A stretch of DNA of 40,204 nt, from the NCBI GenBank assembly GCA_003022865.1, contig PXSK01000017.1, forward strand, positions 1 to 40,204, written 5' to 3'. This stretch comes from Halobacteriales archaeon SW_5_70_135 (GTDB lineage Archaea; Halobacteriota; Halobacteria; Halobacteriales; SW-7-71-33). The notes below the pieces were generated by a model, which made no database searches, was not told where the DNA came from, and saw nothing but the letters and a program-made list of their open reading frames with translations. The number at the start of each line of letters is the position of its first letter. The stretch's first letter is position 1. Positions 1 through 40,204 of the stretch are shown here, one piece after another. The translations under genes and the position numbers were made by a program.

Positions 1-541
1 CGAGGGCGAGCGAGCGGAGCTCGTACAGCACCACGGTCGCGGCCTGACCGAGGTTCATCACCGGATACTCGGGGCTGGCGGGCACCGTACAGACCCGGTC
101 GAGGCGGGCGATCTCGTCGTTCGAGAGGCCGGTGCCCTCCCGGCCGAAGACGAGCGCGACGGGGGCCTCCACCCTGGCGAGGTCCTCGCGCAGTTCGGCG
201 GGCGTGACGAACGGGAAGCGGCAGTGCTTCGTGGCGTTCTCGTTGGTGATCGCCGTCGTGCCGACGGTGTGGTAGCTCTCGACGAGGTGTTCGAAGGTGA
301 CCTCGCGGGCGTTCGGCAGCACGTCCTCGCGGGCGTGACCGGCGAAGCCGTACGCCTCGCCGTCCGGAGAAAGCGGCGGCGGGTCCACGAGGAGGAGATC
401 GGAGAAGCCGAAGTTCTTCATCGACCGGGCGATCGTGCCGACGTTGCCGGGCGTCTCGGCGTCGACGATCGCCACCGCGGGTGCTCGGCGCTCTCCGCTC
501 TCCCCGCCGTCCGCCTCGTCGGTCGGCGCGTCCTCGGTCAC
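1..541 (-). CDS. RNA 2'-O-methyltransferase, SpoU/TrmJ-type (3' end cut by window edge)
   Basis: SPOUT-fold methyltransferase that should use S-adenosylmethionine to methylate a ribose 2'-OH in tRNA (archaeal TrmJ acts on C32) or rRNA. About 180 codons are present. Visible family motifs in order: DAETPGNVGTIARSMKNFG near the N-terminus, LVFGREGTGLSNDEI (motif 2), and EYPVMNLGQAATVVLYEL (motif 3, the knotted SAM site) close to the window edge. I placed the start at GTG 541. No ATG lies in frame just before the conserved core, and the first 20 or so residues are an acidic linker unlike the short N-terminus usual in this family. The GTG overlaps the stop of the upstream 25-codon relic (GTGA), so translation may depend on termination-reinitiation. 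Divergent from gltX. The family is certain; the exact RNA target is inferred. Confidence 0.88.
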   Translation of the reverse strand, partial: MTEDAPTDEADGGESGERRAPAVAIVDAETPGNVGTIARSMKNFGFSDLLLVDPPPLSPDGEAYGFAGHAREDVLPNAREVTFEHLVESYHTVGTTAITNENATKHCRFPFVTPAELREDLARVEAPVALVFGREGTGLSNDEIARLDRVCTVPASPEYPVMNLGQAATVVLYELRSLAL

Positions 542-615
542 GACTCGGGCGTCGTCGGTGAACACCTCGGACTCGTCAAAGCGCCACCCCCGGAGCCGAC
601 GCTGACCTTGCTCAT
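538..615 (-). pseudogene. Frameshifted N-terminal relic of a conserved haloarchaeal protein, now a 25-codon leader ORF
   Basis: An ORF from ATG 615 begins MSKVSVGS and stops at 538. One frame over, the same DNA reads LRGWRFDESEVFTDDARV. From memory, a conserved uncharacterised haloarchaeal protein begins MSKVSVGLRGWRFDE, so restoring one C in the GGC-TCC stretch (about 594-597) would rejoin the two halves. The remaining body of that protein is absent: after about 24 codons the restored frame runs straight into the methyltransferase. The TGA at 540-538 overlaps the GTG at 541-539. A TATA-like element 24-30 bases upstream of ATG 615 fits a leaderless mRNA starting there. Either a deletion plus frameshift left this relic, or one base is missing from the assembly. 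Confidence 0.6.
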
Positions 616-637
616 GACACCGGTGGGGGGCGAGCGG

Positions 638-644
638 GCAAAAG
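638..644 (-). promoter_or_regulatory. TATA-like element for the relic/methyltransferase transcript
   Basis: On the minus strand CTTTTG lies 24-30 bases before ATG 615. This is the usual distance for a leaderless haloarchaeal transcript, and it is the only AT-rich patch on this side of the divergent region. The facing gltX promoter is probably the TTTTCAC at 720-726, 24-30 bases before its ATG. Confidence 0.4.
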
Positions 645-749
645 TCGTCCGTCTCCCGCCCGTCGGTCGGGCTCGCCCGGCGGTCGCGAGTCGGGCCGCG
701 GCGACGCGTCCCGAGGGAGTTTTCACCGCCGCCCGGCAATCAAATCGCG

Positions 750-2495
750 ATGAACGCGGAACTCCGCGCTGACGTGGAGCGAGCGGCGGAGAAACACGCC
801 CTGTTGAACGCGGTGAAACACGAGAGCGACGCGGAGGTCGGCGCCGTGATGGGGCCGCTGATGGGCGAGAACCCCGAGTTCCGCGAGCACGCCGACGACG
901 TGCCCGGCGTCGTCGGGCAGGTGGTGAGCGAGGTCAACCGGACGGACCCCGGGAAGCGCCGCGCCCGCCTGGAGGCGGTCGCCCCCGAGGCGCTCGAGGC
1001 GCTCGAAGCGGACGCGGAGGAGACGGGACCGCTGCCGGAGCTGCCGAACGTCGAGGCCGACGACGAGGTTCGGATGCGCGCCGCGCCGAACCCGAACGGG
1101 CCGTGGCATCTGGGCAACGCCCGGATGGGGGCGGTGCTGGGCACGTACCGAGAGATGTACGACGGCCACCTGATCGTCCGCTTCGACGACACCGATCCGG
1201 AGACGAAGCGACCCGACCTCGACGCCTACGACGCCATCCTGCGCGATCTCGCGTATCTCGGCTTCGAGCCGGACACCGTGATCAGGGCGAGCGACCGGCT
1301 GGAGACGTACTACGAGCACGCCCGCGAGCTGATCGAGGCCGGCGGCGCCTACGCCTGCGCCTGTCCGCAGGAGCAGTTCTCGGAGCTGAAGCGCGCGGGC
1401 GAGGCCTGTGACCACCGCGACCGCTCGGCCGCCGAGTCGCTGTCGATCTTCGAGGCGATGGTCGACGGCGAGTACGACCCCGGCGAGACGGTGCTGCGCG
1501 TGCGCACGGACATCGAGCACAGGAACCCCGCCCTGCGGGACTGGGTGGCGTTCCGGACGATCGACACACCCCATCCCCGCGAGGCGGCCGCCGACTACCG
1601 CTGCTGGCCGATGCTCGACTTCCAGTCCGGCGTGGACGACCACCTCACCGGCGTCACCCACATCGTCCGCGGCATCGACCTCCAGGACTCCGCCAAGCGC
1701 CAGCGGTTCGTCTACGACTACTTCGACTGGGAGTACCCCGAGGTCGTCCACTGGGGCCACGTCCGGACGGAGGAGTACGACGTGCCGATGTCCACGTCGA
1801 GCATCAAGGAGCGCGTCGACGCCGGCGACCTGGACGGCTGGGACGACCCCCGTGCGCCGACGGTGGCGAGCGTGCGCCGCCGCGGGATCCGCGGCGAGGC
1901 GCTGACGCGGGCGCTCACCGCGCTGGGCACCTCGACGAGCAACGTCGACCTCTCGATGTCGGCGGTGTACGCGGAGAACCGCGACCTGATCGACGACGCG
2001 GCCGACCGCCACTTCCTCGTGCGCGACACGGCCGAGGGTGACGCCGAGGACGGCGGCGGCGCGGTCGAGCGCCGGGTGGTCGACGGCCCCGAGACGGGCA
2101 CGCCGCCGGTCCACCCCGAACACGAGGAGCGCGGCCGCCGCGAGCTGCCCGTCTCGGACGGCGTGCTGGTCGAGTCCCGGGACCTCCCCGCGAACGGCGA
2201 GCGGGTCTGGCTGAAGGGGTTGGGCTGCGTGCGTCACACCTCCGACGCCTTCCGGTTCGAGAGCCGGGACCTCGACCTGGTGCGCGACGGCGAGGTGTCG
2301 GTCGTCCACTGGGTGCCCGCCGACCGGCCCCGTCGCGTGCGACTGCGCACCCCGGACGGCGACGTCGAGGGGTACGCCGAGACGACGCTCCGGGACGACG
2401 CCGTCGGCGACCTGGTGCAGTTCGAGCGCGTCGGCTACGGCCGGGTCGACGCCCAGGCCGAGGACCACACCGTCGTCTACTACGCCCACCGCTGA
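750..2495 (+). CDS. gltX: Glutamyl-tRNA synthetase (archaeal type)
   Basis: Class I aminoacyl-tRNA synthetase that charges tRNA-Glu with glutamate. In archaea lacking GlnRS it also mischarges tRNA-Gln for later amidation by GatDE. The 581 residues match the long archaeal form: an N-terminal extension of about 100 residues, the HIGH-type motif HLGN at residues 120-123 in PNPNGPWHLGN, the FDDTDPETKRP segment, a KMSKS-type loop reading MSTSSIK at 347-353, and a beta-barrel anticodon-binding C-terminal half. The STSS form of the loop lacks the usual lysine, a known variation in GlxRS enzymes. The ATG at 750 fits a leaderless transcript from TTTTCAC at 720-726. Divergent from the methyltransferase; the ferredoxin follows 45 bases downstream. 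Confidence 0.97.
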   Translation: MNAELRADVERAAEKHALLNAVKHESDAEVGAVMGPLMGENPEFREHADDVPGVVGQVVSEVNRTDPGKRRARLEAVAPEALEALEADAEETGPLPELPNVEADDEVRMRAAPNPNGPWHLGNARMGAVLGTYREMYDGHLIVRFDDTDPETKRPDLDAYDAILRDLAYLGFEPDTVIRASDRLETYYEHARELIEAGGAYACACPQEQFSELKRAGEACDHRDRSAAESLSIFEAMVDGEYDPGETVLRVRTDIEHRNPALRDWVAFRTIDTPHPREAAADYRCWPMLDFQSGVDDHLTGVTHIVRGIDLQDSAKRQRFVYDYFDWEYPEVVHWGHVRTEEYDVPMSTSSIKERVDAGDLDGWDDPRAPTVASVRRRGIRGEALTRALTALGTSTSNVDLSMSAVYAENRDLIDDAADRHFLVRDTAEGDAEDGGGAVERRVVDGPETGTPPVHPEHEERGRRELPVSDGVLVESRDLPANGERVWLKGLGCVRHTSDAFRFESRDLDLVRDGEVSVVHWVPADRPRRVRLRTPDGDVEGYAETTLRDDAVGDLVQFERVGYGRVDAQAEDHTVVYYAHR

Positions 2496-2870
<375 letters not shown>

Positions 2871-2930
2871 GAGCGGCGACGCCGACTCGGAACGAGACGA
2901 CCCGTCGGTGTGCGGCCTCGCGACCGCGGT

Positions 2931-2944
2931 TTAGGCACGCCTAA
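2931..2944. promoter_or_regulatory. Iron box 1 (DtxR/Idr-type operator)
   Basis: Perfect inverted repeat TTAGG-CACG-CCTAA. The TTAGG-N4-CCTAA architecture is the core of DtxR/IdeR-family operators, and haloarchaeal Idr regulators belong to that family. It lies 42-55 bases before the GT75 start and 14 bases upstream of box 2. Regulator identity is inferred. Confidence 0.72.
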
Positions 2945-2957
2945 GACCGCCAGGTAT

Positions 2958-2975
2958 TTTTAGGGCCACCTAAAA
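2958..2975. promoter_or_regulatory. Iron box 2 overlapping the GT75 promoter
   Basis: Perfect inverted repeat TTTTAGG-GCCA-CCTAAAA, 7-base arms with a 4-base spacer, ending 10 bases before the GT75 ATG. It overlaps the only TATA-like sequence (TATTTTTA, 2955-2962), placed correctly for a leaderless transcript. An iron-loaded repressor bound here would block TBP/TFB or polymerase. Confidence 0.78.
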
Positions 2976-2985
2976 CAGGCGGTCG

Positions 2986-4122
2986 ATGAGCGAGGACACC
3001 TGTGTGGTCGCGCCGACGATCCGGAACCCGGCCTTTCTGCGGGAGTACGTCGCGAACGCACGCGAGCACGGCCATGCCGACCGACTGCACGTCTGTCTCG
3101 TCACCGAGGAGTTCCGTGACACGGCGGCGATGCGGTCGATGCTCGAGGACCTGGGCGTTCCCGGGCGGGTGTTCGCGGCGGCGGACCGCCGGGAGTGGTT
3201 CGAGGAGCACGGGCTCGCGGCGTACGCCGACCTCGTGCCGGCGGAGAGTCACGCCCAGACCTCCTTCGGACTGCTGTACATGTGGGCGAACGACTTCGAA
3301 GTCGGCGTCTTCCTCGACGACGACACCCGTCCACATCCGGAGTTCGACTTCTTCGGCGGCCACTACCGGAACCTCGACCGCGACAGACCGGTCGAGACCC
3401 GCAGTTCGGACACGCAGTGGGTGAACGTGCTCGACGGCGTCGCCGACCTCTACCCTCGCGGCTACCCGTACGGCGCGACGGAGGAGACGACCACGCGGGA
3501 GACGGCACCGACCGGCGAGGCCGTCGCTTCGCAGGGGCTGTGGACCGGCGTGCCCGACCTCGACGCGGTGCGGGTCCTCGCCGACGGCGACACGCGGGGG
3601 CGGTCCTCCGTGCGGCTCTCGCGGGCGGACTACGACGACCCGCTGTTCGCGGTGGCGCCGGGGAACTACACGACGGTCTGTTCGATGAACCTCGCCTTCC
3701 GCCGGGAGGTCGTGCCGGCCTTCTACCAGCTGCCGATGGACGACAACCCGTGGGGGGTGGGGCGGTTCGACGACATCTGGAGCGGCGTGTTGCTGAAGCG
3801 GGCCGCCGACGCCGTCGGGCGCACGCTGCTGACGGGGACGCCGCTGTGTGTCCACGAGAAGGCACCGCGGTCGACGTTTGGCGACCTGCGCGCGGAGGCC
3901 CCCGCCCTCGAACTGAACGAACACCTCTGGCGGATCGTCGACGACGCCGGCGAGGACGCCGACAGCTTCCGCGAGGTCACCCGCGCGACCGCCGAAGCGC
4001 TCCGTCGCGCGGAGCCGGGCCTCGACAACGACGACTTCCTGCCGTACGTCGCCGACCGTCTCGACCGCTGGCTCGACTGTCTCGCGGCGCTCGACCGCGA
4101 CCGCGTCCCCGCCGACGACTGA
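2986..4122 (+). CDS. GT75-family protein (UDP-arabinopyranose mutase / reversibly glycosylated polypeptide-like)
   Basis: 378-residue soluble GT-A-type protein matching plant RGP/UDP-arabinopyranose mutases, which interconvert UDP-arabinopyranose and UDP-arabinofuranose and self-glycosylate on arginine. Landmarks: the DDD nucleotide-sugar/metal triad at residues 111-113 (VFLDDDTRP), RGYP with Arg158 where the plant enzymes carry the glycosylated arginine, SQGLWTGVPDLDA at 182-194, CSMNLAFRRE at 232-241, RFDDIWSG at 260-267 (plant RYDDMWAG), and CVHEKA at 288-293. The second plant catalytic arginine (Arg165) is replaced here by Thr165, so true mutase activity is uncertain; it might be a glycosyltransferase or use another sugar. 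Two iron boxes sit at its promoter and the ferric transporter genes follow. Family assignment is strong, substrate unknown. Confidence 0.8.
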   Translation: MSEDTCVVAPTIRNPAFLREYVANAREHGHADRLHVCLVTEEFRDTAAMRSMLEDLGVPGRVFAAADRREWFEEHGLAAYADLVPAESHAQTSFGLLYMWANDFEVGVFLDDDTRPHPEFDFFGGHYRNLDRDRPVETRSSDTQWVNVLDGVADLYPRGYPYGATEETTTRETAPTGEAVASQGLWTGVPDLDAVRVLADGDTRGRSSVRLSRADYDDPLFAVAPGNYTTVCSMNLAFRREVVPAFYQLPMDDNPWGVGRFDDIWSGVLLKRAADAVGRTLLTGTPLCVHEKAPRSTFGDLRAEAPALELNEHLWRIVDDAGEDADSFREVTRATAEALRRAEPGLDNDDFLPYVADRLDRWLDCLAALDRDRVPADD

Positions 4123-4150
4123 GACGAGACCACTTCGGAACCACTAAGTG

Positions 4151-4168
4151 TTTTAGGCTGACCTAAAA
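4151..4168. promoter_or_regulatory. Iron box 3 at the ferric transporter start
   Basis: Perfect inverted repeat TTTTAGG-CTGA-CCTAAAA, the same 7-4-7 architecture and identical arms as box 2, ending 4 bases before the ATG of the iron-binding protein gene. This overlaps the expected start of a leaderless transcript. Its association with an iron transporter is the strongest support for reading all three boxes as iron-responsive. Confidence 0.8.
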
Positions 4169-4172
4169 GCGT

Positions 4173-5285
4173 ATGAGCGACTGGAGCCGGCGACGGTTCG
4201 TCGTATCGACGGGGGCGGTCGGGCTGACCGGACTGACCGGCTGTCTCGGCGGAGACGACGGCGACGGCGACGGCGGCGACGAACCGGGACAGGTCGGCTC
4301 CGGACGGCTGGGGCGCGACCCGCCCGGCGGGACGCCGATCGCGGACCTGCCCGACCTCTCGGGGGAGATCGACCTCTACTCCGGCCGCGGGCAGCCGCTG
4401 GTGGGCGAGCTGATCGACTTCCTCGACTCGGCGTACCCCGACCTGACGATCACCCCGCGGTACGACAGCGCGAACAACCTGCTCGGGCGCCTGGACAACG
4501 AGGGCGACAACAGCCCGGCGGACGTGTTCTTCACGGTCAACGCCGGCGCCCTGGGGGCACTGAACGACCGCGGACGCGCACTCGAACTCGGTGACGAGGT
4601 GCTCTCGATGGCCCGCGAGCGGTTCCGCGCGCCCGACGGCCGCTGGGTCGGCACCTCCGGTCGGGTGCGGACGGTGCCGTACGATACCGAGACGCTCGAT
4701 GGGGTGCCCGAGGACGTCTTCGCGTACCCCGACGACGAGCGCTTCCAGGACGCGGTGGGCTGGGCGCCGACGTACTCCTCGTTTCAGGCGTTCGTCACCG
4801 CGATGCGCGTCCTGAACGGCCGCGACCGCACCCGGGGGTGGCTGGAGGGGATGATAGCGCAGGGCGCCGAGGAGTACAACGACGAGTTCCTCGTCGCGCA
4901 GGCGGTCGCCGACGGCGACCTCGTGGCGGGGTTCACGAACCACTACTACGTCCAGCGGGTGATCGAGGCTCGAGACGACCCGCCGATAGCGACGGGCAAC
5001 ACGACGAACGACGCCGGCTCCGTCTTCAACGTCGCCGGCGCGGCCGTCGTCGACACCGCCTCCGACCCCGACACCGCCCGGACGTTCGTCCGTCACCTGC
5101 TGTCGGCGGAGGCCCAGGAGTACTTCGTCGTCTCGCGCACCTTCGAGTACCCCGCCATCCCGGAGGTGGACCCGCTCGACCGGCTCCCCTCGCTGGAGGA
5201 GTTGGACCCGCCGGACGTCGACCTCACCCGCTTGTCGAACTTGGAGCCGACGATCGACTTACTTAGGGACGTGGGGCTGCTGTAG
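4173..5285 (+). CDS. Ferric iron ABC transporter substrate-binding lipoprotein (FbpA-like)
   Basis: Extracytoplasmic solute-binding protein of the FbpA/transferrin-like class, 370 residues, delivering Fe(III) to the permease encoded next. The N-terminus has a twin-arginine signal (SRRRFV) followed by a lipobox-like LTGCLGG, so it is probably Tat-exported and lipid-anchored on the outer face. An Asp/Gly-rich linker follows, then the binding fold starting EIDLYSGRG. The consecutive tyrosines Y258-Y259 (NHYYVQR) match the tyrosine pair that coordinates iron in FbpA proteins. First gene of an apparent fbpABC-type operon directly behind iron box 3; 13 bases separate it from the permease gene. The iron substrate is inferred from family, tyrosine pair and operator. 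Confidence 0.9.
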   Translation: MSDWSRRRFVVSTGAVGLTGLTGCLGGDDGDGDGGDEPGQVGSGRLGRDPPGGTPIADLPDLSGEIDLYSGRGQPLVGELIDFLDSAYPDLTITPRYDSANNLLGRLDNEGDNSPADVFFTVNAGALGALNDRGRALELGDEVLSMARERFRAPDGRWVGTSGRVRTVPYDTETLDGVPEDVFAYPDDERFQDAVGWAPTYSSFQAFVTAMRVLNGRDRTRGWLEGMIAQGAEEYNDEFLVAQAVADGDLVAGFTNHYYVQRVIEARDDPPIATGNTTNDAGSVFNVAGAAVVDTASDPDTARTFVRHLLSAEAQEYFVVSRTFEYPAIPEVDPLDRLPSLEELDPPDVDLTRLSNLEPTIDLLRDVGLL

Positions 5286-5298
5286 CCGGACACGCCAC

Positions 5299-6993
5299 AT
5301 GGCGACGGACACGACGACCGGACCGACGACCGCCCCCGGGGAGCGCGAGCGACCGGCGACCGACGACGCGGACGCCGACGCCGACACCGGCACCGGCACC
5401 GACGTCACCGACGGGAACGCCGACCTCCCCACGAGCGTCGTCCTCGCCGCCGGTGCCGTCGCCGCCGCCGTCCTGTTGCCGCTGTTGTGGCTGCTGGTCG
5501 CCGGCCTCGACGCCGGTGTCGAGGGCCTACGGGCGACGGTCCGGCCGACCGCCGTCCGGGTGATGGGCAACAGTCTCGTGCTCGTCACACTCGTCACCGC
5601 GTGTTCGACGGCGATCGGCGTGCCGCTGGCCTACCTCGTCGTCCGCACGGACCTCCCGCTGCGGCGCTTTTTCACCGTCGCCGCCGCCCTGCCGCTCGTC
5701 GTGCCCTCCTACATCGGTGCCTTCGCCTTCGTCTCGGCGTTCGGCCGCTCGGGCGACCTCAACGGCGCGCTCGTCGGACTCGGACTCGGACTCCCTCGCG
5801 TCCCCGAGGTCGCCGGCCTGGAGGGGACGACGCTCGTGCTCACGCTGTACACCTACCCGTACGTCTTTCTCACCGCCCGCGCCGCGCTCGTCTCGATGGA
5901 CGACTCTCTCGTCGAGGCCGCCCGCACGCTCGGTCACGGCCGCCTGGCGGCGTTTCGCCGGGTGACCGCCCCGCGGATCCGTCCCGCCGTCGGCGCCGGT
6001 GCTCTGCTCGTCGCGCTGTACGCCCTCTCCGATTTCGGTACGCCCGCGATCCTCCGGTACGACGTCTACACCCGGGTGATCTTCGTCGAGCAGCGCGCCT
6101 TCAACACCGACCTCGCCGCGGTCCTCTCGATCCAGCTGGTCGTGGTGACGGCCGTCGTGCTCGCGGTCGAGTCCCGGCTGCGCGGCGACGCGCCGGTCCA
6201 CTCGACGGGCGGTCGCTCGACCGACCGCGTTCGACTGGGCCGCTGGCGCTGGGTCGCCGCGCTGCTGCCGACCGCCGTCGCCCTCGTCGCGCTGGCCGTG
6301 CCGCTGGCGGTGCTGGTGCTGTGGCTGCTCCGCGACGCCGCCAGCACCGGTGCGGCGCTCGCTTTCCAGCCCTCCTACGCGGTCAACTCCGTGGCCGTCG
6401 CCGGCGGGGCCGCCCTGCTCACCGCGGCGCTCGGCCTGCCGGTGGCCTACGTCGCCGCCCGTGGCGACTCCCGCCTGGCCGGGCTGGTCGAGCGGGCCAC
6501 CTGGGTCGGCTACGCCGTGCCCGGCGTCGTGCTCGGCCTGGCGCTGGTCTACTTCGGCGCCCGCTACGGCGGCGGACTCTACCGGCAGGGGCTCGTTCTG
6601 CTGCCGCTTCTGGTGTTCGCCTACGTCGTCCGCTTCCTCCCGCAGGCCGTCGGCGCCACCCGCGCCTCCGTCCTCGGGGTCGACCCGCGACTGCCGGAGG
6701 CCGCCCGCTCGCTCGGCGCCGACCGCGGCCGGTCGTTCCGCCGGGTGGTCCTCCCGCTGGTGGCGCCCGGCCTGATCGCCGGCGCCGCGCTGGTCTTTCT
6801 GACGACGATGAAGGAACTGCCCGCGACGTTACTGCTGCGACCCGCCGGCTTCAGCACGCTGGCGACACACATCTGGAGCGTGCAGGACCAGGGCTACTTC
6901 GGCTACGCCGCCGTCCCCGCGCTGATCCTGCTCGGCGTCTCCGCGCTGTCGATGTACGTCCTCGTCCGCACGGAGGGTGGCAATGTCAGGTGA
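5299..6993 (+). CDS. Ferric iron ABC transporter permease (fused two-domain, FbpB-like)
   Basis: Integral membrane permease of 564 residues containing two tandem binding-protein-dependent permease domains, as in FbpB/SfuB. Each half carries its own EAA loop for docking the ATPase: EAARTLGHGRLAAFRRV in the first and EAARSLGADRGRSFRRV in the second. About twelve hydrophobic segments are readable. The N-terminal 40 or so residues are a polar Asp/Thr-rich cytoplasmic extension. It imports Fe(III) released by the lipoprotein encoded upstream and is powered by the ATPase encoded downstream, whose start lies inside its 3' end, indicating translational coupling. Confidence 0.92.
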   Translation: MATDTTTGPTTAPGERERPATDDADADADTGTGTDVTDGNADLPTSVVLAAGAVAAAVLLPLLWLLVAGLDAGVEGLRATVRPTAVRVMGNSLVLVTLVTACSTAIGVPLAYLVVRTDLPLRRFFTVAAALPLVVPSYIGAFAFVSAFGRSGDLNGALVGLGLGLPRVPEVAGLEGTTLVLTLYTYPYVFLTARAALVSMDDSLVEAARTLGHGRLAAFRRVTAPRIRPAVGAGALLVALYALSDFGTPAILRYDVYTRVIFVEQRAFNTDLAAVLSIQLVVVTAVVLAVESRLRGDAPVHSTGGRSTDRVRLGRWRWVAALLPTAVALVALAVPLAVLVLWLLRDAASTGAALAFQPSYAVNSVAVAGGAALLTAALGLPVAYVAARGDSRLAGLVERATWVGYAVPGVVLGLALVYFGARYGGGLYRQGLVLLPLLVFAYVVRFLPQAVGATRASVLGVDPRLPEAARSLGADRGRSFRRVVLPLVAPGLIAGAALVFLTTMKELPATLLLRPAGFSTLATHIWSVQDQGYFGYAAVPALILLGVSALSMYVLVRTEGGNVR

Positions 6994-8272
6994 CGACTCC
7001 CGCGACCCCGAGCCGGACGGCGGCACCGCCACGGCCGCCGACACCGGCGCCGGCGCCGACGGCGATGTCCCCGACCCGGCCGACCGGACGGAGCCGTACC
7101 CCCACGGCTGGGCGCGCCCCTCCGCCGCGGAGGGCGAGGTGGCGCTGTCGCTGTCGGGCGTCACCAAGCGCTTCGGCGCGACGCCGGCGGCCGAGGACCT
7201 CTCGCTGTCGGTGTACGAGGGCGAACTGCTCACCGTCGTCGGCCCCTCCGGCTGCGGGAAGACGACGACGCTACGGCTGATCGCCGGGCTGGAGCGACCC
7301 GACGCCGGCATAGTCCGCGTCGGCGGCGAGGTCGTCGCCGGCGACGGGGGGTTCGTCCCCGCCGAGGAGCGCGACGTCGGCGTCGTCTTCCAGGAGTTCG
7401 CGCTGTTTCCCCACATGACGACGGCCGAGAACGTCGGCTTCGGCCTCGACGACCGCCCGCAGGCCGAGCGCGAGCGGCGCGTCGAGGAGCTGCTCGACCT
7501 GGTCGGTCTGTCGGCCGAGCGGGACGCCTACCCGGACGAGCTCTCCGGCGGCCAGCAGCAGCGGGTCGCACTGGCCCGCTCGCTGGCGCCCGAACCCGAG
7601 GTGTTGCTGCTCGACGAGCCGTTCGCCAACCTCGACGTGGACCTGCGCGAGCGGATGCGCGAGGAGGTGCGGGCCATCCTGCGGGAGGCCGGCGTCACGG
7701 CCGTCTCCGTCACCCACGACCAGGAGGAGGCGCTGTCGATCGGCGACCGCGTCGCCGTCATGCACGACGGCGGCCTGGAGCAGGTGGGTCGCCCGGAGCG
7801 GGTGTTCCAGCATCCCGAGTCGCGGTTCGTCGCCGGCTTCCTCGGGCACGCCTCCTTCGTGCCGGGCAGCGTCACCGGCGAGGCCGTCGAGACCGCCATC
7901 GGCGGCGTCTCGGCCGACCGCGTCTACGGGCTCGGCCCCGAGTACGAGTGGTCCACGGTCGACCTCCTAGTGCGACCCGACGACCTCGCCGCCCGTCCGG
8001 CCCCCGAGGGCGACGCCGACGGCCGCGTCGTCGGCCGCCAGTTCCTCGGTGCCACCGTGAAGTACCGCGTCGAACTCGACGACGACGGCGTCGTCGAGTG
8101 TGCCCACAACCACACCGAGCACATAGAGCGCGGCGCCCCCGTCTCCGTAGACTTCGTCGCCGACCACGACCTCGCCTGGTTCCCGCGGTCCCGACCCGGT
8201 GCCGACGGCGGCGACAGCCCGGCGGTGGACGGCGCCAGGCCGGAACGCGACGACGGCCACGATGCCGGCTGA
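6983..8272 (+). CDS. Ferric iron ABC transporter ATP-binding protein (FbpC/PotA-like)
   Basis: ABC ATPase energising the ferric importer. Walker A is GPSGCGKTT near residue 87, the signature LSGGQQQRVALARSL begins near residue 187, and Walker B VLLLDEPFANLD begins near residue 207, followed by the switch histidine region SVTHDQEEAL. The C-terminal third resembles the TOBE/OB-type regulatory domain of the FbpC/PotA group. The first 50 residues are a low-complexity acidic leader. I chose ATG 6983, which overlaps the permease stop by 11 bases; GTG 6977 is an alternative. The stop overlaps the ATG of the GT-C gene (8262), so at least four genes appear translationally linked. Confidence 0.93.
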   Translation: MSGDDSRDPEPDGGTATAADTGAGADGDVPDPADRTEPYPHGWARPSAAEGEVALSLSGVTKRFGATPAAEDLSLSVYEGELLTVVGPSGCGKTTTLRLIAGLERPDAGIVRVGGEVVAGDGGFVPAEERDVGVVFQEFALFPHMTTAENVGFGLDDRPQAERERRVEELLDLVGLSAERDAYPDELSGGQQQRVALARSLAPEPEVLLLDEPFANLDVDLRERMREEVRAILREAGVTAVSVTHDQEEALSIGDRVAVMHDGGLEQVGRPERVFQHPESRFVAGFLGHASFVPGSVTGEAVETAIGGVSADRVYGLGPEYEWSTVDLLVRPDDLAARPAPEGDADGRVVGRQFLGATVKYRVELDDDGVVECAHNHTEHIERGAPVSVDFVADHDLAWFPRSRPGADGGDSPAVDGARPERDDGHDAG

Positions 8273-11200
8273 GTCCGCGCCCGGTCCTCGCCTTCGACGG
8301 CTCCATCGGAGAGCGACCCCGCGGGCGGCGGCCGCCCTGCTCGCGCTCGGAGCCGGCGCCGTCGTCCTCTGGCTCGCCGTCGACCTGTTCCCGTACGGCT
8401 CGGTGAACCACGACGAGGGCGTCTACCGCCAGCAGGCCGACCTGCTTTTGTCCGGGCGCCCAGACATGACTCCCCGGGAGCCGGGCGCCGTCCGACCGTG
8501 GTTCTTCGTGCGCGACGGCGGCCGTCTCTACCCGCGGTACGCCCCCGTCACCGCGGCGGTGTTCGCACTCGGTGACCTGGCCGGGAGCGCCCGGCTCGCG
8601 CTCGCGGCCGTCGCCGCCGGCAACGTCGGGCTCACGTACGCGCTGGCGTCGGCCGCCTACGACCGCCGGGTGGGGCTGCTCGCGGCGGGGCTGCTCGGCG
8701 CCACGCCGGCGTTCCTGTTCACCGCCGCCGTCTTCCTGCCGTACGCGCCGGCGACGCTGCTGAATCTCGCCTTCGCCGTCGCCTATGTCCGCTCCGTGCG
8801 CCGCGACGGGCGGGCGGCCGTCGCTTGGGGTGTCGTCGCCGGCGTCGCCGTCGGCCTCGCCGGCTTCGCCCGCCCGTACACGGCGGTGCTGTTCGCCGTG
8901 CCGTTCGTCCTCCACGCCGCCTGGCGGCTCGTCCGCGCCGGCCGCCGGGCGTCGCGCGCCGACCGGTCGACCGCGACGCCCGGCCCCGACCCGCCGACGA
9001 CCGTCGCCCGGCTGACGGCCGTCGCGGTGCCCGCGCTCGCGCTCGTCGGCGTCGCGCTGTGGTACAACGCTCTCGTGACGGGGTCGGCGTGGCGGTTTCC
9101 GTTCGAGGCCTTCGCCCCCCGGGACGGGCTGGGCTTCGGTCGGCGTCGCGTCCTCGATCACGCCGTCGACTACACGCCCCGGCTGGCGCTGCGCTCCACG
9201 GCGGTCCTGCTGTGGGAACTCGGCACGCGCTGGACCGTCGCGCCGCCGCTGGGCACGCTCGTCGCCGTCGCCGGCGCCGGGCAGTTCCTGCTCGGCCGCG
9301 ACGACGGCGTCCGCGACCGCCTCGCCGTCGAGCGTCCGGACGGCGCCGGCGTCCGCCTGCTGCTCGTCGGCGTCGCCGTCTCGGTCGTCGTCGGCAACGG
9401 CTACTTCTGGGGGACGTACAACGTCCTCGGCGACCTCGGCGACCCGACCAACGGCTTCGTCGCCGCCTTCGGCCCGTTCTACCACTTCGACCTGCTGCCC
9501 GTGCTGGCGACGTTCGGCGCCGCCGGTACGCTCGCCGGCTGGCGGTGGCTCCGGGCTCGCGTCCCCGCGACGCCGGTCCCGCGTCGGGCGGCACTCGGGG
9601 CTGTCCTCGCGGGCGCGGTCGTCGCCGGCGGCGCGGCACAGGCGGTCGCGCTGGCGGGTCCGTACGCCGACCACGCCGCCTACACCGACCGCTACGAGCA
9701 GACCTACGAGCCCCTCGACCGGGAGTTCGACGACGCCGTCGTGTTCGTCCCCTCGACGTACGGCCCCTGGCTCAACCACCCCTTCCAGTCGCTGCGCAAC
9801 CGGGCGGGGGCGGACGGCCGACTGACCGGCGACGCCGTGTACGCCCGCGACCGCGGCCCGGCGGGCGATTTCGCCGTCCTCGACGCCCACGACCGCCGGC
9901 CGTACCGGTTCACCTACCGCGGCGAGTGGACGCCCGACCCCGCGGACCGCGTCGAGCCGCGGCTGGTGCCGCTGTCGACCCGTGCCGGTGCTGCGGTCAC
10001 GGTAACGACGACCGTCGCCGTGCCCGAGCGGGCCGACGCCGTCACCGCGCGGCTGACCGTCGACGGCGAGAGCGCCGCTCGGACAGTGAGCCTTGCCGAG
10101 GCGGCTCCCGACGAGGTGACTCTCGTTTGGCGGCTCTCCGCCGAGGACGACCGGGCACGGATCGTCGCCGTCCGGGCCGGCGACCGGCGTGTCGAGATAC
10201 CGGGAGCGCTCGCACTCGACGGCCCCCGTGAGGTCGCGGCGACGCTCACGTTCTCGACGACGGGCGGCTCGACGCTCGCCTACCGGGAGGAACTGGACGC
10301 CCGCCCGCTCGGGGACGACGTGCAGGTGCTCTGGCCGCCCGAACGGTCGGTCTGTCCGCTCGTCACCGACTGCGGGCTGACGGGGACGTACCTCCCCGAC
10401 AGGCCCGACCCGCGGCTGCCCGGCACGGCGATGCCCACCCACGTCGACCCGGTCGCGGAACGCCGCCAGGGCGTCGAGACCGCCGCACGTCGTCCCGGTC
10501 CGTCGTCACGGCTCGGGCGTCCTGCCGACGAGCCCCTTCAGTCGGGTGGCAGTCCGTCACAGGAGCCAGCGCAGGCGTTCCTCGGCACAGACTTTCGCGA
10601 CGGAGTAGCCGATGGCCGCGCCGCCGGCGAGCGGGTCGAGCGTGGTCTCGCCGGCGCGCTCGCGGTACTCGATCGGCGTCTCGACGACGCGGTAGCCACG
10701 CATCGCCGGGCGCAACAGCAGTTCCGCCGAGAGGCCGGTGTTCTCCGTCCAGTCGATCGACTCGATCACCTCCCGGTGATAGGCGCGCATCCCGGTCGTC
10801 ACGTCGTGGACGCGGGTGCCGAGCAGCGCCGAGGCGCCCAGCGCGAACAGACCGTTGCCCAGGCGGTTGAGCCGCGGCATCGCCTCGGCGCCGTGATACA
10901 GTCGGTCACAGGAGACGACGTCGGCACCGTCGTTCACCAGTTCGAGCAGTCGGGGCAGCGCCTCCATCGGGTAGGTGTCGTCGCAGTCGCTGGTGACGAC
11001 GACGGGTCGCTCGGCCTCGCACAGCCCGCGGGCGACGGCGACGCCGTACCCCTGTGGCGCCTGCTCGACGACGGTGGCGCCGTGCTCGCGAGCGATCTCC
11101 GGGGTGCGGTCGCTCGACCCGTCGACGCAGACGACTCGCGCTCGGCCGTCGGTAACGCGGTCGACGTCCTCCAGAACGGTCCCGATCGCCGCCGCCTCGT

Positions 11201-11516
11201 CGTACGTACCCATGACGACGGTGACGTCGTCGAAGTCGAAGTCGGACGGTTCGACCCCGTCGGTCGACGACCGCGACCCGTCGGCGGCGTCGGTTCCCGT
11301 CCCCTCGTCGCCGGTCTCTGTCATGCCGGAGGCGAGGCGGGTCGACTACTTGTCGGCCGCGATCGACACCGACCGGCGGTCGGCGGTGTCCGCGAGACTC
11401 GCGGCGGCGGTCGCTCGCGGCACCGAGTCGTGCCAGCGTGGTGTCAGGGCAGCGAGTGGAGGAAGGTCTGCACCTCCACGGTCCGGCCGTCGGGGTCGTC
11501 GGCGAAGAACTGGTAG
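8262..11516 (+). CDS. GT-C membrane glycosyltransferase (PMT/ArnT-like), ORF with apparently lost stop codon
   Basis: Polytopic membrane protein with a GT-C signature: one N-terminal hydrophobic span, then VNHDEGVYRQQADLLLSG with the acidic pair D51-E52 in the first external loop, as in PMT/ArnT enzymes using polyprenyl-phosphate sugars, then about ten hydrophobic segments to roughly residue 480 and a soluble beta-rich C-terminal domain. ATG 8262 overlaps the iron ATPase stop (8272), suggesting membership of the same iron-controlled operon. Codon bias and protein-like composition end around base 10490 (about residue 743), but no in-frame stop occurs until 11516. The last 320 or so residues would be antisense to the convergent GT2 gene and look like non-coding translation. 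I read the true product as ending near 10490, with the stop lost by mutation or sequence error. Confidence 0.72.
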   Translation: MPAESAPGPRLRRLHRRATPRAAAALLALGAGAVVLWLAVDLFPYGSVNHDEGVYRQQADLLLSGRPDMTPREPGAVRPWFFVRDGGRLYPRYAPVTAAVFALGDLAGSARLALAAVAAGNVGLTYALASAAYDRRVGLLAAGLLGATPAFLFTAAVFLPYAPATLLNLAFAVAYVRSVRRDGRAAVAWGVVAGVAVGLAGFARPYTAVLFAVPFVLHAAWRLVRAGRRASRADRSTATPGPDPPTTVARLTAVAVPALALVGVALWYNALVTGSAWRFPFEAFAPRDGLGFGRRRVLDHAVDYTPRLALRSTAVLLWELGTRWTVAPPLGTLVAVAGAGQFLLGRDDGVRDRLAVERPDGAGVRLLLVGVAVSVVVGNGYFWGTYNVLGDLGDPTNGFVAAFGPFYHFDLLPVLATFGAAGTLAGWRWLRARVPATPVPRRAALGAVLAGAVVAGGAAQAVALAGPYADHAAYTDRYEQTYEPLDREFDDAVVFVPSTYGPWLNHPFQSLRNRAGADGRLTGDAVYARDRGPAGDFAVLDAHDRRPYRFTYRGEWTPDPADRVEPRLVPLSTRAGAAVTVTTTVAVPERADAVTARLTVDGESAARTVSLAEAAPDEVTLVWRLSAEDDRARIVAVRAGDRRVEIPGALALDGPREVAATLTFSTTGGSTLAYREELDARPLGDDVQVLWPPERSVCPLVTDCGLTGTYLPDRPDPRLPGTAMPTHVDPVAERRQGVETAARRPGPSSRLGRPADEPLQSGGSPSQEPAQAFLGTDFRDGVADGRAAGERVERGLAGALAVLDRRLDDAVATHRRAQQQFRREAGVLRPVDRLDHLPVIGAHPGRHVVDAGAEQRRGAQREQTVAQAVEPRHRLGAVIQSVTGDDVGTVVHQFEQSGQRLHRVGVVAVAGDDDGSLGLAQPAGDGDAVPLWRLLDDGGAVLASDLRGAVARPVDADDSRSAVGNAVDVLQNGPDRRRLVVRTHDDGDVVEVEVGRFDPVGRRPRPVGGVGSRPLVAGLCHAGGEAGRLLVGRDRHRPAVGGVRETRGGGRSRHRVVPAWCQGSEWRKVCTSTVRPSGSSAKNW
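10557..11324 (-). CDS. Family 2 glycosyltransferase, dolichyl-phosphate sugar synthase-like (DPM1 type)
   Basis: 255-residue GT-A enzyme that should transfer a sugar from a nucleotide donor to dolichyl phosphate on the cytoplasmic face. After about 30 acidic, disordered residues the fold begins VTVVMGTYDEAAAI, followed by VVCVDGSSDRTPEIA, the donor-binding VVTSDCDDTYP (DxD-type triad), and the acceptor-side HDVTTGMRAYHREV and GYRVVETPIEYRERAGET, all typical of DPM1/AglJ-like proteins. There is no C-terminal membrane segment. It is convergent with the GT-C gene, whose open frame runs through it on the other strand. Together they could make and use a lipid-linked sugar; the specific sugar is unknown. 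Confidence 0.88.
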   Translation of the reverse strand: MTETGDEGTGTDAADGSRSSTDGVEPSDFDFDDVTVVMGTYDEAAAIGTVLEDVDRVTDGRARVVCVDGSSDRTPEIAREHGATVVEQAPQGYGVAVARGLCEAERPVVVTSDCDDTYPMEALPRLLELVNDGADVVSCDRLYHGAEAMPRLNRLGNGLFALGASALLGTRVHDVTTGMRAYHREVIESIDWTENTGLSAELLLRPAMRGYRVVETPIEYRERAGETTLDPLAGGAAIGYSVAKVCAEERLRWLL

Positions 11517-11815
11517 ATGTCGTACGTCTCGTTCTCCTCGGGCGGCCCGCGAGCGACGTCCGCCAGTCGGTCGTACAGCCGGTCGACTGCCGCCCGGTCG
11601 TCGTAGTAGAAGGTGACGACGCCGCAGTCGTCGGTGCGGTCGCGGTCACAGAAGCCGAACCTGAACTCGTCGTGTTCGAGAACCGTACAGCCGGGCTGTT
11701 CCAGCCACACCGCGGCGCCGAGTCGCTCCCGGTAGAAGGCGACGACCTCGTCGTGACGCTCCGTGTGGAAGAAGACGATTCCTGACACGCCGGAGTCGAC
11801 AGCCGCCGCCGACAT
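11444..11815 (-). CDS. VOC (glyoxalase/bleomycin-resistance fold) family protein
   Basis: 123-residue single-domain vicinal-oxygen-chelate protein: a beta-alpha-beta unit beginning GIVFFHTERHDEVVAFYRER, then CTVLEHDEFRFGFCDR, and a second unit ending YDIYQFFADDPDGRTVEVQ, where H near the start and the late E are probable metal ligands. The frame is open further upstream, but M at 11815 starts a normal VOC N-terminus. Members are metal-dependent lyases, dioxygenases or binding proteins; nothing in the context fixes the substrate. Divergent from the UPF0058 gene. Confidence 0.82.
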   Translation of the reverse strand: MSAAAVDSGVSGIVFFHTERHDEVVAFYRERLGAAVWLEQPGCTVLEHDEFRFGFCDRDRTDDCGVVTFYYDDRAAVDRLYDRLADVARGPPEENETYDIYQFFADDPDGRTVEVQTFLHSLP

Positions 11816-11938
11816 AACCCCGGCGGTCCGGACCTGTGTCCCGGGCCGGAGACCGGCCGCCGTCGAGCGGATCCCCTTCGTGAGCGTGTGACGCCGCCCG
11901 ACACAACAGTTAACCCTGCAGCCGCCGTGAGACGAGGT

Positions 11939-12217
11939 ATGCACAAGGACGAACTTCTCGAACTGCACGAGCAGATGGTCGTCATCAAGGACTACTTCCG
12001 GTCGCGCGACGAGGTGGACGAGGAGATCTTCGAGCCGTACGAGGGACTCGACGTCACGCCGGACGACGTGCACAGGTCCAAAAGCGAGCACAAACACGCC
12101 GTCTTCGTGCTGGGCAACGCCCTGGCGGGTGCGATGAGCGACGGCGAGTTCTCCAGCGCGGGTCGGCTGGGCAAGCGCATGGAGGAACTCGCGGACGACG
12201 CCGAGTCGAAGATCTGA
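11939..12217 (+). CDS. UPF0058 family protein
   Basis: Small acidic alpha-helical protein of 92 residues beginning MHKDELLELHEQMVVIKDYF, matching the archaeal UPF0058 family, whose function is not known. His and Glu residues are clustered (KSEHKHAVFVLGN in the middle), which could support metal binding, but this is only a suggestion. ATG 11939 matches family N-termini; the open frame extends upstream without coding character. It is followed after 73 bases by the large three-part protein in the same orientation, which has its own T-rich promoter-like sequence. Confidence 0.85.
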   Translation: MHKDELLELHEQMVVIKDYFRSRDEVDEEIFEPYEGLDVTPDDVHRSKSEHKHAVFVLGNALAGAMSDGEFSSAGRLGKRMEELADDAESKI

Positions 12218-12290
12218 ACCGGCCCGCCGGCGTCGGACGACCGGCCCGGCGAGTCACACTTTTTTGTCCGCCGGTCACCTGTGTCGGCGC

Positions 12291-14528
12291 ATGGACGGAC
12301 GCGTCCGGGACCGCGTCGCCGACTGGAGCGAGCGACCGGTCGAGGGGTTCGACGGGCTGCGCGACCTCGTCGACGAGGAGTTCTCCGGCGTCGTCGAGGC
12401 GGCGACGGGGACGGCCCGATTCGCGATGCTCAACGGGCGCGTCCTCGGCGTCCACGGTGGCCGCATCGAGGAGTTCGAGGACGCCGACGCCGTCGCCCGG
12501 TCGGCCCCCGAGCCGGGGGTGGCGCTACTGGTCGCCATGTTCGCCGCCGACGCCGAGCCCGAGGACCGCTACTACACGGAGGACACGCCGGTCTTGAAGG
12601 CCCACGAGACGCTCTCTGCGGGCGGCTTCGTCGGCTACCTGGAGCTCTCCGAGAACGTCCTCAGCGGCGACTACTACGTCGCCTACTACGGCGGCCGCTC
12701 GATGCCGGTGGCCTTCGTCGGCAACAGTGACCGCCTGATAACCGGCGAGGAGGCGCTCGAACGGGCCGACGACGAGGTCGGCGTCTACCACGTCTCCGCC
12801 GTCGACGTCGAGACCGTCGAGCTGCCCGGCACGACGACGGAGCCGGCGCCCGCCGCCGGAACACCCTCCGGCACCGCGGACGACCCGGCGTCGGCGGGTG
12901 CGAACGCCGACCGGGCGTCCGCCGTCGATCCCTCGCCGGCGTCCGACGGCGACGCCGGCGAGTCGCGGACCGCGCCGGACGCGGGAGCGGGGACCGAGAC
13001 CGAAACTACGGACGGAACGGCGACCCCGGGTGCCGACGGGGCGGCCGACGAGGGGGCCGGCGGGCGCGGCGACCTCGACAGGACGTACGGCTCCTCGACG
13101 GGACTCGACACCCGCTCCGGCGGTCGCTCCTTCGAACTCGACGGACCGGACGACGACGCCGACGAGAACGAGGACGGGGACGGTCCCGCCGGCCGCGAGA
13201 CGACCACCGCGGAGGCGGAAGCCGGCGCCGACGCCGACTCGGCCGCCGGCGACGCCGGGACAGGGAGGTCGAACGGCCGCCCGGACACGACCGACCGAGC
13301 GACCGGCGGAGACGGGGACGGGGGCGAGGGTTCCGCCCCCGCGAAGACGACGCCGGACGAGCCGGCGACCGAGCGGCGTCGCGAGGAGCGCCCGCCCGCC
13401 CCCCAGAGCGACCGCGACGAGCCGGCGACGGCCGGGTCCGGGAGCGGGACAGACGCGACGGGCCGGGTGACCGGCGACGCGTCCCCCGAGACGGAGCGAA
13501 GCGACGGGGCGGTGGCGGTCTCCGACGACCTCCCGGAGCTGGTCGAGGACCACGAGCGTCGGATCGAGCGGCTACGGGAGCGCGCGACGAACCTGGAGGC
13601 CGCCGACGAGCGAGCGACGGAAGAGCGTCGGGACGTCCGCGCGGAACTGGAGGAGGTGGCCGCGGACCTGAGCGACCTCCGCCGGACCGTCGTCCGGCTG
13701 GACCGGACCGTCGAGCGCCTGGCCGAGGACGACACCGACGGGTCGGCGAACGCGGAGACCGCCGGGGAGTCACCCGACGCGAGCGAGCCCGCGACGGGCG
13801 AGCGCGACCTGACGGCGGAGACGGCACTGGCGGAGACGACGCTGCTGTTGCGCTACGGCTCTCGCGGCGACCCGACCCTCGAAACGGCACACGACGACGC
13901 CGGCGTCGACAGCGCGGCCGTCGACGGCAATCTCAGAGTGGACGTCCACGCTCCGTTCGACGCCGAGACGACGACGGTCGACGGGCGACCGTACCGGGCG
14001 TTCGTCGAGGACCGCATCGAGTACCGTTTCTTCGAGTGGCTCGCCCGCGACCTCCTCTTCGAGGTCCGCGAGACCGGGGCGACCGACGCGCTGCGGGACC
14101 TCTACGACGCGCTGCCGTCGATGGACCGGGCGGAGCTGCGCTCGACGGTCGCCGTCGGAGGCGAGGACGACGAGACGACAGAGAACGTCGAGTTCGACGT
14201 GGTCGCGCGGGACGCCCACGAGCGCCCGCTGGTGGTGGCGCGGTTCGACACCGCCCGCGACACGGCGACCGAGGAGATAGTCGTCGGACTGCGCGACGGC
14301 GCGAACGTCGTCGGCGAGGCGACCGACCTCGCGGCGGCCTTCTCGGTGACGGAGAGCTACTTCTCGGGGGGTGCCCGCGACGCGGCCGAGGAGGCGACGG
14401 CCGACAGTATCCTGAGTCGAACGACGAAAGAGAGCTACGTTAAACTGTCACGGAAACGGGGCTACCACCTGTGCCTGGTCGCCGTCGGCTCCGACGGCGA
14501 GTTCCACCTCCGCGTCCCCGAGCTTTAG
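12291..14528 (+). CDS. Large haloarchaeal protein: N-terminal sensor-like domain, disordered linker, coiled coil, C-terminal alpha/beta domain
   Basis: 745 residues, uncharacterised (I believe it belongs to a haloarchaeal DUF, possibly DUF7527; name uncertain). Residues 1-185 form a globular domain with MLNGRVLGVHGGRIEEFEDA and LSENVLSGDYYVAYYGG, reminiscent of small DUF4388/roadblock-like signalling folds. Residues 190-405 are a low-complexity Ala/Gly/Asp/Glu/Thr linker. Residues 410-485 are a charged heptad-rich coiled coil (EDHERRIERLRERATNLEA). Residues 505-745 are an alpha/beta domain with VEFDVVARDAHERPLVVARF, whose strand-Asp...x-A-R pattern vaguely recalls a degenerate PD-(D/E)XK fold. 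The start is ATG 12291, with a T-rich element about 30 bases upstream. Its 3' end overlaps the convergent wHTH gene by 4 bases. Function not assigned. Confidence 0.75.
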   Translation: MDGRVRDRVADWSERPVEGFDGLRDLVDEEFSGVVEAATGTARFAMLNGRVLGVHGGRIEEFEDADAVARSAPEPGVALLVAMFAADAEPEDRYYTEDTPVLKAHETLSAGGFVGYLELSENVLSGDYYVAYYGGRSMPVAFVGNSDRLITGEEALERADDEVGVYHVSAVDVETVELPGTTTEPAPAAGTPSGTADDPASAGANADRASAVDPSPASDGDAGESRTAPDAGAGTETETTDGTATPGADGAADEGAGGRGDLDRTYGSSTGLDTRSGGRSFELDGPDDDADENEDGDGPAGRETTTAEAEAGADADSAAGDAGTGRSNGRPDTTDRATGGDGDGGEGSAPAKTTPDEPATERRREERPPAPQSDRDEPATAGSGSGTDATGRVTGDASPETERSDGAVAVSDDLPELVEDHERRIERLRERATNLEAADERATEERRDVRAELEEVAADLSDLRRTVVRLDRTVERLAEDDTDGSANAETAGESPDASEPATGERDLTAETALAETTLLLRYGSRGDPTLETAHDDAGVDSAAVDGNLRVDVHAPFDAETTTVDGRPYRAFVEDRIEYRFFEWLARDLLFEVRETGATDALRDLYDALPSMDRAELRSTVAVGGEDDETTENVEFDVVARDAHERPLVVARFDTARDTATEEIVVGLRDGANVVGEATDLAAAFSVTESYFSGGARDAAEEATADSILSRTTKESYVKLSRKRGYHLCLVAVGSDGEFHLRVPEL

Positions 14529-14833
14529 TCCTGGGAGACGGCGCCGGCGTCGACGAACTTCATCTCCTCCATGGTGCCGATGATGTCGTCCATCTTCTCG
14601 TCCAGGTCGTCGACGAACTCCCCGGTGTCCTCGGTCGAGATGGCACCCTGACTCGACGGCTCGATGAGGGTCTCCTCCTCCAGGACACGCAGCGAGTACC
14701 GCACCTTGTGGTGTGGGTAGCCGGTCTCGTTGGACATCTTCACGATGCCGATGGGCTCGTTCTCGATGACCATCCGCAGCACCTGGAGGTGTCGTTCCAG
14801 CATGTCCACCTCTTTCTCTAGCCGGTCGATCAT
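14525..14833 (-). CDS. Small winged-helix-like conserved haloarchaeal protein (putative regulator)
   Basis: 102 residues. It opens with an amphipathic helix (MIDRLEKEVDMLERHLQVLR), followed by a helix-turn-helix-like stretch IGIVKMSNETGYPHHKVRYS, then LRVLEEETLIEPSSQGAI, which looks like recognition helix plus wing, and a C-terminal acidic coiled segment. This is typical of small archaeal wHTH proteins; DNA targets are unknown. A TATA-like TTTAAG (14863-14868 on the minus strand) lies about 30 bases before the ATG, so the message is probably leaderless. Convergent with, and overlapping by 4 bases, the large three-part protein gene. Confidence 0.82.
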   Translation of the reverse strand: MIDRLEKEVDMLERHLQVLRMVIENEPIGIVKMSNETGYPHHKVRYSLRVLEEETLIEPSSQGAISTEDTGEFVDDLDEKMDDIIGTMEEMKFVDAGAVSQD

Positions 14834-15003
14834 GCCACTTGCTAACTCTTCTTGGCTTGCGCTTAAACCTTTTGTCCCCGAAGTGAAGGGGACCGGACGG
14901 CAAGAAGAGCGGGTTCGACTCTCGGCGTGACGGATAAAAAATGACGCGATGCGTTCCGGTGGGGGACCGTAATCGGTTTGTCCGGGCCGGCGGAAGGCGA
15001 CGT
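14834..15003. other. Divergent intergenic region: hairpin and purA promoter
   Basis: No gene. It contains the minus-strand TATA element of the wHTH gene (14863-14868), a 6-bp-stem inverted repeat GTCCCC-N8-GGGGAC (14873-14892), a tRNA T-arm-like stretch GGGTTCGACTC (14911-14921) with no tRNA around it, and a strong TATA-like ATAAAAA (14934-14940). The last predicts a purA transcript starting near 14962 with a leader of about 40 bases, which argues against translation from ATG 14941. Confidence 0.45.
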
Positions 15004-16326
15004 GTGATAGTCACCGTCGTCGGCACCCAGTTCGGGGACGAGGGGAAAGGCCGGGTGGTCGACAGCTACGGCGACCGCGCGGACGTCGTCGTCCGCTACC
15101 AGGGCGGCGACAACGCCGGACACACCGTCGTCGCCGGCGGCGAGGAGTACAAGCTGTCGCTGGTGCCCAGCGGCGCCGTGCGGGGCACCGTCGGCCTGCT
15201 CGGTCCCGGCTGTGTCGTCAACCCCGAGACGCTCGTCTCGGAGGTCGACGGCCTTCGCGAGCGCGGGCTCGACCCCGACGTGCGGGTCGCCCGCCGCGCA
15301 CACGTCATCGCGCCGTACCACCGCGTGCTCGACGGTGCCGAGGAGGCCGCAAAGAGCGACGAGGGCGTCGAGGCCGGCACCACCGGCCGGGGGATCGGCC
15401 CCACATACGAGGACAAGGCCGGCCGCCGCGGGCTGCGGATCGGCGACCTGCTCGACCCTGACCTACTGCGTCAGCGTCTGGAGTACGTCGTCCCCACGAA
15501 GCGTCGACTCGCCCGGAACGTCTTCGACGTCGACGTCGATGACCACCCGGAGGCGTTCGACCTCGACGCGCTGTACGACCGCCTCTCGGCACACGGCGAG
15601 CGCCTCGACGAGGAGGCGATGACCGTCAACGCCGAGCGGTACCTCGCCGAGCGCCGCGAGGCGGGCGACCGCATCCTGCTCGAAGGCGCCCAGGGCACCG
15701 GCCTCGACGTCGACCACGGCACCTACCCCTACGTCACCTCTTCGACCCCGACGGCGGGCTACGCCGCCGCCGGCTCCTCGCTCGGCGTCACCCACGTCGG
15801 CACCGGCGAGGTCGTCGGCGCGGTGAAGGCGTACACCTCCCGGGTCGGGACGGGGCCGTTCCCCACGGAGTTGGACGGCGACCTCGCCGAGCGGGTCCGC
15901 GAGGCCGGCGGCGAGTACGGCACCGTCACCGGTCGCCCGCGACGCATCGGCTGGCTCGACCTGCCGGTACTGCGGCACGCCGACCGCGTGAACGGGCTGA
16001 CCGGCGTCGCCGTCAACCACGTCGACACGCTGACCGGTATCGACCCCGTCCGGGCGTGTCACGCCTATGAGCGCGACGGTCGCCGCCTGGAGACCCCGCC
16101 CGCCCTCACCGAACACTGGAGCGACTGCGAGCCGGTGTACCGGGCGTTCGACGGCTGGTCTGAGGTCGACTGGGCCACGGTCGCCTCGCAGGGGTACGAC
16201 GCCCTCCCCGACGCCGCCCGGACGTATCTGGAGTACGTCGTCGGCGAACTCGACGCCGACCTCTACGCCGTCGGCGTCGGCCCCGACCGCGAGCACGCCG
16301 TCGAGCGCGCCCATCCGTTCGCGTAG
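15004..16326 (+). CDS. purA: Adenylosuccinate synthetase
   Basis: GTP-dependent ligase that joins IMP and aspartate to adenylosuccinate, the committed step from IMP to AMP. 440 residues, the normal family length. The P-loop-like motif GTQFGDEGKG is at residues 7-16 with catalytic Asp12, followed by QGGDNAGHTVV with the catalytic His, GTTGRGIGPTYEDKAGRRG (IMP binding), and ILLEGAQGTGLDVDHGTYPYVTSS. I chose GTG 15004: this gives the family-typical start VIVTVVGTQFG, whereas ATG 14941 lies on the TATA-like element and adds a basic non-family extension. The gene ends 3 bases before the stop of the convergent thiDN gene. Confidence 0.96.
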   Translation: MIVTVVGTQFGDEGKGRVVDSYGDRADVVVRYQGGDNAGHTVVAGGEEYKLSLVPSGAVRGTVGLLGPGCVVNPETLVSEVDGLRERGLDPDVRVARRAHVIAPYHRVLDGAEEAAKSDEGVEAGTTGRGIGPTYEDKAGRRGLRIGDLLDPDLLRQRLEYVVPTKRRLARNVFDVDVDDHPEAFDLDALYDRLSAHGERLDEEAMTVNAERYLAERREAGDRILLEGAQGTGLDVDHGTYPYVTSSTPTAGYAAAGSSLGVTHVGTGEVVGAVKAYTSRVGTGPFPTELDGDLAERVREAGGEYGTVTGRPRRIGWLDLPVLRHADRVNGLTGVAVNHVDTLTGIDPVRACHAYERDGRRLETPPALTEHWSDCEPVYRAFDGWSEVDWATVASQGYDALPDAARTYLEYVVGELDADLYAVGVGPDREHAVERAHPFA

Positions 16327-16329
16327 CGT

Positions 16330-17778
16330 TCAGTCGAGCGCGCTGGCCAGCTCCGCGACGGTCTCGACCAGCGCCTCCGCGTCCGTCGCGAGCAGGCGCG
16401 TCATCGGCTCCTTGCCGTGGGCGCCGTGGTCGTAGACGGCGTCGGGCGCCCGCTCGCGTCCCTGTGTCGCACGCTCCGCGACCCACCCCATCGTCGCCCC
16501 CTCCCGCTCTCTGACCGCGGGCGGCTGGTCCGTGCGGTCCACCTCGACGGCGTCGAGTGTGGTCCGCGACAGCGCCGTCTCGACGTCGTCGTCGAACCGG
16601 ACGTTGCAGGCGGCGCCGACGGCCGGATCGCCCTCGCGGACCGCAAGCAGCAACCGGGCGACGTGACTCGACGCGCCGAGCCGCGGGTCGCCGGCCGCCC
16701 GCGGACCGTCGACCGTGCCGGTGACCCGCCCGTCGACGGCGGCGACCTCCTCCGGCGACCGGGCGTACGGCGCGGCGACGGCGACGTTCGTGCCGACCGC
16801 CGGCAGCAGCGGCGTCAGCGGGCCGTCGGGACCGGACAGCGCCGCGACCGCCTCGCGGACGGCGTCGACGGCGTCGTGTCGGGCGGCGTCGGCCCGCAGA
16901 CCGGCGAGCCCCTGGACGGCGCCGTACCCCTCGCCGACGTCGAGACCGTGTCGCACCGCCCGGTCGACCAGTCCGACCGCCGCCGCCGTCGCCTCGGGCA
17001 CCGAGCGCCCGCGAGCGAGGTCGGCCGCGAGCGCCGCCGACAGAGTGCAGCCCCCGCCGTGGGTCGTGTCGGTCGCCACGCGGTCCCGGGCGAAGGCGAG
17101 CGTCCGGTCGTCGATCCGCCGAACGTCGATCCCCGCGACGGTCGGCGGTGACTCGCCGGGCGGGTCGTCGTCGACGTGGAGCACGTCGACGACCTCGTCG
17201 CCGTCGAGGTGGCCGCCGGTCACCAGTGCGGCCGACGGGCCGCGGTCGACGAGCGCGCGGGCGGCTCTCGCGGCCGAGTCGACGTCGGTCACCGCTACGC
17301 CGGTGAGCAGCTCGGCCTCGGGCGCGTTCGGCGTGGTGACGGCGGCCCGCGGGACGAGCGCGTCGGCGACGGCGCTCTCGCCGGCGTCGGTCAGCAGGCG
17401 GTCGCCGCTCTGGGCGACCATCACGGGGTCGACGACGGTCGGCGGGCCGTCGGCGAGCGCGTCGGCGACGACCTCGACGGTCGCGGCGTCGCCGAGCATC
17501 CCCGTCTTCGCGGCGCCGACCGCGAAGTCGTCCAGGACGACGGCGACCTGCTCGGTCACCGTCTCGGGGTCGACGCCGTCGACAGCGTGGACGCCCCGGC
17601 TGCTCTGTGCGGTGACCGCGGTGACGGCACTAGTGCCGAAGACGCCGCGGGCGGCCATCGCCCGCAGGTCGGCGGCGACGCCGGCGCCGCCGCCGCTGTC
17701 CGTCCCCGCGACGGTGAGCGCCACCGGCGGGGCCGACGGGTCCGGTACGGGGCGCGAGCCGGCGGTCACGTCGCACAC
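16330..17778 (-). CDS. thiD: Bifunctional HMP/HMP-phosphate kinase ThiD fused to ThiN (thiamine phosphate synthase)
   Basis: 482 residues in two domains. Residues 18-270 are a PfkB/ThiD-type kinase (VALTVAGTDSGGGAGVAADL at the start, VVDPVMVAQSG, and the ATP/anion-hole TTHGGGCTLSAALAA), phosphorylating hydroxymethylpyrimidine and its phosphate. Residues 300-480 are ThiN (VREAVAALSGPDGPLTPLLP, GASSHVARLLLAVRE, ACNVRFDDDVE, TMGWVAERA, YDHGAHGKEP), which in archaea couples the pyrimidine and thiazole units to thiamine phosphate. It lies 73 bases downstream of thi4 on the same strand, so the two probably form an operon making both halves of thiamine. The start at ATG 17778 could instead be GTG 17769. 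Confidence 0.94.
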   Translation of the reverse strand: MCDVTAGSRPVPDPSAPPVALTVAGTDSGGGAGVAADLRAMAARGVFGTSAVTAVTAQSSRGVHAVDGVDPETVTEQVAVVLDDFAVGAAKTGMLGDAATVEVVADALADGPPTVVDPVMVAQSGDRLLTDAGESAVADALVPRAAVTTPNAPEAELLTGVAVTDVDSAARAARALVDRGPSAALVTGGHLDGDEVVDVLHVDDDPPGESPPTVAGIDVRRIDDRTLAFARDRVATDTTHGGGCTLSAALAADLARGRSVPEATAAAVGLVDRAVRHGLDVGEGYGAVQGLAGLRADAARHDAVDAVREAVAALSGPDGPLTPLLPAVGTNVAVAAPYARSPEEVAAVDGRVTGTVDGPRAAGDPRLGASSHVARLLLAVREGDPAVGAACNVRFDDDVETALSRTTLDAVEVDRTDQPPAVREREGATMGWVAERATQGRERAPDAVYDHGAHGKEPMTRLLATDAEALVETVAELASALD

Positions 17779-17851
17779 CTCCCTCGGGTCGTCCGGGGTC
17801 GCGACCGCGCGGCCGGGGTGGACGGGACGGCCGCCGCACTGCGGCGGGACA

Positions 17852-18802
17852 TCAGTCGTCGGCGCCGGCCGGCGAGGGGGTGACGTCGACGCCGGCGTCG
17901 ACGCCCAGCTCGGTCAGGGCGGCCTCGGCCGCCCGGCGGCCGGACAGCAGCATCGCTCCGAAGGTCGGCCCCATGCGGGGTAGTCCATGGGTCGTCGCGA
18001 CGGCCATCCCGGCGGCCGCCAGCCCGTCGTGGACGACGCCGGTACGCTCGACGACGGCGTCCTCGGCCTCGTCCGCCCACATCGAGCCGTGGCCCGGCGA
18101 ATCGTGCCCCGGCGCGCCGTAGGCGTCGTCGCCGGTGGCGTCCATGTCGGCGTCCCGGCCGGTCAGTCCGGGCGCGTCGATCACGCCGCGTTCGTGCAGC
18201 TTCGACACCGCCATCGCGTCGTGGCCGGTGGCGTCGACCACCAGGTCGGCCTCGATCGCCACCGGGTCGACGCAGGTGAGCTCTCGGGGTAGTGCGTGCA
18301 CCGGCGTGTAGTTGATCACCGTCCCCGCGACGCGGCCGCCCTCGCGGACGACGAGGTCGGTGAACTCCGTCATGTTCTGGACGTGGACGCCCGCGTCACA
18401 GGTCGCCGCGATCAGCGCCGAGCAGGCGTGGGGACCGCTGGCGACGTATAGACCGTCGGCCTCGTCGCTTTCCTCGTACGGCACGCCGAGCTCGTCGAGC
18501 ACGCGCTGGGCCGGCTCGCGGACCGTGACGCGGTTCATCAGGAACCCGCCCAGCCAGAAGCCGCCGCCGAGGTAGTTGTTCTTCTCGACAACGGTCGTCT
18601 GGACGCCGCGCTCGCTCAGCTCCCGTGCCGCCGTCAGTCCGGCTGGCCCCCCGCCGAGGACGATCACGTCGCTCTCGGTCGCCGCCCGGAACGCCGACTC
18701 CCACTCCTCAAGGATCGCCCGGGTGACCGACGCCTCGGAGACCTCGCTGAACTCCGTCGTTCGTGCCTCTCGCCCGCCGTCGGGTCGCTGGCTCCGTGTC
18801 AT
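17852..18802 (-). CDS. thi4: Thiamine thiazole synthase, Thi4 family with active-site cysteine
   Basis: FAD/NAD-fold enzyme that makes the adenylated thiazole precursor of thiamine from NAD and glycine. 316 residues: dinucleotide-binding [18 protein letters not shown] near residues 45-62, [16 protein letters not shown], and C-terminal [20 protein letters not shown]. Cys177 in [10 protein letters not shown] aligns with the yeast Thi4 Cys205 and Haloferax Thi4 Cys165 position, so this is the cysteine-bearing type, in which the protein itself can donate sulfur, unlike the histidine-bearing methanogen type. A perfect 8-bp-arm palindrome abuts its start codon. First gene of the thi4-thiDN unit. 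Confidence 0.94.
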
Positions 18803-18823
18803 ACTCGGTTGTACTACCGAGTA
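18802..18823. promoter_or_regulatory. Palindromic operator candidate at the thi4 start
   Basis: Perfect inverted repeat TACTCGGT-N6-ACCGAGTA in the 36-bp gap between the SDR stop and the thi4 start. The first arm base coincides with the A of the thi4 ATG. A site covering the transcription start of a leaderless message would repress. Archaeal ThiR regulators are known to control thiamine genes in Halobacteria, so ThiR is a plausible binder; I cannot confirm its motif. Confidence 0.6.
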
Positions 18824-18838
18824 ATCAAAAGCCCGTCG

Positions 18839-19570
18839 CTACGCCAGTCCCATGCCGCCGTCGACCGACAGCACGGTCCCCTGGACGTAGTCGTTCTCCA
18901 GGAGATACGCTACCGAGTGTGCGACCGTCGCCGGCTCGCAAGCGTACTCCGGGAGGTGGGTGTCGACGTCCGCGTGACCGCGGAACTCGACCGATTCGAG
19001 ATGGTCGAGGATCGCCTCGTTCAGGTCCGTCTCTGCCGGCCCGGGGGCAACGGCGTTCACCTGGACGCCGTCGGCGCCGTACTCCCGGGCGAGGGCTCGC
19101 GCGAGCCCGTGTAGACCGGCCTTGCTGGCGGCGTAGCCGGCGTCGACCGTGCCGTCGGTGCCGCCGGTCGAGGAGACGAAGACGACGTCGCCGCCCGGGA
19201 CGAGCCGGGGCATCGCCGCCCGGGTGACGTAGAATGCCCCCGAGAGGTTCGTCTCGATGACGCGGCGCCACTGGTCGTCGTCGATCTCCGTCAGGCGGTC
19301 CGGGGCGGCTACCCCCGCGTTGTTGACGACGGCGTCGACCCCGCCCAACGCGTCGGCCGCCTCCTCGACCAGCCGCTCTGCCTCCGCCGGGTCGCTCACG
19401 TCCGCCTGCACCGCTGTCGCCTCCGCGCCCGCCTCGCGGACCCGTTCGGCGACCTCCCGGGCTGCCGTCTTCGACTCGCGGTAGTTGACCGCCACGTCGT
19501 GCTCGCCCGCCAGTCCGAGCGCGGTCGCCCGACCGATCCCTCTACTGGCGCCGGTCACCAGTGCGCGCAT
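18839..19570 (-). CDS. SDR-family oxidoreductase (FabG-like)
   Basis: 243-residue classical short-chain dehydrogenase/reductase. NAD(P)-binding TGASRGIG is at residues 6-13, NNAG follows in the middle, catalytic Ser sits in VFVSSTGG, and the YxxxK pair is in GYAASKAGLHG. It ends in the usual VLSVDGG. Adenine-ring and cofactor specificity are not clear, though the arginine after TGAS often goes with NADP. The start is ATG 19570, with TATA-like CTAATATC (plus-strand 19595-19602) about 25-32 bases upstream. It lies just upstream of thi4 on the same strand and shares a promoter motif with it, so a link to thiamine metabolism is possible but unproven. Confidence 0.9.
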   Translation of the reverse strand: MRALVTGASRGIGRATALGLAGEHDVAVNYRESKTAAREVAERVREAGAEATAVQADVSDPAEAERLVEEAADALGGVDAVVNNAGVAAPDRLTEIDDDQWRRVIETNLSGAFYVTRAAMPRLVPGGDVVFVSSTGGTDGTVDAGYAASKAGLHGLARALAREYGADGVQVNAVAPGPAETDLNEAILDHLESVEFRGHADVDTHLPEYACEPATVAHSVAYLLENDYVQGTVLSVDGGMGLA

Positions 19571-19579
19571 GGAGACACC

Positions 19580-19593
19580 GAGTTGTACCACTC
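19580..19593. promoter_or_regulatory. Near-palindrome before the SDR gene, resembling the thi4 operator core
   Basis: GAGTTGTACCACTC (plus strand) between the TATA-like element and the SDR start. Its core GTTGTACCAC matches GTTGTACTAC inside the thi4 palindrome (18809-18818) at 9 of 10 positions. A shared regulator would explain this; chance similarity is not excluded. Confidence 0.35.
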
Positions 19594-19777
19594 ACTAATA
19601 TCCGGCGAGACCGCCTCGGCGTCCCCGCAGCGTCGGGACCGGACTGTCGAACACGGAGCACAGAACACGAAATACGGCGCAGCGACTCCTTGAGGTGTCG
19701 AAACAGCCGCCCGCCAGGCCCCTGGCCCGAGTGATCCGGGTCATCGGGTGTACATCACCGGCGGCTCGCGAGCGCCG

Positions 19778-20110
19778 TCAGGACTCGCGTCACCTGTGGC
19801 CGCACTCCACACAGGTGAACAGCCGCACCTCGTGGGAGCTGCCGGGCTTCGACAGCGTCTCGTAGCAGACTCGGTCGCCGTCGCAGTCCTCGGCCGGACG
19901 GGACTCCTCCACCGTCTCGGTGGCGTCCTGGGTCGCGTCGGCCACGGCGGGTGCCCCGTCGTCGCGCTGTCCGTTCCGAGTCGCCATCGCCGTCTCCGCC
20001 TCCGGGTCCCGCAGCGCCTCGCTCTCACAGACGTGACACACCCACGTCTCGCCCGCCGTGTGCGTCAGCGAACCACACTCGTCACAGAATCGCGTCTCGA
20101 CCAGTGGCAC
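19778..20110 (-). pseudogene. Decaying TFS/RPB9-like transcription factor S paralogue (nonsense mutation)
   Basis: Haloarchaeal TFS-like protein with two zinc-ribbon halves. The N-terminal ribbon is intact (CDECGSL ... CHVCES) and the family core GAPAVADATQDATETVEE is present. The C-terminal ribbon is damaged: the usual E-C-P-A-x-D-C reads ESRPAEDC, so the first zinc ligand is missing. The frame stops right after CVECGHR, where a TGA (19792-19790) replaces the expected TGG Trp; the next codons read Arg-Glu-Ser-stop (19789-19778), restoring the family ending WRES. The only plausible start is GTG 20110, since family members begin with ATG just before the FCDECG motif. Three independent lesions suggest a pseudogene; a short 106-residue product remains possible. 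TFS proteins stimulate RNA-polymerase transcript cleavage. Confidence 0.68.
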
Positions 20111-20338
20111 GCGGTCGTCGGACAGACGCCTCGACCCGGTCTGTCGTGGAGCGACGACCGCTCGGGCCGACCGGACGGACCCGTGACCGCCGTCCGCGCA
20201 GGACTCGCGTCCCGCACTCGGCACGGTCGCCCGCGAGGACGTGCCCGACGGGACGCGAGCGTCCGACGCCGGGCCGATGACCCCTATCCTTTTTGTCGCC
20301 GGGCGCCTCGCTCGGGGCATGACGACAGGTGAACGCGC

Positions 20339-20554
20339 ATGAAAGAGGACTTGATGGACATCCTCTGCTGTCCGCTCGACAAGGCCGAGCTCGAACTCGA
20401 CGCCGAGGAGCGCGACGAGCACGAGGACGAAGTCGAGGTCGTCGAGGGGACGCTGCGCTGCACCGAGTGTGGAGAGACCTACCCCGTCGAGGACGGCATC
20501 CCGAACCTCCTCCCGCCGGACATGCGCGAGGAGGGCGAGGAGGCCTCCGCGTAG
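20339..20554 (+). CDS. Trm112-like methyltransferase activator
   Basis: 71-residue zinc-finger protein: MKEDLMDILCCPLDKAELEL, an acidic insert, then LRCTECGETYPVEDGIPNLL, the classic Trm112 pattern with CC-P and C-x2-C. Archaeal Trm112 binds and activates several class I methyltransferases acting on tRNA, rRNA and release factor aRF1. The start ATG 20339 is typical. The next gene begins with GTG 5 bases after the stop, so the two are probably co-transcribed. Confidence 0.9.
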   Translation: MKEDLMDILCCPLDKAELELDAEERDEHEDEVEVVEGTLRCTECGETYPVEDGIPNLLPPDMREEGEEASA

Positions 20555-20558
20555 GGTC

Positions 20559-21155
20559 GTGGACCGACTCGCCGTCTCCGTCAGCGAGGGCAAGCTCCAC
20601 GGGGTGGAGACGCCGGAGACGTTCGAGACCGACGGCCCCTTCCTCGTCGAGCTCTCGAACCGCGGGCGAGACACCCACGTCCACCTCCGCCTCGACGACG
20701 ACCTCGCCCGTGTCGCCACCATAGCCGAGACGAACCCGCACGTCCCTCGCGACGAGACGGTCGAGGTCGTCGCCGACGTGGACGCCGTCTCTGCCCCGGT
20801 CGCCGGACTGCTGACCGTCGAGACCGGCTTCGGCGCCGACGGCAGCGAGGTCGCGCTGACGCTGACCCCGCCCGCCGCCACGGAGACGGACGCCGCACGC
20901 GCGAGCGACGGCGGCGAACCCCGGACCGGAGAGGCCGGAGTCGACGGGGACGGGCGGGCGACCGCCGACCCCGTCGAGACGCTGTCGACCGACGGCGGTC
21001 CGAACCTCGCCACCCTCGCCGTCACACTGCTGGCCGTCGGCGCCGTCGGGGTCGCCGTCGCCGCCGCCAGCGCGCTCGCCGACCCCGTCGTCGTGACCGG
21101 CGCCGCCGTCCTCGTGCTCGCCGTCGGCGTCGCCGTCTTCCTGCTCGCCCGGTGA
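20559..21155 (+). CDS. Membrane-anchored haloarchaeal protein of unknown function
   Basis: 198 residues from GTG 20559, five bases after the Trm112-like stop. The N-terminal 110 residues look like a beta-sandwich (alternating strands such as LAVSVSEGKLHGVETPETF and TVEVVADVDAV), resembling the CARDB/NEW3-type surface domains of archaea. An acidic Gly/Thr-rich linker (about 110-145) follows, then two C-terminal hydrophobic segments (LATLAVTLLAVGAVGVAVAA and VVVTGAAVLVLAVGVAVFLL) with a final Arg. It is probably the family I know as DUF7524, but the name is uncertain. No function is assigned; its conserved-looking position with Trm112-like and cysS genes is the only clue. Confidence 0.72.
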   Translation: MDRLAVSVSEGKLHGVETPETFETDGPFLVELSNRGRDTHVHLRLDDDLARVATIAETNPHVPRDETVEVVADVDAVSAPVAGLLTVETGFGADGSEVALTLTPPAATETDAARASDGGEPRTGEAGVDGDGRATADPVETLSTDGGPNLATLAVTLLAVGAVGVAVAAASALADPVVVTGAAVLVLAVGVAVFLLAR

Positions 21156-21207
21156 CGGTGACGGTGACGATCGAACCGCTTTACTCCCGACCGGTCGCCA
21201 CTCGCGT

Positions 21208-21726
21208 ATGACGATCGCCGCCAGGACTCGCGAGGCCGTCCGGGCGCGTCCGGCGCTGTGGACCGCCCTGGCCGCCGACGCCGTCAACTACACCGCCGCC
21301 GCCCGCTTGGTCGCCGCCGCCGTCGACGCGGACGACGACGACCGCGAGGCCGTCGCCGCTGCCCTGCGGCGCTACGCCGACGAACTCCGCATCGAGCGCG
21401 TCTCGGCGGACGCGAGCGTCCGCATGGTCAGCGGCGTCGGTCTCGTCGACCGCTCCGGGACCGAGACGTCGCTGCTGACCGTCGGCGAGCGGGCCGTCGT
21501 CGACGGCGCCGGCACCCACACGGCGCTCATCGTCGAGGGCGAGGACCTCGACGGGCGGGCGCTCGGGACGGTCCTCGCACGGCTCGACGCCGAGGGGATC
21601 GCCGTCGACGCCGCCGGCCTCGCCGACGAGCGGGCCGTCGTCGCCGTCGACCGGCGTGACGGCGCCGACGCCGTCCGCGCCGTCGAGGACGCCCTCGACG
21701 CGGTACCGGCGGTCGAGACGGCGTGA
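21208..21726 (+). CDS. Conserved haloarchaeal protein with HTH-like N-terminus and ACT-like C-terminus
   Basis: 172 residues. The N-terminal 60 residues read as a small helical unit (AARTREAVRARPALWTALAA, VNYTAAARLVAAAV, AVAAALRRYADEL), similar to the partial HTH of haloarchaeal metabolite sensors. The C-terminal half, VGLVDRSGTETSLLTVGERA to ALDAVPAVETA, has a beta-alpha-beta rhythm like ACT/GlnB small-molecule-binding folds. The family may be DUF7523, but I am not certain. ATG 21208 is the obvious start. It lies between the membrane-anchored protein gene and cysS on the same strand; a regulatory role is only a guess. Confidence 0.72.
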   Translation: MTIAARTREAVRARPALWTALAADAVNYTAAARLVAAAVDADDDDREAVAAALRRYADELRIERVSADASVRMVSGVGLVDRSGTETSLLTVGERAVVDGAGTHTALIVEGEDLDGRALGTVLARLDAEGIAVDAAGLADERAVVAVDRRDGADAVRAVEDALDAVPAVETA

Positions 21727-21856
21727 GCCCGCTCGCCGGTCGCCACGGGTCGCCACCCCGTTCCCGACGGAGCGGCCCCGTGTCCCCGTCCCGGCTTTCG
21801 GACCCCGTCACACACCTCCGACGAGTTGAAGACGCGACCGCCGATAGACGAGGGCG

Positions 21857-23323
<1,467 letters not shown>

Positions 23324-23461
23324 CTCCCGGCCCCTGGAGAGGAGCCTCGAGCGCGGCGCCTGTCCGGGACGGTATCGTGGGGGTAGAGTCGGGTCGGGTC
23401 GCGGCGGCGTCGCTCCGCCGGCACCGGTAGCTACTTGCCGGCGGCGACGGGAGGCGCGGGC

Positions 23462-23917
23462 GTGTACAGCTACGAGCCACACCACTTCGAGGACTTCGAG
23501 GTCGGGCAGGAGTTCCGGTCGGTCGGCCGCACGATAACGGAGGCGGACTTCGTGAACTACTCGATGTTCGCCGACGACTGGACCGAACTGCACACGAACC
23601 GGGAGTACGCCGCCGACGCGGAGTTCGGCGAGCGCGTCGCCCACGGGCCGATGACGTTCGTCGTCGCCACCGGCCTCGTCCACCGCACCGGCATCGTCGA
23701 GCGCACCGTCGTCGCCTTCCTCGGGATGAACTACATGGACATCCCCGCGCCCGTCCGCACGGACGACACCGTCTCGCTGGCGATGGCGGTCACCGAGAAG
23801 CGCGACCTCTCCAGCCGGGACGACGCCGGACTCGTCACCCTCGACACCACGATGACCGACCAGGACGACGAGGTCGTCTTCGAGGGCGACATGAAGTTCC
23901 TCGTCGAGCGCGCGTGA
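23462..23917 (+). CDS. MaoC-family hot-dog acyl dehydratase/hydratase
   Basis: 151-residue single hot-dog domain. The hydratase-2 pattern is readable in DFVNYSMFADDWTELHTNRE (Asp and His of the catalytic dyad), followed by FGERVAHGPMTFVVATGLVH. The C-terminal half forms the second part of the sheet (VVFEGDMKFLVERA). Likely reaction: hydration or dehydration of an enoyl-CoA. GTG 23462 gives a family-like VYSYEPHHFEDFEVG start; TTG 23435 is an alternative. Its 3' end runs antisense into the C-terminus of the decayed acetyltransferase. The physiological acyl-CoA is unknown. Confidence 0.86.
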   Translation: MYSYEPHHFEDFEVGQEFRSVGRTITEADFVNYSMFADDWTELHTNREYAADAEFGERVAHGPMTFVVATGLVHRTGIVERTVVAFLGMNYMDIPAPVRTDDTVSLAMAVTEKRDLSSRDDAGLVTLDTTMTDQDDEVVFEGDMKFLVERA

Positions 23918-24192
23918 CCTCCTTCTCGTACACCGCCTCGCCGTCGCGGTACTCGAGCGGATACGTTCGGTGCGCTCGTAGCCGCGTGCCCCGTACAGGT
24001 GCGGCAGGTCCGGGTGCGCCGGCGGCGTGGTGAGCCAGACCGTCTCCCCGCCCTCCTCGCACACGGTCGCCTCGGCCCGGTCGAGCAGTGCCGATCCGAC
24101 CCCCTCACCCTTCCGGTCGTCGTGGACCGCGAGCCGACTGAGTTTCCGTCGCACGGTGTGGGTCTCAGTCAGGCGGACGCCGCCGACGACGC
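23905..24192 (-). pseudogene. GNAT acetyltransferase remnant (5' truncated, frameshifted)
   Basis: The minus strand encodes the C-terminal part of a GNAT protein: GGVRLTETHTV, then the acetyl-CoA pocket LAVHDDRKGEGVGSALLDRA (the Q/RxxGxG/A loop), then TVWLTTPPAHPDLPHLY and GARGYERTER. A one-base deletion near 23963 shifts the frame; the family ending YPLEYRDGEAVYEKEV continues in the next frame and loses its stop, running into the MaoC gene on the other strand. The N-terminal half is missing and is replaced by sequence of a different gene (the M19-like remnant). It cannot make an active enzyme. Confidence 0.7.
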
Positions 24193-24521
24193 GGTCGACC
24201 GTCTCGCTGTGGGCGATATCGTTCGCGCGCATCGTCACGTCGTGGACCACGTCGTCGCACGACGACTCCGGCCCCGCTCGGTGCGAACGCCGCTCAGCCC
24301 GTCGAGATACATGTCGAACACCGCGTCGAGGTTCGACGCCGCCAGCGCCTCGTAGGCCGTGTAGCAGCGCCCCTCGCGGACGTACTCGCGCAGGTCGCCC
24401 GTGTCAGCCGGGAACCGGAAGGCGTGCTCGTGGAGACTGACGACCGGGTGCTCGTCGCCAGTCGCTCGTAGCGCCGTCGCTCGTCGTCGTCCAGCGGCAC
24501 CTCGTCCGGGGGCGTGGTAAG
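24193..24521 (-). pseudogene. M19 dipeptidase-like remnant (N-terminal third, multiple frameshifts)
   Basis: Three consecutive pieces in different frames form the start of a haloarchaeal M19/membrane-dipeptidase-like protein: LTTPPDEVPLDDDERRRYER (24521 downward); after a shift near 24457, DEHPVVSLHEHAFRFPADTG with the metal-site-like HEH, continuing to YEALAASNLDAVFDMYLDGL; after another shift near 24280, DDVVHDVTMRANDIAHSETV. It then passes without a break into the acetyltransferase remnant. The rest of the peptidase, about two thirds, is gone. I recognise the family from memory of similar haloarchaeal proteins; the broken-gene conclusion rests on the frame changes seen here. Confidence 0.55.
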
Positions 24522-24727
24522 TGCTCGGCCCGCGGCGGCGTCGCCCCGCTCCCGCCACGGACCCGGGGCGACCACGGCGGGGGTTCCTCGCCCGTCGCCC
24601 GAGGGGGGCGGCCCGCGAGTGCTGTGGTCTCCACGGGACCGGCGGCCGGCGGCCGGCGGTCGGCGGGGACGGCGCGAGCGTGACGCGAGTGTGAAACGAC
24701 TTTCCGCAGGGCCGCGTACGCCGGGGC

Positions 24728-26068
24728 ATGGACGTCGACATCGGGCCGGCGCTGTCGGAGACGGCGTCGCCGGGGATCAGCCGCGAGGCGCTCGACAGGC
24801 TCGACGAGCGGGTCACGCGAGCCCACGAACGCATCGAGCGGGGGCGACGCGAGGAGGCGTTCGGCTACCGGTCGCTGTCGCTGCCCGTCGAGACCGACCC
24901 GGAGCGCCTGCGTCGGGCGACGGCATCGCTTGCGGCCCGCGACCCGGAGCACCTGTTGCTGGTCGGCATCGGCGGGTCGGCGCTGGGGGCGGCGACGCTC
25001 GCGGACGCGCTGACGACCCCCGAGGACGGCGACCCGGAGACCCACGTCCTCGACAATGTCGACCCGGAGCACGCGAGACGAGTGTTGTCGGCGGTCGACC
25101 CCGCCGAGACGGTCGTCGTCGCCGTCTCGCGCTCGGGGACGACGACCGAGACGCTGGCGAACTTCCTCGCGGTGCGGGACCGCTTCGAGCGGGCGGACGT
25201 CGACTGGACGGAGCGGACACTCGTGGTGACGGGCGAGGAGGGGCCGCTGCGGCGGCTCGCGGACCGCCACGACCTCGCCTCGCTGCCGACGCCGCCGGGC
25301 GTGCCCGGCCGGTTCGGCGTCCTGTCGGCGGTGGGACTCGCCCCGGCGGCACTGGCCGGCGTCGACGTCGAGGCAGTGCTCTCGGGCGCCGGCGAGGTCG
25401 ACCTGGAGGGGTCGCTGTACGACTGCCCGGCGTACGCCTACGGCGCGACGGCGGTTGCGCTGTCGGCGCGGGGCGCGCGGGTGAACGCCCTGGTGCCGTA
25501 CGCCGAGCGCTTAGAGACGTTCGGCGAGTGGGCCGCCCAACTGTGGGCGGAGAGTCTCGGGAAGGACGGCCTGGGCCAGGTGCCGGCGCGGGCGCTCGGG
25601 GCGACCGACCAGCACTCCCAGCTCCAGCTGTACCGCGACGGACCGCGGAACCTGACGGTGACCACCGTCGCGCCGCGGGAGCGACCCGCCCTGCGTCTGC
25701 CCGGCGGCGAGGACACCGACGGCGGGACGAGCGACCGCCCGGCGGTGCCCGAGGAGCTGTCACACCTCGCCGGCGAGGACCTCGGACGGGTGATCGACGC
25801 GGAGCACCGGGCGACGGTCACGAGTCTGTCCCGGGCGGGACGGCCGAGCGTGCGCGTCGAGACCGAGCGCGTGGACGCCCGGTCGCTCGGGCGGCTGCTG
25901 TACGGCTTCGAGGCGGCCTGTGTTCTCGCGGGCGAACTGCTGTCGGTGAACGCCTTCGACCAGCCGGCCGTGGAGTGGGGTAAGCGGGCCGCCCGGGGAC
26001 TGCTGGGCGAGGAGACCGCCGAGAGCCGTGCCGTGGGCGACCTGCCCGAACTGCGCGTCGAGGAGTGA
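24728..26068 (+). CDS. pgi: Glucose-6-phosphate isomerase
   Basis: 446 residues. It interconverts glucose-6-phosphate and fructose-6-phosphate for gluconeogenesis and storage or surface sugar supply. SIS-fold signatures: LLLVGIGGSALGAATLADAL near residue 80, phosphate-binding VAVSRSGTTTETLANFL, AAQLWAESLGKDGLGQVP, TDQHSQLQLYRDGP with the catalytic His, and the C-terminal signature NAFDQPAVEWGK with the conserved Lys. An acidic insertion (GGEDTDGGTSDRP) is probably a surface loop. The start is ATG 24728. The stretch 24522-24727 before it shows no gene beyond the possible extreme N-terminus of the M19-like remnant. Confidence 0.95.
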   Translation: MDVDIGPALSETASPGISREALDRLDERVTRAHERIERGRREEAFGYRSLSLPVETDPERLRRATASLAARDPEHLLLVGIGGSALGAATLADALTTPEDGDPETHVLDNVDPEHARRVLSAVDPAETVVVAVSRSGTTTETLANFLAVRDRFERADVDWTERTLVVTGEEGPLRRLADRHDLASLPTPPGVPGRFGVLSAVGLAPAALAGVDVEAVLSGAGEVDLEGSLYDCPAYAYGATAVALSARGARVNALVPYAERLETFGEWAAQLWAESLGKDGLGQVPARALGATDQHSQLQLYRDGPRNLTVTTVAPRERPALRLPGGEDTDGGTSDRPAVPEELSHLAGEDLGRVIDAEHRATVTSLSRAGRPSVRVETERVDARSLGRLLYGFEAACVLAGELLSVNAFDQPAVEWGKRAARGLLGEETAESRAVGDLPELRVEE

Positions 26069-26092
26069 GCGGACCCGAAGGGTGAGAGAGAC

Positions 26093-26099
26093 TTTTAAT
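26093..26099 (+). promoter_or_regulatory. TATA-like element of the CPBP protease gene
   Basis: TTTTAAT 23-29 bases before ATG 26122, the spacing of a leaderless haloarchaeal promoter. It supports that ATG over the upstream ATG at 26098, which overlaps this element. Confidence 0.5.
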
Positions 26100-26121
26100 G
26101 TGGGCCGCCGGGAGTAGAAGT

Positions 26122-26994
26122 ATGGAGTCGTCGGTGGCGCTGTCCGGGAGTCTGCTCGCGGCCACCCTGCTGTCGCTCGTGGTCCTCGGGGCGGAGTCGA
26201 CTCGCACCCGACGGGGGTCGGACGGCGACGAGGACCGCGGCCGGCGCCCCTGGCGGACGGCGGAGGCGGTCGCCGTGGCCGTGGCGTTCGGGTTCGCCGG
26301 TCTCGTCGCGATCCTCGTCTGGAACGCGCTGCTGGTCTCGGTCGTTCGTGGAGTCGCCGGGGCGGACTCGACGCTGCGACGGACCGTGGTGCTGCAGGTC
26401 TCGAACGGGCTCGGGACCGTGACGGGTGCGGTGCTGTACCTGCAGTACGCCGAGCGGGGGTGGGAGTACGTCGACCTACGACGGCCGACGCGTCTCGACG
26501 CCGGCTACGGGTTCGCGGGGCTGGTCGTCATCGGCGGAACCTTCGTCGCCGTCAACGCCGCGATGCGGGTGTTCGGCATCGAGGGCGCCGCCCACGGCAC
26601 GAGCGACCTGCTCGCCGAGACGGCGAACCCGGCCCTGCTCACGGGCGTATTCGTGGTCACCTCGGTGCTGGTCATCGGTCCAGGCGAGGAACTGCTGTAC
26701 CGCAACGTCGTCCAGAAGTCGCTATACGACGAGTTCTCGCGTCCGGTGTCGGTCGTGCTCGCGAGCGTCGTCTTCGCGGCCGTGCACTTCTCCGCCTACG
26801 CCGACGGCACGCCCCTGCAGGTGCTCACCTCTCTGACCGTCGTCTTCGCCCTCTCACTCACCCTGGGCGCGGTCTACGAGCGCACCGACAACGTCCTCGT
26901 TCCCGCCGTCGTCCACGGCCTGTTCAACGCCAGCCAGTTCGCTCTCATCGCCGCCAGCGAGACGGACGTCCTCGCCGTCGCACTGCTCCCGTGA
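26122..26994 (+). CDS. CPBP-family intramembrane metalloprotease (CAAX protease-like)
   Basis: 290-residue polytopic membrane protein with the three ABI/CPBP motifs on the C-terminal helices: EELLYRN (motif 1, GPGEELLYRNVVQKSL), VHFSAY (motif 2 His), and HGLFNASQF (motif 3). These Glu and His residues form the metalloprotease site inside the bilayer. About seven hydrophobic segments are present, and a charged loop (TRTRRGSDGDEDRGRR) follows the first. Substrates in archaea are mostly unknown. ATG 26122 is preferred because a TATA-like TTTTAAT sits 23-29 bases upstream. Monocistronic by appearance. Confidence 0.88.
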   Translation: MESSVALSGSLLAATLLSLVVLGAESTRTRRGSDGDEDRGRRPWRTAEAVAVAVAFGFAGLVAILVWNALLVSVVRGVAGADSTLRRTVVLQVSNGLGTVTGAVLYLQYAERGWEYVDLRRPTRLDAGYGFAGLVVIGGTFVAVNAAMRVFGIEGAAHGTSDLLAETANPALLTGVFVVTSVLVIGPGEELLYRNVVQKSLYDEFSRPVSVVLASVVFAAVHFSAYADGTPLQVLTSLTVVFALSLTLGAVYERTDNVLVPAVVHGLFNASQFALIAASETDVLAVALLP

Positions 26995-27097
26995 CTCTCG
27001 CGCTCGCTCGGGAGGGCGTCGACCACGCGTCCGTGCGGCGGTCTCCTTCCAGCGCCTCGTGCCGGGCGGCCTCCCTCCGGCGCCCCGTGCCGGGCGG

Positions 27098-27736
27098 CTA
27101 CTCCCCGAAGAGTTGCTCGTGGATGAGCTTCCGCTCGCCGCGGCGGAGCCGTTCGGAGACCGCCTGGTCGGAGACGCCGAGTTCGGCGGCCAGGTCGACG
27201 AGCGTTTTCCCGCGCGGGATGTCGTAGTACCCTCCCTGGTACGCGGCCACGAGCGTCTCCCGCTGACGCTCGGTCAGCCCCCCGTCGATCGTCCGCGGGT
27301 CGGCAGCGCCGTAGGCGCAGTTCAGCTCCGGCGAGACGGACTCCCCGTTCGCGACCGACGCCTGGAAGCGGGCGAGTCGGTCGCCGTCAGGGAACTCGAG
27401 TAGTGTGCGCCAGCGGTCGCCGTCGCCGGCGGCCTCCAATACGTTGGCGTCGTGGTCGAGCGCCGCCGACAGCAGGTCGCCGCTGCCGTCGCGGTACTCG
27501 TAACGGAACAGGTGCCGGTCGGGCCCCGTCTCGACGGACCGGGCGGTCTCGATCGGCCGTTGGTCGGCCAGCGCCGACCGGTACCGGTCGACGCCGTCAC
27601 CGCAGACCCAGACGTAGCCGACCACCGTCTCGGGGTCCTCGAACACGCGGTCCAGCTCGGCGGTGACACCCGACGGTGCCGCCCGGCCCAGCGCCAGGTC
27701 CTCCGCCCCGAGTCTGTAGTCCGCGAACACCGTCAT
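27098..27736 (-). CDS. Bat-type HTH transcriptional regulator (bacterio-opsin activator HTH)
   Basis: 212 residues. The N-terminal 150 residues form the sensor-like domain common to haloarchaeal Bat paralogues (FADYRLGAEDLALGRA at the start; HLFRYEYRDGSGDL mid-domain). The C-terminal 60 residues are the HTH_10 domain: GGLTERQRETLVAAYQGGYY, DIPRGKTLVDLAAELGVSDQ, AVSERLRRGERKLIHEQL. Such proteins are one-component transcription regulators, usually of neighbouring or envelope/redox genes. No operator is recognisable. An AT-rich stretch (27837-27862) 100 bases upstream is the likely promoter, giving a leader of 60-80 bases. Confidence 0.9.
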   Translation of the reverse strand: MTVFADYRLGAEDLALGRAAPSGVTAELDRVFEDPETVVGYVWVCGDGVDRYRSALADQRPIETARSVETGPDRHLFRYEYRDGSGDLLSAALDHDANVLEAAGDGDRWRTLLEFPDGDRLARFQASVANGESVSPELNCAYGAADPRTIDGGLTERQRETLVAAYQGGYYDIPRGKTLVDLAAELGVSDQAVSERLRRGERKLIHEQLFGE

Positions 27737-27836
27737 CTGGGCGCGTCCTCGGGCGGCGACGTACTCGACTGTCCGTCGCGCGTGACCGGTGCATCCCCCA
27801 CCACGAATCGGTACCTGTCCCGTATGCGGCGGTCCC

Positions 27837-27862
27837 TGTGATTATTCTTTCTTTTCTGATCA
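27837..27862. promoter_or_regulatory. AT-rich intergenic patch between HAD and bat-type genes
   Basis: The only AT-rich sequence in the gap. On the minus strand it reads GATCAGAAAAGAAAGAATAA, partly overlapping the HAD stop. It could hold the TATA box of the bat-type regulator (GAATAATC). No hairpin terminator is seen. Confidence 0.3.
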
Positions 27863-28690
27863 AAGATTCGGCGACTCGTCGGCCTCGTCCGCCAGCAGCG
27901 CCGGCAACTCGGCCACGGAGTCGACGACGTGGTCCGGAGCCGGGGGACCGTCCGGTCCGTCCTCCGGCACGTCGCCGGCGTCCGTGACCCCGGAGAGTAC
28001 CAGCGCCGTCTCCACGTCCGGCCCGGCTCGTGGACCCAGGGCGACGTCCGTCCCCGGCCGGTCGCCGACGACGAGCGCCCGCGTCGGCTCGCCGCCCAGT
28101 GCCGCCACGGTCGCCGCCCAGGCCGCTCGCGAGGGCTTTCCCGCCATCGCGTCCGGCCGCCGTCCCGCGACGCTGGCGACCGCGTCCACGACTGCACCCG
28201 ACCCCGGGACGAGCCCGTCCTCGCCCGGGATGACCGGATCGGGGTCGGTGCCGACGAACGCCGGGTCGCCGACCTCGAACGCTCGCAGCGCCGCCGCGAG
28301 GTCGCCGTATTCCAGTGAGCGGTCGATCGACGCGACGACCGTCCCCGCGGCCGCCGGCGTCTCGGTCGTCCGCACGCCCCGGTCGTGGAGGCGGGCCACC
28401 AGCCCCGCCTCGCCGACGACGTAGACTGGCTCCGGGTGGCCGTCGGCTACGACCCGGGCCGTCACCGACCCCGCGGTCACCACCGCCGACGGCTCGGCGT
28501 CGACCCCGACTCGCGAGAGCCGGTCGGCGTACTCCGCGGGCGCCGCCGTGGGGTTGTTCGAGACGAACGCCACCGGCCCCCGTTCGCGGGCGGCCGCGAC
28601 CGCCTCGACCGCCCCGTCGATCGCCGACTCCCCCCATACGAGTGTCCCGTCGACGTCGAACACCACCGCGTCGTACCGGCTCACACGCAC
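27860..28690 (-). CDS. HAD-superfamily phosphatase, NagD/HAD-IIA type
   Basis: 276 residues. Motif I is FDVDGTLVWG with nucleophile Asp12 and acid Asp14, motif II AFVSNNPTAAP, motif III Lys in AMAGKPSRAAW, motif IV VVGDRPGTDVALG. The large C2-type cap between motifs II and III marks the HAD-IIA (NagD/PGP) subgroup, which dephosphorylates small sugar or glycolytic by-products such as phosphoglycolate or glycerol phosphate. The start is ATG 28690 (MRVSRYDAVVFD). Minus-strand neighbours on both sides are spaced widely enough to be separate units. Substrate unknown. Confidence 0.9.
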   Translation of the reverse strand: MRVSRYDAVVFDVDGTLVWGESAIDGAVEAVAAARERGPVAFVSNNPTAAPAEYADRLSRVGVDAEPSAVVTAGSVTARVVADGHPEPVYVVGEAGLVARLHDRGVRTTETPAAAGTVVASIDRSLEYGDLAAALRAFEVGDPAFVGTDPDPVIPGEDGLVPGSGAVVDAVASVAGRRPDAMAGKPSRAAWAATVAALGGEPTRALVVGDRPGTDVALGPRAGPDVETALVLSGVTDAGDVPEDGPDGPPAPDHVVDSVAELPALLADEADESPNL

Positions 28691-28745
28691 GCTCCGAGCG
28701 CGGTCGGCTTCAACTGCTCGCTCTCGCGGGTCGCACGGTCAGCGC

Positions 28746-29732
28746 TCACTCGACACCAGCGTCGTCGGGGTACTCGACGACGACCGTCTCGCCGCACTCG
28801 GCGCTCCGCTTCAGTGCGTCGATCACTGCCAGGGTGCGCGCGGCGTCGCGGGCGTCCGTGCGCGGCCGCCCGCCGGACTCGACGCAGTCGACGAAGTGTT
28901 CGACCTGCAGGCGGTACTGGTCGACGGGGTCGAACGTCTCACGGACCTCGCGGCCGTCGACCGCGTAGTCGACGGCGACGCCGTCGTCGCCGCGGGGGAC
29001 GAACGCCTCCTCGGCGGTCAGCAGGCCGTCGGCGGCCTCGACGCGGTACCGCTGGACGTCCCGCGTGTCGAACGAACAGGAGACCCGGGCGAGGGTGCCG
29101 TCGTCGTACGCGAGCGTGCCGGCGGCGTGAGTGTCGACGCCGCTCGCGCGGCCGTCGTGCGTGTGCCCGCTCACCCGGTCGGGGTCGCCGAGAGTCAGGC
29201 GCGCGACGTTCACCGCGTAACAGCCCACGTCCATCAGCGCGCCGCCCGCCAGGTCGGGGTCGAGACGGACGTCCTCGCGGTCGGGCAGCGGGAACTGGAA
29301 GGTGGCCTCGACGCCGCGGACGTCCCAGTCGTCGACGATCGCCGCGGCGCGCTCGGTTCGGGGGTGGTAGCGGTACATGAACGCCTCCATCAGCGTCACG
29401 CGGTCCTCGCAGTACGCGCCCAGCGCGGCCGCCTCCGCGGCGTCGCTCGCCAGCGGCTTCTCACAGAGCACCGGCAGGCCGCGGTCGGCGGCCTCGCGGG
29501 TCCACTCCGCGTGCAGCGCGTTCGGCGTCGGATTGTACACCGCCTGCACGTCCTCGTCGTCCAGCGCCGCGGCGTAGGAGCCGTACGCCCGTGGGACGTC
29601 GGTCTCCTCGGCGAAGGCGCGGGCGCGCGTTGCCTCCCGCGAGCCGACGGCGACGACCTCGTGACCCGCCGCGCGGACCGCCGGGATCACCACGCGGGCG
29701 ATGTTCGCCGTGCTCAGGACTGCGAACCTCAT
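28746..29732 (-). CDS. Gfo/Idh/MocA-family oxidoreductase
   Basis: 328 residues. The N-terminal Rossmann fold starts MRFAVLSTANIARVVIPAVR, with VYNPTPNALHAEW and the signature LPVLCEKPLASDAAEAAAL containing the catalytic-region EKP. The C-terminal alpha/beta domain includes MEAFMYRYHPRTERA and GGALMDVGCYAVNVARLTLG, the usual substrate-side motifs (Asp and Tyr/His). This arrangement is seen in NAD(P)-dependent sugar dehydrogenases, including the haloarchaeal xylose dehydrogenases, but specificity cannot be read from sequence here. The stop is 46 bases beyond the truA stop-to-start gap on the same strand, so co-transcription with truA is possible. Confidence 0.9.
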   Translation of the reverse strand: MRFAVLSTANIARVVIPAVRAAGHEVVAVGSREATRARAFAEETDVPRAYGSYAAALDDEDVQAVYNPTPNALHAEWTREAADRGLPVLCEKPLASDAAEAAALGAYCEDRVTLMEAFMYRYHPRTERAAAIVDDWDVRGVEATFQFPLPDREDVRLDPDLAGGALMDVGCYAVNVARLTLGDPDRVSGHTHDGRASGVDTHAAGTLAYDDGTLARVSCSFDTRDVQRYRVEAADGLLTAEEAFVPRGDDGVAVDYAVDGREVRETFDPVDQYRLQVEHFVDCVESGGRPRTDARDAARTLAVIDALKRSAECGETVVVEYPDDAGVE

Positions 29733-29778
29733 GTGCCGTCCGTCTCGCGGCGCCGACGTGATTGCTTCGACTCCCGGG

Positions 29779-30639
29779 TCACTCCCGCCGACGGTCGTCG
29801 ACGATCGCCCCGAGCACGCGCTCGCGGGCCGCCGCCCGGCGTCGGCGCTCGTCGAACGTCGACCGCAGGTCCGCCAGCGCCGTCTCGTCGGCCTCGAACT
29901 CGACGCCCTCGTAGTGGACCCGCCGGAGCACCAGCGGCGCCGGCGCCGCCGGCTCCACCCCCTCCGGTCCCGACAGCGGCTCCCCGACGAGCACTCGCTC
30001 CGGGTCGGGCGCCGACGCCTCGGGGTCGAGCCGCCGAGCGAGGTACGCGACGACCCGCCGGACGGACTCGTGCAGGAACCCGTCGGCGCGCACGTCGACG
30101 ACGAGGAACGCCCCGTCGCGGCGGGCGGTCGCCTCGTGGACCGTCCGCACGGTGTCGCGCGTGGGGTCCGACACCGCAGACAGCGCCCGGAGGTCGGTCT
30201 CGCCCTCCAGGCGGGCGAGCAGTGCCCGCGCTCGCTCGGCGTCGGCGTCGGGAGCGTGCAGGAAGTAGCGGTACGCGCGCCAGGCGGCGTCGTGGGTCGC
30301 GTGGAACTCGCCGGGGTCGGCGCTCGCCCACGCTCGCACCGCCTGCGGGAGGTCGGCGTTCAGCGCCCGCGGCGTGAGCCAGTCCGGTGCCTCGAACGCG
30401 ACGGTCTGTCCGAGCGCGGAGACCCCGGCGTCGGTGCGCCCCGCGGCGGCGTACCCCGGCGGCGTCGGACGGGTAGCCCTGCTGTCGTCACCACCGTCGT
30501 CGCTATCGCTGTCGCTGTCGTCCAGCACGCCGAGCGCGTCGAGGGCGTCCAGCAGCGCCCCCTCGACGGTCGGCACGACCGGCTGGCGCTGGAAGCCGTG
30601 AAACGCCCGCCCGTCGTAGGCGAGACGGTAGGCACGCAT
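29779..30639 (-). CDS. truA: tRNA pseudouridine(38-40) synthase TruA
   Basis: 286 residues. It isomerises uridines 38-40 in the tRNA anticodon arm. MRAYRLAYDGRAFHGFQRQP at the start, the catalytic GRTDAGVSALGQ with Asp70, the AYRYFLHAP segment, and the C-terminal FLHESVRRVVAYLARR. Between residues 40 and 54 there is an unusual Asp/Ser run (DDSDSDSDDGGDDS) encoded by a simple-sequence tract at about 30478-30522; it is a halophilic loop insertion, probably prone to slippage. I chose ATG 30639 because it matches family starts; the frame is open to 30705. Confidence 0.94.
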   Translation of the reverse strand: MRAYRLAYDGRAFHGFQRQPVVPTVEGALLDALDALGVLDDSDSDSDDGGDDSRATRPTPPGYAAAGRTDAGVSALGQTVAFEAPDWLTPRALNADLPQAVRAWASADPGEFHATHDAAWRAYRYFLHAPDADAERARALLARLEGETDLRALSAVSDPTRDTVRTVHEATARRDGAFLVVDVRADGFLHESVRRVVAYLARRLDPEASAPDPERVLVGEPLSGPEGVEPAAPAPLVLRRVHYEGVEFEADETALADLRSTFDERRRRAAARERVLGAIVDDRRRE

Positions 30640-30795
30640 CGGTCGCCGTCGGTGCTCGCCGGTAATCAGCCCACCGTCCACGGACGGGGTTGTGCCCGCT
30701 CTCACCGCCCCGGACCGACAGATTCTATATCACGGCGGCCGACATGTCAGATAATCGAAAGCTTAATCCGTCCGGAGCGCCCCGCTCGTCACGCG

Positions 30796-31428
30796 ATGTC
30801 CGAAGAGGTGACACTGACGGTCGGCGGGAGCGCGTACCCGGGACGGGTGAACGAGCCGGACGAGCCGACGGGACGGGGAGTGCTGGTGGTCCCGGGTACG
30901 GGACACGGTCCCTTCGGCGACGTGTTCCTCCGGTTCGCCCGCCGGGCGGCCGACGAGGGGTACACCGTCGCCCGGTTCGAGACGTGGCTGGGACCGGACG
31001 ACCTGAAGGCGAAGGACGACGACGACTTCCGGGCCGACCTCGAGGCCGGTGTCGAGTTCCTGCGCGAGCGGGGCCCCTCGACGGTCGCGGTCGTCGCGAA
31101 GAGCTTCGGTGGGCGGCTCGCGCTGGAGCACCCGCAGGACGTCGAGCGGATGGTGTTGTGGGCGCCTGCGGTCGTCCCCGGGGACATCGACACCCCGGAG
31201 GACCTCCGGGGTACGGTGCTGTCGATCGACCCGGCGGACCTGTCGGCGATCGACGTCCCCGTGCGGGTCCTGCACGGCGAGGAGGACGCCCTGCCGCTGG
31301 ACAGCCCCCGGCGGCTCGCCGAACACCTGCCACGCGGCGAACTCGTCGCGCTCCCCGACGAGGACCACTCGTTCCTCCGGAACCACGAGCGGACCGTCGA
31401 GGAGACCGTCGACTTTCTGCCGGCGTAG
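30796..31428 (+). CDS. Alpha/beta hydrolase (dienelactone-hydrolase-like)
   Basis: 210 residues. The oxyanion/first-strand segment is GVLVVPGTGHGPFGD, the nucleophile elbow AKSFGG has Ser103 (first Gly of GxSxG replaced by Ala), an acidic residue sits in HGEEDALP, and the catalytic His in PDEDHSFLRN, so a Ser-Asp-His triad is complete. Small cytoplasmic hydrolases of this type have uncertain substrates. ATG 30796 is preceded by TATA-like CTTAATC at 30762-30768. The gene converges on hisS, with 12 bases between stops. Confidence 0.88.
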   Translation: MSEEVTLTVGGSAYPGRVNEPDEPTGRGVLVVPGTGHGPFGDVFLRFARRAADEGYTVARFETWLGPDDLKAKDDDDFRADLEAGVEFLRERGPSTVAVVAKSFGGRLALEHPQDVERMVLWAPAVVPGDIDTPEDLRGTVLSIDPADLSAIDVPVRVLHGEEDALPLDSPRRLAEHLPRGELVALPDEDHSFLRNHERTVEETVDFLPA

Positions 31429-31440
31429 CCGCGGTGTCGG

Positions 31441-32751
31441 TCAGGCGAAGTCCCCGTACGTGGGCCGCTCGCGGTCGCCCGGAAAGGCGTCGACGGGGGC
31501 GGTCGTCTGCTCGCCGTCTCTCATGCGCTTCACCGTGACCGTGCCGTCGGCGAGGTCTCGCTCGCCGACGATCACTACCGTCTCCGCGCCGACGGCGTCG
31601 GCGTAGCTCATCTGTGCGCCGAACGAGCGGTCGGCGACGTCGGTCTCGACGACGTGGCCGCGCTCGCGCAGCTCGCGGGCGATCCGGGCGGCGACCGACC
31701 GCGTATCGCCCACCCGGAGCACGTAGTAGTCCGTCTCGATCGCGGCCTCGGGCGCGACGTCGGCCCGCTCCAGTAGCAGCCCGAGTGGCGCGTAGCCGGG
31801 GGCGACGCCGACGGCGGGTGTCGACTGGCCGCCGAAGCTCTCGATGAGGTCGTCGTACCGGCCGCCGCCGAACACCGCTCGGGACACCTCGCCGGCGGAA
31901 TCGAAGCACTCGAAGACGCTCCCGGTGTAGTAGTCGAACCCCCGGGCCGTGTCCAGCGACAGCCGACAGTACCGCCGCACGCCGAAGTCCTCGGCGGTGT
32001 CGAGCACCGCCTGGAGGTTCTCGGTCGCCTCTCGCACGCGGTCGGTGCCCGCCGTCTCGGCGACCGCGTCGAGGTCGCTCCGCTCGATCAGCGCGTCGAA
32101 CTCCCGGGCCTGGTCGAGCGTGAGTCCGGCCTCGACCAGCAGGTCGTAGTACTCCCGTTCGGGGACTGTCTCGCTCTTGTCGACTGCCCGCATCGCGGCG
32201 CGGCTGTCGATCTCGCCGCCCTCGTCGTAGGAGTTGATCAGCCCCTCCAGCACCTCGCGGTGGGAGACGCGGAACTCGAACTCCTCGGCGGTCAGTCCGA
32301 GACCGGTGAGCGCGTCGGCGGCGACGGCCAGTATCTCGGCGTCCGCCGCGGGCGAGGCGGCCCCGAAGACGTCGGCGTTCGTCTGGTAGAACTGCCGGAA
32401 GCGGCCCTGCTGGACCTGCTCGTAGCGCCAGAACGGCCGCGTCGAGAACCACTTGATCGGCTTGGCGAGCTCCTGCTGGCGGGCGGCGACCATCCGCGCG
32501 ACCGTCGGGGTGAGTTCGGGCGTCAGCGTGACGTGACGGCCGCCCCTGTCCTCGAAGGCGTACAGCTCCTCGACTATTTCCTCGCCGCTCTTGTCGGTCC
32601 ACATCTGCGCGCGCTCGACGCGTGGTGTGTCGATCTCCCGGAAGCCGTAGCTCCGGCAGACCCCCTCGACGGCGTCGATGACCGCCCGTCGGGCGGCCAT
32701 CTCCTCGGGGTAGACGTCCTGGAACCCCTTCAGCGAGTCCGGCGGTCGCAG
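31441..32751 (-). CDS. hisS: Histidyl-tRNA synthetase, without a canonical start at the conserved position
   Basis: Class II synthetase charging tRNA-His. Motif 1 region is YGFREIDTPRVERAQMW, motif 2 FSTRPFWRYEQVQQGRFRQF, the HisA motif DTARGFDYYTGS, motif 3 AVFGGGRYDDLIESFGG; the C-terminal anticodon domain is complete. Homologues begin MYDxLKGFxDFYPEEM. Here LKGFQDVYPEEM is encoded at 32733-32698, but the codons before it read L-R-P-P-D-S after an in-frame TGA (32754-32752), with no ATG, GTG or TTG. Only CTG codons (32751, 32733) or the internal ATG 32700 could start, the last losing the conserved N-terminal motif. I annotate the full open stretch from CTG 32751. The stop of the aldehyde dehydrogenase gene lies 8 bases upstream. 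Confidence 0.92.
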   Translation of the reverse strand: MRPPDSLKGFQDVYPEEMAARRAVIDAVEGVCRSYGFREIDTPRVERAQMWTDKSGEEIVEELYAFEDRGGRHVTLTPELTPTVARMVAARQQELAKPIKWFSTRPFWRYEQVQQGRFRQFYQTNADVFGAASPAADAEILAVAADALTGLGLTAEEFEFRVSHREVLEGLINSYDEGGEIDSRAAMRAVDKSETVPEREYYDLLVEAGLTLDQAREFDALIERSDLDAVAETAGTDRVREATENLQAVLDTAEDFGVRRYCRLSLDTARGFDYYTGSVFECFDSAGEVSRAVFGGGRYDDLIESFGGQSTPAVGVAPGYAPLGLLLERADVAPEAAIETDYYVLRVGDTRSVAARIARELRERGHVVETDVADRSFGAQMSYADAVGAETVVIVGERDLADGTVTVKRMRDGEQTTAPVDAFPGDRERPTYGDFA

Positions 32752-32758
32752 TCAGTCG

Positions 32759-34294
32759 TCAGTCGTCGGATTCGGTCTTGATCTCCGCGGAGAGCCCCTG
32801 GGCCATCTGGATGTCCTTCGAGTTGTTCAGTGTGAAGGCGGTGCGCTCGGTGACGGCCTCGATCACCTCGCGGGCGCTCGGCGAGCCCTTGCCCGACTTC
32901 TTCACGCCGCCGAACGGCAGCTGCACCTCCGCGCCGATGCAGGGCAGGTTCGCGTACGCCAGCCCGACCTCGCCCTCGTCGCGGTAGCGGTTGATCTGGC
33001 GGTAGTCCTCGGAGACGATCGCCCCCGCCAGGCCGTACGGCACGTCGTTGTGGATGTCTAACGCCCGGTCAATGTCGCCCTCGTACTCGACCAGCGCGAC
33101 GTGGGGGCCGAACACCTCCTCGGAGATGCACCGCAGGTCGGGGTCGTACTCGATCTCGTAGACGAACGGCCCGACCCAGTGACCGTCCTCGTGGCCGTCC
33201 GGGACCTCGTCGTCGTCCGGCTCCGCGCGGTCGACGAGCACGTTCGCGCCCTCTCTGCGGGCGAGGTCGTTGTACTCGTGGAACTTCTCGACCTGACGCT
33301 CGTCGACGGCCGGCCCCATGAAGGTGCCCTCCTCCAGCGGGTCGCCGACGGCGACCTCCTCCGCCAGGTCGACGAACCGCTGCTTGAACTCGTCGTACAC
33401 GTCGGTGTGGACGACGAGCCGCTCACTCGACACACAGCGCTGGCCGGTCGTCTTGAACGAGGACATCACCGCCGAGTGCAGCGCGATGTCCAGGTCGGCC
33501 GCCTCCGTGACGACGACGCCGTTCTTGCCGCCCATCTCCAGGGAGACCTCGCGGCCGGGTTCGCCGCCGATCTCGTCGGCGATCTGGTGGCCGACCTCCG
33601 CCGACCCGGTGAACAGCACCGTGTCGACGCGGTCGTCGTCGACGACGGCGGCGCCGGCGTCGCCGTACCCCTGCACGAGGTTGAAGACGCCGTCGGGGAC
33701 GCCGGCCTCGACCATCATCTCGGCGACGGTCTGCCCACACCACGGCGTCTGCTCGGCGGGCTTCCAGACGACGGTGTTGCCCTCCACGAGCGTCACCGCC
33801 ATGTGCCAGAATGGGATGGCGACCGGGAAGTTCCACGGCGTGATGCAGCCGACGACCCCGCGGGGCTGCCGACGCATGTAGGAGTCCTTCTCGGCGATCT
33901 CCGACGGGACGACGTCGCCGTGGGGGTGCCGGGAGTTGCCCGCCGCCCACTCGACCATGTGGTAGGCCTCGACGACGTCGGCCCGCCCCTCGCTTATCTC
34001 CTTGCCACACTCCTTCGTGACGATCTCGCCGAGCTCGTCCGTGCGGTCGCGCAGCTCGTGGTAGACGTCCCACAGCACCTCCGCGCGGTCGATGTACGAC
34101 ATCGCGCGCCACTCCTCGAAGGCTTCCTCCGCGGCGGAGACGGCCTCGCGAACGTCCGCCTCGGTGCCCCGTGGAAACTCCCCCAGTTCCTCGCCCGTGG
34201 CGGGGTTGACGCTCGTGAACGTCTCGTCGCCGTGGCCGTCGGTCCACTCGCCGCCGATGTAGTGTCGGTACGTCTCCTGGGCCTGCTGGCTCAT
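32759..34294 (-). CDS. NAD(P)-dependent aldehyde dehydrogenase
   Basis: 511 residues of the ALDH superfamily, oxidising an aldehyde to the acid. ITPWNFPVAIPFWHMA (cofactor site) is followed by VVWKPAEQTP with the conserved Lys, FTGSAEVG, general base Glu253 in SLEMGGKNG, nucleophile Cys287 in TTGQRCVSSER, and EEVFGPH plus PFGGVKKSGKG near the C-terminus. The substrate is not evident; the sequence looks nearest to semialdehyde dehydrogenases. I chose ATG 34294 over an upstream frame extension because MSQQAQETYRHYIGGEW is family-like and a TATA-like T-run lies about 30 bases before it. hisS follows closely on the same strand. Confidence 0.93.
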   Translation of the reverse strand: MSQQAQETYRHYIGGEWTDGHGDETFTSVNPATGEELGEFPRGTEADVREAVSAAEEAFEEWRAMSYIDRAEVLWDVYHELRDRTDELGEIVTKECGKEISEGRADVVEAYHMVEWAAGNSRHPHGDVVPSEIAEKDSYMRRQPRGVVGCITPWNFPVAIPFWHMAVTLVEGNTVVWKPAEQTPWCGQTVAEMMVEAGVPDGVFNLVQGYGDAGAAVVDDDRVDTVLFTGSAEVGHQIADEIGGEPGREVSLEMGGKNGVVVTEAADLDIALHSAVMSSFKTTGQRCVSSERLVVHTDVYDEFKQRFVDLAEEVAVGDPLEEGTFMGPAVDERQVEKFHEYNDLARREGANVLVDRAEPDDDEVPDGHEDGHWVGPFVYEIEYDPDLRCISEEVFGPHVALVEYEGDIDRALDIHNDVPYGLAGAIVSEDYRQINRYRDEGEVGLAYANLPCIGAEVQLPFGGVKKSGKGSPSAREVIEAVTERTAFTLNNSKDIQMAQGLSAEIKTESDD

Positions 34295-34360
34295 ACAGTC
34301 TCGTTGTGGGGGAGGCGGCAAAAATCCCGCCGGTGTCGCGCCGCGACGGGCGGCGACCGC

Positions 34361-35347
34361 TCAGGCGCCGTCGGTGCGCGGTGAGCCGGTGCCGTCCTCT
34401 CGGTCGTCGGCGTCGAGTTCGGCGACCGCACGCGGTGACACCGTCGGTCCGGCGGTCGACGGCTCCGCGCCGGGGTCGACGGCGGACTCGACGGCGCCGC
34501 CGACGCGAACCTCGTCGAACTCGTGGTCCGGACGCAGCGCCACGAACGGGAGGAACTCCCGGGCGGCGAGCAGGTCGTCGTCGTCGTACTGCTCGCGGGC
34601 GCAGTCGACGGCCTCGCGAGCCCCGGTCCGCGGGGCGAACGTCGCCAGCGCGCTGGCGAGGTCGTACGCGCGGGCGCTCGCCAGCGCCCTCGGGTCGTCG
34701 CGGACGTTCGTCGCGTCGATGACGTACAGCTCGTCCGCCGACAGCAGGAGGTTCTCGGCCTGCACGTCGCCGTGTGCCAGCCCGGCGGCGTGTATGCGGG
34801 CGAGCGCGCCGAACGCCGCCGGCGCGAACGCCCGCACCCGCTCGTCGGAGACGGCCGACAGCGGTGTCGGGTCCGGGAGATACTCGGAAACGAGCACGCC
34901 CAGACCGTCGATCTCGAAGGCGGCGACCGGTCGCGGCGCGCTCACGCCGGCCTCGCGGATGCGCCGCGTCGCCTCCGACTCGTGACGGGCCATCGCCGCC
35001 GGGTCGTCGTGGTGCTCGAAGAAGCCCTCGACGCCCGAGGAGACCGCCCCGAGGTTGCGCCCGGCCGTGAACAGGGCGTGTACCAGCGAGTTGCGCCGGG
35101 AGGTCACCTTCACGAGGTAGCGCTCACCGACGACCACGGGCATCGACAGCCAGTTGTCCGCCTCCAGCGGCTCGACGGTGAGGGTCTCGTCGGCTGGCGG
35201 CCGCCCGCTGTCGCCCTCGCCGACCTCGGTGTCGGCCCCCTGGTCGCCGCCGTCCTCCCGACCGGCGGCCAGTCGCGCGGCCTCGCGGGCGACCCGCTCG
35301 ACGCGCTCGGGGTCGACGCCGCCGCGCAGCCACTCCCGGACGACCAT
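34361..35347 (-). CDS. RIO-like/ABC1-like protein kinase
   Basis: 328 residues. An atypical kinase fold: ATP-binding Lys80 (ERYLVKVTS), a likely helix C glutamate in ARHESEATRRIREAG, hinge VLVSEYLPDP, catalytic loop AHGDVQAENLLL with Asp194 and Asn199, and the metal-binding Asp211 in YVIDATN, where DFG is reduced to DAT as in RIO kinases. After residue 270 comes an acidic tail with no structure evident. Residues 30-55 are a disordered acidic insertion. It might phosphorylate a protein or a small molecule. The start is ATG 35347. Codirectional with, and 128 bases downstream of, the glutamate dehydrogenase gene. Confidence 0.84.
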   Translation of the reverse strand: MVVREWLRGGVDPERVERVAREAARLAAGREDGGDQGADTEVGEGDSGRPPADETLTVEPLEADNWLSMPVVVGERYLVKVTSRRNSLVHALFTAGRNLGAVSSGVEGFFEHHDDPAAMARHESEATRRIREAGVSAPRPVAAFEIDGLGVLVSEYLPDPTPLSAVSDERVRAFAPAAFGALARIHAAGLAHGDVQAENLLLSADELYVIDATNVRDDPRALASARAYDLASALATFAPRTGAREAVDCAREQYDDDDLLAAREFLPFVALRPDHEFDEVRVGGAVESAVDPGAEPSTAGPTVSPRAVAELDADDREDGTGSPRTDGA

Positions 35348-35475
35348 CACGAGCCGGTACGCGAGGCGGGGTGAAATATCCGTGGGACCGGCGGCGGGGC
35401 CCGACGAGGAGCCGTCCCCCTGCGAGGGTCGCGTCGCGGACGAGAGCGTGACGACGGCGGTACGGAGACGCGTCC

Positions 35476-36735
35476 TCAGGGCCAGTCGCCGCCGCCCTGT
35501 TCGTAGGCGTCGACGACGCGGTCGACGGCGACGGCGTAGGCGGCGGTGCGGAGGTTCGGAGCGCCCGACGCCTCGTACCGCTCGATGAGGTCCTCGAAGG
35601 CCGAGACGACGATCGACTCCAGCTCCTCGTTGACCCGCTGCTCGCTCCAGTAGAACCGCCCTCGGTTCTGTACCCACTCGAAGTACGACACCGTCACGCC
35701 GCCGGCGTTGACGAGGATGTCCGGAAACACGTGGACGTCCTTCTCGACGAGGACGTCGTCGGCCTCGGGCGTGAGCGGGCCGTTCGCGGCCTCGCAGACC
35801 ACGTCCGCCGCCACGTCACGGGCGATGTCGGCGTCGATAGCGTTTTCCAGGGCCGCCGGGACGAGCAGGTCGACGTCCATCGTCAGCAGCCGCTCATTGG
35901 TGGCCTCGCGGTCGGCGTCGGGGTAGCCGGTGACCGAGCCGGTCTCGCTTTTGAACTCCTTCACCGCGCGGGTGTCCAGGCCGTCCTCGCGGACGACCGC
36001 CCCGGAGGAGTCCGAGACGGCGACCACTCGCGCGCCGAGGTCCTCGACGAACTTCGCGCCGTTGAATCCGGCGTTGCCGTACCCCTGGACGGCGACGCTC
36101 GCGCCGTCGATGTCACGGTCGAGGTAGTCGAAGGCCTCGCGGGCGGTGAAGGCGATCGAACGGCCGGTCGCCTCGACGCGACCGAGCGACCCGCCCGAGT
36201 CGGGCGCCTTCCCGGTGATGACGCCGGGCGCCGTCGTCCGCTCCAGGGTCTCGTAGGTGTCCTTGACCCAGTTCATCTCCCGCTGGCCGGTGTTGACGTC
36301 CGGCGCGGGGATGTCCCGGTCCTCGCCGATGATCGGGCGGAGCTCGGTGGCGAACGACCGGGTGATCCGCTCGAGTTCGCTCTCGCTGTAGTCGCTGGGG
36401 TCGATCTCGATGCCGCCCTTCCCACCGCCGTACGGGATGTTCACGAGCGCACACTTGAACACCATCCACCCCGAGAGGGCCTTCACTTCCGCCCGCGTGA
36501 CGCCAGGGTGGTAGCGGATCCCTCCCTTGTACGGACCACGGTCGCCGTTGAACTGCGAGCGGTACGCCTCGAACACCTCGACGGAGCCGTCGTCCATCTC
36601 GACCGCGAGGTTCGTCTCCAGCACCCGCTCGGGACGTTTCAGTCGCTCCAGTACGTCGGCCGAGACGTCTACGTAATTGGCGGCGTCGTCGATCTGCTCC
36701 TGGAGACTCTCGAACGGATCCACCTCGTCCGACAT
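35476..36735 (-). CDS. gdhA: Glutamate dehydrogenase
   Basis: 419 residues, hexameric-type Glu/Leu dehydrogenase interconverting glutamate with 2-oxoglutarate and ammonia. [20 protein letters not shown] (substrate Lys), [17 protein letters not shown] with the catalytic Lys, [15 protein letters not shown], the Rossmann motif [16 protein letters not shown], and C-terminal [18 protein letters not shown]. Haloarchaea often hold several GDH paralogues with different cofactor preference; this sequence alone does not tell NAD from NADP. A TATA-like CTTAACC lies about 30 bases before ATG 36735. Confidence 0.95.
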
Positions 36736-36793
36736 GCCCCTGTCTACCGACGAGGACTCGGTTAAGGATAGCGAAGTCGGCAGCTCCCGGGAC

Positions 36794-38395
36794 TCAGTCG
36801 GCGTCGACGGCCTCGAACCGGGGCCACAGCCGCCCGGAGAGGACCGCGAGTCCCGTGTACAGCGCGGCCGGGAAGAACGTCAGCGTCCACAGCAGCAGGG
36901 CCCCCGCCTCGACCGGCGACGACGGCAGCGACTCGGCGAAGGCGACAACCGGCGGCGTGCCGGCGAGGACGTACAGCGGCCCGAAGACGACGACCGGCAC
37001 GACCGTGTGCGCGGTCCACAGCGCGAGCGCGGTCCCGAGCGCGTCGTCGCCCTCGTAGACGGCGCTTGCGACCGGAGCGTAGGCCAGCAGCACGACGATC
37101 ACGACGACGGCGGCCGAGAGGACGGCCTCAATGGCGATCCCTGGACCGATCGGCCGGCCGGTCACCAGCCGGGCGCCGATCCCGAATTCGGGGTTGCCGA
37201 AGTCGCTGCCCGCGGCGATCCACGCCGCCACGGCGAGCGGCACCGCGTGGTAGTTCGGCAGTCGCAGTCGGACCGGCGCCCGTGCGTACGCCGTCCACAG
37301 CGTGAGGGCAGCCAGCGCGACGATCAGCGCCCAGACCGGCGGCGTCACCGGCCGGACGAGTCCCTCGCCGCGCTCGAACAGCAGCGGCAGGAGGCCGAAT
37401 AGCGCCCCGGCGGGGATCATGAAGCCCGGCGCCCGGCTGGGAGTCAGGAGTGCCCGCGAGCGGCCCTGGCGGTTCAACTCCACCGCGAACGAGCGAAACG
37501 CCCGGTCGGCGTACGCGAGGACGTGCAGCGTCGGCACGACCAGCAGGCCGACCAGGAGCGCGACGCCGAGCGGCCCCTGTCCGAGCAGCGTCGCGACCGG
37601 GAACGGTCCCAGCGTATCGAGCGCGATCCCGGTGAGGATGAGTAGCGCGGCCAGGAGGTACGCGAGTGCGGCCGCGTGGCGGTGGCCGCCCCACACGGCG
37701 ACGGCGCCGACGGCCAGCCGCTCGACCGGGTCCTCAGCGCCGGTGGGCCCGAGATCGAGCAGCGCGTACACGGCTCCACCCATCACGAGCAGTTCCGTCA
37801 CGGGGTACAACTGTGCGGCGGTCGCGAAGACGACGCCGAGCGTGACAACGAGCACTGTCCCCCGGAGCACCCGCTGTGCCGGCGCGGTGCGGTCGACGTC
37901 GTCCGGCAACGCGAGGAACGTCCGGTCAGGCGCGGACAGGAGCGATGGCTGTGTCACCCCTCCGAGAGCGGTCGCCAGGACCAGCAGGCCCGCCCCACCG
38001 CCGACGGTTCCGGCCAACACGAGCGGCGACGGCGACACCGGCAGCGGCGACGGTCCGTCGAGGATCGCCGCTCGGAGACCTGACTCGACGACCAGTCCCG
38101 TCGCGGTGGCCCCGGCGGCGACCGACAGCCGGACCGTCAGGGTCGATGTCCAGTCGAGGAGCCGCTCCGGAAAGAGGTACGGCGTCAGCAGCGCCGCCAG
38201 CGCGAACAGCATCAGCCAGTTCAGCATCCACCCCACCGTCGCGGCGTCGAGCAGCAGCCGCGAGGTGAACACCGCTGCCGGGACGACGACTCGGTCGCTG
38301 GCCCCGACGAGATCCGGCAGGATGCGGACGCCGAGGTCGCCCGCAGCGAGTGCGCCGAGCCCACCGAGGAGTCGCTCGTCGCCCGACGCTATCAT
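36794..38395 (-). CDS. Polytopic haloarchaeal membrane protein of unknown function
   Basis: 533 residues with roughly twelve to fourteen hydrophobic segments and short polar loops. It opens [20 protein letters not shown] and has a charged loop at about [21 protein letters not shown] do not recognise transporter or enzyme signatures. [13 protein letters not shown] follows a His-rich GGHRHAA, and [12 protein letters not shown] and [13 protein letters not shown] carry intramembrane histidines, which could suggest metal or heme binding, but this is speculative. I chose ATG 38395; ATG 38410 is an alternative. Codirectional with the glutamate dehydrogenase gene 58 bases downstream and with the CitE-like gene upstream. 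Confidence 0.75.
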
Positions 38396-38469
38396 CGTCC
38401 CGAGGGTCACCCGGCCTGTTTTTCAGCCTTTTGACGCCGACCGTTCGTGCCGGGAACGGCCGTGTCGTC

Positions 38470-39345
38470 TCACGCCGGGCCGTCCGCTCCCTCGCCGACG
38501 TCGACCTCCGTCCCCGCCGCACGGGCCCGCTCGACGATCCGCTCGGCCTGGGCCACCAGCGGCGCGTCGATCATCTGGTCGTCCACGCGGAAGACGCCCC
38601 GACCCTCCCGCTCGGCGGCCGTCCGGGCGGCCAGCACGCGCTCGGCCCACTCGACCCGGTCGGGGTCGGGCGTGAACGCCGCGTTCACGACCGGCACCTG
38701 TGCGGGGTGGACGACCATCCGCCCGTCGTACCCCATCTCGGCGGCCCGACGCGTGGTCTCGCGAAGGCCCTCCGTGTTCTCCAGGTCGGTGTAGACGGCG
38801 TCGACGGCGTCGATGTCGGCGGCCGCGGCGGCCGTCACCACCCGGCCGCGAGCGTACGCGACCTCGTGTTCGCCGTCGGTGCGGGTGGCCCCCACGTCGG
38901 CGGCGAGGTCCTCGGCACCCAGCAGCAGGGCGTCGACCCGGGGGTGCGCGGCGATCTCGTGGGCGTTCGCCACGCCGCGGGCGGTCTCGACGAGCGCAAG
39001 CACCGGGACGGCGGCGTCCCGCTCGCGGAGCAGCCCGACGAGCGTCTCGACGTCCCCGCGGTCGTCGACCATCGGCAACACCACGGCGTCGGGCGTCCCG
39101 CCCGCCAGCACCGTCCGGAGATCGTCGTCGGTCGTCGGCGGCGTCACCCGCACGCAGACCTCCGCCGCGGGGTCCAGGTCGGGGTCGGCGAGGGCGTCCC
39201 GCACGGTCGCGCGGGCGTCGGCCTTGCGGTCGGGGGCGACGCCGTCCTCCAGGTCGAACACGAGCGTGTCGGCGCCGCTCTCGGGCGCCGTCCGGAGCAT
39301 CTCCGGGTCGTCGCCGGGCGTGAACATGACGCTCCTGCGGGCCAT
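38470..39345 (-). CDS. HpcH/HpaI-family CitE-like lyase (malyl-CoA/citramalyl-CoA lyase type)
   Basis: 291 residues, TIM-barrel carbon-carbon lyase. MARRSVMFTPGDDPEMLRTA, the metal/acyl-CoA signature TLVFDLEDGVAPDRKADAR, ALVETARGVANAHEIA (metal Glu), LLLGAEDLAADVGATRT (metal Asp) and YDGRMVVHPAQVPVVNAAF are all present. Relatives cleave or form malyl-CoA, methylmalyl-CoA or citramalyl-CoA. It lies head to head with a MaoC-type hydratase (141-base gap), a pairing expected for an enoyl-CoA hydration then lyase sequence, as in the haloarchaeal methylaspartate cycle. Start ATG 39345; the extension to 39375 is not family-like. Substrate inferred only. Confidence 0.9.
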   Translation of the reverse strand: MARRSVMFTPGDDPEMLRTAPESGADTLVFDLEDGVAPDRKADARATVRDALADPDLDPAAEVCVRVTPPTTDDDLRTVLAGGTPDAVVLPMVDDRGDVETLVGLLRERDAAVPVLALVETARGVANAHEIAAHPRVDALLLGAEDLAADVGATRTDGEHEVAYARGRVVTAAAAADIDAVDAVYTDLENTEGLRETTRRAAEMGYDGRMVVHPAQVPVVNAAFTPDPDRVEWAERVLAARTAAEREGRGVFRVDDQMIDAPLVAQAERIVERARAAGTEVDVGEGADGPA

Positions 39346-39485
39346 AGGGAACACGAGGCGCGCGAACGGCTTCAAACCGGGCGGTCCATCCCCCGCCCCG
39401 CCCCGTCGCGTCGCACCGCACCGCGCCGAAGCGACTCCCGGCGGCGACCGCCACGCACTCGCCCCGTGCGGTGGAGCGACCCCCC

Positions 39486-39953
39486 ATGACCGGCCTCCAC
39501 TACGAGGAGTTCGAGGTGGGCGAGGCGATCGACCACGAGAAGTGCCGCACGGTGAGCGAGAGCGACAACCAGCACTTCCGTGACATGACGACGAACCGGC
39601 AGTCGCTCCGTCTCGACGCCGAGGCGGCCGGCGACACGCAGTTCGGCGAGCGCCTGGTGAACGGACTGTACACCGTGTCGCTGGCGGTCGGTCTGACGGT
39701 CTCCGACACCACCGACGGCACGGTCGTCGCCGACCTCTCGTACGACGACGTCGAGCATCCGGCGCCGGCCTTCCACGGCGACACGATCGGCGCCCGCTCG
39801 GCGGTCACGGACGAGCGCGAGACCAGCGACGGCGAGCACGGCGTCGTCACGGTGCACGTCGAGGCCTACCGCGTGGCGGACGGCGAGGAGACGGTCGTCT
39901 GCGAGTTCGACCGCCCCGTGCTCTCGCTGAAGCGGCCCGACGCCGAGACCTGA
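39486..39953 (+). CDS. MaoC-like acyl-CoA hydratase/dehydratase
   Basis: 155-residue single hot-dog domain. LHYEEFEVGEAIDHEKCRTV at the start, then SDNQHFRDMTTNRQSLRLDA, where Asn/His and the following acidic residues replace the stricter Asp-x4-His dyad, then FGERLVNGLYTVSLAVGLTV. This is the subtype often annotated as mesaconyl-CoA or beta-methylmalyl-CoA dehydratase-like. The known Haloarcula mesaconyl-CoA hydratase is about twice as long, so it is not simply that protein. Divergent from the CitE-like lyase. The role is inferred from pairing only. Confidence 0.85.
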   Translation: MTGLHYEEFEVGEAIDHEKCRTVSESDNQHFRDMTTNRQSLRLDAEAAGDTQFGERLVNGLYTVSLAVGLTVSDTTDGTVVADLSYDDVEHPAPAFHGDTIGARSAVTDERETSDGEHGVVTVHVEAYRVADGEETVVCEFDRPVLSLKRPDAET

Positions 39954-40014
39954 GACGGGTCCGGACGCCGAGAGCACCCGACGCCCTCTTGACGCCCGGC
40001 GGCGTCGCTCCCGT

Positions 40015-40204
40015 GTGGTCCGGATCCGACCTGCCGGCCCGGACGACGCCATCGGCATCCGTCGCGTCGCGGTCGCCGCCTACGACGAGACCTACGTCGA
40101 CGTCGTCGACAAGGACGGCGTCGAGCGACTGCTCGACGGCTGGTACGACGAGTCCGACCTCCGGCGCCGGCTGGACGAGGGCGACGGCCGCTGGTTCGTC
40201 GCCG
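40015..40204 (+). CDS. GNAT-family N-acetyltransferase, N-terminal part (cut by window edge)
   Basis: 63 codons are visible. The protein begins VVRIRPAGPDDAIGIRRVAV, typical of the first strand and helix of GNAT enzymes, then AAYDETYVDVVDKDGVERLL, and reaches DGRWFVA, the expected second strand, at the edge. The acetyl-CoA loop would lie beyond the window. GTG 40015 is the start; no ATG is in frame before the conserved IRPA motif. It follows the MaoC-like gene by 61 bases on the same strand. Substrate unknown. Confidence 0.72.
   Translation, partial: MVRIRPAGPDDAIGIRRVAVAAYDETYVDVVDKDGVERLLDGWYDESDLRRRLDEGDGRWFVA

Follow-up and report, generated by a model that had tools for sequence, protein, structure and literature searches.

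Why would a gene of the GT75 (RGP) family, whose members make sugar nucleotides in plants, stand behind palindromes of the kind that govern iron uptake, immediately before the genes of a ferric transporter? The question is raised by the window, by which we mean the whole 40,204-base stretch of haloarchaeal DNA analysed here. As described below, sequence comparisons strongly support membership of the locus in the haloarchaeal DtxR-type iron regulon. They also place GT75 as one of three enzymes, the other two of which, GT-C and GT2, were absent from the preliminary description of this DNA. Neither the regulon nor any of the enzyme families is of a new kind; what is new, judged by the literature searched, is that the regulon includes a conserved glycan module.

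Iron boxes in the window and across genomes

The window contains exactly three copies of the core TTAGG-N4-CCTAA (2931-2944, 2960-2973 and 4153-4166), and 100 dinucleotide shuffles of it contain none. When the whole window is searched with the pattern TTTAGGN4CCTAAA, allowing up to two mismatches, the same three sites are returned and no others. Two of them precede the GT75 start codon (ATG at 2986): box 1 (TTTAGGCACGCCTAAG, 2930..2945), which has one mismatch to the pattern and lies about 56 bp before the ATG, and box 2 (TTTAGGGCCACCTAAA, 2959..2974), about 27 bp before it. Box 3 (TTTAGGCTGACCTAAA, 4152..4167) is found just before fbpA, the gene of the iron-binding protein (ATG at 4173). No strand is assigned to the boxes. 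Boxes 2 and 3 extend to TTTTAGG-N4-CCTAAAA, and box 1 reads TTTAGG-N4-CCTAAG. Both the placement of the identical-core palindromes, with two at the GT75 promoter and one at the start of the iron-binding protein, and the extension of two of the three were already given in the preliminary description, and both are confirmed. The shuffles, together with the backwards and reversed-pattern controls and the conservation across loci reported below, rule out chance palindromes.

The whole assembly of this genome (1.77 Mb, 63% complete) contains five core sites, that is, the three of the window and two more, and the backwards control finds none. Three other haloarchaeal genomes have 4, 12 and 13 copies of the 16-bp box TTTAGGN4CCTAAA, again with no match to the backwards control. 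Most genes beside the box in these three genomes, identified by their own sequence and by scans of relatives, encode siderophore-type binding proteins, FecCD-type permeases, a Dps/ferritin-like protein, a diaminobutyrate-aminotransferase-like protein or an FbpC-type ATPase, or are the GT75-fbpA pair and GT2 itself. A minority of neighbours are not obviously iron-related, for example a glutamine-synthetase-like gene and a lipoate-ligase-like gene. Since the targets in the three genomes are mostly genes of siderophore synthesis and of iron uptake and storage, we can rule out a motif unrelated to iron. The genome-wide scan had been proposed with a view to whether the motif is frequent and indifferent to iron genes; it is rare, and it lies mostly before them.

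Published DtxR-family iron regulators of haloarchaea include Idr, SirR and TroR (PMC11349517), and the present genome carries two genes of the family (Fe_dep_repr_C, contig C12). The iron regulon of these regulators in Haloferax volcanii and Halobacterium salinarum resembles what we see here, both in its DtxR-family regulators and in the palindrome that precedes its genes for ferric and siderophore uptake. The box probably corresponds to the DtxR/TroR-type operator already known from haloarchaea. The rarity of the palindrome, its iron-gene targets and the two DtxR genes support the earlier suggestion of a DtxR/IdeR-type architecture with one site fronting an iron transporter.

It might be argued that the boxes answer to manganese or another metal instead, GT75 being in need of Mn2+. 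Manganese sensors do exist among DtxR-family proteins, and MtdL, a bacterial GT75 protein, binds Mn2+ (PMC9937993). The targets named above for the three genomes, from siderophore-type binding proteins, FecCD permeases and the diaminobutyrate aminotransferase to Dps and ferric transporters, speak against a manganese response, and we consider it highly improbable.

The ferric importer

Box 3 is followed on the + strand by a gene (4173..5285) for an FbpA-type ferric-binding protein of 370 aa, whose signal peptide has a Tat-like RRRF and a possible lipobox, LTGC. Its best relatives in the PDB are Fe3+-binding proteins, among them 7w3w (7.8e-52) and TtFbpA of Thermus (4elo, 1.9e-40). The Tyr-Tyr of its TNHYYVQR stretch aligns with the iron-ligand region of ferric-binding structures; in this family such a pair binds iron. 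There follow, also on the + strand, an FbpB-type double permease (5299..6993), matched by Pfam BPD_transp_1 in two stretches, and an FbpC-type ATPase with a TOBE_2 domain (6977..8272, start at 6977 or 6983; Pfam ABC_tran 121.7 bits). The NCBIfam names of thiamine, phosphonate or polyamine transporter all score under their cut-offs, and such a function is ruled out by the ferric-binding match of 7.8e-52. With a ferric-type binding protein, a double permease and an FbpC-type ATPase, FbpABC has the make-up of a ferric importer, and the earlier identification holds.

A probable NDP-pyranose mutase

Boxes 1 and 2 front a gene (2986..4122, + strand) for a GT75/RGP-family protein of 378 aa. It scores 45.2 bits against Pfam RGP (cut-off 23.8) and matches MtdL among PDB sequences at 6.7e-22; with its predicted structure (pLDDT 83.9), Foldseek returns MtdL first (E 1e-23, TM 0.8) and rice UAM2 next. 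The residues proposed for mutase chemistry in MtdL are Arg159, Asp195, Arg257, Asp260, the DDD motif and His287 (PMC9937993). These correspond to R158, D191, R260, D263, D111-113 and H290, which are invariant in 34 GT75 sequences; that is, the acceptor Arg, the general base Asp, the DXD and the metal-binding His are all found. Pfam, PDB sequence, fold and catalytic residues therefore agree on the GT75 membership first assigned to this gene, and sequence and model together point to a probable NDP-pyranose mutase.

Where MtdL has the sugar-pocket residues D87 and R90, our protein has H89 and T92, and the positions in contact with base and sugar are a mix of MtdL and plant types. Because the pocket residues differ and the base-contact positions are mixed, the substrate of GT75 cannot be read from its sequence, and arabinose, which the preliminary description had named, is not supported. 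The bacterial NDP-pyranose mutases MtdL and Hyg20 share the fold and the catalytic Arg, Asp, DDD and His with our protein, but identity is only about 25%, pocket residues 87, 90 and 229 differ, and their context is antibiotic synthesis, whereas GT75 here belongs to an iron operon. The plant RGP/UAM proteins (UDP-arabinopyranose mutase) share Pfam RGP and the GRYDD- and HEKA-type motifs, but the fold match is weaker (TM 0.62), and GT75 here has S88, not Asp, at a base-contact position. In the literature searched we found no function for an archaeal GT75.

The altered pocket (D87 to H89, R90 to T92) would also suit a protein that is no pyranose-furanose mutase, for instance a sugar carrier that glycosylates its own arginine, or another glycosyltransferase, in a pathway that would still be iron-controlled; autoglycosylation has in fact been shown by GT75 proteins too (PMC9937993). 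This we think rather unlikely, given that the residues proposed for mutase chemistry are all invariant and that the fold is that of MtdL.

Two partner enzymes

Overlapping the fbpC stop, a further + strand gene begins at 8262 (8262..10478). It encodes GT-C, a membrane glycosyltransferase (PMT_2 plus DUF7846) recognised by Pfam (27.2 bits against PMT_2, cut-off 26.1), by its fold and by a conserved NHDEGVY, the Asp-Glu motif of the first external loop. The structural matches of its model (pLDDT 80.7) are AglB/OST, AftA, Pmt4 and ALG12/ALG9; they are distant (TM 0.3-0.4), and all are enzymes that use sugars linked to polyprenyl phosphate or pyrophosphate. The GT-C reading frame (8199-11516) stays open past the end of homology (about 10478) to 11516, across the opposite-strand GT2, which reflects either a long tail, a lost stop or an assembly error.

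GT2 (10557..11324, - strand, convergent to the operon) is a protein of 255 aa that matches the NCBIfam dolichyl-phosphate hexose transferase NF041391 at 379.6 bits (cut-off 375) and PfDPMS, the dolichol-phosphate mannose synthase of Pyrococcus, at 2.1e-14. No box lies near it in this window at up to two mismatches. HVO_1613 of Haloferax and AepG of Haloarcula are of the same kind, being GT2-family enzymes that load sugar onto dolichyl phosphate; AepG differs in using GlcA and in its cluster. Since AepG lies in a different cluster, we do not adopt GlcA as the substrate of GT2.

Conservation of the locus

Scanning public genomes yielded 245 relatives, of which the best 80 were examined with 10-kb flanks; the counts in this paragraph refer to these best 80 of 245. 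All are haloarchaeal where a group is named, two being titled only 'uncultured archaeon' or 'euryarchaeote'. A box (at most one mismatch, at most 150 bp upstream) precedes GT75 in 76 of the 80 loci, mostly starting at -26 to -37, which is the position of box 2 in the window; a few relatives have a second upstream box as well. The reversed pattern was found in 0 of 127 upstream regions. Such tight spacing between box and start suggests a repressor that would block the core promoter. FbpA adjoins GT75 in 71 of the 79 loci with enough sequence, and 56 of these 71 have a box between the two genes. GT-C is near GT75 in 67 of 80 loci and has no box of its own. GT2 falls within the fetched flanks in 47 loci; in 41 of these a separate box precedes it at -28 to -51, often with TTTTGG as the left arm.

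Other genes recur around GT75. In 12-13 Natrinema-type loci the genes directly before it encode an NDP-sugar epimerase and a UPF0104/LPG_synthase_TM membrane protein. Iron starvation of Haloferax volcanii raises a GalE-family epimerase 12.7-fold and a UPF0104 protein 11.6-fold, which puts both among its most increased proteins (PMC11349517); the likeness is one of family name, and we do not assume orthology. In many haloarchaea a GMC oxidoreductase and a gluconate-2-dehydrogenase subunit-3-like protein are encoded nearby, sometimes with an iron box of their own (L048:17059-19223 and similar loci).

Co-inheritance of the three enzymes

Across 59 related genomes the distributions of GT75, GT2 and GT-C are identical: all three are present in 38 and absent from the same 21 (Fisher p 1.4e-9, kinship ignored). 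Nine of the 21 genomes without the module, in seven genera, are at least 95% complete, and for GT2 and GT-C a clean gap separates the orthologues from all other matches. In two genomes GT2 is kept even though it lies far from GT75, so that simple linkage is not the whole reason for the co-occurrence.

The transporter is distributed more widely. FbpA-like proteins are present in all 44 of 44 good genomes, and complete haloarchaea without the glycan module still have a boxed fbpABC, which rules out a requirement of ferric import for GT75. Conversely, the module occurs without fbpABC in two lineages, L059 and L079 (the latter Halocatena marina), whose GT75 boxes have degenerated to 3 and 2 mismatches and whose GT2 has no box left. 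It follows that the module and the transporter can be passed on separately, and that the module's iron control follows the transporter's presence.

The same observations bear on whether the glycan genes are mere passengers of the fbp operon, their product having nothing to do with iron and the boxes serving import only. A boxed fbpABC without the module, the decayed or missing boxes of L059 and L079, and the lack of a separate GT-C box are what one would then expect. Yet a passenger would need no box of its own, and GT75 has one separate from that of fbpA, as does GT2, usually convergent, in 41 of 47 loci (best 80 of 245). We therefore regard a passenger role as unlikely.

Some copies and neighbourhoods depart from the common pattern. 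One haloarchaeal genome (G048) encodes a second GT75 without a box among glycosyltransferase genes (L145:3048-4028, - strand); it is of the plant type and scores 452 bits with Pfam RGP, where the common type reaches 45-70. The GT75 copies of L051 and L076 have no box; apart from iron genes, they lie among GT4, sulfatase and LPG_synthase_TM genes in what look like surface-glycan clusters, a hint of a general glycan function for this type of GT75. In L146 and L147, from complete genomes without the GT75 module, the boxed fbpABC has as its neighbours a different GT2 and asparagine-synthase-like genes, which may be another glycan set in the same place.

A proposed pathway

We think it reasonably likely that the module of GT75, GT2 and GT-C is derepressed together with FbpABC when iron is short, and that it forms an NDP-furanose, charges dolichyl phosphate with a sugar and delivers this to an external acceptor. 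When iron is present, a DtxR-type repressor would occupy the promoters of GT75 and fbpA at their TTTAGGN4CCTAAA boxes; when iron is absent it would leave, allowing transcription of GT75, fbpABC and the overlapping GT-C gene. FbpABC would then import ferric iron, while GT75 would convert an NDP-pyranose to the NDP-furanose through a transient sugar-arginine adduct at R158. GT2 would load dolichyl phosphate with sugar, probably the furanose of GT75, and GT-C would move it from dolichyl phosphate to an acceptor outside the membrane. Of this scheme, the comparisons show the conservation and specificity of the box, the gene order, the strict co-occurrence of the enzymes, and the fold and catalytic residues of GT75; the choice of repressor, the response to iron, the activity as a mutase, the sequence of transfers and the nature of sugar and acceptor are inferred.

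If this pathway operates, iron-short cells probably also remodel a surface sugar. A more specific reading, which we offer as a tentative possibility, is that iron starvation turns on a furanosyl surface-glycan pathway that aids the capture or hand-over of ferric iron, for example through a glycosylated FbpA or an iron-holding surface glycan. In outline, the proposed route resembles the mycobacterial arabinan pathway of decaprenyl-phospho-arabinose and AftA-Emb, where a furanose on polyprenyl phosphate is likewise used by an external GT-C. In mycobacteria, however, DprE1/DprE2 produce the furanose on the lipid, and here an NDP-sugar mutase would produce it; the sequences are unrelated, and we claim no membership in that pathway.

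In the literature searched, the scope of which left out the published TroR regulon (NAR 2024, gkad997), we found no separately boxed, conserved glycan module in an iron regulon. The locus would tie a plant-type sugar mutase to iron starvation across a whole order. If the proposal is true, an iron repressor also controls sugar displayed outside the cell, and three orphan enzymes and the DUF7846 domain acquire a role; if the furanosyl surface-glycan reading is true as well, this would be the first archaeal polyprenyl-phospho-furanose route and the first iron-controlled GT75. Genetically tractable haloarchaea, such as Haloferax volcanii with its RGP-family gene, would allow a test of what these three co-inherited genes produce.

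Other genes beside iron boxes

Several genes elsewhere are also accompanied by the box. A small protein with a conserved '..RxVFTEDGNxDGWI..'-like stretch is encoded beside one both in the present genome (L006:5248, that is, C4:45247) and in Haloarcula (L045:1829), and its gene is found near DUF7547 and Dps genes; it is a likely further conserved member of the regulon. DUF7551/DUF7552-like proteins directly behind iron boxes (L136:11679-12563 and L143:2044-3075) are possible uncharacterised iron-response proteins. Finally, a perfect box in the present genome (L005:2399, that is, C2:2399) lies about 46 bp before an open reading frame that begins MSEDDPASGELFGVPYNF and runs into XTP-pyrophosphatase-like sequence.

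Follow-up and report, generated by a model that had tools for sequence, protein, structure and literature searches.

A probable pseudogene of a DE-less, TFS-like zinc-ribbon gene family in Halobacteriales archaeon SW_5_70_135

The window analyzed here, the whole 40,204-nucleotide stretch of contig PXSK01000017.1, contains a minus-strand frame of 105 codons running from 20095 to 19781 and broken by a single TGA at codon 102. Is this a gene caught in the act of dying, as an initial annotation supposed, a shortened protein still in service, or the remains of a gene lost some time ago? The translation ends in RLFTCVECGHR, followed by the TGA, RES and a further TGA (Table 1), the Trp-to-stop change described in that annotation. 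The evidence from sequence comparison points to a pseudogene of a haloarchaeal TFS-like accessory gene, encoding a zinc-ribbon protein of a kind that lacks the catalytic DE pair, a reading to which we give a probability of roughly 0.93.

The identity of the frame is well defined. The stretch preceding the stop shares ~57-73% identity with haloarchaeal members of the family along ~100 residues, a level that excludes chance, and the family profile (A1) matches it from position 1 to 104 of 104 (G000:C17:19781-20092; E 2.9e-48, 163.5 bits) with one TGA inside. Across the 392 genomes searched within the order, 137 copies from 131 other genomes outscored it, as counted by hand. It is thus the lowest scorer of 138 strong matches, which are defined as those down to and including the window copy, and the only one of them with an internal stop. 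Pfam and NCBIfam models assign the window copy only weakly, to RPB9-type zinc ribbons and TFS, and its score against the canonical TFS model TIGR01384 (20.8 bits) lies below the cut-off of 64.75.

Comparison with 47 relatives, those left after removal of duplicates and canonical TFS (the first alignment held 20 rows), locates the lesions. The window copy lacks the intact start, the full set of eight cysteines and the C-terminal Trp that mark a live member, and it is classed here as a family pseudogene because its start, Cys66 and Trp102 have been replaced. Of the 47 relatives, 38 end precisely in WRES. Loss of the ATG and of the first C-ribbon Cys, both recognized in the initial annotation, is as real as the stop. 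The end coordinate given there, 20110, belongs to a GTG in the same frame, five codons ahead of the ancestral start; absent from that annotation's list were the neutral-looking substitutions and the loss of the promoter core. This core, a putative archaeal promoter of TATA/BRE type, has the pattern TTAACACATAT (and near forms) at -38 to -40 from the ATG in 38/47 relatives, the remaining nine having mostly near variants as judged by eye; the window copy has no such element ~38 bases upstream of its start. Altogether, the copy has lost its promoter core and start codon, one zinc ligand of the C-ribbon, two residues of the hairpin and the conserved Trp. Counting against the pseudogene reading, there are no frameshifts or indels across the 105 codons, an absence somewhat unexpected in an old pseudogene.

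Table 1. Features of the locus, in window coordinates.
Feature	Position	Strand	Basis or remark
Probable pseudogene, haloarchaeal DE-less TFS-like family	19781..20095	minus	~57-73% identity to family relatives and profile match
Ancestral start (ACG), last codon (Ser) and stop (TGA)	ACG 20095-20093; TGA 19780-19778	minus	
TGA replacing invariant Trp102 codon	19790..19792	minus	Trp in 47/47 relatives
CGT (Arg) replacing Cys66, first Cys of C-terminal zinc ribbon	19898..19900	minus	Cys in 47/47 relatives
ACG replacing ancestral ATG start	20093..20095	minus	ATG in 47/47 relatives
Decayed promoter core, TCGAGGCGTCTGT vs TTAACACATATAT in relatives	20122..20134	minus	adjacent bases still match on both sides
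In-frame GTG, possible only as a substitute start	20108..20110	minus	no evidence of use
Trm112-like gene, divergent from the pseudogene	20339-20554		

The pattern of substitution looks like that of a sequence free of constraint. Eight of the 40 columns that are invariant among the 47 relatives are broken in the window copy (M1, M11, S22, C66, A76, P82, G86 and W102); in leave-one-out controls on these columns, one relative breaks two, six break one and the others none. Measured against the family consensus, which serves as a stand-in for the ancestor, its 46 changes are spread evenly over the codon positions (17/14/15), and the differences from the nearest relative by DNA number 14/13/14 at positions 1/2/3; in the 15 most divergent relatives, position 3 holds 38-64% of the differences. 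Nonsynonymous to synonymous changes from consensus stand at 34:12, vs 431:391 pooled over the 47 others (Fisher p 0.006), a comparison in which the pooled relatives are not independent and, because they share ancestry, exaggerate the sample size; against three similarly divergent copies (L016, L018 and L019) p is 0.018. The expectation for an unconstrained sequence is ~3.3 to 1. Within the window copy, the N-ribbon accounts for 11:0 of these changes, the linker for 9:6 and the C-ribbon for 13:6, and one nonsense change is seen where ~2 are expected in 46 neutral changes. In another copy, L017, the promoter region is altered too, and its high ratio (14:3 at well-supported sites) suggests that it may be decaying as well.

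A recent stop in a live gene was considered and is ruled out by the promoter, start and codon-position results. The initial annotation thus appears to have been right about the death of the gene and mistaken about its timing: after all the losses listed above, and with changes spread evenly over codon positions, the copy would have been dead for some time already. That annotation also proposed a truncated dominant-negative form. In a rival reading of this kind, the shortened frame, expressed from the upstream GTG, would yield an N-ribbon-only protein that competes with TFS, whether as a dominant negative or in the manner of TFS2. All four cysteines of the N-terminal ribbon are still present, a point that also tells against the pseudogene reading, a GTG is available in frame, and natural TFS paralogues without a C-ribbon are known, crenarchaeal TFS2 being so described in the available text of PMC5715097. 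Such a competitor is nevertheless very unlikely, given that the family promoter core and ATG are destroyed, that the 11 amino-acid-changing and 0 silent changes in the N-ribbon give no sign of purifying selection, and that an internal stop occurs in 0/137 better-scoring copies.

An error of sequencing or assembly might instead have created the stop in an otherwise live gene, and the assembly is indeed fragmented (43 contigs) and 63% complete. A single base error cannot, however, account for the loss of the promoter core, the ATG, Cys66 and five more invariant residues, and the even codon-position spread would be left unexplained. The adjacent Trm112 gene looks normal, with 1 of 29 invariant columns broken, the same as in three of its 11 relatives, indicating that the locus is not generally error-ridden; we regard an error as highly improbable. 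Finally, readthrough or recoding of the TGA would restore a full WRES-like tail, and the family's RES-stop does persist beyond it, but three codons past one substitution would often survive by chance and the remaining lesions would have no explanation. We know of no recoding of TGA as Trp in haloarchaea, and this last reading is scarcely credible.

Under the pseudogene reading, the lineage would have stopped needing the gene, after which mutations would have piled up unselected, with transcript cleavage presumably retained by two intact TFS genes. A search for intact TFS genes in the same assembly, with alignment, recovered two that carry the catalytic ADE motif, L002 (104 aa) and L003, in agreement with the earlier suggestion of a redundant TFS paralogue. 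At this level of completeness, another intact family copy may sit in the missing part of the genome. In the only other genome of the taxonomic family, the best match is no stronger than E 1.3e-19, the level of a canonical TFS gene.

Common descent of the locus was considered. An intact family copy lies divergent from Trm112, as in the window, in one genome (G043); this arrangement is absent from the other 10 genomes checked, which include the only other genome of the taxonomic family. The tree does not group the window and G043 copies and is poorly supported, placing the window copy with L044 at 46% bootstrap. Elsewhere, DNA similarity among family loci runs into the non-coding flanks to a varying extent. 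Between some genera these flanks are ~90% conserved at unrelated sites (L031 1270-2200 and homologous stretches in other loci); their ends vary, and they contain internal deletions. The downstream flank was considered as an independent repeat, that is, a mobile element, and this was rejected: across 146 genomes, all 19 places, in 16 genomes, lie within ~150 bases of a family gene. No inverted repeats were found in the family-gene unit, and viral copies were sought without a match in 50,697 phage records and two viral-contig scans.

Intact family sites are scattered over chromosomes and plasmids and are unrelated to each other. Six genomes hold two strong copies each (G113:C4, G141, G236, G221, G214 and G301), those of G113 lying on one contig ~116 kb apart with equal scores. 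Of 25 plasmid records found, 18 hold near-full-length copies at least 78% identical to the query, and four intact plasmid loci read with their annotation share no neighbours. We read the family, from these sequence comparisons, as a single-gene unit with its own promoter that has spread horizontally. In one genome, a DE-less family-type gene is followed by a tandem CX4C TFS with an ADE motif (L084, G186:C8:199900-202200), a pair that may survive from the duplication at the family's origin.

Judged by sequence, the family gene has died independently elsewhere too. The G227 copy is frameshifted at the C-ribbon's last Cys pair, the G289 and G157 copies are missing their 5' parts, and a second G131 copy and that of G222 are frameshifted, the latter with a stop as well. 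On pNRC200 of the model organism Halobacterium salinarum, a copy lying among insertion sequences (L072) has a frameshift and 3' loss and keeps promoter-like sequence, and a Halorubrum ezzemoulense plasmid holds a family relic with stops. These further broken copies show that the group commonly loses the family gene, although no rate is derivable because they were chosen from the weak and partial matches. A 5'-truncated copy, L081 (G157:C3:59300-61000), follows, in the same reading frame, coding-like sequence similar to that of a different protein, and a fusion product is conceivable there.

The live relatives probably bind RNA polymerase via the secondary channel, by analogy with TFS, and their missing DE pair suggests that they would be unable to stimulate RNA cleavage. 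No study of the live family's function was among the papers listed in literature searches. A predicted structure of the intact protein, of modest confidence (pLDDT 72.9, pTM 0.39) and used only to check fold class, retrieved RPB9/RPA12/RPC11-type subunits first in a fold search, with TFS4 (7oqy) at E 0.033. We offer tentatively, and as rather doubtful, a scenario in which the live family derives from TFS, has lost cleavage activity, has spread horizontally and now regulates or inhibits haloarchaeal RNA polymerase in parallel with TFS4. Its product being costly, or useful only sometimes, the gene would be acquired together with its promoter and lost again many times over, and the copy in the window would represent one of several independent deaths. 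Inhibition by the family is a conjecture, since the three tip lysines of TFS4 are absent from it. A dead accessory gene alone is ordinary, and its interest lies in pointing to a widespread and little-studied haloarchaeal family of DE-less TFS-like proteins, which can be tested in genetically tractable haloarchaea. Should the live protein prove to act on RNA polymerase, a cleavage factor would have become a regulator for a second time, independently. For annotation, 19781-20110 should not be listed as a working RNA polymerase subunit M.

Intact relatives of the window copy appear in RefSeq as haloarchaeal 'DNA-directed RNA polymerase subunit M' or 'RPA12/RPB9/RPC11 RNA polymerase family protein' (e.g. 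WP_253484463.1 and WP_258303663.1). These proteins are of the same family and length (~105 aa), with two zinc ribbons, the second of CX4C type, a PKPGGSYEVRLFTC hairpin and a WRES-type tail; the window copy differs in having no promoter core, ATG, Cys66 or Trp102 and no visible constraint. Canonical TFS (TIGR01384; L002 and L003) shares with the family the two zinc ribbons, and is similar to it in length, N-ribbon and C-terminal Cys-pair/Trp-Arg motif. In contrast to it, the intact members have no DE pair (absent in 47/47), CX4C in place of CX2C, and a C-ribbon whose second and third Cys are separated by 23 residues in all 47, vs 24 in the two canonical TFS for which this was measured (L002 and L020). 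The first intact member scores 38.8 bits against the TIGR01384 cut-off of 64.75. At the tip of the C-ribbon, the window copy reads KPGSSHE and its relatives KPGGSYE, while the genome's own TFS (L002) reads RAADESE.

A parallel is offered by Sulfolobus TFS4, which the available texts of PMC5715097 and PMC7289017 present as a DE-less TFS paralogue with a shortened C-ribbon hairpin, the features shared with the haloarchaeal family. The two differ at the hairpin tip, where TFS4 has three lysines, according to the portion of PMC5715097 available, and the family carries a single Lys within a Pro/Gly turn, short of the two or more that characterize TFS4. The NCBIfam TFS4 model likewise matches the first family member only in the N-ribbon, at 22.8 bits vs a cut-off of 120. 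In the same portion of PMC5715097, tfs-like genes are described as having multiplied independently in Halobacteria, among others. Induction by virus infection is a further trait by which TFS4 is characterized. TFS4 itself inhibits RNA polymerase, illustrating that loss of the DE pair and shortening of the hairpin are compatible with an inhibitory role (PMC5715097 and PMC7289017, within the text available).
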